A program made the translations under genes and the position numbers. A DNA stretch of 57,792 nucleotides from Limosilactobacillus coleohominis 101-4-CHN. Lineage in GTDB: Bacteria; Bacillota; Bacilli; Lactobacillales; Lactobacillaceae. Positions within the stretch are counted from its first letter, which is position 1; the number at the start of each line of letters is the position of its first letter. Where the stretch lies: contig NZ_GG698803.1 of NCBI RefSeq assembly GCF_000161935.1, positions 25,076-82,867 on the forward strand. The letters run 5' to 3'. Of this stretch, positions 1 through 57,792 are shown one piece after another. Below the pieces are notes generated by a model. It saw only the letters and a program-made list of their open reading frames with translations, had not been told where the DNA came from and ran no database searches.

Positions 1-2
1 CA

Positions 3-332
3 ACCGTAGCGTTCTGGGAAAAGTTAGGCTTCAAGAAGCTTGGCGAATTTGATACTGACGATCAGGGGAACGAAGTCGTTTTTATGCAATACAATCACCT
101 TACTTTGGAGATCTGGACTGGTGAAGGTGCAGTTCGTAAGACTGGTGCAATCAACCACATTTCTTTGAATACCAAAGATGCTGATGCCGCTTTTAAGGCG
201 GCCAAGGCGGAAGGGTTCAAGCTCAAGGATTCCGAAGTTCAACACCTTGATTTCTGGGATAAAGGAATTAAGTTCTTCAACATCGAAGGTCCAAATGCAG
301 AAACCATTGAGTTCTGTGAAATTGTTAAGTAA
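3..332 (+). CDS. VOC-family (glyoxalase/dioxygenase fold) protein, 5' truncated
   Basis: The reading frame is already open at base 3, so the start lies outside the window. About 109 residues remain and end at a TAA. The readable protein has the look of a vicinal-oxygen-chelate domain: an F-W-x-K-L-G-F segment near the left edge, H-I-S-L after 'GAIN' in the middle, and a closing P-x-x-E-x-I-E-F-C-E strand near the C terminus. Members of this superfamily bind a divalent metal and include glyoxalase I and dioxygenases. The substrate cannot be told from this fragment. A hairpin terminator follows the stop codon within 15 bases. Confidence 0.7.
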   Translation, partial: TVAFWEKLGFKKLGEFDTDDQGNEVVFMQYNHLTLEIWTGEGAVRKTGAINHISLNTKDADAAFKAAKAEGFKLKDSEVQHLDFWDKGIKFFNIEGPNAETIEFCEIVK

Positions 333-342
333 TCAATCCTAT

Positions 343-366
343 GCTGGGGATAACCCAGCTTTTTTA
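343..366 (+). terminator. Rho-independent terminator after VOC gene
   Basis: GCTGGG and CCCAGC form a six-base-pair stem with a short loop, followed directly by a run of T. It lies just after the VOC gene stop. Confidence 0.85.
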
Positions 367-444
367 GTGCACTTTTGTATCAACCGATAAAGCAAAAACT
401 ATTTGTATATTTTTTCACAAAACTCTTCCTTTTTCGAGGAACGC

Positions 445-453
445 TGATATAAT
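445..453 (+). promoter_or_regulatory. Extended -10 promoter of nox
   Basis: TGATATAAT carries a TG one base before a perfect TATAAT, an extended -10 element. No good -35 hexamer is visible, which is common with extended -10 promoters. It sits about 50 bases before the nox start. Confidence 0.55.
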
Positions 454-504
454 AATGCGTGACAATAAGATAATTTATTATCATACGATTAAGGAGAATG
501 GATT

Positions 505-1845
505 ATGAAAGTTGTAATTATTGGTTGTACGCATGCTGGAACAATTACGGCCAGCCAAATTTTGTCTCAACATCCAGATACTGAGGTGACGATTTACGAA
601 AAGAATGATAATGTTTCATTCCTCTCCTGTGGAATCGCCACTTATCTTGGTGGAGTTGCCAAAAACATTGATGACATGTTTTATTCCAGCCCAGAAGCGC
701 TCGGTCAATTAGGTGCAACTGTTCGGATGCAGCATGAGGTAACAAGCGTTGACCTTCAGGCTAAATCACTCCAAGTGAAGGATTTGCTAACGGGTGAAGA
801 AAGTACAGATCATTATGATAAGTTGGTTGTGACGACTGGTTCATGGCCGGTAATTCCTGACCTGCCGGGAATTAATAGTGATCACGTTTACCTATGCAAA
901 AATTATAACCATGCGAAAAAGCTATTTGAAGTTGCTAAGGATGCCAAGCGGGTCGTTGTCATTGGTGGAGGCTACATTGGTGTTGAATTAGTGGAAGCTT
1001 ATAGTAAGCAGGGTAAGCAAGTAACGTTAGTGGACACTAACGATCGCTTACTCAGTAAATACTATGACCAGGAATACACTGATCGTGCTACCAAAGATTT
1101 TGAAGACCACGGTGTTCATTTTGCATTCGGCCAACGGGCAACGGCTTTCGAGGAGACGGATGATGGAGTGGTTATCAAAACTAACGTTGGCAGCTATGAG
1201 GCTGATATGGCGATCTTATGCATTGGTTTCCGGCCGAATACAGACCTCTTTAAAGGCCAGCTAGACTTTAATGAGGATGGCTCCATCAAAACCAACGCTT
1301 ACATGCAAACGTCTGATCCGGATGTCTACGGTGCCGGTGATTCTGTCGCGGTTCATTTCAACCCAACTGATACCGAGGCCTACGTTCCATTAGCAACGAA
1401 TGCGATTCGCCAAGGAACAATTGCGGGAACGAATCTTTTTGGCAACGTAATGACCTACATGGGAACCCAATCTACCTCTGGAATCGAATTGTATGGTCGT
1501 TCAATGGCAGCAACCGGGTTAACCCTGACGGATGCTAAAGAAGCGGGATTTGATGCGGATGCAGTGACCTTTGAAGACAATTATCGACCGGAATTTATGC
1601 CAAATGAAGAAAAGATTATGGGAACGGTTGTCTGGGATCGGAGTAATAATCGGATTCTTGGAGCGCAATTTATGAGCAACCTAGATATTTCGATGTACGC
1701 TAACACGGTTTCCGTCATGATTCAAAATCATAATACAATCAACTTTATGGCGATGGTGGACATGCTTTTCCAGCCAAACTTTGATCGACCATTTAATTTT
1801 GTGAACTTGTTGGGGCAACAAGCGGTCGCAAAGGCAACTAAATAA
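505..1845 (+). CDS. nox: NADH oxidase, water-forming (FAD, redox-Cys type)
   Basis: 446 residues, the normal length for the NADH oxidase / CoA-disulfide reductase family. The N terminus has a flavin-binding beta-alpha-beta segment (VVIIGCTHAG). The redox-active cysteine lies in S-F-L-S-C-G near residue 42, the family's sulfenic-acid site. A second dinucleotide fold (VVVIGGGYIGVEL) near residue 151 binds NADH, and V-Y-G-A-G-D near 274 is the second FAD contact. The enzyme would reduce oxygen to water in the cytosol and regenerate NAD+, which heterofermenting lactobacilli use to gain ATP from acetyl phosphate. An AAGGAGA site lies eight bases before the ATG. The gene is a single transcription unit, with an extended -10 upstream and a hairpin downstream. 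CoA-disulfide reductase is the main alternative call. Confidence 0.88.
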   Translation: MKVVIIGCTHAGTITASQILSQHPDTEVTIYEKNDNVSFLSCGIATYLGGVAKNIDDMFYSSPEALGQLGATVRMQHEVTSVDLQAKSLQVKDLLTGEESTDHYDKLVVTTGSWPVIPDLPGINSDHVYLCKNYNHAKKLFEVAKDAKRVVVIGGGYIGVELVEAYSKQGKQVTLVDTNDRLLSKYYDQEYTDRATKDFEDHGVHFAFGQRATAFEETDDGVVIKTNVGSYEADMAILCIGFRPNTDLFKGQLDFNEDGSIKTNAYMQTSDPDVYGAGDSVAVHFNPTDTEAYVPLATNAIRQGTIAGTNLFGNVMTYMGTQSTSGIELYGRSMAATGLTLTDAKEAGFDADAVTFEDNYRPEFMPNEEKIMGTVVWDRSNNRILGAQFMSNLDISMYANTVSVMIQNHNTINFMAMVDMLFQPNFDRPFNFVNLLGQQAVAKATK

Positions 1846-1853
1846 CATGAACG

Positions 1854-1882
1854 GACTTTGGTGAAAACCAGAGTCTTTTTTT
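1854..1882 (+). terminator. Terminator after nox
   Basis: GACTTTGG pairs with CCAGAGTC (one G-T pair) around a short loop and is followed by seven T. Confidence 0.85.
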
Positions 1883-1920
1883 GCTTGAAGATATAAAGAG
1901 ATATAAAACAGGACAAAGAT

Positions 1921-2165
1921 ATGAAAATGAATAAGCCGTCTGGCTATATTGGTATATATCGGCGTCGCCTGATTGATAGCCAGGTTATTCGGCCCGCTGG
2001 GTATGGAAAGGTGAAATTTGCTCTGCCACTCTTTAAGGAATTCGTTGTCGATGATGGTCAGTACCTGGTAATGGGATAATTCTTTGCGAAGATTTTAGTC
2101 AAAAGTCAGGCCCTTGCGGACGCGATTCTGCGGGAACCTTTTTAATTTAGCGTTAAACATTTTAA
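1921..2165 (+). pseudogene. Remnant of an S26 signal-peptidase-like gene
   Basis: A 52-codon frame begins at 1921 and reads to ...V-D-D-G-Q-Y-L-V-M-G before a TAA at 2077. Shifting frame at 2075 continues as D-N-S-L-R-R-F, then a TAG at 2096, then S-K-V-R-P-L-x-T-R-F near 2099-2128. Joined, this resembles the last conserved box of type I signal peptidases (Y-x-V-M-G-D-N-x-x-S-x-D-S-R-x-x-G-P). It would need one small deletion and one stop to explain the breaks. The catalytic Ser and Lys boxes are absent, so only the C-terminal end of the gene survives. Similarity is judged by eye; a LexA-like S24 protease fragment is the alternative. Confidence 0.45.
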
Positions 2166-2187
2166 AAATAATTTGCATTTATCCGGA

Positions 2188-2229
2188 AATTGGTATAGTA
2201 TCTAACACGTTGATTAAAGTATACCAATT
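2188..2229. repeat. Inverted repeat upstream of tkt
   Basis: AATTGGTATA at 2188-2197 is the exact reverse complement of TATACCAATT at 2220-2229, with 22 bases between. There is no T run, so it is not a standard terminator. It could be an operator for tkt or the flank of a lost element. Apart from this and the pseudogene, the stretch 2166-2360 is AT-rich and I see nothing else in it. Confidence 0.5.
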
Positions 2230-2373
2230 CAGAAACATTAACCATGTTTTCTTGTTTAATAGCAAAAATCAACAAAATACCAATCTTAAATATTTTGATA
2301 AAAATAAACTATACCTTTAATTAATCAATCCACACAAATAACGCGCGTTCAGCGTGATGAGGTGAAATTGTTT

Positions 2374-4347
2374 ATGAATAATCAAGATATGACAGCAGTG
2401 AATGCATTACGGATGCTGAGTTCAGACATGATCCATCGAGCCCAAAGTGGGCATCCTGGTGTGGCTTTGGATGCGGCACCAATGATGTATACCCTATATG
2501 AAAAGGTGATGAGCTTTAATCCAGAAGATCCGCAATGGATGAATCGGGATCGCTTCGTCCTTTCGTCTGGGCACGCTTCAGCGCTGCTTTACAGCGTACT
2601 GTATTTCAACCACTTTGGTTTGACCATTCAGGGTTTGAAAGATTTTCGGCAATTAGGTTCACGAACCCCGGGTCATCCAGAATATGGAGTGACTCCGGGA
2701 GTGGACGCGACCACCGGGCCGTTATCACAAGGAATTGGCATGGCGGTTGGGATGGCAATGGCCGAGAAGCACTTGGCGGCACTTTACAATCGACCGGGCT
2801 ATTCAGTGATTAATCACTACACTTATACTTTATTGGGTGATGGTGATTTGATGGAAGGTCTAAGCGAAGAAGCAATCAACATCGCAAGTCAACATCAGTT
2901 GAATAAGTTAATCGTGTTATACGATTCAAATGATGTATCGCTGGATGGACCACTTAGTTATAGTACCCACGAAAATGTCCGCCAGCGCTTTGAAGCGGCT
3001 GGTTGGGACTACCAAGTGGTTCAAAATGGTGATGGTGATTTGTCAGCTATTCAAGATGCCTTGCGGAATGCGCAACATTCCGCCAAACCATCATTAATTG
3101 AAGTAAAGACCACGATTGGGATTGGAACCAAAGAAGCGGGTACCAATAAGATTCACGGAGCAGCCTTAACTGATGACCAAATTCAGCAGTTGCGGAGTTA
3201 CTATCATTGGACAGATGCGCCGTTTGTGTTTGCCAATGCCATTTATGAACGATTTGATCGGGCAGTAGATAGTAAACTATCACGGTACCAGAAATGGCAA
3301 ACGATGATGGCGGAATACCAAAAGGCATATCCAAACGAATACCGGCAATTGTATAGCAACTACCTAGATACGGAGGGCTTACAAACGAAGTATCATGTTG
3401 GCGATGAGGTCGCTACGCGGAATGTATGTGCGGAAATCCTAGAGGAGCTGGCAGATAAAAATCCGCAACTATGGACGGGATCGGCGGACTTGTCCTCATC
3501 CACGAAGACCAATCTAAAGGCAACGGAGCGTTTTGCAGCGGATAATCCTGCAGGACGGAATGTCTACTTTGGAGTCCGTGAGTTTGGAATGGCGGCCGCC
3601 ACCAACGGGATGAATCTGCATGGTGGTAACCGGGCAATCTGCAGTACATTTTTCACGTTCACGGATTACATGCGTTCAGCCATTCGGTCAGCAGCCCTCA
3701 TGCATTTACCAAGCATTTTTGTCGGCTCGCATGACTCAATTGCGGTAGGTGAAGATGGTCCAACCCATGAACCAATTGAACAATTAGCTAGTTATCGGGC
3801 AATGCCGAACGTGAATGTGATTCGGCCAGCGGATGCAAATGAAATGGTCGCAAGCTGGCAAGTGATTGCGAATACGACGGATCGGCCAACAGTGTTGGTA
3901 ACTAGTCGCCAGAAGCTGCCAGTGATGGACGAGACGGTCGGCACATTGGTTGATCGTGGTGGCTATATTCTTCGCGACGCTAAGGATGGGGTGCCAGACA
4001 TGATTTTAATGGCATCCGGTTCAGAGGTTCACTTGGCGATGGCTGTACAACAACGATTAGCCAAAATAGGCTATCAAGCACGGGTTGTTTCGATGCCATG
4101 CATGGATCTTTTTAAAGAACAACCACAAGGTTATCGCGACAGTGTTCTGCCACCAGAAGTAACTGAGCGGGTAGCAATTGAAATGGGAGCCAGTCAAAGC
4201 TGGTATGAGTTTGTCGGCCTCGATGGTCAAGTCTGTGGAATTGATTCTTTTGGTGCCAGCGGTAATGGTGCTGAAGTGATGAAACACTTTGGCTTTAGCG
4301 TTGAGCAAATTTTAGAAAAGCTCAATTTAACGCCCGTGAAGGCATAA
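2374..4347 (+). CDS. tkt: Transketolase
   Basis: 657 residues from the ATG at 2374; GAGGTGA lies about ten bases before it, and an upstream in-frame GTG at 2362 falls on that site. The N-terminal thiamine-diphosphate domain shows S-S-G-H-A-S near residue 66 and the G-D-G-D-L-M-E-G cofactor motif near 155. The middle domain has R-E-F-G-M-A near 405 and the aromatic T-F-F-T-F-T-D-Y segment near 428. The C-terminal domain is complete. The cytosolic enzyme moves two-carbon ketol units between pentose, triose and hexose phosphates. It therefore links to the xylulose-5-P made by the ascorbate operon in this window. It appears monocistronic. Confidence 0.95.
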   Translation: MNNQDMTAVNALRMLSSDMIHRAQSGHPGVALDAAPMMYTLYEKVMSFNPEDPQWMNRDRFVLSSGHASALLYSVLYFNHFGLTIQGLKDFRQLGSRTPGHPEYGVTPGVDATTGPLSQGIGMAVGMAMAEKHLAALYNRPGYSVINHYTYTLLGDGDLMEGLSEEAINIASQHQLNKLIVLYDSNDVSLDGPLSYSTHENVRQRFEAAGWDYQVVQNGDGDLSAIQDALRNAQHSAKPSLIEVKTTIGIGTKEAGTNKIHGAALTDDQIQQLRSYYHWTDAPFVFANAIYERFDRAVDSKLSRYQKWQTMMAEYQKAYPNEYRQLYSNYLDTEGLQTKYHVGDEVATRNVCAEILEELADKNPQLWTGSADLSSSTKTNLKATERFAADNPAGRNVYFGVREFGMAAATNGMNLHGGNRAICSTFFTFTDYMRSAIRSAALMHLPSIFVGSHDSIAVGEDGPTHEPIEQLASYRAMPNVNVIRPADANEMVASWQVIANTTDRPTVLVTSRQKLPVMDETVGTLVDRGGYILRDAKDGVPDMILMASGSEVHLAMAVQQRLAKIGYQARVVSMPCMDLFKEQPQGYRDSVLPPEVTERVAIEMGASQSWYEFVGLDGQVCGIDSFGASGNGAEVMKHFGFSVEQILEKLNLTPVKA

Positions 4348-4368
4348 TGGTAATTAAATAGTGAAAGA

Positions 4369-4397
4369 AAGTCTTGCTTGTATGGCAAGGCTTTTTT
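4369..4397 (+). terminator. Terminator after tkt
   Basis: AGTCTTGC pairs with GCAAGGCT (one wobble) and is followed by a T run. Confidence 0.85.
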
Positions 4398-4486
4398 AGT
4401 TTGTATAGATCAGACTTGGTCGATTATATATTTTTCATCATTTAAATAAAAATGAAAAAACATAATATACACATTTTAAATAATTA

Positions 4487-4500
4487 AGAAAACGTTTTCT
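4487..4500. promoter_or_regulatory. cre-like palindrome upstream of tdc1
   Basis: AGAAAACGTTTTCT is a perfect 14-base palindrome with the central CG of CcpA/LacI-family sites, but with AG/CT ends instead of TG/CA. It lies about 150 bases before the tdc1 -35. The rest of the 4398-4620 gap is very AT-rich with no reading frame I would support. Confidence 0.4.
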
Positions 4501-4622
4501 GGATATGGAGAGCATTAATAACTAAATATTGAACAAGGTTTTTAATACAAGTAAAACTATTATTATAACCATACATACCAAAAATAAATTAATCTAATCA
4601 TAATTTAATCATTATGAAACGT

Positions 4623-4665
4623 TGCCGTAACGGCATTGACAAAAAAAAACGTTATAACATAAAGA
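4623..4665 (+). promoter_or_regulatory. tdc1 promoter with adjoining palindrome
   Basis: TTGACA at 4636-4641 and TAAAGA at 4660-4665 are separated by 18 bases. Directly before the -35 is TGCCGTAACGGCA (4623-4635), a perfect palindrome around a single central A. Its position touching the -35 suggests an activator or repressor site. The stretch from -35 onward (TTGACA, A run, GTTATA, CAT, GAT, GTTGAT) is closely repeated in front of tdc2. Confidence 0.6.
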
Positions 4666-4712
4666 TAGTTGATCAACTAAAAATATAAAAAGTCAAATTG
4701 GAGGCTATTTTT

Positions 4713-6563
4713 ATGACTGAAAAAGAGCACACTGGTTTGAATCTAGACGCACTTTTCATTGGTGATAAATCAGAAAATGCTGATATCTTCAAGTCCACTA
4801 TGAATAAGCTTGTCAATGCTCACATGGGTTGGCGTTTAAATTATATGCCACAAGACAAGCCATTGATTACTGAAAGCGATAAGAACAGTGAATCGTTCCA
4901 AAAGACGAACGAACGGATGCAAAGTGTTCTTGATGAATTATCAGTTCGTCTTCGTTCCAATTCAGTTCCTTGGCATTCACCACGGTACTTTGGTCATATG
5001 AACTCAGAAACGTTAATGCCATCCATTCTTGCATATACCTATGCAATGCTTTGGAACGGTAACAACGTTGCTTATGAATCATCACCAGGTACTTCTCAAA
5101 TGGAAGAAGAAGTTGGTCAAGACTTCGCTAAATTAAATGGATTTAAAGAAGGCTGGGGACACATTTCAGCTGATGGTTCATTAGCTAACATGGAAGGTCT
5201 ATGGTACGCACGTAACATGAAGAGTCTTCCATTAGCTATGAAGGAAATTAAGCCAGAATTAGTTTCTGGAAAGAGCGATTGGGAATTAATGAATATGTCT
5301 GCTGAAGAAGTTCTGGATTTGCTTAACAGTACCGATCCAAAGACTGCTTCCGACATTAAGGCTCACTCAGCCCGTGCTGGACACAACATGGATAAGTTAG
5401 GTAAATGGATTGTTCCCCAGACCAAGCACTACAGCTGGATGAAAGCTGCCGATGTTACCGGCGTTGGTCTTGATAACGTTGTTTCTTGTCCTGTTGATGA
5501 ACACTACCGTCTAGATGTTGATGCTCTTGAAAAGATTATTCGTGATCTTGCTAAAGACCATACTCCAATTCTTGGTGTAGTAGCTGTTGTTGGTTCAACT
5601 GAAGAAGGTCAAATTGACCCAGTTGATAAGGTTGTTGCTTTACGTGACAAGCTTCAAAAGGAAGGTATTTACTTCTACCTTCACGTTGATGCCGCTTATG
5701 GATCATATGCTCGTTCACTCTTCTTAGATGAAGATAACAACTTCATTCCATATGAAGATTTGAAAGAAGTTCATCAAAAGTACGGTGTCTTCCAAGAAGA
5801 TAAGGAATACATCTCCAAGGAAGTTTACAACGCATATAAGGCGTTCCCAGAAGCACAATCAATTACCGTTGACCCTCACAAGATGGGATATGTTCCATAT
5901 GCTGCTGGTGGTATTGCAATTCGTCACAAGGATATGCGTGACATTATTGGATACTTCCCAGTTTATGTTTATGACAAGCGTTCAGGTGCTCCAGCAACCT
6001 TAACCCCATACATTCTTGAAGGATCTAAGGCTGGTGCAACAGCGGCAGCTGTTTGGACTGCGCACCGGATTATGCCTTTGAATGTTTCTGGTTATGGTAA
6101 GTTAATTGGCCGTTCAATTGAAGCCGCTAACCGTTACTACGAATTCTTGAAGAACTTACACTTCAACATTAACGGTACAGAAGTTGAAGTAAACCCATTG
6201 ACTCAACCAGACTTTAATATGGTTGACTGGACATTCAACATCAAGGGCAACACTGATTTAGCTAAGATGAATGATTTGAACTTGAAGTTCTATCAAAAGG
6301 CATCATTTGTCGGCGGTCCTGTATATAACAATGACTTTATTACATCACATACCGACTTTGCTACTGATGGATACGGTAATAGTCCAGTTCCATATGTTAA
6401 GAGCCTTGGATTCTCTGAGGATGAATGGAACAAGGTTCAAACAGTTGGTATCTTGCGTGCCTGTGTATTAACTCCATTCCTTTATGATCGTGACAACTTT
6501 GAAAGTTATGCTGACAAGATTAAGAAGGCAATGGAAGAAAAATTAACTGCTATTTTAGGTTAA
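4713..6563 (+). CDS. tdcA: Tyrosine decarboxylase (PLP-dependent), cluster 1
   Basis: 616 residues; TTGGAGG lies eight bases before the ATG at 4713. It is a group II PLP decarboxylase of the lactic-acid-bacterial tyrosine decarboxylase length. The PLP lysine is in D-P-H-K-M-G (about residue 390). H-Y-S-W near 236 contains the ring-stacking histidine, and H-V-D-A-A-Y-G carries the PLP-nitrogen aspartate. The segments G-H-M-N-S-E and A-Y-E-S-S-P-G-T-S match the tyrosine decarboxylases I know from Levilactobacillus brevis and enterococci. It converts L-tyrosine to tyramine and CO2, consuming a proton. Downstream tyrP, nhaC and tyrS confirm the assignment. A weak terminator-like hairpin separates it from tyrP, so downstream genes may be expressed at a lower level. 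Confidence 0.92.
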
Positions 6564-6585
6564 TTTTTTCAAAAAGTGAATAAGG

Positions 6586-6625
6586 TTAAAGCTCAGGGAG
6601 CAAGACTCGCTGGGCTTTGTCCTGT
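6586..6625 (+). terminator. Partial-readthrough hairpin between tdc1 and tyrP
   Basis: AAAGCTCAG at 6588 pairs with CTGGGCTTT ending at 6618, followed only by a broken T-rich stretch. Operon genes continue 30 bases later, so it probably attenuates and does not stop transcription. Confidence 0.55.
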
Positions 6626-6647
6626 TTATTTGTGAAAGGATAAAACA

Positions 6648-8054
6648 ATGAGTGAAAACACGAAAATTAGCTTAGGTACATTCGTTGGTATCGGGATGGC
6701 CATGATTGCGACCGTCCGTAGTGTTCCAACGTTAGCTGCCGCAAGTTGGCAAATGTTCTTCTACATGGCATTTGCCGTCATCTTCTTTGCATTACCAGTT
6801 TCTTTAATGTCTGGTGAATTTTCTGCCATGCTTCAAGATGCTGGTGGCCCACAATTATGGGTTCGTACTGGTTTGAATCCTAAATGGGGATTTACCACAG
6901 CTTGGTTACTTTGGGTACAAATTTTTCCAGGAATGGTTATGGTTGCATCAACCTTAGGACCTCTGCTTGGTAATACAGTTGGTAATGTTGCTTTAGGTCA
7001 AAATCACTGGTTTACCTTAGGATGCATCATTGTAATTTATTGGATTATTACGATTTTGAACCTGAAGTTTGACATGGTAAAGTTTGCCGGGAACTTTGGT
7101 GTTTGGTTTGGTGTTTACATTCCATTTGCAGTAATGATCATTATGGGTGTAGCCGCAGCAATTAAGACTGGAATTGATGCACACAGTGTATTAGGAACCT
7201 TCTCAGCCCACAAGTTATTGCCAGATGTAAGTACCTTCAAATACGTAGCTGCTATTTCATTCATTTTTACTGGGATTGAAACCTTAGGTGTTTACGTTCC
7301 TCGGATGAAGGATGCAACTCATGACTTTGTACGTGGTGTTGTATTTGCTTTAGTTGCTATGGTTGTTTTAAATATTTTGAACGCCTTCTGTGTTGCTAAC
7401 GTTGTTCCAAAGGGTACAACAGAATTAACTAACATTACTCAACCAGTTCTCTTGTTCTGTAAGGTATTAGGCTGGCCAACATGGATTGCTAATGTCTTTA
7501 GCTTATTAGCGGCTGTTGGTGTCTTCTTACAATTATCAGGTTGGGTTACTGGTCCATCACAAACAATGATTCAAGTTGCTCGTGAAGGATTAGTTCCATC
7601 AAAGTGGGGCTTCTTCAAGCACAACAACATTGGTGTTGCTCGAAATGTTATTTTGACGCAATCAACTTGTATCACGATTTTTGCTTTGATGTACGCAATG
7701 CCTGATATTAATAATGTCTTCCTGTTATTAACTAATACGACGACATTACTGTACTGTGTAATTTACTTCTTAATTGCAATTGCATTTATTCGTTTACGTT
7801 ACACAAAGCCAGACCTTGCCCGTCCTTACCGTGTTGGTAAGAATGGCAATGGTGTTGCATGGGTTTGGACTGTATTCTTTATCTTTGGTATTTTCGCTAT
7901 TGCTATTGTAACTTTGGCAACTGCTGGAGCTATGAACGCGATTATCATGGCAATTATTACCATCTTATTAACTGTCATTCCTCTTATTATTAATTCACAC
8001 AAGAATGACCAATGGCTGAAAGATGCCCAAGCTTATGAAGCAAGTCAAAAATAA
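6648..8054 (+). CDS. tyrP: Tyrosine/tyramine antiporter (APC superfamily)
   Basis: 468 residues, highly hydrophobic, with about twelve membrane segments and a start preceded by GAAAGGA. The N terminus has the APC-type G-T-F-V-G-I-G-M-A-M pattern in the first segment. A charged tail follows the last helix. Family knowledge and its place directly after tyrosine decarboxylase make exchange of external tyrosine for internal tyramine the expected role. The exchange generates membrane potential because a proton is consumed inside. A glutamate/GABA-type exchanger is the nearest alternative family, but the context argues against it. Confidence 0.88.
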   Translation: MSENTKISLGTFVGIGMAMIATVRSVPTLAAASWQMFFYMAFAVIFFALPVSLMSGEFSAMLQDAGGPQLWVRTGLNPKWGFTTAWLLWVQIFPGMVMVASTLGPLLGNTVGNVALGQNHWFTLGCIIVIYWIITILNLKFDMVKFAGNFGVWFGVYIPFAVMIIMGVAAAIKTGIDAHSVLGTFSAHKLLPDVSTFKYVAAISFIFTGIETLGVYVPRMKDATHDFVRGVVFALVAMVVLNILNAFCVANVVPKGTTELTNITQPVLLFCKVLGWPTWIANVFSLLAAVGVFLQLSGWVTGPSQTMIQVAREGLVPSKWGFFKHNNIGVARNVILTQSTCITIFALMYAMPDINNVFLLLTNTTTLLYCVIYFLIAIAFIRLRYTKPDLARPYRVGKNGNGVAWVWTVFFIFGIFAIAIVTLATAGAMNAIIMAIITILLTVIPLIINSHKNDQWLKDAQAYEASQK

Positions 8055-8089
8055 TTTTGTGTATTAATTAATTACTAGGAGTGACCCTT

Positions 8090-9478
8090 ATGGCTAAAAA
8101 GGAACGAGAAAAACCACATGTTGGCATTTTAGAAAGTTTACTAGTTGTTATTTGTATTCTCATTATTTTAGGATATTTGATTATTTTTAAATCTCAGTCA
8201 CCGCAGGTTCCACTATTAGTTTCAGTGATAGTTCTAATGTTATATGGATTTATTAGAGGATTTGGCTGGGACAATGTTATGTCTGGAATTGAAGAAGGAA
8301 TCAAACCTGGAGTAATTCCGTTAGTGATCTTTTTAATGATTGGTGTGCTGATTTCGACCTGGATTTACTCCAGCACAATTCCAACAATTATGTATTTTGG
8401 TTTCAAGATTATATCAGTGAAGTTCTTTCTTCCGACTGTTTTTATAGTTTGTTCATTGGTTGGGTTAACTTGTGGAAGTTCGTTCACAACTGTTTCAACA
8501 ATGGGAATCGCCTTCATGGGGATTGGTGTTGCCCTCAAGATTAATCCGGGATTAATTGCTGGAGCAATCGTTTCTGGAGCATTTTTTGGGGCTAATACTT
8601 CTCCGTTATCAGGAACAACTAATTTAGCAGCTGGTGTAGGTGAAATTGATTTATATGATCATATTAAATCGTTGTTATGGACGGATGTCCCTGCGTGGAT
8701 CATTTCGCTGATTTTATTCTCCATTATGGGAATGGAACATAGCAACGCAAGCCTTAAGACGATTGATGTAATGACTAGTGAGCTGCAACATGGCTTTTGG
8801 ATTTCATGGTGGACTGTTTTACCAGTGTTGTTATTACTTGTAATGGCTTGGCTTAAGGTACCAGCAGTTCCTTCCTTAGCATTTGGGTCATTCTTTGCTG
8901 TAATAATCGGTTGGCTACACAATCCAATTAAGCTAAATACTTTAGCAAACTACATTATGAATGGATATATTGCACATACCGGTAGTAAGTCAATGAACGA
9001 ATTATTATCCAAGGGTGGAATTAGTAGCATGCTTAGTTCCCTCGCATTGATAATATTTGCTTTAGCATTAGGTGGCTTATTAATCAAATTTAATGTAATT
9101 GGTGCACTTATTGATGGAATGGAAAAGTTTGTTAATAGTGTGGGCAGATTAGTGTTGGCAACTGCGATCACCTGCTTTGGTGTTAACTTTCTTGTTGGTG
9201 AGCAGTATCTTTCCGTTATCTTACCAGGAGAAAGTTTTAAGAAGTCATTTGAAAAAATGCATCTTCCAGCTACTTATTTAACTCGTGTGTTAAATGATGC
9301 TGGTGCAGCTGTTAATTCAATCATTCCATGGAGTGTTAGCGGAGTCTTTATTTCAGGTACTTTACAAATTAGTCCATTTAAATACATTCCGTACTCATTC
9401 TTCCCAATTACAGTACCGATTTTAACAATCATTGTTGGATTTATTTTAGGACATAGAACAAGATCAGTAAGTAGATAG
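8090..9478 (+). CDS. nhaC: Na+/H+ antiporter, NhaC family
   Basis: 462 residues from the ATG at 8090; AGGAG lies before it, and an in-frame GTG at 8081 overlaps that site. The protein has about eleven to twelve membrane segments. The conserved core reads T-C-G-S-S-F-T-T-V-S-T-M-G-I-A near residue 128, followed by A-N-T-S-P-L-S-G-T-T-N near 168, both hallmarks of NhaC-type carriers. It starts 35 bases after tyrP and ends 19 bases before tyrS1, so it is part of the cluster 1 operon. In tyramine clusters of other lactic bacteria an nhaC gene sits in the same neighbourhood, presumably for ion and pH balance. Confidence 0.88.
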   Translation: MAKKEREKPHVGILESLLVVICILIILGYLIIFKSQSPQVPLLVSVIVLMLYGFIRGFGWDNVMSGIEEGIKPGVIPLVIFLMIGVLISTWIYSSTIPTIMYFGFKIISVKFFLPTVFIVCSLVGLTCGSSFTTVSTMGIAFMGIGVALKINPGLIAGAIVSGAFFGANTSPLSGTTNLAAGVGEIDLYDHIKSLLWTDVPAWIISLILFSIMGMEHSNASLKTIDVMTSELQHGFWISWWTVLPVLLLLVMAWLKVPAVPSLAFGSFFAVIIGWLHNPIKLNTLANYIMNGYIAHTGSKSMNELLSKGGISSMLSSLALIIFALALGGLLIKFNVIGALIDGMEKFVNSVGRLVLATAITCFGVNFLVGEQYLSVILPGESFKKSFEKMHLPATYLTRVLNDAGAAVNSIIPWSVSGVFISGTLQISPFKYIPYSFFPITVPILTIIVGFILGHRTRSVSR

Positions 9479-9497
9479 ATCAGTGAGGTGATTTTGT

Positions 9498-10748
9498 ATG
9501 GATATTTTAGAAGATTTGAAGTGGCGAGGCGCCATTAATCAATGTACAGACTTAGATGGATTACGTGAATTATTAAAGACAAAGAAGATTTCACTTTATT
9601 GCGGAACCGATCCAACAGGTGACTCTCTCCATATTGGACATTTAATTCCATTTATTATGTTGAAGCGATTTCAACTTGCAGGCCATCATCCATACATCCT
9701 CATTGGTGGTGGGACAGGTTTTATTGGTGATCCTTCTGGACGTAAGACAGAACGTCAATTACAAACTTCTGATCAGGTTCAACACAATAAAGAAGCTCTT
9801 ACAAAGCAGATGATAAAACTGTTTGGAACGGAGAACTTTAAGATTGTTGATAACTATGATTGGTTGAGCAAGATTAGCTTATTAGACTTTCTACGTGATT
9901 ATGGTAAGTCGTTCAATGTTAACACGATGTTATCAAAAGAAGCTGTTGCTAGTCGTTTGAAGAATGGAATTTCATTTACTGAATTTAGTTACCAAATTTT
10001 ACAGTCGGTCGACTTTTTATACCTGAATAACACTGAAGATATCCAATTACAAATTGGTGGTGCTGATCAGTGGGGTAACTTGACCAACGGGGTCGACTTA
10101 ATCCATAGCAAAAAGCCAAATGAAAAAGCATTCGGCTTAACAATTCCTCTTATGTTGAAAGCTGATGGTACTAAGTTTGGTAAGACCGCAGGTGGAGCAG
10201 TATGGTTAGATGCTAAAAAGACATCACCATTTGAGTTCTACCAGTTCTGGCTCAATCAAGATGATCGTGATGTTGTAAAGTACTTGAAGTACTTTACTTT
10301 CCTGAGCCACGAAGAGATTGATGACTTGGCTGAAAAAGTTAAGACAGAACCGCAAAAACGGGAAGCGCAGCGTCGGTTAGCTGAAGAAGTTACGAAGTTT
10401 GTTCATGGTGAAGAAGCCATGAAACAAGCTGAAAAGATGTCCAATATTTTATTTAAGGGTGACATCCAAGACTTATCAGTTGAAGAACTTAAGCAAGCCT
10501 TTGAAAAGGTTCCATCAGTGGAAATTAGTTCTAAACCAGTTAATGTAATTGATTGGTTAGTACAAATTGAAATCGAGCCGTCGAAGCGTCAGGCTCGTGA
10601 AGATGTTAATAATGGTGCAATAACGATCAATGGTCAAAAGATTAGTGACGAAAGTTTCGTTGTAGATCCAAGCACTAATTTTGATGGTCAATACGTTGTT
10701 GCAAGAAAAGGGAAGCGAAATTACTTCCTAGCAAAAGTTACTAAGTAA
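9498..10748 (+). CDS. tyrS: Tyrosyl-tRNA synthetase, cluster 1
   Basis: 416 residues, a normal bacterial TyrRS length. The class I signature is H-I-G-H at about residues 47-50, and the KMSKS-type loop reads K-F-G-K-T near 230. G-G-A-D-Q-W-G-N-L-T near 190 is the tyrosine and tRNA-site segment. The C-terminal S4-like domain contains Q-A-R-E-D-V-N-N-G-A. It charges tRNA-Tyr with tyrosine. TyrS genes are known companions of tyrosine decarboxylase loci and are thought to sense or safeguard tyrosine supply. Here it is the last gene of the operon, and its stop codon forms the first bases of a conserved RNA element. Confidence 0.95.
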   Translation: MDILEDLKWRGAINQCTDLDGLRELLKTKKISLYCGTDPTGDSLHIGHLIPFIMLKRFQLAGHHPYILIGGGTGFIGDPSGRKTERQLQTSDQVQHNKEALTKQMIKLFGTENFKIVDNYDWLSKISLLDFLRDYGKSFNVNTMLSKEAVASRLKNGISFTEFSYQILQSVDFLYLNNTEDIQLQIGGADQWGNLTNGVDLIHSKKPNEKAFGLTIPLMLKADGTKFGKTAGGAVWLDAKKTSPFEFYQFWLNQDDRDVVKYLKYFTFLSHEEIDDLAEKVKTEPQKREAQRRLAEEVTKFVHGEEAMKQAEKMSNILFKGDIQDLSVEELKQAFEKVPSVEISSKPVNVIDWLVQIEIEPSKRQAREDVNNGAITINGQKISDESFVVDPSTNFDGQYVVARKGKRNYFLAKVTK

Positions 10749-10945
10749 ATATTCTTTTCATAGCGGGCGGGATTAGATATGTAGATATGTTGATTATTCG
10801 CAACTGTTTCAATTGTTGGAACTATCCATCTCCTACGGGAAACAGGGATCTAACTACCTTTTCGGAAATTTTGTAAGAGCGCAATGAACAATTTTTCCAT
10901 ATTTAATCGTTAAAAAAGCGAATATATAGGGTGAATAGAATATTT
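10747..10945 (+). promoter_or_regulatory. Conserved structured RNA element, copy 1 (candidate riboswitch)
   Basis: A ~199-base stretch opens at the tyrS1 stop codon and is repeated after tyrS2. A closing helix is formed by AAATATTC (10747) and GAATATTT (10938-10945), perfect in both copies. Inside are GTTGAT with ATCTAAC (one bulge), CTGTTTC with GAAACAG, and TGGA with TCCA, enclosing the conserved single strand TCTCCTACG. TTTAA-TCG-TTAAA forms a small hairpin near the 3' end. A terminator follows at once and then a permease gene, the layout of a transcription-terminating riboswitch. It lacks the T-box sequence, and I could not match it to the lysine, cobalamin, M-box, TPP or FMN consensus. 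Confidence 0.6.
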
Positions 10946-10985
10946 AGAGCTCAGTATGAAGATACTTCGTACTGGGCTTTTTTTA
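10946..10985 (+). terminator. Terminator closing RNA element copy 1
   Basis: AGCTCAGTA pairs with TACTGGGCT (one wobble) and is followed by at least seven T. It lies only 18 bases before the permease ATG, so it would control that gene. Confidence 0.8.
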
Positions 10986-11002
10986 TAGAATGGAGAATAT
11001 CA

Positions 11003-12292
11003 ATGAGTAAAAAATTATCATTCTGGTCAATTTATTTCTTAGGAATGAATTCAATTATTGGTTCGGGAACTTTCCTACTGCCGCAAACTATATATAAGGA
11101 TATGGGAGTTTTAGGGATTTTAGTATTAGTAACATCAGCTTTGTCTATGGGATTGATAGTGACCTGCTATGCAAGATTAGCAGGAAAGTTTGATGAATCT
11201 GGTGGCTCATGGGTGTATTCATACCACGCATTTGGCAAATTTGCTGGCTTTCAGGTTGGAATGTTTACCTACGTGCTAGGGTGTTGTGGAACTGCTTGCG
11301 AAATAGTGGCGTTTATGACGACCTTAAAAAGCTATAACCCAATTTTTGGTAATTCAGGAGTCAAATTAACGATTATCTCTGCCATTATTTTGCTGTTTTT
11401 AGTTGTTAACTATTTTGGTAATTATTTTGTTAAGATCTTTGATAATATTTCATCAGCCACTAAAGTGTTTGTAGTTATTTTCTTTATAATTGTTGGATTA
11501 TTTTTTATTCAAAAAGACAACTTTGAACCGATTATTCCTAATTATGTTGGAAATAGCGTAAGAGGTTTTTCTAATCACTTTAGTGAGGCATTTTCAGTAA
11601 CATTTTATATGTTTGGTGGCTTTTCTTTATTACCGGTGGCCGCACGAAAAATGGTAAATTCAAAGAAAAATCTTCCCCGAGTATTAACCGTTATAATGTT
11701 AAGTTTGATTTGCTTGTATTCCTTAGTAATGGTTGTTTGCATTGGAATATTAGGAAGAAAATTGGTATCTAGTCATGTTCCTGTCGCCGATGCATTATTA
11801 CTAACTGTTGGGAAATGGGGATATTTATTAATAATCGTATGCATGTTAGTTGGGATGATTGGGGCTGCTTTTGCTCAATCGTATGATGCAACTATGCTGC
11901 CTGCTTCATTATCTCTAGAACACCATATGCTTCCAAAATGGATTGGTAAGAAAAACCGTTTCGATGCACCAATAGTGTCAATGATAATTACCTATGTAAT
12001 AATTTTTATGTTAACGACACAATCCTACCTATTCTTAGTTTCATTAGTGGTATTAGCCTCCTTTATCCAATATTTACCTTCTATTCTTTCAGTAATTAAA
12101 TTAGAGTACCAAAAACAATTTGGAAACCGTACCAAAGCTATAATGGGATATGTAATTCCAGGACTTGCATTAATAGTATCGATGTATTTGATCATTAGTT
12201 TTTCACGTCCCGCACTAATTATCGGGTTTATAGTAATCATTGTTAATACAATCCTATATTGTTTTTTGAGAAGACGTTTGTCCATGAAGTAG
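11003..12292 (+). CDS. Amino-acid permease (APC superfamily)
   Basis: 430-residue class membrane protein (429 residues plus stop), with about twelve hydrophobic segments. The start is the ATG at 11003, preceded by TGGAGAA; a GTG in frame at 10931 is rejected because the terminator lies inside that extension. The first helix has G-M-N-S-I-I-G-S-G-T-F-L, the unwound substrate-binding pattern of APC carriers. It is not closely similar to tyrP next door. Placed between two aromatic decarboxylase clusters, it may bring in an aromatic amino acid or exchange it for an amine. Substrate assignment from sequence alone is not possible. It is likely controlled by the RNA element directly upstream. Confidence 0.8.
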   Translation: MSKKLSFWSIYFLGMNSIIGSGTFLLPQTIYKDMGVLGILVLVTSALSMGLIVTCYARLAGKFDESGGSWVYSYHAFGKFAGFQVGMFTYVLGCCGTACEIVAFMTTLKSYNPIFGNSGVKLTIISAIILLFLVVNYFGNYFVKIFDNISSATKVFVVIFFIIVGLFFIQKDNFEPIIPNYVGNSVRGFSNHFSEAFSVTFYMFGGFSLLPVAARKMVNSKKNLPRVLTVIMLSLICLYSLVMVVCIGILGRKLVSSHVPVADALLLTVGKWGYLLIIVCMLVGMIGAAFAQSYDATMLPASLSLEHHMLPKWIGKKNRFDAPIVSMIITYVIIFMLTTQSYLFLVSLVVLASFIQYLPSILSVIKLEYQKQFGNRTKAIMGYVIPGLALIVSMYLIISFSRPALIIGFIVIIVNTILYCFLRRRLSMK

Positions 12293-12320
12293 ATTAAGAT
12301 AGTATTTATTTGAGCAAATT

Positions 12321-12358
12321 AAAACCACTTTCTAAGCTTTTGCTTGGAAAGTGGTTTT
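12321..12358. terminator. Bidirectional terminator between permease and trpS
   Basis: AAAACCACTTTC pairs with GAAAGTGGTTTT and the stem continues with AAGC/GCTT. Both genes converge on it. Confidence 0.85.
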
Positions 12359-12394
12359 GTGTTTATCCAAAATTGAAACTTTTTATGAGACTAA

Positions 12395-13411
12395 CTATTT
12401 GAAATAATTTATACCCATTGCAGATTTTACTTCTTCCAATGTTTGATTTGCAATGATGTTAGCGTTTTCGCATCCTTTATGTAACATATCATAAACAGAA
12501 GCAATATCTTTGGCATACATACTTCTACGTTTTCTAATTGGAGCTAATTCTTCATTTAAAATGTGGAATAAATATCTTTTGATTGTCACATCACCTAATC
12601 CACCATGTTGGTATTGTTCTTTTAGTTCGCGAACTTTATCTTTATTTTTATCAAAAATATCAAGGTAGGTAAATACGATATTACCTTCGACCTTACCAGG
12701 ATCTCCGACATGAATATGATTAGGATCGGTATAGATAGACATAACTTTTTTCTTCAGAGTATCTTCATCATCAGATAAATAAATAGTATTTCCTAGTGAT
12801 TTACTCATCTTAGCATTACCATCCAAACCAGGGATACGTCCTTGGCCTTTAGGAGGGAAGACCCCTTCTGGCTCCACTAGTACATTTCCATATGTTGAAT
12901 TAAATGAATGGATGATTTCCCGAGCTTGTTCCAACATCGGTTCTTGATCATCACCTACAGGAATTAAGCTTGCCTTAAAGGCTGCAATATCAGCTGTTTG
13001 GCTAACCGGATATGTCAAGAATCCAGCAGGAATAGATCTATCAAAATGTTTTTGCTGAATTTCAGATTTAACAGTCGGATTACGCTCCAATCGAGAAACA
13101 GTTACTAAGTTTAGAAAATACATATTTAACTCAGAAAGAGCCGGAATTTGCGATTGAACATAAAGTGTGGTTTTTTCTGGATTTAAACCTACGCCAAGAT
13201 AGTCTAAAGCTACTTGAGCTAGACTGTCCTGAATTTTTTTCGGATTTTTTGCATTATCGGTTAAAGCTTGTTGATCAGCAATCATCACAAACATTTGATA
13301 TTTATCACTATTTTGCATTTTTACTCTATTTTTTAATGATCCAACATAGTGGCCAATGTGAAGTTTGCCAGTAGGACGATCGCCAGTTAAAACTATTTTT
13401 TTATTATTCAT
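12395..13411 (-). CDS. trpS: Tryptophanyl-tRNA synthetase
   Basis: 338 residues from the ATG at 13411, which has TTGGAGG upstream on the minus strand. Frames extending to 13507 run through the T-box terminator and are not translated. The class I signatures are K-L-H-I-G-H near residue 14 and K-M-S-K-S near 198. It charges tRNA-Trp. The gene lies alone on the minus strand between two tyrosine-decarboxylase-type clusters. It is controlled by a T-box leader with a TGG specifier, so it is expressed when uncharged tRNA-Trp builds up. Whether this is the only trpS of the genome cannot be seen here. Confidence 0.95.
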   Translation of the reverse strand: MNNKKIVLTGDRPTGKLHIGHYVGSLKNRVKMQNSDKYQMFVMIADQQALTDNAKNPKKIQDSLAQVALDYLGVGLNPEKTTLYVQSQIPALSELNMYFLNLVTVSRLERNPTVKSEIQQKHFDRSIPAGFLTYPVSQTADIAAFKASLIPVGDDQEPMLEQAREIIHSFNSTYGNVLVEPEGVFPPKGQGRIPGLDGNAKMSKSLGNTIYLSDDEDTLKKKVMSIYTDPNHIHVGDPGKVEGNIVFTYLDIFDKNKDKVRELKEQYQHGGLGDVTIKRYLFHILNEELAPIRKRRSMYAKDIASVYDMLHKGCENANIIANQTLEEVKSAMGINYFK

Positions 13412-13426
13412 GATTAATGCCTCCAA

Positions 13427-13617
13427 ATAAAAAATCCTACTCCCTAAAAAAGAAATAGGACGAGTTACCGTGGTGCCACCTAAATTACAGAAAAATCTGT
13501 CACTCAATACATGTATTTAGCTATTTTAGCAGATAGATCCACTTCGTTCATTTTCTCAATTTCAGCCAATAAGAGATTCTCTGTATAATGAACTACTTTG
13601 CTCTGTCTGAATTTAGC
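13427..13617 (-). promoter_or_regulatory. T-box riboswitch of trpS (Trp specifier)
   Basis: On the minus strand the leader contains the T-box sequence GGTGGCACCACGGTAACTCG (13480-13461), which pairs with the tRNA acceptor end. It is followed by a terminator stem (TCCTAT...ATAGGA type with a T run) at about 13460-13427. Upstream in the Stem I region, GAACGAAG is followed by TGG at 13541-13539, the tryptophan specifier, which agrees with the gene it precedes. Uncharged tRNA-Trp should favour the antiterminator and allow trpS transcription. Confidence 0.93.
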
Positions 13618-13620
13618 TAC

Positions 13621-13649
13621 ACTTTATCCAATAACTAAAATTATGTCAA
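13621..13649 (-). promoter_or_regulatory. trpS promoter
   Basis: On the minus strand TTGACA (13649-13644) and TAAAGT (13626-13621) are separated by 17 bases, just upstream of the T-box leader. Confidence 0.75.
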
Positions 13650-13786
13650 CCATAAAAAATATTTTTAACAAACGATATTAATAAATCTGTTGAATCATTA
13701 TTGACAAAGAAATAACAATAACGATGATTGAAAATTTTAATAATTTTTTCTTTATTCAAGTAAAACCATTGTCTTAAATGCGCTGT

Positions 13787-13826
13787 ATTGCAATGTTGAC
13801 AAAAAAAAAAAGTTATATCATTATAG
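13787..13826 (+). promoter_or_regulatory. tdc2 promoter
   Basis: TTGACA at 13796-13801 is followed by an A run, then GTTATATCATTATAG, giving a -10 near 13820 (ATTATA, 18-base spacing). The block resembles the tdc1 promoter closely, including a CAAGTAAAAC stretch about 40 bases upstream. A small palindrome ATTGCAAT (13787-13794) sits just before the -35, where tdc1 has a different palindrome. The remainder of 13650-13786 is AT-rich without a supported gene. Confidence 0.55.
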
Positions 13827-13891
13827 ATGTTGATAGAGAAGAGCGCTTACATCTACACAACATAAACCCGATTATTGGAGGTTACTACGAA

Positions 13892-15766
13892 ATGAGTACC
13901 AAAAAGAACTACAAGAATATGGATTTATCTGCATATTTTATTGGACCACACGGTGAAAATGGTGATCTATTCAAAGAACTTGCTGCTAAATTGACCGATG
14001 ATCATATTGGTTGGCGCAAAAATTACAATGCAGGTGATGAAGATTCAATTAGTGAAGATGAAAAAGCGACTCCTGAATTTAATAATGCCGTTGTAAATAT
14101 GAAGGATGTATTAAACGAATTATCACGTAAGTTACGTGACGGTTCTATTCCTTGGGACACAGCAGGCCGTTACCTTTCACAAATGGATAATGAAACCTTA
14201 ATGCCTTCTATCTTAGCATACAATTTTGCGATGCTTTGGAATGGTAATGGTGTTGCTTGGGCTGGTAGTCCTGCATCAACTTTGATGGAACAAGAAGTAG
14301 GTCACCAATTAGCTGAAATGCATGGATATGATAAGAACGGTTGGGGATACGTTGCGACTGATGGTTCAATTGCCAATGTTAGTGCTTTATGGATGGCTCG
14401 TAATGTTGCATCAATTCCTTTGGCCATTAAGGAAGTCTGCCCTGAATTAGTTGAGGGTAAGACTGAATGGGAACTTCTTAACATGTCGGTTAAAGAAGAA
14501 TTGGATCTATTGGATCAAGCTGGTGACAAGAAGAACGAAGTTAAAGCTCATTCTGCACGTAGTGGTAAAAACTTACAGAAGCTTGGTAAATGGTTAGTAC
14601 CATCAACAATGCACTATTCTTGGCGGAAAGCTTGTGATATCACAGGGGTTGGTGAAGATAACTTAGTTGTTCTACCTGTTGATGACCATTACCGGATTGA
14701 TATAGATAAGTTGGATAAGATTATTGCAGAAAATGTTGAAAAGCATATTCCAATTTTAGGGGTTGTTGCTGTAGTTGGTACAACCGAAGAAGGCCAAATT
14801 GACCATGTGGATAAGATTGTTGAAATGCGCAATAAGTGGATTAAGAAGGGCGTAAACTTCTATATTCATGTTGATGCTGCATACGGTGGTTATGGTCGAA
14901 CAGTTTACTTAGATGAAGATAACAACTTTATTCCATATGACAAACTCGAAACTAAATTTAAGGAATATGGAATCTTTACTGAAAATAACCAGTTCTTGAA
15001 GAAGAATGTTTATGATGCATATAAAGCAATGGGTGAAGCTGACTCTGTAACGGATGACCCTCACAAGATGGGGTATGTTCCATATGATGCTGGTGGTTTA
15101 ACGATTAAGGATACTCGTTTAAAGGATACTTTGACATACTATGCACCATATGCATTCCAAGAAGGGATCGCTGTTCCAGCATCAATTGGTCAGTTTACAC
15201 TGGAAGGCTCTAAGTCAGTTGGATCAGCCGCAGCTGTTTGGGCTGCTAATAAGATTCTTCCATTAAACATTAGTGGTTATGGTCGATTAGTTGCTCGGAC
15301 TTTATACGGTGCCCGTCGAATTCATGATCTTTTTGATGGTCAGAAGTTCGAAGTTGATGGTCACACAATTGTATCGCACGTTGTTTATGATCCAGACTTT
15401 AACATGGTTGACTGGGTATACAAAGAAGAAGGTAATGACAGTCTTAAAGCCATGAATGATTTAACTCAAGCAGTTATGGAATACACCACTACTGCTAAGG
15501 GCGGCAAGCTTTATAACATGGATATTCAATTATCTGATACGAGCTTTGAACCTGATAATTATGGAGATGCTCCAGTTAAATTTATTGAAAGTCTTGGTAT
15601 GACTGCAGATGAATATCATAAATTAGGTAAATTAGAGGTTCTTCGTTCCTCATGCATGTCTCCATGGATGTATGACGAAGACTCGGTTGAATATTGGTCA
15701 AAAGAAATTACGGCAGCAATTCAAGATAAGCTTGAAAAGGTCGCAAGGAATGAAAACATTCTCTAA
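13892..15766 (+). CDS. Second tyrosine-decarboxylase-family enzyme (aromatic amino acid decarboxylase)
   Basis: 624 residues from the ATG at 13892, with GGAGG twelve bases before; the frame is open upstream to 13778 but crosses the promoter. It is a clear paralog of Tdc1. The PLP lysine in D-P-H-K-M-G is at residue 392, H-Y-S-W holds the ring-stacking histidine, and H-V-D-A-A-Y-G-G is intact. Positions near the active site differ: S-Q-M-D-N-E replaces G-H-M-N-S-E, A-W-A-G-S-P-A-S-T replaces A-Y-E-S-S-P-G-T-S, and G-D-A-P replaces G-N-S-P near the C terminus. It is likely catalytically active but with changed substrate preference (phenylalanine, tryptophan, DOPA or another amine precursor). 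That part is inference. Confidence 0.85.
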   Translation: MSTKKNYKNMDLSAYFIGPHGENGDLFKELAAKLTDDHIGWRKNYNAGDEDSISEDEKATPEFNNAVVNMKDVLNELSRKLRDGSIPWDTAGRYLSQMDNETLMPSILAYNFAMLWNGNGVAWAGSPASTLMEQEVGHQLAEMHGYDKNGWGYVATDGSIANVSALWMARNVASIPLAIKEVCPELVEGKTEWELLNMSVKEELDLLDQAGDKKNEVKAHSARSGKNLQKLGKWLVPSTMHYSWRKACDITGVGEDNLVVLPVDDHYRIDIDKLDKIIAENVEKHIPILGVVAVVGTTEEGQIDHVDKIVEMRNKWIKKGVNFYIHVDAAYGGYGRTVYLDEDNNFIPYDKLETKFKEYGIFTENNQFLKKNVYDAYKAMGEADSVTDDPHKMGYVPYDAGGLTIKDTRLKDTLTYYAPYAFQEGIAVPASIGQFTLEGSKSVGSAAAVWAANKILPLNISGYGRLVARTLYGARRIHDLFDGQKFEVDGHTIVSHVVYDPDFNMVDWVYKEEGNDSLKAMNDLTQAVMEYTTTAKGGKLYNMDIQLSDTSFEPDNYGDAPVKFIESLGMTADEYHKLGKLEVLRSSCMSPWMYDEDSVEYWSKEITAAIQDKLEKVARNENIL

Positions 15767-15797
15767 TTCAATATGTGAGCTAGAAACTCATTTTGAG

Positions 15798-15832
15798 AAA
15801 GCTCAGGCAGTCATTACTTGGGCTTTCTTTTT
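15798..15832 (+). terminator. Hairpin between tdc2 and DUF554 gene
   Basis: AAAGCTCA pairs with TTGGGCTTT and is followed by CTTTTT. It has the same sequence theme and place as the hairpin after tdc1, and probably lets part of transcription through. Confidence 0.65.
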
Positions 15833-15870
15833 AGCAATTGTTCAATTAATAAAAGGTTGGCGAAATAATA

Positions 15871-16563
15871 ATGTTAGTAAGTTTAACGGGTACAATTACT
15901 GATGCAGTAGGAGTTGTTATTGCATCAATTCTTGGTAGCTTCATTGGAAAGCATATGAGTGACAGATACAAAGGAATTTTAATTGCAATGCTAGGTTTTA
16001 TCGCTTTAGCTGTTGGAATTGAGAGTTTCTGTAGTTATATGCCCAAGTCTAAATATGCGGTGTTATTTATTATTGCAATGATTTTAGGGACCGTTTTAGG
16101 AACTTGGTGGAATCTTGACGGTAAAGTAAATAAGTTAGCTGGTAAAGGATCTGAAGGGTTAGCGCGTTCTATTGTTACAGAATGTACTCTTTCATGTTTA
16201 GGTGCTTTACCGATTGTCGGTGCCATTATGGCTGCTACTAGTCACAATTTTACATTTTTATTTGTTAATGCATCATTAGACTTTGTAATGGTAATGATCT
16301 TAGCGGCTGCTGATGGTATTGGAATGATTGTGTGTGCTCCAATTATTTTTGTTTATCAATTTTTAATCATCCTTGTTGCAACATTTGCTCGTGACTGGTT
16401 AAGTACACCATTCATCACGGAAATTGCTATGTTAGGGGGATTAATGGTTGCTTCATCTGGATTGAGTTTAATGGGAATTAAGGATCTTAAGACAACTAAT
16501 CAAATGCCAGCACTCCTTGTTCCAATTGTCTTTTTTGCATGTAAAGCAATTTTCCATTTTTAA
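15871..16563 (+). CDS. DUF554 family membrane protein
   Basis: 230 residues with about six to seven membrane segments. It has the G-T-x-x-D-A-x-G-V-V-I-A-S-I-L-G-S-F-I-G start, a G-x-x-L-G-T-W-W segment near residue 71 and the T-P-F-I-T-E-I-A-M-L-G-G-L-M segment near the C terminus, typical of DUF554 (YdfK-type) proteins. No function is established for the family as far as I know. It takes the place that tyrP and nhaC hold in cluster 1, starting about 100 bases after tdc2 and ending 25 bases before tyrS2. A transport or ion-balance role with the second decarboxylase is therefore a reasonable guess. Start ATG 15871 has AAAGGTTGG upstream. Confidence 0.8.
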   Translation: MLVSLTGTITDAVGVVIASILGSFIGKHMSDRYKGILIAMLGFIALAVGIESFCSYMPKSKYAVLFIIAMILGTVLGTWWNLDGKVNKLAGKGSEGLARSIVTECTLSCLGALPIVGAIMAATSHNFTFLFVNASLDFVMVMILAAADGIGMIVCAPIIFVYQFLIILVATFARDWLSTPFITEIAMLGGLMVASSGLSLMGIKDLKTTNQMPALLVPIVFFACKAIFHF

Positions 16564-16588
16564 TGATTAATTAATAACTGGTGATTTT

Positions 16589-17839
16589 ATGGATATTTTA
16601 GAAGACTTAAAATGGCGTGGTGCCATTAATCAATGTACTGACTTGAATGGGCTACGTGAGTTATTAAATTCCAAAAAGATTTCTTTATATTGTGGGACTG
16701 ACCCAACAGGTGATTCACTCCACGTTGGACACCTGATTCCATTTATCATGTTAAAAAGATTCCAATTAGCTGGTCATCATCCATATATTCTTATTGGCGG
16801 TGGGACAGGATTTATTGGAGACCCATCTGGACGTAAAACAGAACGACAATTGCAAACTGCTACGCAAGTTCAACATAATAAAGAAGCTTTAACCAGGCAA
16901 ATGATTAAGCTATTTGGTACGGAAAATTTCAAAATTGTTGATAATTATGAGTGGCTTAGCAAAATCAGTTTATTGGATTTTCTTCGTGATTATGGGAAGT
17001 CATTTAATGTTAATACGATGTTATCCAAAGAAGCAGTTGCTAGTCGCTTGAAGAATGGAATTTCATTTACTGAATTTAGTTATCAAATTTTACAATCGGT
17101 TGACTTTTTATACCTTAATAATGTGGACCATATTCAATTACAAATTGGTGGTGCAGATCAATGGGGTAATTTGACCAACGGGGTTTACCTTATTCATAGT
17201 AAAAAGCCAAATGAAAAAGTATTTGGCTTAACAATTCCTCTCATGTTAAAAGCAGATGGTACTAAATTCGGTAAATCTGCTGGTGGAGCAGTATGGTTAG
17301 ATGCTAATAAAACATCACCGTTTGAGTTTTACCAATTCTGGTTTAATCAGGATGATCTAGATGTTGTGAAGTATCTGAAGTACTTTACTTTCCTTACTCA
17401 TCAGGAAATCGATGATTTAGCTGAAAAAGTGAAGTTAGAACCTCAAAAACGAGAAGCACAACGACGCCTAGCTGAAGAAGTTACGAAGTTTGTTCATGGT
17501 GAAAAAACTATGAAACAAGCAGAGAGAATTTCGAATCTTCTATTTAATGGAAACATTCAAGATCTTTCAGTTAGTGAGCTTAAACAGGCTTTTAAAAAGG
17601 TTCCTTCAGTTGAAATTAATCTAGATTCTGTTAATGTGATTGACTGGCTTGTTCAAACAGAAATTGAATCATCTAAACGACAGGCTCGGGAAGATGTTAA
17701 TAATGGTGCAATTATGATTAATGGTCAAAAAGTTAATGATGAAAATTATATTGTTGATCCAAAAAATCATTTTGAGGGTAAATATGTTGTAGCCAGAAAA
17801 GGTAAGCGTAATTACTTTCTTGCAAAAGTTGTGAGATAA
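16589..17839 (+). CDS. tyrS: Tyrosyl-tRNA synthetase, cluster 2
   Basis: 416 residues, the same length as TyrS1 and close to it throughout (my estimate is near 90 percent identical by eye). The HIGH motif is H-V-G-H here, the KMSKS-type loop reads K-F-G-K-S, and G-G-A-D-Q-W-G-N-L-T is unchanged. Differences include G-V-Y-L-I-H-S for G-V-D-L-I-H-S and W-F-N-Q-D-D-L-D for W-L-N-Q-D-D-R-D. The enzyme should be active on tRNA-Tyr. With its downstream RNA element it looks like part of a block duplication of the tdc-tyrS locus in which the middle genes were lost or replaced. Confidence 0.93.
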   Translation: MDILEDLKWRGAINQCTDLNGLRELLNSKKISLYCGTDPTGDSLHVGHLIPFIMLKRFQLAGHHPYILIGGGTGFIGDPSGRKTERQLQTATQVQHNKEALTRQMIKLFGTENFKIVDNYEWLSKISLLDFLRDYGKSFNVNTMLSKEAVASRLKNGISFTEFSYQILQSVDFLYLNNVDHIQLQIGGADQWGNLTNGVYLIHSKKPNEKVFGLTIPLMLKADGTKFGKSAGGAVWLDANKTSPFEFYQFWFNQDDLDVVKYLKYFTFLTHQEIDDLAEKVKLEPQKREAQRRLAEEVTKFVHGEKTMKQAERISNLLFNGNIQDLSVSELKQAFKKVPSVEINLDSVNVIDWLVQTEIESSKRQAREDVNNGAIMINGQKVNDENYIVDPKNHFEGKYVVARKGKRNYFLAKVVR

Positions 17840-18032
17840 ATATTCCTTTCATAGTGGGCGGGAACGATTGTTGATTATATTGATGATTTGCTTACTGTTT
17901 TATCTGTTGGAATAAATCCATCTCCTACGAGAAACAGGGATCTAACTACCTTTGGAAAATTTAAAAGAGCGCAATAAATAAATTTTCTGCAAATTAATCG
18001 TTAAAGCAAGTCATAGGGTGATCTGAATATTT
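17838..18032 (+). promoter_or_regulatory. Conserved structured RNA element, copy 2
   Basis: This 195-base stretch opens at the tyrS2 stop codon and matches copy 1 in long blocks: CATAGTGGGCGGGA, GTTGAT, CTGTTTT, TTGGAAT, CCATCTCCTACG, GAAACAGGGATCTAACTACC, AGAGCGCAAT, TTAATCGTTAAA and AGGGTGA. The closing helix AAATATTC (17838-17845) with GAATATTT (18025-18032) is again perfect. In the CTGTTT(C/T)-GAAACAG helix the changed base keeps a G-U pair. A terminator follows, but the next gene starts only ~165 bases later and belongs to a PTS. This copy may thus be an orphan whose regulated gene was lost, or act as a 3' end structure. Confidence 0.58.
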
Positions 18033-18033
18033 T

Positions 18034-18068
18034 GACTCAGTGTGAAATAATTTTACACTGAGTTTTTT
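18034..18068 (+). terminator. Terminator closing RNA element copy 2
   Basis: ACTCAGTGT pairs exactly with ACACTGAGT and is followed by a T run. The 18069-18229 gap beyond it is AT-rich; it presumably holds the promoter of the PTS operon, but I see no clear -35/-10 pair. Confidence 0.85.
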
Positions 18069-18232
18069 AATTACAAACATTATATAAATATACATAAGAT
18101 AATTGGTTAAATAACTAATAGTTTTATATGGTATCATTGTGGACGTGTTCACAACAATGGCCATTACATTGGACACTTATTTATCATCATTATTTTAATA
18201 ACCTGTTAGACTAAAAATAAGGAGGGAGGATG

Positions 18233-19720
18233 ATGACTAAGAGCAGTGATAAAATTGTCAGTACTTTAGCTAAGTATGATCGGTTTGTCACGTCGAAAGA
18301 GTTAGCACAAATTATTGGAGTTTCACCAAAAACTATTTACCGATCTGTTACCGAGATTAATCAGAAATATCACTTCCCATTGATTAAATCTGAACGTGGG
18401 AAGGGATATATTCTTGATTATGACCAATATCTTAAACTAAATGGACATTTCCATGAAGAACAAAATCTGGTTGTTAAGTCACCCATCGAACGGCGGAATG
18501 AAGTGATTACAACATTACTATTCAATGCACCTTTAGCAGTTAATATTAATGATGTTTATGAGAAGTATTATGTTAGTGCAGAATTAATTCGTCAGGATTT
18601 GTTAGCAATTAATAATTTGCTACATAAATACAACCTCAACATTCAACGTCATAATAATTATGTGGCTGTTAAAGGTGAAGAACAGCAAATTCGACGGGCA
18701 ATTAATAGTGCATTGGTTCAGAGCAAGGCGATGAATACTGAAAGTATTAATGATTTTGCTAGTGAGTTCGAAGATTTGAGCAATTATGATAATTCATTTC
18801 TAACTACTCAAATTGATTGGATTCAGAAGTCATTAGGAACTACAATTCCTTATCCATACAATGTTAATATTTTTTCGCACTTGTATGTTTTAATTAAACG
18901 ATTTCGAAATGGCAAGGTTGTTAAGGACACTCAACAAAGCGATTTTGCGGATAAGTGTCTTCAATTGCGTAAAGAAAATGCTAAATTTTGGAAAATCAGT
19001 AATGATGTTATTCAGAATACAGCTGATTATATTCATCGAGATATTCCTGAAATTGAAAGCTATTATTTATTAGAATATTTAATTTCGATGCGGTATAATC
19101 ACGACTTTGCAATTGATGATGAAGTGTCTTCGGATGCCAGTAAGCTTGCAGACTATTATATTAATGGCTTTCAGCTTAGTATTCATGATCCAAAAGTTAA
19201 AGCGTTAAAGGGCGATTTAATTAGTCATATTAGACCGATGTTCAATCGTCTAAAGAATCGCATTGTAATTGCTAATAAATTATTGGATGACATTAAATCA
19301 GAGTATCAAAAGTTATTCGATTGTTTGAAACGATTAAGTAGACAGGCGAATGATGATGGATTACTTTCATGGAAAATTAGTGATGATGAGATTGGCTTTT
19401 TGACGTTATATTTCGCCAAATATTTTGAGGAAACCAGTTTAAATAAGAGAGTTTTAGTGATGTGTGCAAGTGGTGTTGGTACTTCTAAATTATTGTACGC
19501 AAAAATTCACAGAAACTTTCCTGAACTAGATTTAGTTGGTATTGTCTCAAAAAGTGATTATGAAAGCCATTATTCGCAATACGTTAATGTTGATTTAATT
19601 GTTTCAACTATTCCAGTTAGTCCAAGGAACAATGAGCAAGTAATTTTATCAAGCGCAATGTTTAATATGCAAGATCGAAATAGATTGAGTAGGTATCTTG
19701 ATGAACATAATGTTGATTAA
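18233..19720 (+). CDS. BglG/MtlR-type PTS transcriptional regulator without EIIA domain
   Basis: 495 residues; AAGGAGG is seven bases before the ATG at 18233 (an ATG at 18230 is closer than usual). The order is an N-terminal winged helix-turn-helix (D-R-F-V-T-S-K-E-L-A, then P-K-T-I-Y-R), a second HTH-like region around residues 85-150, and two PTS regulation domains roughly at 180-390. A GatB-like EIIB domain follows with V-M-C-A-S-G-V-G-T-S-K near 408. The usual C-terminal EIIA domain of this class is missing and is encoded by the next, slightly overlapping gene. It should be phosphorylated by PTS proteins and control the galactitol-type PTS genes that follow. Confidence 0.85.
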   Translation: MTKSSDKIVSTLAKYDRFVTSKELAQIIGVSPKTIYRSVTEINQKYHFPLIKSERGKGYILDYDQYLKLNGHFHEEQNLVVKSPIERRNEVITTLLFNAPLAVNINDVYEKYYVSAELIRQDLLAINNLLHKYNLNIQRHNNYVAVKGEEQQIRRAINSALVQSKAMNTESINDFASEFEDLSNYDNSFLTTQIDWIQKSLGTTIPYPYNVNIFSHLYVLIKRFRNGKVVKDTQQSDFADKCLQLRKENAKFWKISNDVIQNTADYIHRDIPEIESYYLLEYLISMRYNHDFAIDDEVSSDASKLADYYINGFQLSIHDPKVKALKGDLISHIRPMFNRLKNRIVIANKLLDDIKSEYQKLFDCLKRLSRQANDDGLLSWKISDDEIGFLTLYFAKYFEETSLNKRVLVMCASGVGTSKLLYAKIHRNFPELDLVGIVSKSDYESHYSQYVNVDLIVSTIPVSPRNNEQVILSSAMFNMQDRNRLSRYLDEHNVD

Positions 19721-20105
19721 ATTAGTAGACGTCAAGGATTATTCTGATTGGCGAAGATTAATAATTAAAAAACTAATGCTTTCGGATGAACTTAATGCTG
19801 ACTTATTGGTACAACTACAAGAGCGTGACCGTTTAGGTAGTATTCAGGTTGATGAACACGTAATTATGCCACATGTTGTAAGTAATAAATTGCCGAAAAG
19901 TTGGTTGATAATTAGTCAAGTGGACAGACCAATTAAGTATGGTACAAGTAATGATATAACCACGGGCATTTACATTTTTTCACGCCCAAAGGATTCATCG
20001 ATATCGTCATCAGTTGATTGTTTAACTGATGAATCGGTTATGAAAGCCCTTCAAAATCCAAAATTGTCTTATCAACAATTAATGGATTTACTAAGAGTTG
20101 GATAG
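19701..20105 (+). CDS. EIIA-like PTS domain protein, split from the regulator
   Basis: 134 residues beginning at ATG 19701, inside the last codons of the regulator gene, with an AGG seven bases upstream. The sequence has the fructose/mannitol-type EIIA histidine motif V-I-M-P-H-V, with His near residue 58. In related regulators this domain is fused at the C terminus. The overlap and order suggest a former single protein split in two, or a natural two-protein arrangement. It may relay phosphate between the PTS and the regulator. Translation is probably coupled to the regulator. Confidence 0.72.
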   Translation: MNIMLIKLVDVKDYSDWRRLIIKKLMLSDELNADLLVQLQERDRLGSIQVDEHVIMPHVVSNKLPKSWLIISQVDRPIKYGTSNDITTGIYIFSRPKDSSISSSVDCLTDESVMKALQNPKLSYQQLMDLLRVG

Positions 20106-20117
20106 GAGAGAGACAAA

Positions 20118-20573
20118 ATGCTTTTTGATAAAAAAGTGGTGTTCTTTGATCAAAGTGCCTCCAGTAATACAGATGCGCTGACAAAATTAGCAAATCATTT
20201 ATATGATGTTGGAGTTGTTACTAATGAGTACAAGGATGCTATTTTAAAGCGTGAGGCTAGTTTTCCCACAGGTTTAATGACGCAAACAATCGGTGTTGCA
20301 ATTCCGCATTGTGACCCTGATAAAGTTATTGAACCACAAATTGGTTTCATGCGGTTGAAGGAACCCGTAACTTTCCATCAAATGGGAGATAATGCTGAAA
20401 TTCAAGTAAAAGTCCTTTTTATGCTGGCTTTGAAGAAATCAGACGATCAATTAACTATGTTGCAGAAATTAATGGCATTGTTCCAAAACGAAGAAGCAAT
20501 GACAGCCGTTCAAAATGTATCGTCAATTGATGACTTTATTTCACTGATGAAGGAAAACGGAATTATTGAATAA
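20118..20573 (+). CDS. PTS EIIA component, galactitol/fructose type
   Basis: 151 residues, start preceded by GGAGAG. The phosphorylated histidine is His64 in V-A-I-P-H-C-D-P-D, the normal motif for fructose/mannitol-fold EIIA. It takes phosphate from HPr and passes it to the EIIB protein encoded three genes on. It lies 12 bases after the EIIA-like gene and 18 bases before the EIIC gene, so all are one operon. The cargo sugar cannot be read from EIIA. Confidence 0.88.
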   Translation: MLFDKKVVFFDQSASSNTDALTKLANHLYDVGVVTNEYKDAILKREASFPTGLMTQTIGVAIPHCDPDKVIEPQIGFMRLKEPVTFHQMGDNAEIQVKVLFMLALKKSDDQLTMLQKLMALFQNEEAMTAVQNVSSIDDFISLMKENGIIE

Positions 20574-20591
20574 TATTGAGGAGGAAACAAT

Positions 20592-21947
20592 ATGAGCGCA
20601 GTTAGTGCGGGATTGCAATGGTTTGTTAACCTTGGAGCTAGTGTAATGCTCCCAATTCTTTTATTCATTTTTGCTTTAATTTTACGAATTACCCCGGGTA
20701 AGGCTTTTAAGGCAGGCTTAACAGTCGGGATCGGTTTTGTTGGTTTGAACTTAGTCATTACTTTATTGACTAAAAACCTTGGACCTGCTTCACACGCAAT
20801 GGTTCGTAACTTTGGTTTAAACCTTTCAACTTTGGATATTGGTTGGCCAGCTGGATCTGCTGTTGCCTATGGGACTGTTCTTGGAAGTTTAGCAATTCCG
20901 GTTGGTGTTATTACTAATGTTATTTTACTGATTATTGGATTGACTAAGACGCTTGATGTTGACGTTTGGAATTACTGGCACATTGCCTTCACAGGTTCTA
21001 TTGTTTATGCGGTAACTCATAATTTTGCATTAGGTATTTTCACGATGGTTGTTCACATCATGATTATTTATCTGTTAGCCGATATGTCAGCTCCATATAT
21101 TCAAAAGCAATATGGCTTACCTGGTATTTCCTTCCCACAAGGTGCCTCTGCTCCAGGATTTTTACTGGCTTTGCCATTAAATTGGTTGATGGACCGAATT
21201 CCTGGAATTAACAAAATTAAGATTACTCCAAAAACTGTTCAAAAGCGGATGGGTGTATTCGGTGATGCCTCAGTAATGGGACTGATCATTGGTATTATTA
21301 TTGGTTTGCTGGCTAAATACTCATTTGCTAAGACTCTGCAACTTGGTGTAACTACTGCTGCTGTTCTTGTCTTAATGCCACGGATGGTTTCACTCTTAAT
21401 GGAAGGATTGACGCCAATTTCTGAAGGTGCCAACGACTTTATTAAGAAACACTTCCCAGGCCGTAATCTCTACATTGGGATGGATAGTGCCTTAGCTGCT
21501 GGTAACGAAACAGTTCTGTCTTCTGCATTGATTTTAGTACCAATTACACTATTAATTGCTGTTATTCTTCCAGGAAACAGCACATTACCATTTGGTGACT
21601 TAGCAACAATTCCATATATGATCGCCATTATGGCCGCTGTGTTCCGTGGTGATATTTTCCGTACTTTAATTGGTGGGATTGTTGATATCATCATTACACT
21701 TTACATTGCCTCATGGGTTGCACCATTTGTTACTGCTTCTGCAAAGGCAGCACACTTTGGATTACAAGGCGCAAGTTCCATTACTGTTTTAAGTGATGGT
21801 GGTGTATGGACAACTTGGTTAATTATCGGCCTTGGTAAGATCATGACTTGGGGTGGCATTGGCCTAATCGGTGTAGTAACACTTGCTATCATGATTTGGT
21901 ATAATAAGTTTCACAAGGCTAATGATAAAGCCGTAGCTGATAAATAG
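20592..21947 (+). CDS. PTS EIIC component, galactitol (GatC) family
   Basis: 451 residues with about ten to twelve membrane segments and a strong GAGGAGG site. The N-terminal L-Q-W-F-V-N-L-G-A-S-V-M-L-P and the D-I-G-W-P-A-G-S-A-V-A-Y-G-T segment near residue 80 are typical of GatC/SgcC permeases. It forms the sugar channel and docks the separate EIIB. Related systems carry galactitol, and some probably carry pentitols or ketoses. No polyol-phosphate dehydrogenase or aldolase is encoded near it, so the substrate remains open and the downstream enzymes must lie elsewhere. Confidence 0.88.
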   Translation: MSAVSAGLQWFVNLGASVMLPILLFIFALILRITPGKAFKAGLTVGIGFVGLNLVITLLTKNLGPASHAMVRNFGLNLSTLDIGWPAGSAVAYGTVLGSLAIPVGVITNVILLIIGLTKTLDVDVWNYWHIAFTGSIVYAVTHNFALGIFTMVVHIMIIYLLADMSAPYIQKQYGLPGISFPQGASAPGFLLALPLNWLMDRIPGINKIKITPKTVQKRMGVFGDASVMGLIIGIIIGLLAKYSFAKTLQLGVTTAAVLVLMPRMVSLLMEGLTPISEGANDFIKKHFPGRNLYIGMDSALAAGNETVLSSALILVPITLLIAVILPGNSTLPFGDLATIPYMIAIMAAVFRGDIFRTLIGGIVDIIITLYIASWVAPFVTASAKAAHFGLQGASSITVLSDGGVWTTWLIIGLGKIMTWGGIGLIGVVTLAIMIWYNKFHKANDKAVADK

Positions 21948-21967
21948 GAAAAAGGAGAGTATTAATT

Positions 21968-22255
21968 ATGAAGACTTTAATGGTTGTATGTGGTAGTGGT
22001 ATTGCTACTTCAACTGTTGTTGAAGGCAAGATTCGTGATTTCTTAGACTCCAAGGGCGTACTTGATAAGGTTAAGATGCTAAAGGGTAATATTGCTGAAC
22101 AAATTAATCACATTGATGAATATGATGCATTTGTAAGCACAACAGTTGTACCAGATGATGTTAAGGATAAGGTAATCAGTGGTTTGCCAATTCTTACTGG
22201 TATGGGTGCTGATAAAGCCTATGAAGAAATTTTAGATAAATTAGGTTTGAATTAA
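21968..22255 (+). CDS. PTS EIIB component, galactitol type
   Basis: 95 residues, AAAGGAG upstream. The phosphorylated cysteine is Cys8 in V-V-C-G-S-G-I-A-T-S, the P-loop-like motif of GatB proteins. It takes phosphate from the EIIA encoded at 20118-20573 and phosphorylates the sugar carried by the EIIC. Last gene of the operon, followed by a terminator. Confidence 0.9.
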   Translation: MKTLMVVCGSGIATSTVVEGKIRDFLDSKGVLDKVKMLKGNIAEQINHIDEYDAFVSTTVVPDDVKDKVISGLPILTGMGADKAYEEILDKLGLN

Positions 22256-22277
22256 TCTAGTCAGCTTAATTTAAATT

Positions 22278-22313
22278 GGGGCCATCATGGTATATGCGTG
22301 ATGGTCTTTTTTA
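22278..22313 (+). terminator. Terminator of galactitol-type PTS operon
   Basis: CCATCA pairs with TGATGG (extended by G-U/C pairs) and is followed by a T run. Confidence 0.8.
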
Positions 22314-22365
22314 TATACATGCGATTGGTAATGATATTTAGAATTAATTTATGGAGCCATACTAA

Positions 22366-22404
22366 AGAATCCCGGCTAATCTGAAAAGATTAATCGGGAT
22401 TCTT
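22366..22404 (-). terminator. Terminator of mannose-type PTS operon
   Basis: GAATCCCG and CGGGATTC, with TAATCT/AGATTA inside, form a long hairpin just beyond the last minus-strand gene, followed on that strand by TTT. Confidence 0.8.
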
Positions 22405-22407
22405 GAT

Positions 22408-22959
22408 CTAGCTTAGTAAATTATATTGCTCATTAATTAATATTTTAGGATTGTATATAATCCCTTGGCGTTTAAGCTCGTTATATATAGCTAAAAAGGG
22501 CTTACGCCTAAACTTAAATCCATCAATGATAATTGAGTAAATAGCTAAATTACCGTTTTCTGAATAATTATTTTGAATTTGCTTAGCAGTTTTCTTTTGG
22601 TCTGTTATGACATCAAATGCAATTATTCCAATTTGATAAGTAGCATTGTTGGGAACGAGTTCTATTTTTTTGATTAATTGCCATGGGATAGTAACAGGCT
22701 TCTTTTGGGTGTAATCAGTTACTCCTTGGTCATTAATTAAATATAGTGTTTTGTTGGTAATTAATGGTTTTGAGGTTTTCCAAGTTAAAACTAAAAATAG
22801 AATCGCAAAGAAAACAGCAAATATCTTCCAGATTATAATTGTTTTTACCCATAAAATGGATAAAAGTCCACTGATAATTAATACATAAGCAATATCAATT
22901 ATTAGAATTCTGACAGGATCGGCAGTAACTTTATACTGACTATTATTCTGCTGAGTCAA
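22408..22959 (-). CDS. Small membrane protein of the mannose PTS operon, STM3941-like
   Basis: 183 residues beginning at a TTG at 22959, with GGAAGGTGGTG upstream on the minus strand. Two membrane helices lie at about residues 18-35 and 42-60. They are followed by a soluble part with Y-L-I-N-D-Q-G-V-T-D, I-P-W-x-x-I-K-K-I and alternating strands, which looks like a PH-type fold. I associate this layout with the STM3941 family, but I cannot verify it. It is the last gene of the PTS operon, 30 bases after EIIB. A role in modulating the permease is possible but unproven. Confidence 0.55.
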   Translation of the reverse strand: MTQQNNSQYKVTADPVRILIIDIAYVLIISGLLSILWVKTIIIWKIFAVFFAILFLVLTWKTSKPLITNKTLYLINDQGVTDYTQKKPVTIPWQLIKKIELVPNNATYQIGIIAFDVITDQKKTAKQIQNNYSENGNLAIYSIIIDGFKFRRKPFLAIYNELKRQGIIYNPKILINEQYNLLS

Positions 22960-22989
22960 TAAAGTTCACCACCTTCCTATCTATTTATT

Positions 22990-23466
22990 TTATGCCTTAA
23001 AATTAACTTTGCGTGATTCAGGTACCGACTGGAAGTAAACTTCAACATCATCGTTAGCCAATTCTTTTAGATCATTGATGTCATCTTGGGTAAGTGAAAC
23101 ATCTCCAATTGGTTGTGAAACGGTATCGGGCTTTTTAGCAGCTCCACCAACGTCAACTTCTTTTAAAGGTAATCCGTTGTCATAGGATTCTTTTAATTCT
23201 TTAACGTTTTTGAAAACAATTAATGCTTTATCATTACCAAATTGATCTTTATTCCATTCATCGGCAACTTCCTTAGTAGAAAATACTTTAATTTTTAGTC
23301 CACCTGTAGAATTTGTTGAAACGTAGATGTCCTTAAGAAAGTCGTCAGCTGCTGTTGCATTATCAACAACATAAACGGAATTTGTTCCACGTCCCTTAGT
23401 CCATTTTTGCATAACCTTTCCATGAATAAGACGGTCATCTACACGAGCCATATTAATTTCACCCAT
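22990..23466 (-). CDS. PTS EIIB component, mannose/sorbose family
   Basis: 158 residues; AAGGAGA precedes the ATG on the minus strand. The phosphorylated histidine is His15 in V-D-D-R-L-I-H-G-K-V, the standard mannose-family EIIB motif. It takes phosphate from the EIIA protein encoded just before it and transfers it to sugar carried by the EIIC/EIID pair. Mannose-family systems move mannose, glucose, sorbose, fructose or amino sugars. Separate EIIA and EIIB proteins are more common in the sorbose and N-acetylgalactosamine types than in manL-type systems, where they are fused. Confidence 0.9.
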   Translation of the reverse strand: MGEINMARVDDRLIHGKVMQKWTKGRGTNSVYVVDNATAADDFLKDIYVSTNSTGGLKIKVFSTKEVADEWNKDQFGNDKALIVFKNVKELKESYDNGLPLKEVDVGGAAKKPDTVSQPIGDVSLTQDDINDLKELANDDVEVYFQSVPESRKVNFKA

Positions 23467-23479
23467 AATTATCTCTCCT

Positions 23480-23899
23480 TTATTTGTTATTTAAAAAGTT
23501 AATATCAATTAACTTCATACCATTTTGTCCAACTTCAATAGAATCTTTAATTAACTTGTTTGTGTCATCTTCGGTATCTGTAAAATTAATTAAGTTAATT
23601 AATACTGGTAAGTTTAAACCAGTAATAATCTTTAAGTCGCGATAATTTGCTAATGAACGTAATGCAACATTGGATGGACTACCACCAAGTAGATCGACTA
23701 AAATGATCGTTTCATCATATTGATCCTTGTTGTTGTCCAAAACTTCTAGGACTTTATTTTTAAGATCATCTACAGATTCGCCTTGGTGTAATCCAAGCCC
23801 AGTTACATTTTTTTGCTCGCCCATTAAAAGTTCTAGACTTTTTACAGTTTCAATACCCATATCACCATGTGTAACAAGTAAAAATGCACGTTTCTTCAA
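23480..23899 (-). CDS. PTS EIIA component, mannose family
   Basis: 139 residues starting at a TTG at 23899; GGAG lies about 11 bases upstream, and no ATG fits. The phosphorylated histidine is His11 in L-L-V-T-H-G-D-M-G. D-L-L-G-G-S-P-S-N-V-A near residue 68 is the conserved second motif of the fold. It accepts phosphate from HPr. It lies between the EIID and EIIB genes with short gaps of 13 to 21 bases, so all are cotranscribed. Confidence 0.9.
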   Translation of the reverse strand: MKKRAFLLVTHGDMGIETVKSLELLMGEQKNVTGLGLHQGESVDDLKNKVLEVLDNNKDQYDETIILVDLLGGSPSNVALRSLANYRDLKIITGLNLPVLINLINFTDTEDDTNKLIKDSIEVGQNGMKLIDINFLNNK

Positions 23900-23920
23900 T
23901 TTATCAACATCTCCAGTTTA

Positions 23921-24826
23921 TTAAACGATATAGAAGCAAGATAGAACAATTAAAATGATTGTTAGGTAAATTAATCCACGAGTAATCTTAAGCCCCTTCT
24001 TCTGGAAGTATAGATAGAGAAGTAAGATTGCTGTTAAAGGAAGAATTCCTGGCATAATGGTATTTAAAATTGATTGAACATCAAATGTTTTATGAGAAAT
24101 TGTGAATTTCAAGTAGCTCTTGATCTTAACGTATTGTCCAGCCATGATTCCCATCATGTATAGTCCTAAAACACCTAGTCCATCAATAATGGATGACATT
24201 CGACCAGAAGTCATAATTTCTTTAGCCGCAGACCGACCTAGTGAATATCCCATCTTTGTAAAGTAGTAACCATAAATATAGGTAGCGGTTGCAAAACAAA
24301 GGAATGGTAAAAGACATCCTAAGAAATTACCCTTTTGTGCAAATGGTAAGAAAATGGCAATGAAAATGTATTGAACGGTACCTGAGTCAATAGAATCACC
24401 AATTCCAGCTAGTGGACCCATTAGCCCAACTTTAGTGTTGGAAATAATATCGGTAGAAATAGCTTCTTCACCGTTGGCCATTGCTCGAGCACGTGCTTCT
24501 TCTAGGGAAATGGTAACTCCCATTAGTGTCCCACCACCCCACGTACACTGGGTGTTGAAAAATAGCAAGTGACGTTGGAAAGCCTTTGCTAGCTCGTCTT
24601 TAGTTTTATATAACTTTTTTAAAATTGGAATTAATCCAAAGCAAAAGGCGGGGGCAAGCATTCGGTCAAATGTATGGTTAACTTCATTAGCCCACCACCA
24701 TCCAAACCAGGCTTTCATTAAATCACGATTTGTTATTTTATCAGGTTGCGGGATTTGTCCCTTGTTGTTTGATTCTGGTTCAACATTTTGATTTTGTCCC
24801 TTTGGGGCATCGTTTTCTTTACTCAA
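23921..24826 (-). CDS. PTS EIID component, mannose family
   Basis: 301 residues taking the TTG at 24826 as start. AAGGAGGGG lies just upstream of it, inside the frame that would begin at 24853, so the longer version is rejected. After a polar, Asn/Gln/Pro-rich tail of about 35 residues comes the family core: R-D-L-M-K-A-W near 36, M-G-V-T-I-S-L-E-E-A-R-A near 140 and M-G-P-L-A-G-I-G-D-S near 180. Near the C terminus are membrane segments. EIID works with EIIC as the sugar channel. The extended hydrophilic N terminus is longer than in most ManZ-type proteins. Confidence 0.88.
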   Translation of the reverse strand: MSKENDAPKGQNQNVEPESNNKGQIPQPDKITNRDLMKAWFGWWWANEVNHTFDRMLAPAFCFGLIPILKKLYKTKDELAKAFQRHLLFFNTQCTWGGGTLMGVTISLEEARARAMANGEEAISTDIISNTKVGLMGPLAGIGDSIDSGTVQYIFIAIFLPFAQKGNFLGCLLPFLCFATATYIYGYYFTKMGYSLGRSAAKEIMTSGRMSSIIDGLGVLGLYMMGIMAGQYVKIKSYLKFTISHKTFDVQSILNTIMPGILPLTAILLLYLYFQKKGLKITRGLIYLTIILIVLSCFYIV

Positions 24827-24842
24827 TATTGACCCCTCCTTA

Positions 24843-25613
24843 CTAATTATCAACTTGTTTTTGAGTAAACATTACATATAAGAACGCGAAGATAATTCCG
24901 AATGCAGCGTAGATCGTCATGTTAATGTTTAGTTTTGCAAAAGCAACACTCATAAAGTAGGCAAGGAAGAAGAATGGTAATAATTTTTGCTTACCAATTA
25001 CTTGTATAATAACTGCAATCCCTAATGCGGCTAATCCACCACCAACGCTTGTTAGTACGTGAATAATAGTTCCGTGTTGAATATTTGCAACAACATGAGC
25101 AATTACTGGAGCACCAAAGTAAAGAGCAATGAAAATTAATGGGATGAATAAGCAGAAAGAAATCACAGTTGGGATTGCCATAATAGAAATTCTTAATCCA
25201 TGTGCATTGGCTTCTTTTGCATATCTATCCATTGGCTTTAAGGCAAAAGTGTTAAGGAAGAAACGGAATTGATACAGATAACTACCAAGTAATCCAACCG
25301 GAACTGCAATAGCAATTGCAGCCTGCGGACTCATGTTTCCCATGATTGCAACGGGGACAGCGATTGCAGCTGCAATACATGGCTCAGCTGGTAAAGCACC
25401 ACCTGGAGCAACGAAGCCCATATAAACTAATTGAATTGCGGCTGTGATGATAACAGCTCGATGCATTTGTCCCATAATAAGGCCGACCATCATTCCAGTC
25501 ATTAGTGGACTAAATCTCATTGTTAATGTTGCAAATCCAAGAATACGAGATTCAACTAATGCAACCCATAATGCTATTAACAACGCCTGCCACACAGTTA
25601 AAGTCACGTGCAT
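24843..25613 (-). CDS. PTS EIIC component, mannose/sorbose family
   Basis: 256 residues, AGGAGG before the ATG at 25613. The motif G-G-A-L-P-A-E-P-C near residue 71 and about seven membrane helices are typical of mannose-family EIIC. It forms the channel with the EIID protein. It is the first gene of a five-gene minus-strand operon with a promoter and cre site directly upstream. The substrate within the mannose/sorbose/GalNAc group cannot be fixed from the sequence. Confidence 0.9.
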   Translation of the reverse strand: MHVTLTVWQALLIALWVALVESRILGFATLTMRFSPLMTGMMVGLIMGQMHRAVIITAAIQLVYMGFVAPGGALPAEPCIAAAIAVPVAIMGNMSPQAAIAIAVPVGLLGSYLYQFRFFLNTFALKPMDRYAKEANAHGLRISIMAIPTVISFCLFIPLIFIALYFGAPVIAHVVANIQHGTIIHVLTSVGGGLAALGIAVIIQVIGKQKLLPFFFLAYFMSVAFAKLNINMTIYAAFGIIFAFLYVMFTQKQVDN

Positions 25614-25689
25614 AAAATAACCTCCTAAAATAATTGCAAAATAAATTAGAAAGTTAGGTATCTAGAATGTTTAACTTTCTATTCACTTT

Positions 25690-25720
25690 TTATTATAATT
25701 GAAAGCGTATACATTACAAG
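25690..25720 (-). promoter_or_regulatory. Promoter and cre site of mannose-type PTS operon
   Basis: On the minus strand TTGTAA and TATAAT are spaced by 16 bases. Between them lies TGTATACGCTTTCA (25713-25700), which fits the CcpA cre consensus TGNAANCGNTNNCA except at one position. A cre inside the promoter spacer implies carbon catabolite repression. Confidence 0.7.
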
Positions 25721-25765
25721 TCGTTATATTTGATTTTTGAAATAAAATATTTAGGAGTGATTACT

Positions 25766-26413
25766 ATGGCTAAATTATATTTAGTTCGTCATGGAGAAAC
25801 TTTTTTAAATAAACTTGGACGGATGCAGGGCCAGATTGATTCTTTTTTAACTTTAAGGGGACATGCTCAAGCACACCAAGTAGGAAAGTCTATGCAAGAT
25901 ATTAATTTTACAAAGATTTTTTCTTCGGATTTAGGAAGGGCTGTTCAAACGACAAGAGATATTATAGAAGAACTTCACCTTGAGAATTTACCATATATAA
26001 CTAATAGTGATATTAGAGAAGTTAACTTTGGATCTTTTGATGGATTACCCTGTGATGATGTTTGGTCAATGATTACAAGATCAACGCCGTATGAAGATCA
26101 AAATGATATAATTAAGCACGGTGGAATGGAAGAAGTACGTTCCCTTATGTTAACTAAAGATGAAAATAAATACGCTGAATCGTATCGTGAAATTACTGAT
26201 CGCTGGAAACATTTTGTACATAGGCTTGAACCATTAAGAGAAGCAGACAATGTTTTAATAGTTTCACATGGGACGTTTATAAGAACAATTAGTGAATACT
26301 ATGGGGCAAATGTTGCTGGCAAAGATAATGTCCCATTAAATGGGGGAGTAACCATTTTCAATATGAATCAGAGTATAGTTTCTCTAAAAAAATATAATGT
26401 TCTATTAAAGTAA
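25766..26413 (+). CDS. Histidine phosphatase family protein (phosphoglycerate-mutase-like)
   Basis: 215 residues from the ATG at 25766 preceded by TAGGAG; the frame upstream is not needed. The catalytic L-V-R-H-G-E-T is at residues 5-11 and the second histidine is in V-S-H-G-T near 165. These proteins dephosphorylate small phosphate esters or act as cofactor-dependent mutases. The length and G-R-M-Q-G fit a broad-range phosphatase better than glycolytic mutase. It is divergent from the mannose-type PTS and 10 bases before a LysR gene, so a sugar-phosphate substrate from that PTS is possible. Confidence 0.85.
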   Translation: MAKLYLVRHGETFLNKLGRMQGQIDSFLTLRGHAQAHQVGKSMQDINFTKIFSSDLGRAVQTTRDIIEELHLENLPYITNSDIREVNFGSFDGLPCDDVWSMITRSTPYEDQNDIIKHGGMEEVRSLMLTKDENKYAESYREITDRWKHFVHRLEPLREADNVLIVSHGTFIRTISEYYGANVAGKDNVPLNGGVTIFNMNQSIVSLKKYNVLLK

Positions 26414-26423
26414 TGGTGTAACA

Positions 26424-27296
26424 ATGAATTCAGAATTAGTAGAAACCTTTTTGAAGATTGTTAAGTATAGACAAATTTCTTTAGCAGCAGATGCTTTATT
26501 TATAACGCAAGCGGGAGTTAGTAACCGTCTTAATAAGTTAGAGAAGCATCTTGGTGTGAAGCTAATTAACCGTGTCAAAGGTCATGCTCAGATTACGCTT
26601 ACTGAATATGGTAAGAAATTTATTCCTCTAGCAAAGCAATATCTTAGTATAATCGAAAGTGCAAATGAGCTAAAAAATGAACCACATTATGATCGTATAA
26701 CGATTGCAACTACATTTGATATTTGTGGTTTATATATTTCTCCATTAGTAAAGTTCTTTAACCTATCTAATCCTGAAATTCGTTTAAATATTAAATGTAC
26801 AGATCGCGAAAATATTGATAGATTAGTTAATGAAATGCAAGCTGATATTGGTATACAACCTTTTGATACTAATAATCCTAAATTATCTTCAACAAAAATA
26901 TTTGGTGATCATTTAGTAGTTGTTACCAGTGGAAATAAGCTTTTACCTGATAATATTTCAGTAGAAAATTTAGATAAACGCAACGAAATATTCATTGATT
27001 ATAATAACGATAAGTATAAAGTTTGGCATAATGTATGTTGGGATAGTACTATTACACCAGCAATAACGACTAATACAGTTATGAATACAATTCCAACCTT
27101 GTTAAGCAGTGATCAATGGGCAATTGTACCGAGTCAGATTACAAATTTATATAAAGAATCTTTAAACATGCATCACTTGACAGAGCTTAAGTTTGAATAT
27201 CCAATCTATGCTATTCAGTTGAAAAATAGTGTTAAAAGTTCTCCAATTAGACAAATTGTTTCGCTAATGAGATTTTATCTGGCTAGGTCTTTTTAA
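26424..27296 (+). CDS. LysR-family transcriptional regulator
   Basis: 290 residues, the normal LysR length. The N-terminal helix-turn-helix reads Q-I-S-L-A-A-D-A-L-F-I-T-Q-A-G-V-S-N-R-L, followed by the G-V-K-L-I-N-R segment. The C-terminal part is a periplasmic-binding-protein-like sensor. It lies 10 bases after the phosphatase gene, in the same direction. It may regulate that gene or the divergent mannose-type PTS. The ligand is unknown. Confidence 0.88.
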   Translation: MNSELVETFLKIVKYRQISLAADALFITQAGVSNRLNKLEKHLGVKLINRVKGHAQITLTEYGKKFIPLAKQYLSIIESANELKNEPHYDRITIATTFDICGLYISPLVKFFNLSNPEIRLNIKCTDRENIDRLVNEMQADIGIQPFDTNNPKLSSTKIFGDHLVVVTSGNKLLPDNISVENLDKRNEIFIDYNNDKYKVWHNVCWDSTITPAITTNTVMNTIPTLLSSDQWAIVPSQITNLYKESLNMHHLTELKFEYPIYAIQLKNSVKSSPIRQIVSLMRFYLARSF

Positions 27297-27411
27297 CGGT
27301 ATTCTAGACTTTGATCAATATTTCTCAAATTAAATCTTTCACAAATCTAGCTTTCTGTTATAATGGTCACTGTAAAAGTATTTTTTATTTATTAAGGAGT
27401 GTGACAACACA

Positions 27412-28845
27412 ATGTCAGATAAGAAAGCACAAATTGGTGTTGTAGGTCTTGCCGTTATGGGTAAGAACTTGGCCTTAAACATCGAAAGTCGCGGTTTTAC
27501 TGTTGGGGTTTATAACCGTCACCGTAACCGTACTGACGAAATGATGAAGGACCACAGTGATAAGAAGTTAATCCCTAGCTACACTATTAAGGACTTTGTT
27601 GACTCACTTGAAAAGCCACGTCGGATCCTCTTAATGGTTAAGGCTGGTGGACCAACTGATGCTGTTATTGACGAATTATTGCCATTACTTGATAAGGGTG
27701 ATGTTCTGATTGACGGTGGTAACACTAACTTCCATGACACTATGGAACGGAATGCTAAGCTTGACAAATCAGGTATTAACTTCATCGGAATGGGTGTTTC
27801 CGGTGGTGAATTAGGTGCCCTTCATGGTCCTTCCTTGATGCCTGGTGGTCAAAAGGAAGCTTATGACTTAGTTGCTCCTATCTTGACTAAGATTGCCGCT
27901 AAAGCTGAAGACGGCAAGCCTTGTGTTGCTTACATCGGGCCTAATGGTGCCGGCCACTATGTAAAGATGGTTCACAACGGTATTGAATATGGTGATGAAG
28001 AATTAATCGACGAAAGCTACAACGTTATGCGTAACGTTCTTGGTTTGAGCGTTGATGACATGGCTAAGATTTTCCACGAATGGGATCAAGGCGAATTAGA
28101 CTCATTCTTGATCAACATTACTGCCGACATTCTTACTCGTAAAGATGACCTTGGTGATGATAAGAACAAGCCAATCGTTGATATGATTCTTGACCGTGGT
28201 GCTAACAAGGGTACTGGTAAGTGGAGTTCAATGACTGCCCTTGACGGTGGTGCTCCTCAATCAGTAATTACTGAAGCTGTTTACGCACGTTACATCTCCA
28301 TGATGAAGGACGAACGTGTTAAGGCAAGCAAGGAATTACCAGTAGAAACTGAAGCCATCTCAATTGATGACAAGGAAGCTATGATCGAAAAGATTCGTCA
28401 AGCTCTCTACTTCGGTAAGGTTATGAGCTATGCTCAAGGATTCGAACAAATGCGGATCGACTCTGACCGTTACGACTGGAACCTTAAGTATGGTGAATTA
28501 GCACAAATCTGGCGTGAAGGATGCATTATTCGTGCTCAATTCTTACAAAAGATTACTGATGCCTTTGATAAGAACCCTGAACTCAAGAACTTGCTTCTTG
28601 ATGACTACTTCAAGGACATTGCTAAGAAGTACCAAAAGGCTACGCGTGATGTTGTTGCCCTTACCGTTAAGGCCGGTGTACCAACTCCATCATTGAGTGC
28701 TGCTATTAACTACTACGATTCATATCGTGCAGAAGTGCTTCCTGCTAACTTGCTTCAAGCACAACGTGACTACTTCGGTGCTCACACTTACGAACGTACT
28801 GACCGTCCTGGTAACTTCCACTACAGCTGGTACGAAGAACAATAA
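27412..28845 (+). CDS. gnd: 6-phosphogluconate dehydrogenase, decarboxylating
   Basis: 477 residues, normal for the long dimeric form. The NADP-binding [10 protein letters not shown] lies near residue 12, substrate-binding V-S-G-G-E-L-G-A near 127, the catalytic lysine in [12 protein letters not shown] near 185, and R-A-Q-F near 370. It converts 6-phosphogluconate to ribulose-5-P, CO2 and NADPH in the cytosol, the entry to the phosphoketolase route in heterofermenters. A TATAAT at about 27359 and AAGGAG before the ATG mark it as a separate unit. Its codon choice is strongly optimised (AAG, GAC, CGT), as expected for a highly expressed gene. Confidence 0.95.
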
Positions 28846-28861
28846 TTTAATATTTATTGTA

Positions 28862-28892
28862 AAAAAGAGCGGTTTTTCCGCTCTTTTTTTAA
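28862..28892. terminator. Terminator after gnd
   Basis: AAAAAAGAGCGG and CCGCTCTTTTTTT form a strong stem with a TTTTT loop. Confidence 0.9.
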
Positions 28893-28965
28893 TGTAATTT
28901 GTAATTTCTTCCGTCTATTAATAATAGGCGGATATTTTTTTGCCAATCTAATTTGCGAGGTAATA

Positions 28966-29814
28966 ATGAAGGTGAAATTGCAATCAAAAACGACGATGAT
29001 TAAAGGGTTAATTAGCAAATGGAACAATTTAAAGATCTCAAACGATGTCATGTTTGGGATGGTAATGGAAAATCGCGATATTTGCTTGAAATTAATCCAA
29101 TGTGCAGTGCCAGAATTAAAGGTGACGAAAATTGAACTTAATGAAACTCAAAGAACAATTAATGGTCCGATTGATGCTCGTGGCAGTCGATTTGATGTAT
29201 ATGCCCAAGATGAAAAGGGACGAGTGTTTGTAATTGAGATGCAGGTTGCTAATCGCCATAATTTGCCTTACCGATTACGGTATTATCAAGATCAGATTGA
29301 TTATGATTTGTTAAAGGTTGGTGATGATTATGATAAGTTATCCGGGTATCCAACCTACGTAATTATCTTTTGTGATTTTGATTATTATGGTCGTGGATGG
29401 TCTAAATATAGTTTTCAATGTCGATGTGATCGTGATCCGAAGTTAACTGCTGATGATGGTCAACATAAGGTTATTTTCAATGCCAAAGCGAACGATTTTC
29501 ATGATAGTATTGAGATAGGAAACTTCCTTAAACTAATGGAGAACCAACCTGTGATGGAAGATCCTTTAGTATCGCAGGTGGTTCAAGAAATGGAACGTAT
29601 TAAGCAGGATCCAGAAAGAAGGCAGAAATTCATGAGCTATGAAATGAATCTGATGGATGCTAGAGCTGAGGGAAGAGCTGAAGGTAGAAAGAAAACTATT
29701 AAAGCAACAGCACAATTACTTTCGGAGTACGAACCAGACCGAGAAAAGTTAATTCATAAGTTAATGGATAAGTTTAGCTTAGGTTATGATGAGGCTAAGC
29801 AGTACATTGAATGA
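28966..29814 (+). CDS. Rpn-family recombination-promoting nuclease / putative transposase (PD-(D/E)XK)
   Basis: 282 residues. The N-terminal K-I-S-N-D-V-M-F-G-M-V-M region, then I-D-A-R-G-S-R-F-D-V-Y-A near residue 70 and the V-I-E-M-Q-V nuclease strand near 88, fit the PD-(D/E)XK nuclease family PF12784. A tail with R-A-E-G-R-A-E-G-R repeats near 228 is also typical. Members cleave DNA and promote RecA-independent recombination in Escherichia coli; they are often annotated as transposases, but no terminal inverted repeats are visible here. GCGAGG lies before the ATG. The next gene follows without a gap. Confidence 0.85.
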   Translation: MKVKLQSKTTMIKGLISKWNNLKISNDVMFGMVMENRDICLKLIQCAVPELKVTKIELNETQRTINGPIDARGSRFDVYAQDEKGRVFVIEMQVANRHNLPYRLRYYQDQIDYDLLKVGDDYDKLSGYPTYVIIFCDFDYYGRGWSKYSFQCRCDRDPKLTADDGQHKVIFNAKANDFHDSIEIGNFLKLMENQPVMEDPLVSQVVQEMERIKQDPERRQKFMSYEMNLMDARAEGRAEGRKKTIKATAQLLSEYEPDREKLIHKLMDKFSLGYDEAKQYIE

Positions 29815-29831
29815 TAATTAGAGGGATGGAT

Positions 29832-30818
29832 ATGCAAAAAATTGATGGACACCTTCACCTGGTTCGCGAACTAGCTGGCGCTAAGGGACAAGGACGACTT
29901 AGTCCCTTAGGCAATGGCTATGCAATTTGGGATAATGGAGAAATAATTCATTTAATTCCTGATGGCTGGGGTGATGATAACTTTTTAGTTGAAAAGTATT
30001 TTCCAGTAATGGAGCAAGAGCACATTAGTAAAGCGGTGTTGCTCCAAGGGACTTTGAATGGTTACCAGAATTATTATACTTACCAAGTCGTAAAACGATT
30101 TCCCGGGAAATTTATTGGTGCATTTTCTGTTGATCCATTTGATGACTTCGCATTAGACATCGTTAAGCGTCACGTTGAACAGTTGGGCTTTCGTGCCATT
30201 AAATTTGAGATTAGCCAGGGCGGTGGCTTACACGGATTCCACCAACCGTTCCGTTTAGACATTGATCCCCGGTGCTCGCAGATTTTTCATTACTTAGCGG
30301 ACTATCCTGGCTTTGTGGTAACGGCGGACTATGGTGATTACACTCAAACTAGTTACCAACCTGAAGCGATTGTCAACTTAGCAAAATGTTATCCGCAATT
30401 TGACTTTGTGGTTTGTCACCTTTCATTTCCGGATGCGGATCATCTAGATCGTCTAGAAAATGTATTGAAACAGTTTGAACCGTACAACAATATCTTGATA
30501 GATCTTTCGGCAATTCAAGATATTCAGGGAGAAACCAAGGATGATTTTCCATATCCTAAATGTCAAAAAACAGTACGACTTGCAAAGCAAATATTAGGAT
30601 CGAAAAGAATAATTTGGGGAACCGACTCCCCATGGTCAGCAACGTTTAACTCTTATCATCAACTGGCTACTTGGCTTGAGAACACAGATCTTTTCACAGA
30701 AAATGAACTGAATGATGTGATGTACAATAATGCCAACCGGATTTACTTTAAGCCCCAAAACGTGAAAGCAGCTGAAGAAGCAGTTGATCCAGTTTATGAA
30801 GCCTTTAAAAAACGTTAA
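29832..30818 (+). CDS. Amidohydrolase family protein (metal-dependent hydrolase)
   Basis: 328 residues from the ATG at 29832, chosen because GAGGG lies six bases upstream; other in-frame ATGs are at 29811 and 29826. The metal-binding I-D-G-H-L-H is at residues 4-9, a V-C-H-L-S motif near 192 and the acidic metal ligand in W-G-T-D-S-P-W near 260, as in the amidohydrolase-2 group. Members hydrolyse or decarboxylate cyclic and aromatic acids. The substrate cannot be told. It follows the Rpn gene closely but looks functionally unrelated. Confidence 0.78.
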   Translation: MQKIDGHLHLVRELAGAKGQGRLSPLGNGYAIWDNGEIIHLIPDGWGDDNFLVEKYFPVMEQEHISKAVLLQGTLNGYQNYYTYQVVKRFPGKFIGAFSVDPFDDFALDIVKRHVEQLGFRAIKFEISQGGGLHGFHQPFRLDIDPRCSQIFHYLADYPGFVVTADYGDYTQTSYQPEAIVNLAKCYPQFDFVVCHLSFPDADHLDRLENVLKQFEPYNNILIDLSAIQDIQGETKDDFPYPKCQKTVRLAKQILGSKRIIWGTDSPWSATFNSYHQLATWLENTDLFTENELNDVMYNNANRIYFKPQNVKAAEEAVDPVYEAFKKR

Positions 30819-30903
30819 TAATGGGCGGATTAATCGTATTGTGGGAAGAGTTTCGCTATAATGAAGATGTTAACTACCGTTATTGATCTAAGGAGGCATT
30901 TTT

Positions 30904-31140
30904 ATGAGTGAAAAAGTATTCTCAACCGATGAATTAGCTAAATTTAATGGTAAGAATGGGCAACCAGCGTACGTGGCAATTAATGGAACTGTTTATGATG
31001 TTTCTGGCAAAGATGCTTGGAAAAATGGTGAACATCATGGGAATTTGGCTGGCCGTGATTTAACCGATGTTTTATTCAACAAGTCACCGCATAAAGATAA
31101 GGTGCTGCAAGGCTTGCCAGTGGTTGGTAAATTAGAATAG
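30904..31140 (+). CDS. Cytochrome b5-like heme-binding protein
   Basis: 78 residues, a single small domain, with AAGGAGG before the ATG and a TATAAT at about 30856. It has F-S-T-D-E-L-A-K-F at the N terminus, A-I-N-G-T-V-Y-D-V-S in the middle, G-E-H-H-G-N-L-A-G-R-D-L at 42-53 and S-P-H at 61-63. This is the order of the cytochrome b5 fold, with His44 or His45 and His63 as likely heme ligands. It lacks a signal peptide or membrane anchor, so it should be cytosolic. Lactobacilli do not make heme but can take it up; the redox partner is unknown. Confidence 0.82.
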   Translation: MSEKVFSTDELAKFNGKNGQPAYVAINGTVYDVSGKDAWKNGEHHGNLAGRDLTDVLFNKSPHKDKVLQGLPVVGKLE

Positions 31141-31159
31141 ACATGGTATTTAATGTCAA

Positions 31160-31195
31160 AACGGAGCTGTTCAGTTAGAGCAGCCCCGCTTTTTT
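31160..31195 (+). terminator. Terminator after cytochrome b5-like gene
   Basis: CGGAGCTG and CAGCCCCG pair with one mismatch and are followed by six T. Confidence 0.75.
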
Positions 31196-31204
31196 GTACC
31201 AATG

Positions 31205-31969
31205 TTAAATTTGCGTTACCTGAATAACTTCGACACCTTGTTTCCGAAATGCATCAAGTGTTTTTCCTGAAACAAATGTATCAGTGATTAAGATATCAAT
31301 ATCAGATATCTTGCCGATCGTAAAGTTCGAGAAACTCCCAAACTTACTGTAATCAGCAACCACAATTAATCGACGTGAGTTTTTAATGATATTGCGATTA
31401 ACATTTGCTTCCTCAATTCCAGGAGTTGAGATTCCTTGTTCAAGACTGAGACCGGCACAGCCGATGATTCCCCAGTCAGATCGCATACTTAAAAAGGTTC
31501 GATTTGCGACATCACCACTCATAATATCACGATTGTTGACATTTCCACCTGAAAGGATAATTGAAGCGATATTATGATCCGATAATAATTTTGCGACGTT
31601 TCCATTATTAGTAATAATGGAAACTTTTTTATTTAACAATGCTTTAACTGCATAAAAGGCAGTTGAACTGGAATTAACAAATACGATATCGTGATCGCTA
31701 ATGTTTTTCGCTGCTTCAGTTCCCAGACTTCTTTTGATTCGGTAACGTGAGTCACTATTACTAGCATTCTCTGGAGAAACAAAACTGACGGTCCCGAGAT
31801 GCTGGGTTATTCTTCCCATTTTCGCCAAGCTATTACAATCGCGGCGAATAGTCATTTCCGAGACATTAAGGTGTTTACTAAGCTCCTCGATGGTCATGGA
31901 TTTGTTTTTATTTAGTACGTCTAATATGTGTTCACGACGATTTTCGATATTTTTGTATGAATTTCTCAT
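31205..31969 (-). CDS. ulaR: DeoR-family regulator of the ascorbate operon
   Basis: 254 residues, typical for DeoR proteins. The N-terminal winged helix reads M-T-I-E-E-L-S-K-H-L-N-V-S-E-M-T-I-R-R-D, and a C-terminal sugar-phosphate sensor (D-E-A-D type) domain contains G-I-S-T-P-G-I-E-E-A near residue 185. It is divergent from ulaG with a 235-base spacer holding repeated operator-like sequences. By analogy with UlaR of enterobacteria it should repress the ula genes and respond to L-ascorbate-6-P. The gene symbol rests on context. Confidence 0.82.
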   Translation of the reverse strand: MRNSYKNIENRREHILDVLNKNKSMTIEELSKHLNVSEMTIRRDCNSLAKMGRITQHLGTVSFVSPENASNSDSRYRIKRSLGTEAAKNISDHDIVFVNSSSTAFYAVKALLNKKVSIITNNGNVAKLLSDHNIASIILSGGNVNNRDIMSGDVANRTFLSMRSDWGIIGCAGLSLEQGISTPGIEEANVNRNIIKNSRRLIVVADYSKFGSFSNFTIGKISDIDILITDTFVSGKTLDAFRKQGVEVIQVTQI

Positions 31970-32000
31970 ATTGATACCTTCTATTCATCCGTAATATGTG

Positions 32001-32126
32001 CACTATAACCATTTCATATGTGATTATAACAAATAACTATCAAAATACAGCTGTTTTATCTCTAAAAAACAAAAAAAGTTGTGATATAACATTTAATTAT
32101 CGTATAAAGTGAAAAAATAACATATA
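32001..32126. repeat. Repeated operator-like motif between ulaR and ulaG
   Basis: Four related direct repeats of the form GTGN(2-6)ATAAC followed by an AT-rich trinucleotide and TAA/TTT occur: GTGCACTATAACCATTT (about 32008), GTGATTATAACAAATAA (about 32020), GTGATATAACATTTAA (about 32081) and GTGAAAAAATAACATATAA (about 32109). They lie upstream of the ulaG promoter and near the ulaR start, suiting a DeoR regulator that acts on both. Alignment by eye. Confidence 0.5.
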
Positions 32127-32132
32127 AAACGA

Positions 32133-32161
32133 TTGAAATCGGTTACTTAAGATAATATTCT
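32133..32161 (+). promoter_or_regulatory. ulaG operon promoter with cre site
   Basis: TTGAAA at 32133-32138 and TATTCT at 32156-32161 are 17 bases apart. TGAAATCGGTTACT (32134-32147) fits the CcpA cre consensus at all but the last position and overlaps the -35. Confidence 0.62.
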
Positions 32162-32204
32162 ATACTCGTAAACAAATAAAGATGTTGTTTAGGAGGAATT
32201 TACA

Positions 32205-33278
32205 ATGGCATCACCAAAGAATATTAACGATGTAACTCCAGAAAATTACGCAATGAACAATTTCCCAGAATGGGGTCAATACCTCAACGAAGAAATTGCT
32301 GATTACAAGGTTCCTGCAGGAAGCTTCCGCTTATGGTGGACTGGCTGCATGGGCTTTTGGTTAAAGACTCATGAAGGTACCAACATCTTAGTTGATGTAT
32401 GGAACGGTACTGGTAAGCACACCCACGGTAATGGCAAGATGCGGAAGGGTCACCAAATGATGCGGATGGCCGGTGTTGAAGCTCAACAACCAAACTTACG
32501 GAACCGTCCTTACGTCATTGACCCATTTGCTTTTAAGGATGTCGATGCACTCTGTGTTACTCACACTCACCACGACCACTTGGACATCTACACTGCAGCA
32601 TGTGTTAACAAGAACTGTCCAAACGCTAAGTTTATCGGCCCACAAGGCGTTGTTGATGAATGGATCGAATGGGGAATTCCTGCTGAAAAGACCATTGTTG
32701 TAAAGCCAGGTGATGAAGTCAAGGTTGGTGCTGTAAACATCAAGGCCCTTGAATCATTTGACCGGACTGAATTAGTTACTGAAGATGATCCAAATGTTAC
32801 TTTAGCAGGTCACATGCCACAAGAAATGGCCAAAGTTGCGGTTAACTACTTATTTGAAACTTCTGGTGGTAACCTCTACGACGCTGGTGACTCTCACATG
32901 TCCAACACCTTCACTAAGCATGGTAACGAAAACAAGATTGACGTTGCACTGTGTGCTTACGGTGAAAACCCACGGGGCATCACTGATAAGCTTGATGACT
33001 CTCAAGTATTACGGATGTCTGAAGACTTGAAGACGAAGGTTGTTATTCCAATGCACTGGGATATCTGGTCAAACTTCTTTGCTGATCCAAAGGACATTAT
33101 CAAGCTTTGGGAACTTAAGAAGTACCGTCTCCACTACGACTTCAAGCCTTACATCCTTCAAGTTGGTGGTGGCTTCAGCTTCCCACAAAACAAGGATGAC
33201 TTTGAATACATGTACGACCGTGGTTTCCACGACGCATTCAAGAACAAGCCAGACCTTCCATTCCCAGAATTACTTTAA
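32205..33278 (+). CDS. ulaG: L-ascorbate-6-phosphate lactonase
   Basis: 357 residues, AGGAGG before the ATG. It is a metallo-beta-lactamase-fold hydrolase with the metal motif H-T-H-H-D-H at residues 120-125 and a further H in D-A-G-D-S-H near 232. C-M-G-F-W near 48 and the C-terminal region fit UlaG. It opens the lactone ring of L-ascorbate-6-P, the product of the Ula PTS, to 3-keto-L-gulonate-6-P in the cytosol. It is the first gene of a seven-gene ula operon and shows highly optimised codons. Confidence 0.93.
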   Translation: MASPKNINDVTPENYAMNNFPEWGQYLNEEIADYKVPAGSFRLWWTGCMGFWLKTHEGTNILVDVWNGTGKHTHGNGKMRKGHQMMRMAGVEAQQPNLRNRPYVIDPFAFKDVDALCVTHTHHDHLDIYTAACVNKNCPNAKFIGPQGVVDEWIEWGIPAEKTIVVKPGDEVKVGAVNIKALESFDRTELVTEDDPNVTLAGHMPQEMAKVAVNYLFETSGGNLYDAGDSHMSNTFTKHGNENKIDVALCAYGENPRGITDKLDDSQVLRMSEDLKTKVVIPMHWDIWSNFFADPKDIIKLWELKKYRLHYDFKPYILQVGGGFSFPQNKDDFEYMYDRGFHDAFKNKPDLPFPELL

Positions 33279-33365
33279 TTCACTTGCGAGATCAGGTCGG
33301 AAGGAAAGTTGAATGAAAAACATTAATTAGCCCACGATCGGGTGGGCATGGGAGGATTTTAAATA

Positions 33366-33824
33366 ATGTTACGTTACTTTTTAGAAAATGGACTAGTTAA
33401 TATTACTGACAAGCATCCTGATAATTGGGAAGATGCAATTCGAATCAGCGGGGAAGTTATGAAGGATAATCATTTGGTGACTGACCAATATATCGATCAA
33501 GTGATTTCTGATGTTAAGGAATATGGTCCTTACATTGTGATTGTTCCTGGCGTTGCAATGCCACACTCCTCAGCTGAAAACAGCGGTGTCTTAGGAACCG
33601 GGATTGGTTTCACAATTATGCCAGAAAAGGTTTCTTTTGAAGATGGTAACCCAGAAAAGGATGCCAAGTTATTCTTTATGCTTGCTGCTAAGGATCACGA
33701 TACCCACGTTAAAAACATTGCAAACTTATCTGACATGTTAATGGAAGACGACATGGTTGATGACCTGCTGAAGATCAAGACCATGGATGATTATCGTGAC
33801 GTAATGAAGAAGCACAATATGTAG
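33366..33824 (+). CDS. ulaC: PTS EIIA component, L-ascorbate specific
   Basis: 152 residues, GGGAGG before the ATG. The phosphorylated histidine is His67 in V-A-M-P-H-S-S-A, in a mannitol/fructose-type EIIA fold. Its place between ulaG and ulaA, as part of an ordered ascorbate operon, gives the specificity. It receives phosphate from HPr and passes it to UlaB. Confidence 0.9.
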   Translation: MLRYFLENGLVNITDKHPDNWEDAIRISGEVMKDNHLVTDQYIDQVISDVKEYGPYIVIVPGVAMPHSSAENSGVLGTGIGFTIMPEKVSFEDGNPEKDAKLFFMLAAKDHDTHVKNIANLSDMLMEDDMVDDLLKIKTMDDYRDVMKKHNM

Positions 33825-33848
33825 GATTGTCGAAAAAGGTGAAGAAAA

Positions 33849-35354
33849 ATGAATGCTGTATTTAATGTCTTTATGACAATCTGGGAATACTTTGCCAAAA
33901 ACATTCTAGAACAACCAGCCTTCATGATTGGGTTTATTGTTCTGATTGGTTACCTTCTGGAAAAGAAGAAATGGTATGAAGTACTTTCTGGGTTCTTAAA
34001 AGCCACAATTGGTTACTTTATTTTAACGGTTGGTTCAAGTGGACTGGTTACTTCATTCCGGCCAATCTTGGTTGGTTTGAAGTCACGGTTCCATCTCTCG
34101 GCCATGGTTACGGACCCATACTTTGGGCAAAACGCGGTTACTGTTGGGATCATGAAGCGGTTTGGCCGTTCGTTCGCTGACACAATGTTATTGCTATTGT
34201 TTGCTTATATTATGAACATTTTATTAGTTCGTTTCCAAAAGTACACGAAGCTACGGGCTGTCTTTACTACTGGTAACGTTCAAGTTCAACAGGCAGCGAC
34301 TGCTTTCTGGCTCTTCCTCTTCTGTTTCCCACAAATGGGACGGATTCCGTTGCTAATCGTGATGAGTATTGTCCTCGGTCTTTACTGGGCCGTTGGTTCT
34401 AACTTAACCGTTGGTATTACTCAAGAATTAACTGATGGTGCTGGATTTGGAATTGCCCACCAACAAATGTTTGGGATTTTCATCTTTGCCAAATGGGCTG
34501 AATGGATGGAAAAGCGTGCTAAAGCAAAGGGTAAGACTGAATCTAAGCGTCTTGAAGATATCGAACTTCCTGGTTGGTTATCAATGTTCAACGATAACAT
34601 GGTTTCCACCGCGATTCTGATGATCATCTTCTTCGGGATTATCTTGATTATCCTTGGCCCATCTTACTTAATCAAAGCCGGATTTATGAAGGCTGGTCAA
34701 AGTTTTGTCTTCTATATTATTCAAACTTCATTAATGTTTGCCGTTTACCTTGCAATTTTGCAATTAGGGGTTCGGACATTCGTTAACGAATTAACTGAAT
34801 CATTCACAGGGATTTCTGATCGTTGGCTACCAGGTTCCGTTCCTGGGATCGATGTTGCCGCAACTTTAGGGTTTGGTTCACCAAACGCCGCCACAATTGG
34901 TTTCATGTTCGGTGCATTAGGTCAATTCCTGATGATTATCTTACTGATTGTCTTCAAGTCACCAACGATTGTCATCGCCGGATTTATTCCACTGTTCTTT
35001 GATAACGCGGCAATTGGTGTCTTTGCCAACAACCGTGGTGGTTACAAGTACGCCATGATTGCACCATTCATCTCTGGATTAATCCAAGTTGGTGGTTCTG
35101 CATTAATTGCTACCTGGGTTGGCATGGCAACGTACGGTGGTTACCTTGGTATGTTCGACTGGGCAACAGTATGGCCACTCGCAACTGTCATCATGAAGTA
35201 CTTAGGCTACATTGGTATCGCTGTTGTCATCATCATCTTTGTCCTGATTCCACAATTGGAATACCGTCACGACCCAAAGGGTTACTTCTTAATCGTTAAG
35301 GATTACGACGCTTGGAAGAAGATGCATGAAGACGAAGCGGATGCTGCTAAATAA
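33849..35354 (+). CDS. ulaA: PTS EIIC component, L-ascorbate permease
   Basis: 501 residues with about eleven membrane segments, start preceded by AAGGTGAAG. The sequence has the UlaA/SgaT features: N-terminal F-M-I-G-F-I-V-L-I-G-Y-L-L, G-S-S-G-L-V near residue 57, G-I-A-H-Q-Q near 200 and a long C-terminal membrane part. It carries L-ascorbate while UlaB phosphorylates it. A charged ~35-residue C-terminal tail is present. Confidence 0.93.
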   Translation: MNAVFNVFMTIWEYFAKNILEQPAFMIGFIVLIGYLLEKKKWYEVLSGFLKATIGYFILTVGSSGLVTSFRPILVGLKSRFHLSAMVTDPYFGQNAVTVGIMKRFGRSFADTMLLLLFAYIMNILLVRFQKYTKLRAVFTTGNVQVQQAATAFWLFLFCFPQMGRIPLLIVMSIVLGLYWAVGSNLTVGITQELTDGAGFGIAHQQMFGIFIFAKWAEWMEKRAKAKGKTESKRLEDIELPGWLSMFNDNMVSTAILMIIFFGIILIILGPSYLIKAGFMKAGQSFVFYIIQTSLMFAVYLAILQLGVRTFVNELTESFTGISDRWLPGSVPGIDVAATLGFGSPNAATIGFMFGALGQFLMIILLIVFKSPTIVIAGFIPLFFDNAAIGVFANNRGGYKYAMIAPFISGLIQVGGSALIATWVGMATYGGYLGMFDWATVWPLATVIMKYLGYIGIAVVIIIFVLIPQLEYRHDPKGYFLIVKDYDAWKKMHEDEADAAK

Positions 35355-35391
35355 TTAATAAATTAGGTCTGTAAATTTAGGAGGAAACATC

Positions 35392-35697
35392 ATGAAAATT
35401 TTAAGTGCATGTGCAAATGGTTCAGGAACTAGTTTAATGCTTTCACGGACTGCCACTAAGGCAATGAAGGACTTGGGCTTTAACGTTACCACTTCTGATC
35501 ACACTTCAGTTTCTGAAGCAAAAGGGACTGCCCGTAACTATGACGTAGTCTTCACTTCATTACCATTCGTTAAGATGTTTGACGAAGCTGAGAAGCGTGG
35601 TGCCATTGTAATTGGTGTTAAGAACGTTATGTCCAAGCAAGAAGTTGAAGATGCTGTTAAGAACAACGAGAAGCTTCAAGCAAAGTTAAACAAGTAA
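35392..35697 (+). CDS. ulaB: PTS EIIB component, L-ascorbate specific
   Basis: 101 residues, AGGAGG before the ATG. The phosphorylated cysteine is Cys7 in S-A-C-A-N-G-S-G-T-S. Small separate EIIB of the ascorbate type; it follows ulaA by 37 bases and precedes ulaD by 18. Confidence 0.92.
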   Translation: MKILSACANGSGTSLMLSRTATKAMKDLGFNVTTSDHTSVSEAKGTARNYDVVFTSLPFVKMFDEAEKRGAIVIGVKNVMSKQEVEDAVKNNEKLQAKLNK

Positions 35698-35715
35698 TCT
35701 AAAGGGGTAAATAAA

Positions 35716-36354
35716 ATGACTAAACCAATGTTACAAGTCGCTTTGGACACTGATACTACTGCCCAAGCGTTGAATGTGGCCCGGCAAGTTAGTGATGTCG
35801 TTGATGTTGTCGAAGCCGGCACCCTCTTGATTTACCAAGAAGGTATGGACGCCGTTAGTGATCTTCGGGCAATTGCACCAGACAAGATCGTGCTTGCGGA
35901 TGCCAAGTGTGCCGACGCTGGTGGCCACATCGGTAAAGTTGCAAAGAAACATGGTGCTGACTGGTTAACTTGTATCAACGCAGCCACCGTTCCAACCATG
36001 GCGAACGCCCAAAAAGAAATTGAAGTCCAAGTTGAATTATATGAAGGCTGGGACAACAAGGAACGGGCACAAGAATGGCTAGACAACGGTATCGACCAAG
36101 TAGTTTATCACCAAAGCCGGGACGCTAAGTTTGCTGGTCAAACTTGGGGTGAAAAGGATCTAAACTCCGTTAAGAGCTTGATCGACATGGGCTTCAAAGT
36201 TTCTGTTACCGGTGGTGTTAAGCCAGAAGTTCTGAAGTTATTTAAGGGTCTTCCAGTTTACTGCTTCATCGCTGGCCGTGCGATCCACGGCGCTGATGAT
36301 CCACATGCCGCAGCACTGGAGTTCAAGAACGAAATTGACCGTATTTGGGGTTAA
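35716..36354 (+). CDS. ulaD: 3-keto-L-gulonate-6-phosphate decarboxylase
   Basis: 212 residues, a TIM-barrel of the orotidine-monophosphate decarboxylase suprafamily. The key acidic and basic residues are in V-L-A-D-A-K-C-A-D near residue 55 (D-x-K-x-x-D motif); E-A-G-T near 33 and V-T-G-G-V near 168 bind substrate and phosphate. It yields L-xylulose-5-P and CO2. A related hexulose-phosphate synthase has the same fold, but the operon context favours UlaD. Confidence 0.92.
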   Translation: MTKPMLQVALDTDTTAQALNVARQVSDVVDVVEAGTLLIYQEGMDAVSDLRAIAPDKIVLADAKCADAGGHIGKVAKKHGADWLTCINAATVPTMANAQKEIEVQVELYEGWDNKERAQEWLDNGIDQVVYHQSRDAKFAGQTWGEKDLNSVKSLIDMGFKVSVTGGVKPEVLKLFKGLPVYCFIAGRAIHGADDPHAAALEFKNEIDRIWG

Positions 36355-36392
36355 TTACAAACTGCCTCAGTCAAAATAATCTCTTTTTTTGC

Positions 36393-36433
36393 AAAGCAAT
36401 GGCGGGCTGTAATTGGTTCGTCATTGCTTTTTT
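36393..36433 (+). terminator. Hairpin between ulaD and ulaE
   Basis: AAAGCAATG pairs exactly with CATTGCTTT, 20 bases between, followed by a T run. It has terminator form inside an operon, so it may attenuate ulaE and ulaF. Confidence 0.65.
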
Positions 36434-36453
36434 AGTAGGAAGGAATCGTTGTT

Positions 36454-37338
36454 ATGACAGAAAATGCATTGGGTATTTATGAAAAGGCCCTTCCACAGGA
36501 CCTGACGTGGAAAGAAAAATTTGAATTAGTCCATCAATTAGGCTTTAATTTTTTGGAATTTTCCATTGACGAAAGCGATGAACGTTTAGCGCGGCTAGAT
36601 TGGACAAAGGCACAACGGGCAGAATTTCGTGATGCGATGTGGGTAACTAATAGTCGGATCAACACAATGATGTTATCCGGCCACCGTCGTTACCCATTGG
36701 GTTCCAAAGACCCGAAGATTCGGCAAAAGTCTCTAGAAATGATGGCAAAGGCCATTGATTTGGCAGTTGATTTAGGAATCCATAACATCCAAATGGCCGG
36801 CTACGATGTCTACTATGAAGACAAAACGATGATGTCACGTGAATTATATGTAGAGAATCTCGCTAAGTGTGTTCATATGGCTGCTAAAAAGATGGTTATG
36901 CTGTCGATCGAAACGATGGACGACCCATTCTTGAATTCGATCGAAAAAATTGCGGAATTGAAGAGCCAAATTCATAGCCCGTGGCTGCAAGCCTATCCAG
37001 ATTTGGGAAACCTTAGTGCCTGGCCAGAAAATTATGTCCCGGTGGACTTTGAAAAACACATTGATAATGTTGCTGCAGTCCATCTTAAGGACACTAAGGC
37101 AGTTACGCCAACCTTCAAGGGTCAATTTAAAAACGTCCCGTTTGGTGATGGCTGTGTTGACTTTGCCGGACTACTCAAGGAACTAGTTCGTCTTGACTAC
37201 AACGGTAGTTACACGATCGAAATGTGGACTGGTGACAATGGTGATCAAGATCCAATTGATGAAGTTAAAGAAGCTAAACGCTATTTTGACAACCTCTTTA
37301 ATGAAGTTGGTATTCACCAAGAACCCGTTCAAAAATAA
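36454..37338 (+). CDS. ulaE: L-ribulose/L-xylulose-5-phosphate 3-epimerase
   Basis: 294 residues, AGGAAGG before the ATG. It is a xylose-isomerase-like TIM barrel with metal ligands in S-I-E-T-M-D near residue 150, Y-P-D-L-G-N near 185, H-L-K-D-T near 210 and the final Y-T-I-E-M-W near 252. It converts L-xylulose-5-P to L-ribulose-5-P. It lies after a hairpin but in operon order, 21 bases before ulaF. Confidence 0.92.
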   Translation: MTENALGIYEKALPQDLTWKEKFELVHQLGFNFLEFSIDESDERLARLDWTKAQRAEFRDAMWVTNSRINTMMLSGHRRYPLGSKDPKIRQKSLEMMAKAIDLAVDLGIHNIQMAGYDVYYEDKTMMSRELYVENLAKCVHMAAKKMVMLSIETMDDPFLNSIEKIAELKSQIHSPWLQAYPDLGNLSAWPENYVPVDFEKHIDNVAAVHLKDTKAVTPTFKGQFKNVPFGDGCVDFAGLLKELVRLDYNGSYTIEMWTGDNGDQDPIDEVKEAKRYFDNLFNEVGIHQEPVQK

Positions 37339-37359
37339 TTAATAATAAGGAGAAAAACA

Positions 37360-38094
37360 ATGCTCGAAGAATTAAAACAAGAAGTTTATGAAGCCAACAT
37401 GCAACTTCCTAAGTTAGGATTAGTTACCTTTACTTGGGGAAACGTTTCTGGAATTGACCGTGAAAAGGGGCTTTACGTTATTAAACCTTCTGGAGTTCCC
37501 TACGAAGATTTAAAGCCTGAAGACATGGTAGTGGTCAACCTGAAGGGTGAAGTTGTGGAAGGGGACTACAATCCATCTTCTGATACGCCAACCCATACTT
37601 ACCTCTATAACCACTTCCCAAAGATTGGCGGAATTGTGCACACTCACTCCCCATGGGCAGTCTCCTTTGCGGCAGCACGGATGGACGTTCCAGCAATGAA
37701 CACGACTCACGCCGACACCTTTTACACCGATGTCCCAGCTGCGGATGCCCTAACTAAGCAGGAAATCGAAGAAGACTACGAAGGCAATACCGGTAAGGTA
37801 ATTGTTCGTTCCTTTAAGGAACGGGGCTTAGACTATGAAGCAACCCCAGCTGCTTTAGTGATGCAACATGGTCCCTTTGCCTGGGGCCCAACGCCAGATA
37901 AGGCGGTTTACAATGCCAAAGTGCTCGAAGTAGTGGCGGAAGAAGACTACCACGCCATGCAATTAACACATGAAGATTTGCACCTGCCACAATACTTACT
38001 GGATAAGCATTACTACCGGAAGCATGGTGCCAATGCTTACTATGGTCAAAACAATGCCCATTCTAAAGATCATGCAAAGCATGCCACAGATTAA
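37360..38094 (+). CDS. ulaF: L-ribulose-5-phosphate 4-epimerase
   Basis: 244 residues, AAGGAG before the ATG. Class II aldolase fold: T-W-G-N-V-S-G near residue 25, K-P-S-G-V near 43, S-S-D-T-P-T-H near 72, zinc ligands in H-T-H-S near 96, and a third in H near 173. It makes D-xylulose-5-P, the phosphoketolase substrate, and so closes ascorbate catabolism. AraD is the near-identical alternative, but the operon decides. A Lys/His-rich tail of about 15 residues follows the usual end. Confidence 0.9.
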   Translation: MLEELKQEVYEANMQLPKLGLVTFTWGNVSGIDREKGLYVIKPSGVPYEDLKPEDMVVVNLKGEVVEGDYNPSSDTPTHTYLYNHFPKIGGIVHTHSPWAVSFAAARMDVPAMNTTHADTFYTDVPAADALTKQEIEEDYEGNTGKVIVRSFKERGLDYEATPAALVMQHGPFAWGPTPDKAVYNAKVLEVVAEEDYHAMQLTHEDLHLPQYLLDKHYYRKHGANAYYGQNNAHSKDHAKHATD

Positions 38095-38102
38095 TTAAGT
38101 AA

Positions 38103-38131
38103 GGAGAGAAGCGGTGGCTTCTTTTCTTTTT
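38103..38131 (+). terminator. Terminator of ula operon
   Basis: AGAAGC and GCTTCT form a short stem with a GGTG loop followed by TTTTCTTTTT. Weak but well placed. Confidence 0.55.
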
Positions 38132-38139
38132 AAAAATTT

Positions 38140-38190
38140 TGAAAGCGTTTATCAATTAATATAGCAAAGTTGATGAAAACGATTTATAAT
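38140..38190 (+). promoter_or_regulatory. ptsI upstream region: two cre-like sites and a -10
   Basis: TGAAAGCGTTTATCA (38140) and TGAAAACGATTTAT (38174) both resemble the cre consensus with mismatches at the 3' end. TATAAT at 38185-38190 overlaps the second. This suggests separate, catabolite-sensitive transcription of ptsI, though the -35 is not clear. Confidence 0.45.
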
Positions 38191-38232
38191 TTAAACATGT
38201 GATTTAAATCATGAATGAAAAGGGGAAAGAAC

Positions 38233-39963
38233 ATGTCAAAAGACGTTAAAGGAATCGCCGCTAGTGACGGAATTGGGATTGCACCAGCCTACTTACTAGT
38301 GGATCCAGATTTGTCATACGATAAGGACAAAAAAATTAGTGATGCGGATGCAGAGTACGCTCGTGTAGAAACGGCATTTAACGATTCAATTGCTGAATTG
38401 CAAAAGATTAAGGAAAACGCTAAGGGGCGCTTGGCTGATGAAGAACTAGAAGTTTTCGATGCCCATATTGCTATCCTTTCAGATCCAGAAATGCTAGGGC
38501 AAATTAAGGATGACATCAACAATAATAAGACGAGTGCCGAAGCCGCCGTTGATAAAGTAACGACGAACTTTGCTGACATGTTAGCAGCAATGACTGATAA
38601 CAAGTACATGCAAGAACGGGCAGCAGACGTTAAAGACGTTGCTAAGCGGGCGATGAGTCACTTGCTTGGTAAGCAATTACCAAACATTGCCGGAATCGAC
38701 AAGCCTGTAGTGATTGTTGCCAAGGAAATCACACCTTCTGATACTTCACAGATGGACGCAAAGTTTGTTAAAGGGATTGTGACCGACTTAGGTGGTCGGA
38801 CGAGCCATGCTGCTATCATGTCACGGACCTTACGGATTCCAGCCGTTGTTGGTGCCGAAGATATCACAGCAAATGCTAAGAATGGTCAAAATGTGATCGT
38901 TGATGGACTGCATGGGGACATCATTGTTGACCCATCAGATGATCAAGTTAAAGACTACCAAGCCAAGGCAGAAGCCTTTGAAAAGGAACGTGCTGAATGG
39001 GCTAAGTTAGTTGATGCACCTTCTGTTTCCAAGGATGACAAGCATTTTGAAATTGCCGCCAACATTGGAACACCTGATGATGTGGAAGATGCGATGAAGC
39101 AAGGTGCTGATGGTGTCGGTTTATTCCGTTCAGAATTCCTCTACATGGGGTCTGATCACCTCCCAACTGAAGATGAACAATTTGAAGCCTACAAGAAAGC
39201 CATTGTTGGCATGAAGGGTAAGCCGGTAGTTGTTCGGACTCTTGATATTGGTGGAGATAAGCCACTTGACTACTTACCACTACCAGATGAAATGAACCCA
39301 TTCTTGGGTTACCGGGCAATTCGGATTTGCTTGGATCGTCCTGAAATCTTTAAGACCCAATTACGGGCTTTGATTCGGGCTTCTGAATTTGGTCCATTAT
39401 CCATTATGTTCCCAATGATCGGGACATTAGCAGAATTACGGGCTGCTAAGCGGATCTTTGAAGAATGCAAGACTGAATTACAAAAGGATCACCGTGTCCT
39501 TGGTGACGACGTAAAGATCGGGATGATGATCGAAGTACCATTGGCTGCAATTAACGCTGACAAGATGGCAGAAGAAGTTGACTTCTTCAGTATCGGAACT
39601 AACGACTTGATTCAATACAACTTTGCGGCTGATCGTGGTAACGATGCTGTTTCATACCTTTATCAACCATTGAATCCAGCATTCCTTGGTTTGATTAACC
39701 ATGTTATTGCGGCTGCACACCGTCATGGTACAAAGGCTGCCATGTGTGGTGAAATGGCCGGTGACGAATTGGCATTACCATTGTTAATGGGAATGGGCTT
39801 GGATGAATACTCAATGTCAGCATCATCCATTTTACGGACTCGTTCAATGATGAAGAACCTTGATACCAAGGACTGTGCAAAGTTAGTTGAAAAGGCAATG
39901 GACCTTGATACGAACGAAGAAGTTGCCAACTTGGTAAAGAAAGAATTGAACTTAGCTGATTAA
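38233..39963 (+). CDS. ptsI: PTS enzyme I (phosphoenolpyruvate-protein phosphotransferase)
   Basis: 576-577 residues from the ATG at 38233, which has GGGGAAAG upstream and gives the family length; a start at 38215 would precede that site. The phosphorylated histidine is His192 in G-G-R-T-S-H-A-A, and the PEP-binding domain has the catalytic cysteine near 505 in A-M-C-G-E-M-A. It takes phosphate from PEP to HPr, feeding every PTS in the window. No HPr gene is next to it, unlike the common ptsHI pair, so HPr must be encoded elsewhere. Whether this is the only EI of the genome is unknown. Confidence 0.93.
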   Translation: MSKDVKGIAASDGIGIAPAYLLVDPDLSYDKDKKISDADAEYARVETAFNDSIAELQKIKENAKGRLADEELEVFDAHIAILSDPEMLGQIKDDINNNKTSAEAAVDKVTTNFADMLAAMTDNKYMQERAADVKDVAKRAMSHLLGKQLPNIAGIDKPVVIVAKEITPSDTSQMDAKFVKGIVTDLGGRTSHAAIMSRTLRIPAVVGAEDITANAKNGQNVIVDGLHGDIIVDPSDDQVKDYQAKAEAFEKERAEWAKLVDAPSVSKDDKHFEIAANIGTPDDVEDAMKQGADGVGLFRSEFLYMGSDHLPTEDEQFEAYKKAIVGMKGKPVVVRTLDIGGDKPLDYLPLPDEMNPFLGYRAIRICLDRPEIFKTQLRALIRASEFGPLSIMFPMIGTLAELRAAKRIFEECKTELQKDHRVLGDDVKIGMMIEVPLAAINADKMAEEVDFFSIGTNDLIQYNFAADRGNDAVSYLYQPLNPAFLGLINHVIAAAHRHGTKAAMCGEMAGDELALPLLMGMGLDEYSMSASSILRTRSMMKNLDTKDCAKLVEKAMDLDTNEEVANLVKKELNLAD

Positions 39964-39979
39964 TGGTTAATCTGTTAGA

Positions 39980-40010
39980 AAAGGACGACGCGAAAACGTC
40001 GTCCTTTTTT
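39980..40010 (+). terminator. Terminator after ptsI
   Basis: AAGGACGACG pairs with CGTCGTCCTT, four-to-six-base loop and T run. The 40011-40280 stretch beyond it is AT-rich and untranslated; it holds candidate -10 elements (GATAAT about 40179) but no clear promoter pair. Confidence 0.9.
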
Positions 40011-40280
40011 GATGGATTTGCTGGTTCATGTTGAACGATTGATCACTAAGGGGCCGCGAAAAAGAATTTGCAAAATTAATTTTCTAATAGTTGAATTAAT
40101 TGTTAACTAATAGACAAAAATATCGTTGATTAAAGTAATAATCATTTCATAAAAAAATCATTTTCAAATTATTTGTTGTGATAATAAAAGTTGAAAAAAA
40201 ACCAACCTATTAAAATAATAATCGTTCAAATATATGGAGTATTTGATAGATTTTTTGCTATTATGTTTGGAGGATTAATT

Positions 40281-42308
40281 ATGCAAAATAATAAATTACG
40301 CTTCAAGATGTACAAATCCGGTAAGAACTGGATGGTTGCTGGTTTGATGACCACTGCCGTATTAGCTGGTTTAACTTTAAGCAACGGCGATGTTGTTGCT
40401 CATGCTGATACTGCAGCTGCTGCAACTACTACTACTCAAGTTGCTAACAAGAAGCAAGAAGTTAGCCAAGATCAATACGATGCTCAAAAGGCAAAGGTTG
40501 CTACTGACCAAACTAACGTTAACAACGCCCAAAAGGCTGTTAACGATGCCCAAACGGCTGTTGACAACGCTAAGAATGCTAACGAAAATGCAGCTAAGGT
40601 CAATGACGCTAAGACTGCATGGAAGAATGCTGAAAGCGACTACAACAAGGCTAACAGTGATTACAACAATGCTCACAAGGCAACTAACACTGCTAAGGCT
40701 GCTGCTGACGAAGCTAACGCTTACAAGAACAACTGGGACAAGAACGAAGCTGACCTTTACAACAAGCTTCAAAACCAAATCTCAGATGCTACTGCAACTA
40801 AGACTGCTCAAACTAAGGTAGCTAACGATGAAGCTGCTAAGGATAAGAAGGACGATGCAGCTTACGATGCAACTGCTAAGTTACAAGCTGAAGCTCAAAC
40901 TAACCTTGACAAGGTAAATGCTGATAAGAAGGCTACTGAAGATCAAAAGCAAGACGCTGCTGATTACAACCAAAGCCTCTTAGACCAAATGAACGCACTT
41001 TACCAAGATTCACAAAAGCACAAGGCTGCTCGTGATGCTGCTAACGCTAAGGTTGCTGCAGCTGACAAGACCATCCGGAACGCTAACAAGATTCTTGCTC
41101 CTAAGTCAGACAAGAACCCTGCAGGTCGCGACTTGTTAGGTCACAAGTCTGCTGCTGACAGTGCTGCTGCTAAGCAAGCTGCATACGAAACTGCTCTTCA
41201 ACACGAAAAGGACTTGAAGGCTATTCGTGACGCTGCTCGTTTGACTGCTAACCAAAAGAAGGATGCTTACACTCAAGCACGTGCAGATTACAACTTACCA
41301 AACGATGCTGAATACGCTGAAATGCAAAAGAAGGCCACTGGTGCTCGTCAAAAGATCAACGCCGACAAGGCTGACCCTGCTTACACTGCTGTAACTGACA
41401 CTGAAGGACACGTTAAGGATGCTAATAAGGTTCTTAACAATGCCAAGAAGGCTGTTGACACTATTCAAGCTAAGATCGATACGCAAAACGACAAGTTAGC
41501 TAAGGCTCAAGCTGACCTTGATGCTGCTAAGGCTGCCGCTGCTAAGGACCCAGACGATGATGTATTAGCTTCAAACGTTGTTGCTAAGCAAAGCATCGTT
41601 AACGCCATCAACAACCGTCTCCACGGTGCCGATGGTAAGGATGGCGCTGCTTCATTAATGGGTCAATTAGCTGCTGCTAAGCAAAACGTAACTGACCGTA
41701 ACAACGCTCTTAACTGGTGGAACAAGAAGCTTGATGATGCTAAGGCTAACGCTCGTTACCAAAAGCTGGTTAACGACATTGCTTACCGTCAATCAATCAT
41801 TGACAAGGCTGACCAAGCTAAGGCTAACCGTGCTGCAGCTAAGGGTGCTGACGATGCCGTTGCTCCATTAGAAGCCGCATTAGCTCAAAAGCAAAGCGAA
41901 TTGAAGACTTACACCGATGCTTTAAACGCTGACACTAACATTCTTAACAACATGTTTGTTAAGGGCTCTGATGACAGCAAGGACAACGGTGACCACAATA
42001 CTACTGGTAACGATACCAAGAAGGACGATGACAAGACTCCTGCTTCATCAGTTGACGGTGATAAGACTGCTACTGGTGTTAAGGAAGGTAATTCTGCCAA
42101 GAGTAACGCTAGTCAAGTTACGATGACTCGTGCTGAATACCGTGCTGCTAACAAGGTTGCTGCTGCCAACGAAGCTAGCGCAAAGAACACTAAGAATGAC
42201 GCTAAGTTGCCACAAACTAGCAACAACGAATCAACTGCTGTCATCGCACTTGGTGCTGTATCAGCTATGCTTGGTTTAGGCTTAGTTGCTAAGAAGCGTG
42301 AATTCTAA
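40281..42308 (+). CDS. Wall-anchored coiled-coil surface protein with KxYKxGKxW signal
   Basis: 675 residues; TTTGGAGG precedes the ATG at 40281, while a TTG-started frame from 40191 crosses the promoter region. The signal peptide carries K-M-Y-K-S-G-K-N-W near residues 9-17 and probably ends at A-H-A-D near 45. About 550 residues of Ala/Lys/Asp/Asn-rich helical repeats follow (A-x-x-A-x-N-D-A type), a coiled coil resembling SEC10/PgrA surface-exclusion and adhesin stalks. After an Asp/Lys/Thr-rich linker comes the sorting signal L-P-Q-T-S at 643-647, a hydrophobic stretch and K-K-R-E-F. The last motif residue is Ser instead of Gly. Codons are strongly optimised, implying high expression. Exact function is unknown. 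Confidence 0.82.
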   Translation: MQNNKLRFKMYKSGKNWMVAGLMTTAVLAGLTLSNGDVVAHADTAAAATTTTQVANKKQEVSQDQYDAQKAKVATDQTNVNNAQKAVNDAQTAVDNAKNANENAAKVNDAKTAWKNAESDYNKANSDYNNAHKATNTAKAAADEANAYKNNWDKNEADLYNKLQNQISDATATKTAQTKVANDEAAKDKKDDAAYDATAKLQAEAQTNLDKVNADKKATEDQKQDAADYNQSLLDQMNALYQDSQKHKAARDAANAKVAAADKTIRNANKILAPKSDKNPAGRDLLGHKSAADSAAAKQAAYETALQHEKDLKAIRDAARLTANQKKDAYTQARADYNLPNDAEYAEMQKKATGARQKINADKADPAYTAVTDTEGHVKDANKVLNNAKKAVDTIQAKIDTQNDKLAKAQADLDAAKAAAAKDPDDDVLASNVVAKQSIVNAINNRLHGADGKDGAASLMGQLAAAKQNVTDRNNALNWWNKKLDDAKANARYQKLVNDIAYRQSIIDKADQAKANRAAAKGADDAVAPLEAALAQKQSELKTYTDALNADTNILNNMFVKGSDDSKDNGDHNTTGNDTKKDDDKTPASSVDGDKTATGVKEGNSAKSNASQVTMTRAEYRAANKVAAANEASAKNTKNDAKLPQTSNNESTAVIALGAVSAMLGLGLVAKKREF

Positions 42309-42370
42309 TTATCATTATTAATAGCAATTAATTTATCGGAAAAGGGATTCATGATTCCTTTTGATAAGAA

Positions 42371-42401
42371 AAGAACGGCGCGGAAGCGTCGTTCTTTTTT
42401 T
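42371..42401 (+). terminator. Terminator after surface protein gene
   Basis: AAGAACGGCGC pairs with GCGTCGTTCTT (one mismatch) followed by seven T. Confidence 0.88.
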
Positions 42402-42457
42402 GATGGTGGATGATTATTACACCATGAAACTGTTTATTCAAGCTAGTTAACGGATAT

Positions 42458-42506
42458 ATAAAAAGTGCGCGATCTCATCAATGAATTCGATGAAATAACG
42501 CACTTT
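42458..42506 (-). terminator. Terminator of the universal stress protein gene
   Basis: AAAGTGCG and CGCACTTT, with TCATC/GATGA inside, form a long hairpin followed on the minus strand by a T run. Confidence 0.75.
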
Positions 42507-42508
42507 GA

Positions 42509-42967
42509 TTATTTATGCTGGCGGGCAACGATGACATCACATTTAGCCATCCGAACGACATAGCCAGTTGTGGACCCGAGAAGTAAGCGTTCGATTCGTG
42601 ATGTTCCCGTACCGCCCATTACGATCAGGTCATTATGGTGGTCACGAATGAAGTCGCGGGAGATGACCAACTTGGGATTACCAAAACGGATGTGAATCGC
42701 TACAGATTTAACACCAGCATCTTTAGCTTGCTGTTCTAAATCGCGTAAACGTTTTTCGATAATTTGCACAAGTTCGTGGGTTTTACCATCGCTCATATCA
42801 GTTAAAGTAGCAAAACCCTCGGTAACTTGGTTGATTTGGGCAACGTTAAGAATATCAAGGTGGGCATCGTTATTTAAAGCAGCTTGGATTGCACGCTTCA
42901 TTACTAGTGGAGTTTCTTTTGAACCATCCACTGGAACTAAAATTTTTTGGTAGGTTCCATTTGCCAT
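42509..42967 (-). CDS. Universal stress protein (UspA family)
   Basis: 152 residues from the ATG at 42967, with AAAGGGA upstream on the minus strand; the frame is open further but without a site. It has I-L-V-P-V-D-G-S-K-E near residue 8 and the ATP-binding V-M-G-G-T-G-T-S-R-I-E-R-L-L-L-G-S near 119, the G-2x-G-9x-G-S/T pattern. Such proteins bind ATP and support survival under stress. It is divergent from the small membrane gene at 43081. Confidence 0.9.
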   Translation of the reverse strand: MANGTYQKILVPVDGSKETPLVMKRAIQAALNNDAHLDILNVAQINQVTEGFATLTDMSDGKTHELVQIIEKRLRDLEQQAKDAGVKSVAIHIRFGNPKLVISRDFIRDHHNDLIVMGGTGTSRIERLLLGSTTGYVVRMAKCDVIVARQHK

Positions 42968-43080
42968 AATCGTAAAATCCCTTTCTATCTTTTCATCTAT
43001 GATACCATGAAATAGGGATAAATTGAGCTTTTCGTCAACAGATAGTAAAATGAAAGGGATCAATTGAGAGGGATTAATGT

Positions 43081-43491
43081 ATGAATAAACAGAAGAATGT
43101 TTCGCGGATCATTGCCATAACCATTGTGACGATGGTGATGGCGATGATAATTGAGTTTGTGATGTTCAATCAGCATCAGATTGACTGGATGTCTAGTGTG
43201 GCGCTGACGACATTAGTGACCATGATAATTATCATGATTGTCGTCGTGCTTTTAGCGGTAGCGGACTGGCACTTTTCTAACTATGCTACGATTGCTGCCA
43301 TGATGTACTACGGCATTATTAGTCTTGGTGGCCTGCTTCAAGTGCAAAACAAGACGTCCATCACTGGGTTACTAGTGCAGTTAATTGCCATTATTGGAAT
43401 TATTCTATGTGTATATGGGATCGTTTTAGGAGTTCGACAACGAGAACTGTTCATGGAAAAGAAGTATCGGAAACAACGGGGAACCAAATAA
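43081..43491 (+). CDS. Small four-helix membrane protein, unknown
   Basis: 136 residues with four hydrophobic segments (about 8-26, 36-60, 66-84 and 96-120) and a very basic C-terminal tail with K-K-Y-R-K-Q-R. GAGAGGG lies before the ATG. I do not recognise the family. Its stop codon is directly followed by the next ATG, so the two genes are translationally linked. Confidence 0.7.
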   Translation: MNKQKNVSRIIAITIVTMVMAMIIEFVMFNQHQIDWMSSVALTTLVTMIIIMIVVVLLAVADWHFSNYATIAAMMYYGIISLGGLLQVQNKTSITGLLVQLIAIIGIILCVYGIVLGVRQRELFMEKKYRKQRGTK

Positions 43492-43962
43492 ATGGAATTT
43501 ACGTATGAAGATTATTTAACACAATTGACTAGTGACCATGTGAAGACGACCAATGTTGCGACAACGGCCGCCAAGGTTCAACAAGCAACCGTCATCAAAA
43601 AAGGCCTGCAATTCATTGAAGATCAGTTGGCGAGTGGTTATCTATGTGGCTATGAATGGACCGTTAAAATGCCAGTTGGTGATGACTTAAGTGTTCGTTT
43701 AGAAACTAACCTGATCAACATTCCAATGAAAGAAGCTGAACGCCTAGATCCTAAGTTATTAGATCGGGATCCGGAGTATCCGGTGAATGTATACATGGTT
43801 GCAGAAGGGGATCAGCTGAATAAATCTGGATTGCGGATTGATGAACTAGCCGGCGGTGCTGATTTTGAAAATAACGCTGCACTAGTCACGAAGTTTCAAG
43901 AGTGGGTTGCGGATCAATTGGCAACGGCAACCGAGAATCGACAGGCGGATGACGAAGCTTGA
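43492..43962 (+). CDS. Conserved-looking acidic cytosolic protein, unknown
   Basis: 156 residues beginning at the ATG that abuts the previous stop codon; CGGGGAA supplies the ribosome site. The protein is soluble and acidic. N-terminal helix region with T-T-A-A-K-V-Q-Q-A, a central strand region Y-E-W-T-V-K-M-P-V-G-D-D-L, and an acidic tail. I do not recognise a domain. The promoter of the ncRNA overlaps its stop codon. Confidence 0.65.
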   Translation: MEFTYEDYLTQLTSDHVKTTNVATTAAKVQQATVIKKGLQFIEDQLASGYLCGYEWTVKMPVGDDLSVRLETNLINIPMKEAERLDPKLLDRDPEYPVNVYMVAEGDQLNKSGLRIDELAGGADFENNAALVTKFQEWVADQLATATENRQADDEA

Positions 43963-43987
43963 TGTGAATTCGATAAAATGCTAAAAT
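43959..43987 (+). promoter_or_regulatory. Promoter of ncRNA
   Basis: TTGATG at 43959-43964 and TAAAAT at 43982-43987 are exactly 17 bases apart, predicting transcription from about 43994. Confidence 0.65.
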
Positions 43988-43993
43988 AAATTT

Positions 43994-44175
43994 GCGATGA
44001 GTCGAGAGGTCTGGTAGCAACCCAAATGGCTACCATTAGACATTTCGAGTGGGGCACATTAACCTGCCGGATTGCAGGGTGCCTGGTAATGATGAAAGTG
44101 GACGTTCATCATTACCTGAGATCATATCAATACACAAAGCCGCGACTACTTCATTGAGGTAGTCGCGGCTTTTTT
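43994..44175 (+). ncRNA. Structured small RNA, ~180 nt, unassigned
   Basis: No convincing reading frame fits, but the stretch is dense in base pairing. TGGTAGC pairs with GCTACCA near 44019-44038, inside a GTCT/AGAC helix. GGCAC/GTGCC enclose CCTGC/GCAGG near 44055-44088. GGTAATGATGAA pairs exactly with TTCATCATTACC near 44090-44116. A strong terminator ends it. It has its own promoter. The size suits a 6S RNA, and Lacto-usp RNA occurs near usp genes in lactobacilli, but the separate hairpins do not resemble the single rod of 6S RNA. I leave the class open. Confidence 0.65.
44136..44175. terminator. Bidirectional terminator of ncRNA and ATPase gene
   Basis: AAAGCCGCGACTAC pairs exactly with GTAGTCGCGGCTTT, then five T. 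The stop codon of the minus-strand ATPase gene overlaps its right edge. Confidence 0.92.
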
Positions 44176-45265
44176 AGTCGATAAATTGATAATACATGGA
44201 ATCGGGATTTTGGGTTTCCTGAATAAATTTACGAAAGTACGGTAATGTATATTTAACTTTACCATATGTTGCAGGAGTAACTAGATGACGACTGATTGCT
44301 CGTCGACGGTATTGGGAAACATATGATAAGCTCTGCTTCATTTCTTTAGCAACTTCACTGAGTCGTTTGTTACCGAAAATGCTTACTAAATATTTTTGAT
44401 CATTTGATGATAGTTCATCGAAAATTTTCGTGTAAGCATTGTCAAAGAGCAAGGTTAAGAAATCGGGTTCAATTTGCTTTAGTAGCTCTAATGAAACGGT
44501 AGTATTTGTTCGTTGACCTTCTTGAAATGTTAAATAGCCAAGCAACTGAAAAGCGTATGAATATCCTTGGACCATTTGGGCCATCTTACTAGCGACAGCT
44601 GGGGAACATTCAAAAATTTTCCGATAAGTAATGGCAGTATCGCTTGCCTGAAGAGGCTTCATTACACGCTGCTCTGAACGAAGGAGAAAGGTTAATTTTT
44701 CTTCGTTTTTAACGTCTAAAATCAATCCAGGTAGGCCGGTCATCAAAACAAAAATGGGCATATCTTGACGCTTTAATTCATTAAAAATCTGGGCAAATTT
44801 ATGAATTACGGGATCGTTGGTTACTTCATCAATTGCGACTACTACAAATTTTTGCTGGTCTTTAATTACTTTCATTAGCTTCATGACATGATTGGCAATC
44901 TCATTGCTAGGATCATCTTGCTGTTTAAAACTGATTTGCATTCCCGCTGCTGAAATGCCCTTTACTTTTTTGAACGCATTTGTCAGCTTAGTATTAGTTA
45001 ATTCTTTCAGACGATTTACAAAACTAGGTAGTAGACTAGAGTCGTTAATTAAATCAATACAGTAACAATTACTTTGCATTTTCAGTAATTGCTCTACTTC
45101 TGTCATAAAGGCCGTTTTACCAGATCCACGGACACCGGTGATAAAAAAAGAACGCGCAAAATCGCTCTGTTGGATTAATGATGCTAATTCTTCTGGTTGG
45201 TCTTTACCCAGGTAAATTTTGGGGACATCTCCAAAGGTGGGGTTAAATGGATTTTTCTTATTCAT
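44174..45265 (-). CDS. AAA/ORC-type ATPase with C-terminal winged helix
   Basis: 363 residues from the ATG at 45265; GGAGG precedes it on the minus strand. Walker A is G-V-R-G-S-G-K-T-A near residue 47, Walker B is V-V-V-A-I-D-E-V near 145, and L-M-T-G-L-P-G near 175 fits a sensor strand. The last ~90 residues contain a helix-turn-helix (L-S-E-V-A-K-E-M-K-Q-S-L-S-Y-V) like the winged helix of Orc1/Cdc6-like and STAND-type ATPases. It may bind DNA and use ATP as a switch. No partner domain for defence or replication is fused. Its promoter is overlaid by heptamer repeats, suggesting self-control. Confidence 0.75.
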   Translation of the reverse strand: MNKKNPFNPTFGDVPKIYLGKDQPEELASLIQQSDFARSFFITGVRGSGKTAFMTEVEQLLKMQSNCYCIDLINDSSLLPSFVNRLKELTNTKLTNAFKKVKGISAAGMQISFKQQDDPSNEIANHVMKLMKVIKDQQKFVVVAIDEVTNDPVIHKFAQIFNELKRQDMPIFVLMTGLPGLILDVKNEEKLTFLLRSEQRVMKPLQASDTAITYRKIFECSPAVASKMAQMVQGYSYAFQLLGYLTFQEGQRTNTTVSLELLKQIEPDFLTLLFDNAYTKIFDELSSNDQKYLVSIFGNKRLSEVAKEMKQSLSYVSQYRRRAISRHLVTPATYGKVKYTLPYFRKFIQETQNPDSMYYQFID

Positions 45266-45284
45266 GAATAAAACCTCCATATAG

Positions 45285-45335
45285 TTTTAGAGCTTTTTAG
45301 ATGTTTGGGTTAATTTTAGATCTTTTTAGATGTTT
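45285..45335. repeat. Phased TTTTAGA direct repeats at the ATPase promoter
   Basis: TTTTAGA begins at 45285, 45295, 45314 and 45324. The two pairs belong to a 22-base unit (TTTTAGA, G/T, CTTTTTAGATGTTT) repeated at 45285-45306 and 45314-45335, period 29. The first and second heptamers of each pair are 10 bases apart, about one helical turn. They overlap the -10 and spacer of the ATPase promoter and its leader. Confidence 0.75.
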
Positions 45336-45341
45336 TGACAA
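45313..45341 (-). promoter_or_regulatory. Promoter of the ATPase gene
   Basis: On the minus strand TTGTCA (45341-45336) and TAAAAT (45318-45313) are 17 bases apart, upstream of the ATPase start. Confidence 0.68.
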
Positions 45342-45343
45342 TA

Positions 45344-45375
45344 AAAAAGTAGCTGCCCCATGATAACTACTTTGC
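45344..45375 (-). terminator. Terminator after methyltransferase-like gene
   Basis: AAAGTAG (holding the stop codon) pairs with CTACTTT on the minus strand, followed by a T run that leads into the ATPase promoter. Confidence 0.65.
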
Positions 45376-46224
45376 CAAATAGATTTGTTCATCAATTAAA
45401 TCGAAGGTCTTTAAATACTGATTGACCTTTTGTAGAGCGTCAGGTTGTGATAAATGCGCATTTTGCCAAAAGGTTGGTGAATTGGTGGCGCCATTTTTTT
45501 CACCCACGACCAATAACTGTAGGTCAGGGTAATCTTGCCGAATTAATTGGAGTAATTGCCAATCTTGCTCGCCCTTGTCGGGTGCCCAAGACATCACAAC
45601 GTACTTAACTTGGTTACCATATTTTTGGACGGCGGCTAGTGCATCTAATGGTTCGATCTTGGTAACTGGATGGCGACCAGTTTCGTTTTCCTTGACCCAG
45701 GCCTGGCTATCGGTAGTGTAGATTTCCTGGTGGGGATTAGAGTTTCGCAATCCTTTCGATAAGTAACCATTGCCGGCCATTACTTCCAGAATTGGGGCTC
45801 CAGCTAAATAATGACTTAAGGCGTTGGTGAATGACGAATTGGTGTACGACCACATTCCATAAGTTTCTTCGAGGTAGTCACGGTAATTTCGTAAGAGACG
45901 ATCAAGCTTAGGAAGTGCAGTGGTATATTTTTCCCATACTTTGTCGCCTTGCGGATCACCTTGGGGATATTTGGCATTCACTTCTTTAAAAATGGTATCT
46001 TGAATGTCATCCGGCAAAAGCATTTTTGGGAGCGGCTGGGGTAGCAGTCCAGAACGAAGTAATCGGTCATTGAGTAGGGCATTATTAATCAGAAATTTGA
46101 TGCTGGAAAAGTCATTAAATAGTTCACCATAATGCTTCAATTCTTGAATATATGAGGATTGATGGGCAGCAGTTGCGACTTTACGGTACTGCTTTTTTAA
46201 TTTTTTCAGTTTCTTTGGATTCAT
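45367..46224 (-). CDS. SAM-dependent methyltransferase-like protein
   Basis: 285 residues. A basic N terminus (K-K-L-K-K-L-K-K-Q-Y-R-K) is followed by a helical region and then the SAM-binding motif I-L-E-V-M-A-G-N-G-Y-L-S-K-G-L near residue 145, with Y-T-T-D at the end of the second strand and V-V-M-S-W-A-P-D near 210. This is a class I methyltransferase-type fold. No N-P-P-Y or similar DNA-methylase motif is present, so the target could be RNA, protein or a small molecule. It begins 11 bases after the XRE regulator and is cotranscribed with it. Confidence 0.68.
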   Translation of the reverse strand: MNPKKLKKLKKQYRKVATAAHQSSYIQELKHYGELFNDFSSIKFLINNALLNDRLLRSGLLPQPLPKMLLPDDIQDTIFKEVNAKYPQGDPQGDKVWEKYTTALPKLDRLLRNYRDYLEETYGMWSYTNSSFTNALSHYLAGAPILEVMAGNGYLSKGLRNSNPHQEIYTTDSQAWVKENETGRHPVTKIEPLDALAAVQKYGNQVKYVVMSWAPDKGEQDWQLLQLIRQDYPDLQLLVVGEKNGATNSPTFWQNAHLSQPDALQKVNQYLKTFDLIDEQIYLAK

Positions 46225-46235
46225 AATGGCCCTTC

Positions 46236-46649
46236 TTAATTAAAATGCAAATTTAATTCTTCTTGTTTACTGTAGAATTTGTCGGTATCTTGACGGTGAT
46301 TGCGTCCTGTGAGGTAACCATCAATTAACTGGAAAATTTCATAACGGTCTTCACTTGATAATTTTGTGTGGTTGAAAGTGAGACTTTTACTGGAGAAAAA
46401 CAGTTTTGCCAGATCGTAATCGTCATGGTCTTCTTTTCCAGTTAAGTAATCCAGGCTAACGTCAAAGAATTCGGATAATTTTTTGGCCTCGATGTAGGAA
46501 GGTGTACGAATACCGCGCTCCCAATTGCCAATTTGTGAAGCAGTATTTGGCCGTTCGTCTGGTCCAAGGTGCTGATTCAGTGCTGCTGCTAACTGTTTTA
46601 ATGTGATTTTTTGTCCACGGCGTAATGCCCGTAGTCTTTCTGGAAACAT
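46236..46649 (-). CDS. XRE-family transcriptional regulator
   Basis: 137 residues. The N-terminal Cro/CI helix-turn-helix reads L-K-Q-L-A-A-A-L-N-Q, then T-A-S-Q-I-G-N-W-E-R-G-I-R-T-P, with L-S-E-F-F-D-V-S-L-D-Y-L-T-G closing the domain near residue 73. The C-terminal ~60 residues are helical. An AAAGGGGGAG site lies before the ATG on the minus strand. It heads the methyltransferase-like gene and probably regulates it. Confidence 0.88.
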   Translation of the reverse strand: MFPERLRALRRGQKITLKQLAAALNQHLGPDERPNTASQIGNWERGIRTPSYIEAKKLSEFFDVSLDYLTGKEDHDDYDLAKLFFSSKSLTFNHTKLSSEDRYEIFQLIDGYLTGRNHRQDTDKFYSKQEELNLHFN

Positions 46650-46775
46650 AGCTACTCCCCCTTTTGAGAACTAATTCTATTTTAACATTGAACCACGGAG
46701 CGTGGAAAACGCGTGGTGCATTTTTTGTCAGAATGCGCTAAAATTAACGCTATTATTGAGATAGGGGAAGAATTC

Positions 46776-47741
46776 ATGGCGAAAAAGAAGAATAAGCAAC
46801 GGCATTTATGGCGGTGGCTAACAGCTATTATTGGGACTTTACTAATTATTTGGTTAGCGGCCGGTGGATACTTTTTCAAAGTCGGCATGGTACCGGGACA
46901 TAAGTCATTTATCAGCAGCAATCACCAAACGCTGCGCCGTTCTGATCCACTGTATCGGCAAAAGAAATGGTTTCATGATGTAAAAAAGCAACGATGGGTA
47001 ATGAAGTCCGCTAGTAAAAACTACCGGTTAGTAGCGGATTATATTCCTGCAGCTCAGCCGTCGAAGAAAAGTGTTTTAATTTGTCATGGCTTTATGAATA
47101 ATAAGGAAACGATGGGTGCTTATGCGGCGATGTTTCATCAAATGGGCTATAATGTCTTGCTCCCGGATGCACGGGCGCATGGAGAGAGCGAAGGTCGCTA
47201 CATTGGTTATGGCTGGCCAGAACGTTATGATGAGCGTAAATGGATTAACCGGCTAATTCAAAAGAATGGTCAGAATAGCCAAATTGTGATGTTTGGGGTT
47301 AGCATGGGTGGTGCCACCACGATGATGACGAGCGGAATTAAATTACCCCATCAGGTAAAAGCCTTTGTCGAAGATTGTGGTTACACCAGTCTAGCGGCGG
47401 AACTTGATCATGAAGCTCAGCAGCTGTATCATTTACCGCCAGTGGTTGCTAAACCAGCAGAAGCATCGTTGAGTATCGTTAACCGGATTGCGAATGGATT
47501 CTATACAAGTGAAGCCAGTTCGGTGGCTTCATTGCATCATAATAAACGACCAATGTTATTCATCCATGGGGCCAAGGATACGTTTGTGCCTACGGAAATG
47601 GTTTATACTAATTATCGAGCAACCCAGGGGCCGAAGGAGTTATGGGTAGTGCCGAAAGCTGCACACGCCAAATCTTTTCAAACGACCCCTCGGCAGTACC
47701 AACGGCATGTGCAACAATTTTTGAATCATTACGTTCATTAG
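46776..47741 (+). CDS. Membrane-anchored alpha/beta hydrolase
   Basis: 321 residues from the ATG at 46776 preceded by AGGGGAAG. A single N-terminal membrane helix lies near residues 13-33 after a basic start, so the enzyme probably faces outside. The nucleophile is the serine in F-G-V-S-M-G-G-A near 178, the oxyanion region is C-H-G-F-M-N near 108, the acid is in G-A-K-D-T near 268 and the histidine is in A-A-H-A near 300. It is an esterase or peptidase of the BAAT/DUF1749-like group. It ends 19 bases before the lacI-type gene but has no clear link to lactose use. Confidence 0.82.
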   Translation: MAKKKNKQRHLWRWLTAIIGTLLIIWLAAGGYFFKVGMVPGHKSFISSNHQTLRRSDPLYRQKKWFHDVKKQRWVMKSASKNYRLVADYIPAAQPSKKSVLICHGFMNNKETMGAYAAMFHQMGYNVLLPDARAHGESEGRYIGYGWPERYDERKWINRLIQKNGQNSQIVMFGVSMGGATTMMTSGIKLPHQVKAFVEDCGYTSLAAELDHEAQQLYHLPPVVAKPAEASLSIVNRIANGFYTSEASSVASLHHNKRPMLFIHGAKDTFVPTEMVYTNYRATQGPKELWVVPKAAHAKSFQTTPRQYQRHVQQFLNHYVH

Positions 47742-47759
47742 GCGAAGTGGAGGATCACA

Positions 47760-48776
47760 ATGGTCACAATTAAGGAAATCGCGCAACGTGCAGGATATTC
47801 TTCCGCCACGGTGTCCCGTCTATTAAACTCAGATCCGCGACTAGTAATTTCGGATCAGGCGCGGGAAAAGATTTTGGCAGTGGCGGATGTATTAGGATAC
47901 TGGGACGAGCATGAACGACCATTAGGAAATAAAGAGATCGCGATTCTATTTCGAATTACCAAGCAAGATCAGGAGAATGATGTCTATTTTGCCACCCTGC
48001 AGGAACATCTGCAGCAGGCGTTAGCAAAACGTCAATTAAGGACGAAGACCTTTTCTGATACGGAGAAATTGATTAATCAAGCTCGCCGTTACGAAGGCTT
48101 TATTTGTGTTGGTGCGAACCACATGACGACTGATGATCTTGATCGTCTTCATCAGGTATTACCCCTTGGGGTCATCGTCGATACGAATCCAGCGCCAGAT
48201 TATTTTGATTCTGTCCAACCTAACTTAGCGTTAACGGTGCGGAAAGCATTTGAAGAAATGATTCATCAAGGATTTGAAAAAATTGGTTTTATTGGTGGTC
48301 AGGGAATGCAAATTGGGGATAAACCGTTAATGGCCGATTCACGAACCGCTGCTTTCAAAATTGTGGCTGAAGAATATGGAATGGCAGATGCCCCAATTTT
48401 TTCTAGTGGCCGTTTTACCATTGAAAATGGTCAACGGATGGGAGAAGAAATTATCGAACGGTATGGTCGGATCGGTCTACCAGATGGTTTTATCTGTGCG
48501 TCGGATACGATTGCAGTTGGGGTACTGCAAGCTTTTAACCATGCAGGCGTGATTGTTCCGCGGGATACGTCTTTAATCAGTATTAATAATAGTGCGTTAG
48601 CCAAGTATGTGTCGCCACCGCTAACCACTTATGAGATTAACCAGGAAGAAATGTGCCGAATTGCGGTAGAAGACCTCCATGATTTGATCAATCATCCACA
48701 ACGTCCACACTTTCATCTGCTGGTGGATACGAGGCTCGTCATGCGCGATAGTTTTACAAGAAAAATCAATCAGTAA
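47760..48776 (+). CDS. lacR: LacI/GalR-family regulator of the lactose genes
   Basis: 338 residues, GGAGG before the ATG. The N-terminal HTH is V-T-I-K-E-I-A-Q-R-A-G-Y-S-S-A-T-V-S-R-L-L-N, with a periplasmic-binding-protein-like effector domain after it (G-F-I-C-V-G-A-N and S-D-T-I-A-V-G-V). It is upstream of lacS in the same direction, with a terminator and a perfect TTGTAAGCGATTACAA palindrome between them. It likely represses lacS and the beta-galactosidase gene until galactose or lactose is present. The symbol is by context. Confidence 0.88.
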   Translation: MVTIKEIAQRAGYSSATVSRLLNSDPRLVISDQAREKILAVADVLGYWDEHERPLGNKEIAILFRITKQDQENDVYFATLQEHLQQALAKRQLRTKTFSDTEKLINQARRYEGFICVGANHMTTDDLDRLHQVLPLGVIVDTNPAPDYFDSVQPNLALTVRKAFEEMIHQGFEKIGFIGGQGMQIGDKPLMADSRTAAFKIVAEEYGMADAPIFSSGRFTIENGQRMGEEIIERYGRIGLPDGFICASDTIAVGVLQAFNHAGVIVPRDTSLISINNSALAKYVSPPLTTYEINQEEMCRIAVEDLHDLINHPQRPHFHLLVDTRLVMRDSFTRKINQ

Positions 48777-48812
48777 AGGATTTACTAAAGATTAGTAAAT
48801 CCTTTATTTATT
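48775..48812 (+). terminator. Terminator after lacR
   Basis: AAAGGATTTACT pairs exactly with AGTAAATCCTTT, followed by ATTTATTT. Confidence 0.85.
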
Positions 48813-48815
48813 TCA

Positions 48816-48864
48816 TTTACTTTTTTAGACAGTTTTCTATAATAATTGTTGTAAGCGATTACAA
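48816..48864 (+). promoter_or_regulatory. lacS promoter with LacI/CcpA-type operator
   Basis: TTTACT (48816-48821) and TATAAT (48838-48843) are 16 bases apart. TTGTAAGCGATTACAA (48849-48864) is a near-perfect palindrome; its core TGTAAGCGATTACA fits the cre consensus at all positions and also the LacI/GalR operator style. It covers the likely transcription start, fitting repression. Confidence 0.8.
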
Positions 48865-50828
48865 TGATTTTTCTGAGGAGGGTGTGCATTTTAGACACTA
48901 AACAAAAACCAGCCGCTAAACTAACGGCGGCCCAATGGATTTCGCGTTCTGCGTTTTGTTTTGGTAACGTTGGTCACTCCGCTTTTTATGGCGTAATGAG
49001 CACTTATTTTATTATTTTTGTGACGAGCGGAATGTTTGATGGTCTGAGCAAACACGTTGCGGACCAATTAATTGCACTAATTACTGGTTTGATTGTTGGT
49101 GTACGGATTCTGGAACTAATTATTGATCCTGTAATCGGTAATATTGTGGACAATACAAAAACCAGGTGGGGTAAATTTAAGCCATGGATCTTCTGGGGAA
49201 ATATTGTTTCCGGAGCCCTCTTGTTAGTTCTATTTACCGGTATTTTTGGCTTGGCAAAGGTTAACTGGGTCCTCTTTGCGATCCTATTTGTCATCATTTT
49301 CCTAGCGTTTGATATTTTTTATTCATTCTCTGATGTTTCTTACTGGGGAATGGTGCCAGCGTTAAGTGAAGACTCGAATGAACGGGGAATTTATACATCA
49401 TTAGGTGCCTTTGCCGGGACGATCGGTTGGAACGGACTGACCATTATCGTGGTCCCAATTGTCACTTACTTTACTTATTTGGCTACTGGTCAACATAAAG
49501 AAGGGGCTGTCGGCTGGTTTGCCTTTGCTGCCATTATTACGGCGTTAGCAATTTTAAGTGCGTTAGCTGTTTGCTTTGGTACCAAAGAAAAGCAAAATTT
49601 AATTCGGAATTCAGCTCAGCAGAAGACGACCATTCGGGATGTTTTCTCTGCCATTTTCCATAATGATCAAATTTTGTGGCCAGCCTTAGCCTACCTGCTG
49701 TACTCATGTGCATACGTGATTACGAACGGGGTCTTGTTCTACCTTTACAAGTTTGTCATTGGGAAGCCAGGACAATTTTGGATTGTTGGTGTTATTGCAA
49801 CGATCATCGGTTTCTGTACCAGCCCATTATTCCCAATTTTGAATAAGTTTATTCCACGAAAATGGCTTTTCATCATGGGACAAGTTTGCATGGCCCTGGC
49901 CTACGTAATTTTTATTGCCTGTCGGTCGAATATTTTTATGATGGATTTAGGACTAGTACTGTTTAACATTAACTATGCCCAATTAGTGACGGTACTAACC
50001 TTTACGGATGCAATTGAATATGGTCAATTAAAGAACGGTCAACGTAACGAAGCGGTTGTTTTAGCTGTGCGGCCAATGATCGATAAGTTGACGGGAGCCA
50101 TTTCAAACGGGCTTGTTGGTTACATTGCGGTAGCTGCGGGGATGACAGGTGCTGCGACAGCTGCGGATATGACCGCTAAAGACATTCGCACGTTTGATAG
50201 CATGGCGTTCTATATCCCAATGGCGTTAGCAATTCTTTCCATTGTTGTGTTCTTGACGAAGGTTAAATTGTCAGAAAAACAGCACGCGGCAATTGTGGAA
50301 GAATTGAAGGATAAGTTAGCTAAGGGTGAAATTAAGACGACAGATCGTCAGGCGACACCCACCGAAGAAACCAACGTATTAGCTCCTGCTGATGGTCAAT
50401 TAATGGCGTTGGCGGATGTTAAGAATGAAGATGGAACGGTTGGTTTTCCTGGAAAAGGATTTGCGATTGCACCGAGCGATGGACGGATTTACGCACCGTT
50501 TGATGGAACGATTAAATTTACTTTCTCAACCAAGCACGCTTTTGAAATTGTTGCCGATGATGGCTTAGAAACGATTATTCATGTTGGCCTCGGAACTGTT
50601 AACATGCGTGGCGAAGGCTTTAATGTGCATTATACTGATGGTCAAAAAGTCCACGCGGGTGACCTTCTGATTGAATTTGATCGTGATTTAATTCGCCAAA
50701 ACGGCTATCTTGATACCGTGGTGACGTTCATGGTTCGGCCAAACCTAGTGGATGTTGTTAACCATGTTCAATTTGGGACGACGGTGCACCATGGCGAACG
50801 CGTGATTGCAGTGACCGCGAATAAGTAG
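48864..50828 (+). CDS. lacS: Lactose/galactoside permease with C-terminal EIIA domain
   Basis: Up to 654 residues. Twelve membrane segments of the GPH sugar carrier family occupy residues ~20-470; I-D-P-V-I-G-N-I-V-D-N-T-K-T-R-W-G near 90 is the family signature. A linker leads to a glucose-type EIIA domain (L-A-P-A-D-G-Q-L and I-I-H-V-G-L-G-T-V, His about residue 573), which HPr phosphorylation uses to tune transport. Lactose enters with a proton or in exchange for galactose. The start is uncertain. The only in-frame ATG, at 48864, overlaps the operator, while GAGGAGG at 48875 lies six bases before an ATT at 48888, and the GTG at 48882 abuts it. Confidence 0.9.
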   Translation: MIFLRRVCILDTKQKPAAKLTAAQWISRSAFCFGNVGHSAFYGVMSTYFIIFVTSGMFDGLSKHVADQLIALITGLIVGVRILELIIDPVIGNIVDNTKTRWGKFKPWIFWGNIVSGALLLVLFTGIFGLAKVNWVLFAILFVIIFLAFDIFYSFSDVSYWGMVPALSEDSNERGIYTSLGAFAGTIGWNGLTIIVVPIVTYFTYLATGQHKEGAVGWFAFAAIITALAILSALAVCFGTKEKQNLIRNSAQQKTTIRDVFSAIFHNDQILWPALAYLLYSCAYVITNGVLFYLYKFVIGKPGQFWIVGVIATIIGFCTSPLFPILNKFIPRKWLFIMGQVCMALAYVIFIACRSNIFMMDLGLVLFNINYAQLVTVLTFTDAIEYGQLKNGQRNEAVVLAVRPMIDKLTGAISNGLVGYIAVAAGMTGAATAADMTAKDIRTFDSMAFYIPMALAILSIVVFLTKVKLSEKQHAAIVEELKDKLAKGEIKTTDRQATPTEETNVLAPADGQLMALADVKNEDGTVGFPGKGFAIAPSDGRIYAPFDGTIKFTFSTKHAFEIVADDGLETIIHVGLGTVNMRGEGFNVHYTDGQKVHAGDLLIEFDRDLIRQNGYLDTVVTFMVRPNLVDVVNHVQFGTTVHHGERVIAVTANK

Positions 50829-50840
50829 TGGAGGATCATT

Positions 50841-52865
50841 ATGAAGAATCAATTACCAACTATTTTGTACGGGGGTGACTATAACCCCGAGCAGTGGCCA
50901 GAAGACACCTGGAATGACGATATTAAAGTCTTTAAGCAGGCAGATATTAATTCCGCGACCGTCAATGTGTTTTCATGGGCGCTGCTTGAACCAGCAGAGG
51001 GACAATATAATTTTAGTATTCTGGATAAAATTATTGAAAAACTCAGTGCTGCTGACTTTAAAATCGTTTTGGCAACTTCAACCGCCGCCATGCCAGCGTG
51101 GATGTTTAAAAAATACCCAGATGTGGCGCGGGTGGACTATCAAGGACGACGGCATGTTTTTGGTCAACGCCATAACTTCTGTCCTAGTTCCCCGAACTAT
51201 CAACGGCTCGCTCAAAAGCTCGTTGCTAAATTAGCGGAACGGTATGGTGACAATCCCCACATTGTTGCTTGGCATATTAACAACGAGTATGGCGGTAATT
51301 GTTACTGTGAGAATTGCCAAAGGGCGTTTCAAAAATGGTTGCAGCAAAAGTATCAGACTCTTGATCGCCTCAATCAGGCCTGGAATAATAACGTCTGGAG
51401 TCACACCATTTATCATTGGGATGAAATTGTGGTTCCCAACGAACTTGGTGATGCATGGGGCCCAGAAGGCAGTCATACTATTGTTGCCGGTTTGTCGTTG
51501 GATTATCTTCGTTTCCAATCTGCTGCGCTCCAAAATCTTTATCGGATGGAAAAGCGGACGATTGAAAAGTATGATGATCACACCCCAATTATGACGAACT
51601 TCCATAGCACGCCAAACAAGATGATTGATTACCAAGCCTGGGCGGGGGATCAAGACATCATTGCGTACGATTCATACCCGGCTTATGACCAACCAGCCTA
51701 TCAACCTGCGTTTCTGTACGATTTAATGCGGAGCTTAAAGCACCAACCATTTATGTTGATGGAGTCGACGCCCTCCCAAGTTAATTGGCAGCCGTATAGT
51801 CCACTGAAACGACCTGGACAAGTCCGGGCAACTGAGTTTCAAGCGGTGGCACATGGGGCAGATACGGTTCAATATTTCCAGCTTAAGCAGGCAATCGGTG
51901 GTTCAGAGAAATTTCATGGTGCAGTCATTAGCCATTCTCAACGGACTGACACCCGTGCGTTTCAAGAAGTGGCTCACATTGGCCATGATTTAAAACGGCT
52001 GAGTACCAAGATATTAGGTTCCAAAACTCCAGCTAAGGTTGGGTTGATTTTTGATTGGAATAATTTTTGGTCATATGAATACGTGGCAGGGATTTCTCAA
52101 GATCTAGACTATGTTGGCTCTGTTCTGGATTATTATCGGCAGTTCTATGAACGCCATATTCCGACGGATGTGATTAGCGTAGATGACGATTTTAGCCAGT
52201 ATGACTTAATTGTGGCCCCCGTTCTCTACATGGTTAAGCAGGGGCTTGCCGAAAAAATTAATGACTACGTTGCTGCTGGTGGTCATTTCCTTACGACCTA
52301 CATGTCAGGAATGGTGAACGAGAGTGATAATGTCTACACTGGTGGTTATCCAGGACCGTTAAGCAAAGTGCTCGGGATTTGGGTTGAAGAGACGGATGCA
52401 ATGACTCCTGGAAAGACAACCCAAGTCGTTTATGAAAAAGATGGTCTTGCTACGGATGGTCATTATTTATGTGACCTCATTCATTTAACCAGTGACCATG
52501 CTCGTGCGGTCGCTAAATATGGTACAGAATTCTATGCTGGGGTTCCTGCAATCACGGAAAATCAGTACGGGCAAGGGACGGCTTGGTATGTCGGTAGTCG
52601 GATTGATCATGCTGGATTGAGTCACTTGATGGATGAGGTTCTACAAGTGGCAGATGTGTCAGGATTAATTACGACCCCAACTGATTTGGAAATCACTAAA
52701 CGAGTGAAGGATGGTCATGAGATTTACTTTGTTCTGAACATGCGGGACGAAGAACGCCAACTACCCGCAGAGTTAGTAGATGGCTGGACGGACCTATTAA
52801 CAGATGAACAACCACAACCAAAGATGAAGGGCTGGGACTTACGAGTTCTTGGCAAAAATAATTAA
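50841..52865 (+). CDS. lacA: Beta-galactosidase, GH42
   Basis: 674 residues. The start G-G-D-Y-N-P-E-Q-W near residue 10 is the GH42 signature. The acid/base glutamate is Glu149 in I-N-N-E-Y-G-G, followed by C-Y-C-E-N-C, the likely zinc site. The nucleophile is Glu308 in L-M-E-S-T-P-S. A TIM barrel, a trimerisation domain and a C-terminal sandwich complete it. It hydrolyses lactose or galacto-oligosaccharides in the cytosol. It starts 12 bases after lacS with GTGGAGGA upstream, so the two are one operon. Its stop codon lies inside a long palindrome. Confidence 0.93.
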   Translation: MKNQLPTILYGGDYNPEQWPEDTWNDDIKVFKQADINSATVNVFSWALLEPAEGQYNFSILDKIIEKLSAADFKIVLATSTAAMPAWMFKKYPDVARVDYQGRRHVFGQRHNFCPSSPNYQRLAQKLVAKLAERYGDNPHIVAWHINNEYGGNCYCENCQRAFQKWLQQKYQTLDRLNQAWNNNVWSHTIYHWDEIVVPNELGDAWGPEGSHTIVAGLSLDYLRFQSAALQNLYRMEKRTIEKYDDHTPIMTNFHSTPNKMIDYQAWAGDQDIIAYDSYPAYDQPAYQPAFLYDLMRSLKHQPFMLMESTPSQVNWQPYSPLKRPGQVRATEFQAVAHGADTVQYFQLKQAIGGSEKFHGAVISHSQRTDTRAFQEVAHIGHDLKRLSTKILGSKTPAKVGLIFDWNNFWSYEYVAGISQDLDYVGSVLDYYRQFYERHIPTDVISVDDDFSQYDLIVAPVLYMVKQGLAEKINDYVAAGGHFLTTYMSGMVNESDNVYTGGYPGPLSKVLGIWVEETDAMTPGKTTQVVYEKDGLATDGHYLCDLIHLTSDHARAVAKYGTEFYAGVPAITENQYGQGTAWYVGSRIDHAGLSHLMDEVLQVADVSGLITTPTDLEITKRVKDGHEIYFVLNMRDEERQLPAELVDGWTDLLTDEQPQPKMKGWDLRVLGKNN

Positions 52866-52914
52866 CAAAGCAGGTAATCATTTCCCGGGAAATGATTACC
52901 TGCTTTGTTAATTA
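52859..52914. terminator. 56-base perfect palindrome, bidirectional terminator
   Basis: Centred on CCCGGG at 52884-52889, both arms match for 28 bases with no mismatch. It contains the stop codons of both converging genes (50841-52865 and 52912-54888). Each strand ends in a T-rich stretch. Confidence 0.85.
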
Positions 52915-54888
52915 ATCCAAAGACTGCATGTAAACTAACTGGTCCGTTGAGACTTGTTCGTTAAGTGCGTTTGCTAAGTCAAACGAAATTTTATGCGCAG
53001 CAGCTTGTTGTTGGATATAGCTGTGTTCTGCTTGAAAGGCATTGATAAAGTAGCTAGTCATGAGATCAGCGTTAATCTTATTTTTACGTGAGAAGATTCG
53101 GTAACGGTTTAGGTATGTTCGCCGAACCGTGGCGATTTCATAAGCATTTTTCGGCGTTTGAGCATCATTCAAAAATTTATTAACACGTCGGATCACGATT
53201 CGTAAAACGGGGCCAATTTCATCATTAACCGCTTTAAAGTGGTCTTGCCGCGCTTTTTTTAATTCCGGATTTTTATGATAAAGTTTGATTACTTTCCGCC
53301 GGGCGTGTAGCCAGTGCAGACGGTGATACAACATGATAAAAGTATCCCAAAAACCGTGCTTTGATTTACTGAAGAGGTCACGGGCCATCAGCCGCGAGTA
53401 CATTCGTTCCTGCCGTTCAGTGATGACGTCATTATCGGTCAGTTCTTCAAGGGTATCTAATTCTACTTGGTGGCACTTTTGCAAGAGATGGTTATAGGTT
53501 TCGGTATTCAGGCGTGCCCGCATGGTCATTTGACTAGCCAATTGGTCAATTACTAAGGATTTTTCACGATTTTGTTCACCATTATTGGTTAAATCATTAA
53601 TGGCATACTGAACAGTATTGGTTAAAGCTTTGTGAAATTCGGCTTTAGAATAACTTTCTTGTTTTTGGGGAAGGAGTTTTGGAAAAGCAAAGGTACCAAC
53701 AAAAAGACTAATAAGGATTACAAAGGCCGCAATCAAAATTAAAGCATTCCGCATAGCAATTCGGTCTTCGTTGACCAGTAAAGGAATGGAAAAGGCCATC
53801 GCCATAGTGATGGTTCCGTGAACACCACCAATTGCTAGCAATAAGCTATCCAGTTTTTTATCTTGTTGTAAAGCTTTGGAATGCAGACGCACAAAACCAA
53901 TTTGTGACCATAAATACCTCAACCAGGTCATAACCAGATAAAGAACCAGTGCAATGCCAACAATTTTAAGAGTTTGCAGCTGTTTCATATGACCAAGCAC
54001 CATTGGCAAGCTGAGTCCCAAAAAGACGAACACAAGGCCGTTTAAAGCATCAGCAATGATGTTCCAAATAGTAGTAGTAGCAATCTGCACCTTGGTCGAA
54101 GTAAGGTGGAGACGGTCATACAAGATACTGTGCATGATCCCAGCTGCTACAACTGCTAGAATACCTGAGAGGTGGAGTTCTTCGGCTAACCAATAAACGA
54201 CAATCGGAGTCATTACATTAATTGGAATGACAATTGGGGCGATGTCAACGTGATGCTGCATTAGCGCGGTCCGCACGTTAATGAGCAGGGAGCCGGCAAT
54301 CATTCCAAAGATAATCCCACCAAAGAACACATACAGGAATGTCCAGATTCCTTGAGCAAGTGAGAATGAACCAGAAGCCAGGGCGGATGAAGCAAGACTA
54401 AACAGGACGATTCCCGATGCGTCATTAAAAAGTGATTCGTGTTCGAGGGTTAAACTAACGTTTTCTGGCATTTCGACATCAGTAGTCAACGATTTAACAG
54501 CGACGGCATCAGTTGGGGTAATAATGGCAGCAAGCATGAAGGCAACGGGGAATGAGAACGAACGTGGGAGGAGGAAATGTAATCCTAGCCCGAGGATAAT
54601 GACTGCAAAAAGCGCCAAATAGACAGCCATCGACATCGTCCTTGACAGTCCCCGTGCGAGTTGCCTAGAGGAAGTATTTTGACCGTCGTTAAACATGAGC
54701 GGTGCGATAATCAAGAGCATGAAAATTTCTGGTTCGAGTTGAAAAGTCTTTAAGTCAGGAATAATTGCTAAAACCACTCCAGCAATAATTTGATAAATTG
54801 CTAAAGGGAGGACAGGCCAAATTAAATGGATAATGTTGGCCGTAACGACGGCAACTAATAAGAGAACAATTCCGAGAACGGTCGACAT
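52912..54888 (-). CDS. CPA1-type Na+/H+ antiporter
   Basis: 658 residues from the ATG at 54888; AAAGGA precedes it on the minus strand, and the frame beyond it is not needed. About twelve membrane helices fill residues 1-420. Ion-site motifs include F-N-D-G-Q near 65, T-P-T-D-A-V-A-V near 126 and F-N-D-A-S-G near 154. A long hydrophilic C-terminal part of ~240 residues with many charged helices follows, as in NhaK-type carriers, and probably controls activity. It exchanges Na+ or K+ for protons at the membrane. Converges with the lactose operon. Confidence 0.9.
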   Translation of the reverse strand: MSTVLGIVLLLVAVVTANIIHLIWPVLPLAIYQIIAGVVLAIIPDLKTFQLEPEIFMLLIIAPLMFNDGQNTSSRQLARGLSRTMSMAVYLALFAVIILGLGLHFLLPRSFSFPVAFMLAAIITPTDAVAVKSLTTDVEMPENVSLTLEHESLFNDASGIVLFSLASSALASGSFSLAQGIWTFLYVFFGGIIFGMIAGSLLINVRTALMQHHVDIAPIVIPINVMTPIVVYWLAEELHLSGILAVVAAGIMHSILYDRLHLTSTKVQIATTTIWNIIADALNGLVFVFLGLSLPMVLGHMKQLQTLKIVGIALVLYLVMTWLRYLWSQIGFVRLHSKALQQDKKLDSLLLAIGGVHGTITMAMAFSIPLLVNEDRIAMRNALILIAAFVILISLFVGTFAFPKLLPQKQESYSKAEFHKALTNTVQYAINDLTNNGEQNREKSLVIDQLASQMTMRARLNTETYNHLLQKCHQVELDTLEELTDNDVITERQERMYSRLMARDLFSKSKHGFWDTFIMLYHRLHWLHARRKVIKLYHKNPELKKARQDHFKAVNDEIGPVLRIVIRRVNKFLNDAQTPKNAYEIATVRRTYLNRYRIFSRKNKINADLMTSYFINAFQAEHSYIQQQAAAHKISFDLANALNEQVSTDQLVYMQSLD

Positions 54889-54937
54889 AATATTAATCCT
54901 TTCTTGAATGTAATTTAGTTCTATTATAACGAAAAAT

Positions 54938-54983
54938 GTAAAAAAACAAGCGATTAGCAACTGGAAATTACTAATCGCTTGTT
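54938..54983 (-). terminator. Terminator after DUF4870-like gene
   Basis: AACAAGCGATTAG and CTAATCGCTTGTT pair exactly; seven T follow on the minus strand. Confidence 0.85.
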
Positions 54984-54990
54984 CAATTAA

Positions 54991-55335
54991 TTATTGCCGT
55001 TTAATTAAAACGCTAATTCCCATCGCCAAGTTGTAAATGTAGAGAATTAAGGAAATTAAAAGAGCTAAAACCGTTAGGATGCCGAAGAGCCAACCACCCG
55101 AACTACGGATCTGATCTATTCCGGCCGCGCCGAGAATAAAAAAGGTTAGTAGGGCGATAATCACGTAAAGGGCGGGGAAGATCTGCGTCCAGAAAGCAGA
55201 TCGCGCATGTCGAGCAACATACGGGTCCCGATGATCAACGATCCAAATGATTAATGGAAACAAAACGGGAAGAAATAGGATACTGAGGTAAGCCAAGCAA
55301 CTGAGAATCCTACTGGTTGTTGATTGATTATTCAT
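54991..55335 (-). CDS. Small membrane protein, DUF4870-like
   Basis: 114 residues from the ATG at 55335 with AAAGGAG upstream on the minus strand. Three membrane helices are separated by the motif D-H-R-D-P-Y-V-A-R-H-A-R-S-A-F-W near residue 40, which is characteristic of the DUF4870 (Tic20-like) family. No function is established. It follows the ecfT gene by about 35 bases on the same strand and may share its transcript. Confidence 0.72.
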   Translation of the reverse strand: MNNQSTTSRILSCLAYLSILFLPVLFPLIIWIVDHRDPYVARHARSAFWTQIFPALYVIIALLTFFILGAAGIDQIRSSGGWLFGILTVLALLISLILYIYNLAMGISVLIKRQ

Positions 55336-55369
55336 AATGCACTCCTTTTCTTTTAGTATACCAGAAAAG

Positions 55370-56023
55370 TTATGGGAGCATGAGTAATGTGACCTGAACA
55401 ATTGCCAAACTAGCGATGAGGGTTATCCAATCTCGTGTTTTAATCTGAATGACTTGAACATGGGTCCGTGAGCGTCCCTCAACAAAGCCTTGTGATTCCA
55501 TTGCTTGAGCGAGCACGTCCGACCAACTTAAAGCTGAGAGAATGGCTTTGAAGTAGAGCTGCGGTGACCAGAAGTTGAGAGTGATTCCGCGCATTTGGGC
55601 TGCAATGCGAATGGTTTGGATTGCTTGAATTGTGCGTGGAACAGTATTGAGGGCGGCTAATGTTCCATAGGCATATTTAGCTGGGAGGTGGGCATTTTGT
55701 TCTAGTGAGCGGGCAAGCTCAAGTGGAGACGTAGAAATAGTAATAAGAGCGCCTAAAAAGCAGTAGGCGTAGATCCGACTAACCATTACCCACGCAAAGA
55801 ACCAACTATGGCCTGGACTAAACCAGCGGATGGTAACTGCGATGGTTAAAGCAGGAAGCAAGGGGATAAGTAGTAATTTTACCAATGTCCGTAGTGAACA
55901 ATGATGCAAAATTAGAAAGATTAGTGCAAAGAAGATTAAGAGTAGGTTGGTGGTGATTTTATTGGTAAAAGATATTTCCAGGGAAATAATGATAATCAGT
56001 AATAATTTTAGACTAGGATTCAT
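55370..56023 (-). CDS. ykoC: ECF transporter transmembrane protein EcfT
   Basis: 217 residues from the ATG at 56023 with GGGAGGG upstream on the minus strand, overlapping the end of the ATPase gene by 11 bases. It has about five membrane helices and the coupling-helix motifs A-R-S-L-E near residue 105 and A-A-Q-M-R-G near 145, the A-R-G pair contacting the ATPase. It belongs to a dedicated (group I) ECF system for a thiamine-related compound, as the riboswitch shows. The symbol follows Bacillus usage. Confidence 0.85.
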   Translation of the reverse strand: MNPSLKLLLIIIISLEISFTNKITTNLLLIFFALIFLILHHCSLRTLVKLLLIPLLPALTIAVTIRWFSPGHSWFFAWVMVSRIYAYCFLGALITISTSPLELARSLEQNAHLPAKYAYGTLAALNTVPRTIQAIQTIRIAAQMRGITLNFWSPQLYFKAILSALSWSDVLAQAMESQGFVEGRSRTHVQVIQIKTRDWITLIASLAIVQVTLLMLP

Positions 56024-57398
56024 GACTTGCCCTCCCTTGATATGACAGTTGTCGACCACTCAGATTGAGATGATAGTCAATTAATGAATCGAGTCCCGTT
56101 AATTGATGACTGATAATCAGAATGGTTTGGGGTAAAACCTGCTGACAGTTATGAATTAGGTCAATCAAATTAGCGATTGATTGCTGATCTAGGCCACTGA
56201 ATGGTTCGTCAAGGAGCAACAATGACTGTCCCATCATTAGCATCACCAGTAATTGGAGCTTCTTCTTTTGACCACCAGAAAGGGAGTATACCACCTGATT
56301 GGTGAGATGTTGTAAACCTAGCTTGGTGATTGCGTCTGCTAAACGGGAGCGATTAAAGTAGGGATGCTGACCATTTTTTAGACTGAGTTCTAGTTCCTCC
56401 TGGACGGTTACCTTAAGAAACTGATCGTTGGCATTTTGAAAGACAAGGCCCAAGGTTTGGCCAAGTAGATGTGAAGAATAATTCTTTAAAGGACGATCAA
56501 AAAGCTGAACAGTTCCATCAAATGGAATGATTTTAGTTAATGCCTTGAAAAAAGAAGATTTGCCACTACCAGATTCACCGGTTAAAAGGGTCACCTTATT
56601 TTTATAGATGGTCAGTTCCGGTTGCTGAATAAGCAATTGATTCTGTCGCCGTAAGGTAAAGTTATGTAATGAAATAGCAGCCGGATCGGTTGATTGAGGT
56701 AGGATGGCTGGAACGTTATTAGGCTGATTAAATCGATCCAACAATTTTTGAGTAGCAGCTAATGATAATGGTTGAAAATGATTATTGAAATCAATGATTA
56801 GCGGATGAAGTGAATCATATGCGGCTAAATCGTGGTCGGCAATAATGATCGTTTTGCCGGTTTGAAGGAGTTTCTTTAGTTGTTGGATAATCAAAGTTCG
56901 ATTATGCAAGTCTAAACTTGCGAAGGGTTCATCCAAGAGGATGATTTGTGGATTCATTGCAATGATAACGGCTAAGCTGGCACGTTGCTGCTCACCACCG
57001 GAAAGGGTTGTGAAGTGGCGGTCAGCAAGGTGTAAAATACCAATTTCCTCTAAAGCTTGCTGAGTTAGTTGGGGAATGCGCTGAGCGGATACTTGCTGGT
57101 TTTCTAGTGCAAATTCGATTTCATGCCGTGGTGTGTCTAAAGCAAATTGTAATGCCGGGTCTTGAAACATCATGGCACAGGTGAGATGATCCGGGAGATT
57201 GATGGTGCCTGATAAGTGTCCGCCATACTTGGGGAGCAAACCGGCAATGATTCTAAGCAGGGTGGATTTTCCACAACCAGATTCACCGTAAAAAATAGTT
57301 AATTGATTAGTTGGAATAGATAATTGAGGAATATTGAGAATAGTTTGCTTTTTCTGATAACCAAACTGGAGTGATTCAATTGTAATTGGTGTTGTCAT
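56013..57398 (-). CDS. ykoD: ECF transporter ATPase, two fused domains
   Basis: 461 residues carrying two ABC domains in tandem. Domain 1: Walker A G-E-S-G-C-G-K-S-T at about 38-46, signature L-S-G-G-E near 135, Walker B I-I-L-L-D-E-P near 155. Domain 2: Walker A G-E-S-G-S-G-K-S-S near 277, signature L-S-G-G-Q-K-K-K-L near 375, Walker B L-L-L-L-D-E-P near 398. It powers uptake with EcfT. The TPP riboswitch directly upstream indicates thiamine or its precursor (hydroxymethylpyrimidine) as cargo. The S component (YkoE or ThiW type) normally found next to it is absent. Confidence 0.88.
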   Translation of the reverse strand: MTTPITIESLQFGYQKKQTILNIPQLSIPTNQLTIFYGESGCGKSTLLRIIAGLLPKYGGHLSGTINLPDHLTCAMMFQDPALQFALDTPRHEIEFALENQQVSAQRIPQLTQQALEEIGILHLADRHFTTLSGGEQQRASLAVIIAMNPQIILLDEPFASLDLHNRTLIIQQLKKLLQTGKTIIIADHDLAAYDSLHPLIIDFNNHFQPLSLAATQKLLDRFNQPNNVPAILPQSTDPAAISLHNFTLRRQNQLLIQQPELTIYKNKVTLLTGESGSGKSSFFKALTKIIPFDGTVQLFDRPLKNYSSHLLGQTLGLVFQNANDQFLKVTVQEELELSLKNGQHPYFNRSRLADAITKLGLQHLTNQVVYSLSGGQKKKLQLLVMLMMGQSLLLLDEPFSGLDQQSIANLIDLIHNCQQVLPQTILIISHQLTGLDSLIDYHLNLSGRQLSYQGRASHES

Positions 57399-57408
57399 AA
57401 TGACCTCG

Positions 57409-57450
57409 TTAAATAAAGAAACCCTGCCGGATTAAAATGTCCGCCAGGGT
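57409..57450 (-). terminator. Riboswitch-controlled terminator of the ECF module
   Basis: On the minus strand ACCCTGGCGGA pairs with TCCGGCAGGGT (one mismatch) and is followed by TTCTTTATTT, just before the ykoD start. It would form the off state of the TPP riboswitch. Confidence 0.75.
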
Positions 57451-57479
57451 GGTAATTATAAAATAAAAAACAACCTTGT

Positions 57480-57546
57480 GATCTCCCTTCGCTGGTCCTA
57501 ACCAGAGCAGGTTCGATGGGTATTTCTCAGCCGTGTGGCACCCCAG
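57480..57546 (-). promoter_or_regulatory. TPP riboswitch (thi box)
   Basis: On the minus strand it reads GGGGTGCC, then GGCTGAGA, ACCC, GAACCTG, GGT-loop-ACC and GCGAAGGGA, the full thi-box order. The P1 ends (TGGGGTG / GGGAGA) and the CUGAGA core are intact. It precedes the ECF ATPase gene with a terminator between, so thiamine pyrophosphate should shut the operon. Confidence 0.95.
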
Positions 57547-57609
57547 ACAAAGATAATTAAATTTAGTTTAATCATACCGAAAGCAGCAGTGAAGTGCAAG
57601 CGGGTAGAA

Positions 57610-57760
57610 TAATTAACAGGCTGTGGAAAAGATGTGCACAACTCTGAGTGAGGCGTAGTTGCTGATTAGACAGCATTTGTGAATGGGAGGAAGTAATTAT
57701 TAACAGGTTTCCACAAGATATTGTGGATAACTAATAAATCATCCCCAATCATTTGGGGAA
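57610..57760. other. Cluster of DnaA boxes, possible origin of replication
   Basis: Two perfect DnaA boxes read on the minus strand: TTTTCCACA (57630-57622) and TTATCCACA (57730-57722). Two others match at eight of nine positions: TTGTGCACA (57641-57633, minus) and GTTTCCACA (57707-57715, plus). Two are preceded by ATTAACAGG. CCCCAA-TCAT-TTGGGG (about 57742-57757) forms a hairpin. The window ends before any gene; a GTG at 57777 with GGAG upstream could be a start. Between 57549 and 57610 I see nothing else. Confidence 0.5.
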
Positions 57761-57792
57761 ACTGGAGAATAAGTATGTGAATTTGAAGGTGA

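Follow-up and report, generated by a model that had tools for sequence, protein, structure and literature searches.

A candidate new family of structured RNA found 3′ of tyrS in tyramine gene clusters of Limosilactobacillus

Results

Genes and features of the locus

Lactobacilli of the gut and of food form tyramine from tyrosine, a conversion that is relevant to food safety and host signalling. The window (the whole stretch of DNA analysed, 57,792 nucleotides of Limosilactobacillus coleohominis 101-4-CHN) contains two gene clusters, and tyrS is the final gene in both. A folded RNA of ~200 nt is present twice, as copies c1 and c2, each lying 3′ of a tyramine-cluster tyrS. The genes and RNAs are arranged as follows.

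4713-6563: TyrDC1 (NCBIfam/Pfam naming)
6648-8054: TyrP (NCBIfam/Pfam naming)
8081-9478: NhaC (NCBIfam/Pfam naming)
9498-10748, plus strand: tyrS1 (NCBIfam tyrS), end gene of TyrDC1-tyrP-nhaC-tyrS1
10748-10947, plus strand: RNA copy 1 (c1), beginning inside the tyrS1 stop codon; closing stem ends at 10944
10946-10984, plus strand: intrinsic terminator 3′ of c1 (stem 10946-10980)
11003-12292, plus strand: amino-acid permease (Pfam AA_permease_2; under every listed NCBIfam cut-off), found 3′ of c1 only
13892-15766: TyrDC2, a more distant tyrosine-decarboxylase-like gene, below the family cut-off (834 vs 905 bits)
15871-16563: DUF554 gene (Pfam)
16589-17839, plus strand: tyrS2 (NCBIfam tyrS), end gene of TyrDC2-DUF554-tyrS2
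17839-18034, plus strand: RNA copy 2 (c2; 17839-18031 by the narrower bounds), beginning inside the tyrS2 stop codon
18034-18068, plus strand: intrinsic terminator 3′ of c2
18230-19720: PRD/Mga-type regulator, 3′ of c2

Both copies thus have their 5′ end within a tyrS stop codon (that of tyrS1, TAA, is at 10746-10748) and their 3′ end at an intrinsic terminator. The second cluster (13892-17839), with its divergent decarboxylase, may act on a substrate other than tyrosine. A third tyrS, 74% identical to tyrS1, is found elsewhere in the source genome. Among the best 80 of 548 tyrS loci, 27 have a tyrosine-decarboxylase gene in reach; the order is tyrS-tyrDC in 22 of these (one on a cut contig), tyrDC-tyrP-nhaC-tyrS in three (L. 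caecicola, L. oris and Companilactobacillus halodurans) and different again in two.

Four copies in two species

Four copies of the RNA are known in total, the other two being in Limosilactobacillus caecicola, a species of the same genus as the source.

L042:6249-6455 (6251-6453 by narrower bounds): cae1, directly 3′ of a tyramine-type tyrS; 187 bits with covariance model R1, which includes cae1
L247:6922-7112, minus strand: cae2, divergent, ~6 kb downstream of cae1, with no tyrS adjoining

The proposal in the original prediction that a covariance model be carried beyond the window bore fruit in cae2, which is not part of R1 and was newly found by it at 46.5 bits (E 6e-6). Copy c1 scores 224 bits with R1, which contains it, and 103 bits with model R2, which does not. 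The start of cae1 is at the fifth base past the tyrS stop, and a tyramine-cluster tyrS is directly upstream in three of the four copies. No copy was found at the other tyrS genes of the two species, that is, the third one of the source genome and the second one of L. caecicola. The terminator scan called a terminator-like hairpin after all four copies; for cae2 the call is a 7-bp hairpin, the 3′ arm of which is common to a longer stem in the predicted fold.

A direct repeat of 169 bp, 95.9% identical, runs from the 3′ end of cae1 and is found again just upstream of cae2 (12842-13010 and 7134-7302, respectively, on the L247 plus strand). The two copies were probably once close together and later split by a sugar-transport-like module. 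Named by eye, the module between the repeats resembles sugar transport plus aldolase, and the interior of the repeat, TTGGTGAA...TTCACCA, resembles a small inverted-repeat element.

Among the sampled genomes, the carriers are these two species only. The genome sets searched overlap, and those of more than 40 genomes were searched with strict filters, so that weak copies may escape. A DNA search of 95 relatives gave L. caecicola (G029) as the sole real match outside the source genome. With R1, 3 of 50 genomes of the genus matched (G000, G029 and G011), and the G011 match of 28.9 bits was rejected by eye on its sequence and model score. Laxer filters on 38 genus genomes gave three matches, among them a 56-nt stretch in G004 (L268, 22 bits) judged by eye to be chance. 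At the level of the family, R2 matched 6 of 396 genomes, four of these matches (L251-L254) being judged chance by eye from sequence and model score, and the pattern search allowing up to three mismatches matched 1 of 396. The order search matched 2 of 395 genomes, one of the matches (L267) again being judged chance by eye on sequence and score, and the class search 1 of 398. No match was found in plasmids (queries c1, cae1 and cae2) or phages (queries c1 and cae2), and viral contigs had no match to the core pattern, the 14-base pattern being too unspecific there.

When the best 80 of the 548 tyrS loci were searched by model, L042 was the sole match. L. oris and C. halodurans, which have the same gene order, gave no detectable copy (filters off and default filters, respectively), and it follows that a tyramine cluster does not need the RNA. 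In L. oris, ~300 strongly folding bases (L043:6246-6610), unrecognised by R1 or R2, lie between tyrS and the terminator; this 3′ stretch folds with z = −3.73, terminator included.

Fold and compensatory changes

In the fold obtained from comparison of the copies, P1 closes the RNA and P2, inside P1, encloses two hairpins, P3 and P4. The parts of c1, and the corresponding loops of c2, are located as follows.

10748-10760, plus strand: P1 5′ strand, c1, partner 10932-10944
10765-10772, plus strand: GGGYGGG strand between P1 and P2, c1; G columns invariant in alignments A2 and A4
10795-10801, plus strand: P2 5′ strand, c1, partner 10918-10924
10804-10845, plus strand: P3 hairpin, c1 (CUGUUUC 10804-10810 / GAAACAG 10839-10845), placed on sequence
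10824-10837, plus strand: L3 loop AUCCAUCUCCUACG, 14 bases, the same in c1, c2 and cae1
10864-10898, plus strand: P4 hairpin, c1 (10864-10874 / 10888-10898, two U-U mismatches)
10877-10883, plus strand: L4 loop GAGCGCA, c1, the same in all four copies
10918-10924, plus strand: P2 3′ strand, c1
10929-10933, plus strand: GGGUG between P2 and P1, c1, possible pseudoknot partner of L3 CAUCU
10932-10944, plus strand: P1 3′ strand, c1
17916-17929, plus strand: L3 loop, c2
17967-17973, plus strand: L4 loop GAGCGCA, c2

The original prediction of a structured RNA reaching from the tyrS1 stop to the terminator is borne out both by the sequence and by the comparison of four copies. The 8-bp perfect closing stem that it described is present at 10748-10755 / 10937-10944, as is its loop strand TCTCCTACG at 10829-10837, which is part of the 14-base string at 10824-10837 that is identical in c2. 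Its closed, multi-helix fold also stands; the detail of the helices is amended by the addition of P2 around P3 and P4. P2 was assigned from the comparison of copies rather than from the minimum-energy fold of c1. It is absent from the minimum-energy folds of c1 and cae2, and P1 is absent from that of c2. In c2, P2 has a length of 11 bp. P1 and P2 are separated by unpaired strands, 5′ by an invariant GGGYGGG and 3′ by GGGU. The L3 loop of cae2 is altered and one base shorter than the 14-base loop.

With the helices of the four copies registered by hand, which favours the pairing result, 114 of the 125 cells making up P1, P2 and P4 are paired. The helices are contiguous except for mismatches (one in c1 P1, two in c1 P4 and three in c2 P1). 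In this register 14 of the 34 columns of the three helices show a compensatory change, the feature on which the original prediction had staked its proposed stems. Exchange of the 3′ strands between copies gives 13,824 permutations, of which the true one alone pairs that well and 16 equal the true number of compensatory columns.

Similar statistics were calculated from two alignments. In A6, a model-made alignment of four distinct rows that was fitted to the structure and has an imperfect P4 register, 80.5% of cells pair, a level attained by none of 500 shuffles (74.1%); the tool cautions, however, that relatedness by itself, with no structure involved, can lift sequences above shuffles. Double changes occur in 11 cells compared with 4.7 for shuffles, none of the 500 equalling this, and one shuffle in 500 has as good a covariation score. 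The count of further pair types does not stand out from the shuffles, 67 of 500 having as many. P2 is paired in 36 of 36 cells. Sliding the 3′ partners reduces the pairing to 37-51%. The three-row MAFFT alignment A4 gives a weaker signal, its pairing being equalled by 42 shuffles in 500 and its double changes by 27 in 500.

P3 is the least certain helix and differs by species, being CUGUUUC/GAAACAG in c1, CUGUUUU/GAAACAG in c2 and CUGG/CCAG in cae1 and cae2. A pseudoknot between L3 and GGGUG is suggestive only, resting as it does on one compensatory change in the sequences: the pairing would be CAUCU/GGGUG in three copies and UAUCU/GGGUA in cae2.

Folding energy and conservation

The c1 fold has a z of −3.83 because the terminator is included. 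Without it, z is −1.06 and 26 of 200 shuffles fold equally well; the values for c2, cae1 and cae2 are −0.33, −0.76 and −2.68. With the terminator left out, folding energy alone is therefore no evidence for structure in three of the four copies.

The identity between RNA copies was set against that of fourfold-degenerate sites in the tyrS genes next to them. Copies c1 and c2 are identical at 84.7% of aligned bases compared with 55.7% (73/131) for tyrS1 and tyrS2, and c1 and cae1 at 71.1% compared with 45.3% (62/137); gapped alignment of non-coding DNA inflates such figures, and gene conversion could lift that for c1 and c2. BLAST identities, which count gap columns and the terminator, are 77.7% for c1/c2 and 62.9% for c1/cae1. 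What takes the case beyond chance is the combination of two L. caecicola copies, the compensatory changes and the identity above fourfold sites. We regard it as close to certain that this is a genuine conserved structured RNA.

Comparison with known RNA families

None of the four copies matches any Rfam 15 family above its gathering score. In permissive searches c2 and cae2 had no matches; the six of c1 (E of at most 10) and the two of cae1 (E of at most 1) all fall far short of the gathering scores. As a positive control, the permissive search recovered the trpS T-box 2.5 kb away. This T-box (window 13453-13613, minus strand) has a score of 60 bits, below its gathering score of 93, so that a default Rfam scan misses it. 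Two other Rfam RNAs were recognised in the window, a Lacto-3/Ref68 RNA of 67.9 bits at 43993-44107 on the plus strand and a TPP riboswitch at 57467-57555 on the minus strand.

The regions upstream of TyrDC1, tyrS1, TyrDC2 and tyrS2 yielded no T-box. The RNA resembles the T-box leader (RF00230), including that of Enterococcus durans tyrS, in being a structured RNA beside an intrinsic terminator and linked to tyrS and tyramine, but it sits 3′ of tyrS and a T-box sits 5′. Identity with RF00230 was rejected given the lack of an Rfam match, the position 3′ of tyrS in three of four copies and the finding of no antiterminator pairing beyond chance. The original prediction had likewise set the element apart from T-boxes and from the classes with which it was compared, and with the trpS T-box found as a control this holds good.

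A literature search gave no tyrosine, tyramine or phenylalanine riboswitch among the matches listed, and neither "Lactobacill-" nor "tyrS" occurs in the main texts of two surveys of new bacterial RNAs. On the sequence comparisons, then, this RNA of ~200 nt, with four copies in two species and no Rfam 15 match, is a candidate new family.

Discussion

An element at the 3′ end of the tyramine operon

The steady neighbour of the RNA is the upstream tyramine-type tyrS, present in three of four copies, and not the downstream gene. We tentatively favour the reading that this constancy suggests, in which the RNA serves as a binding element, for a ligand, a protein or another RNA, at the 3′ end of the tyramine-operon message. 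It would form a folded domain within the 3′ UTR of the tyrDC-tyrP-nhaC-tyrS transcript, reaching from the stop codon to the intrinsic terminator. The invariant or near-invariant unpaired strands (GGGYGGG, L3, GAGCGCA and GGGU) would fold into a compact core, within which L3 perhaps docks on GGGU. The core would bind a small molecule, a protein, for example the TyrRS of the preceding gene, or another RNA, and binding would set the lifetime or 3′-end processing of the message, or of a released RNA; the element would not be mainly a switch for the next gene. Counted against this reading is cae2, which has no adjoining tyrS. With a range of two species, the association with tyrS could also be due to shared descent of one cluster.

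A more specific form of the 3′-end element, which we consider doubtful, is an RNA class that senses a ligand or TyrRS from the end of the operon and couples TyrRS synthesis, or the level of tyrosine or tyramine, to the fate of the tyramine-operon mRNA. Since P1 of c1 and c2 already begins within the tyrS stop codon, ribosomes ending tyrS would compete with this closing stem. Such a sensing RNA would take the role that a tyrS T-box is reported to have in the E. durans cluster, in which tyrS comes first (PMC3315439). As described in that report, the T-box leader controls tyrS by tyrosine, and tyrS has a 1.6-kb transcript without tdcA (PMC3315439).

Alternative functions

Next in our ranking, below the 3′-end binding element and above a switch for the permease, comes a trans-acting small RNA, a stable, terminator-ended molecule in which the C-rich L3 or the GAGCGCA loop would pair with target mRNAs. 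The closed fold with a terminator-like hairpin immediately 3′ in all four copies is as expected of such a molecule, and CUCC within L3 is the complement of GGAG ribosome-binding sites. It would also suit cae2, which has no tyrS and has upstream of it a second, slightly altered cae1 terminator hairpin (seen in the sequence and missed by the terminator scan). The RNA is like 3′-UTR-derived small RNAs in lying 3′ of a stop codon in three of four copies and ending in an intrinsic terminator. A search for targets of L3 and L4 in the 49 start regions of the window gave nothing beyond chance, as judged against 100 shuffled loops (fractions of 0.43, 0.28, 0.13 and 0.13). Promoter-like sites are also no more frequent than expected, at 1 vs 2.3 for c1 (on the minus strand), 4 vs 3.8 for c2, 0 vs 2.0 for cae1 and 2 vs 2.4 for cae2 (both on the opposite strand), and L3 is possibly paired inside the RNA itself. 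We therefore think a released RNA rather unlikely.

The original prediction likened the position of the RNA to that of a riboswitch terminating transcription ahead of the amino-acid permease, and this part was not supported. For c1 the terminator does separate tyrS1 from the permease, the ATG of which (11003) is 18 nt past the last T of the run, and from this position the permease requires read-through or an internal promoter. The RNA is also similar to terminating riboswitches in being compact and multi-helical, with invariant unpaired strands and a terminator directly 3′; it is unlike them in having no conserved downstream gene and no sign of a mutually exclusive pairing shared by the copies. 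In c1 (−12.0 kcal/mol) and c2 (−11.9 kcal/mol), pairing of the P1 5′ strand with the 5′ arm of the terminator is possible but within chance, since fractions of 0.117 and 0.087, respectively, of 300 letter shuffles do as well, and in cae1 and cae2 the best pairings with the terminator are elsewhere and weaker than those of average shuffles (fractions 0.613 and 0.653). Moreover, the downstream neighbour is different in every copy, the permease being there in one of four. After c2 it is the PRD/Mga-type regulator, with its ATG 161 nt past the T-run; after cae2 it is a long ORF, the first possible start of which is 218 nt away; and after cae1 there is no plus-strand ORF of at least 70 aa for ~3 kb. 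The permease reading fails because of these differences among the copies, and a ligand-responsive terminator controlling read-through into the permease is in our view improbable.

Still less probable is that the RNA is a hitch-hiker, duplicated with the tyramine cluster and having a structure that only shields the 3′ end of the mRNA from exonucleases. Two copies do lie 3′ of duplicated tyrS genes and the 169-bp repeat at cae1 and cae2 points to local duplication, but the invariant unpaired strands and the conservation above synonymous sites exceed the need of a plain protective hairpin. Finally, open frames of 26-29 codons span the core in c1, c2 and cae1, with L3 in a small frame (PSPT...), but a short protein-coding sequence is hardly credible given that indels of 1 and 2 nt on both sides disrupt the frame between c1 and c2, that its start codons differ, that the cae2 peptide in that frame is different and that the 14-base core is conserved at all positions in three copies.

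Tyramine clusters with and without a T-box

The window clusters end with tyrS and have a different folded RNA 3′ of it, and a T-box search upstream of their tyrDC and tyrS genes gave none. If the RNA regulates, a catabolic operon would here have its regulator at the 3′ end; if it is released, it would represent a new small-RNA family.

A different conserved stretch, containing CGTTAAT, is seen past tyrS in eight Enterococcus tyramine clusters (L078, L094, L099, L104, L105, L111, L113 and L119). It resembles the RNA described here in being conserved between the tyrS stop and the terminator, and some of the stretches contain CCCATCC..GGAAAC, which is similar to L3 by eye. Homology is unsupported, however: with filters off, R1 misses all eight loci and R2 misses seven, and 31 of 32 pairwise similarities are above a shuffle fraction of 0.05. 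The stretch occupies the ~95 bases past the tyrS stop, before a covarying terminator, and the five of the eight that were folded, terminator included, have z values of −3.4 to −5.4. The stretch may represent a 3′ element of its own.
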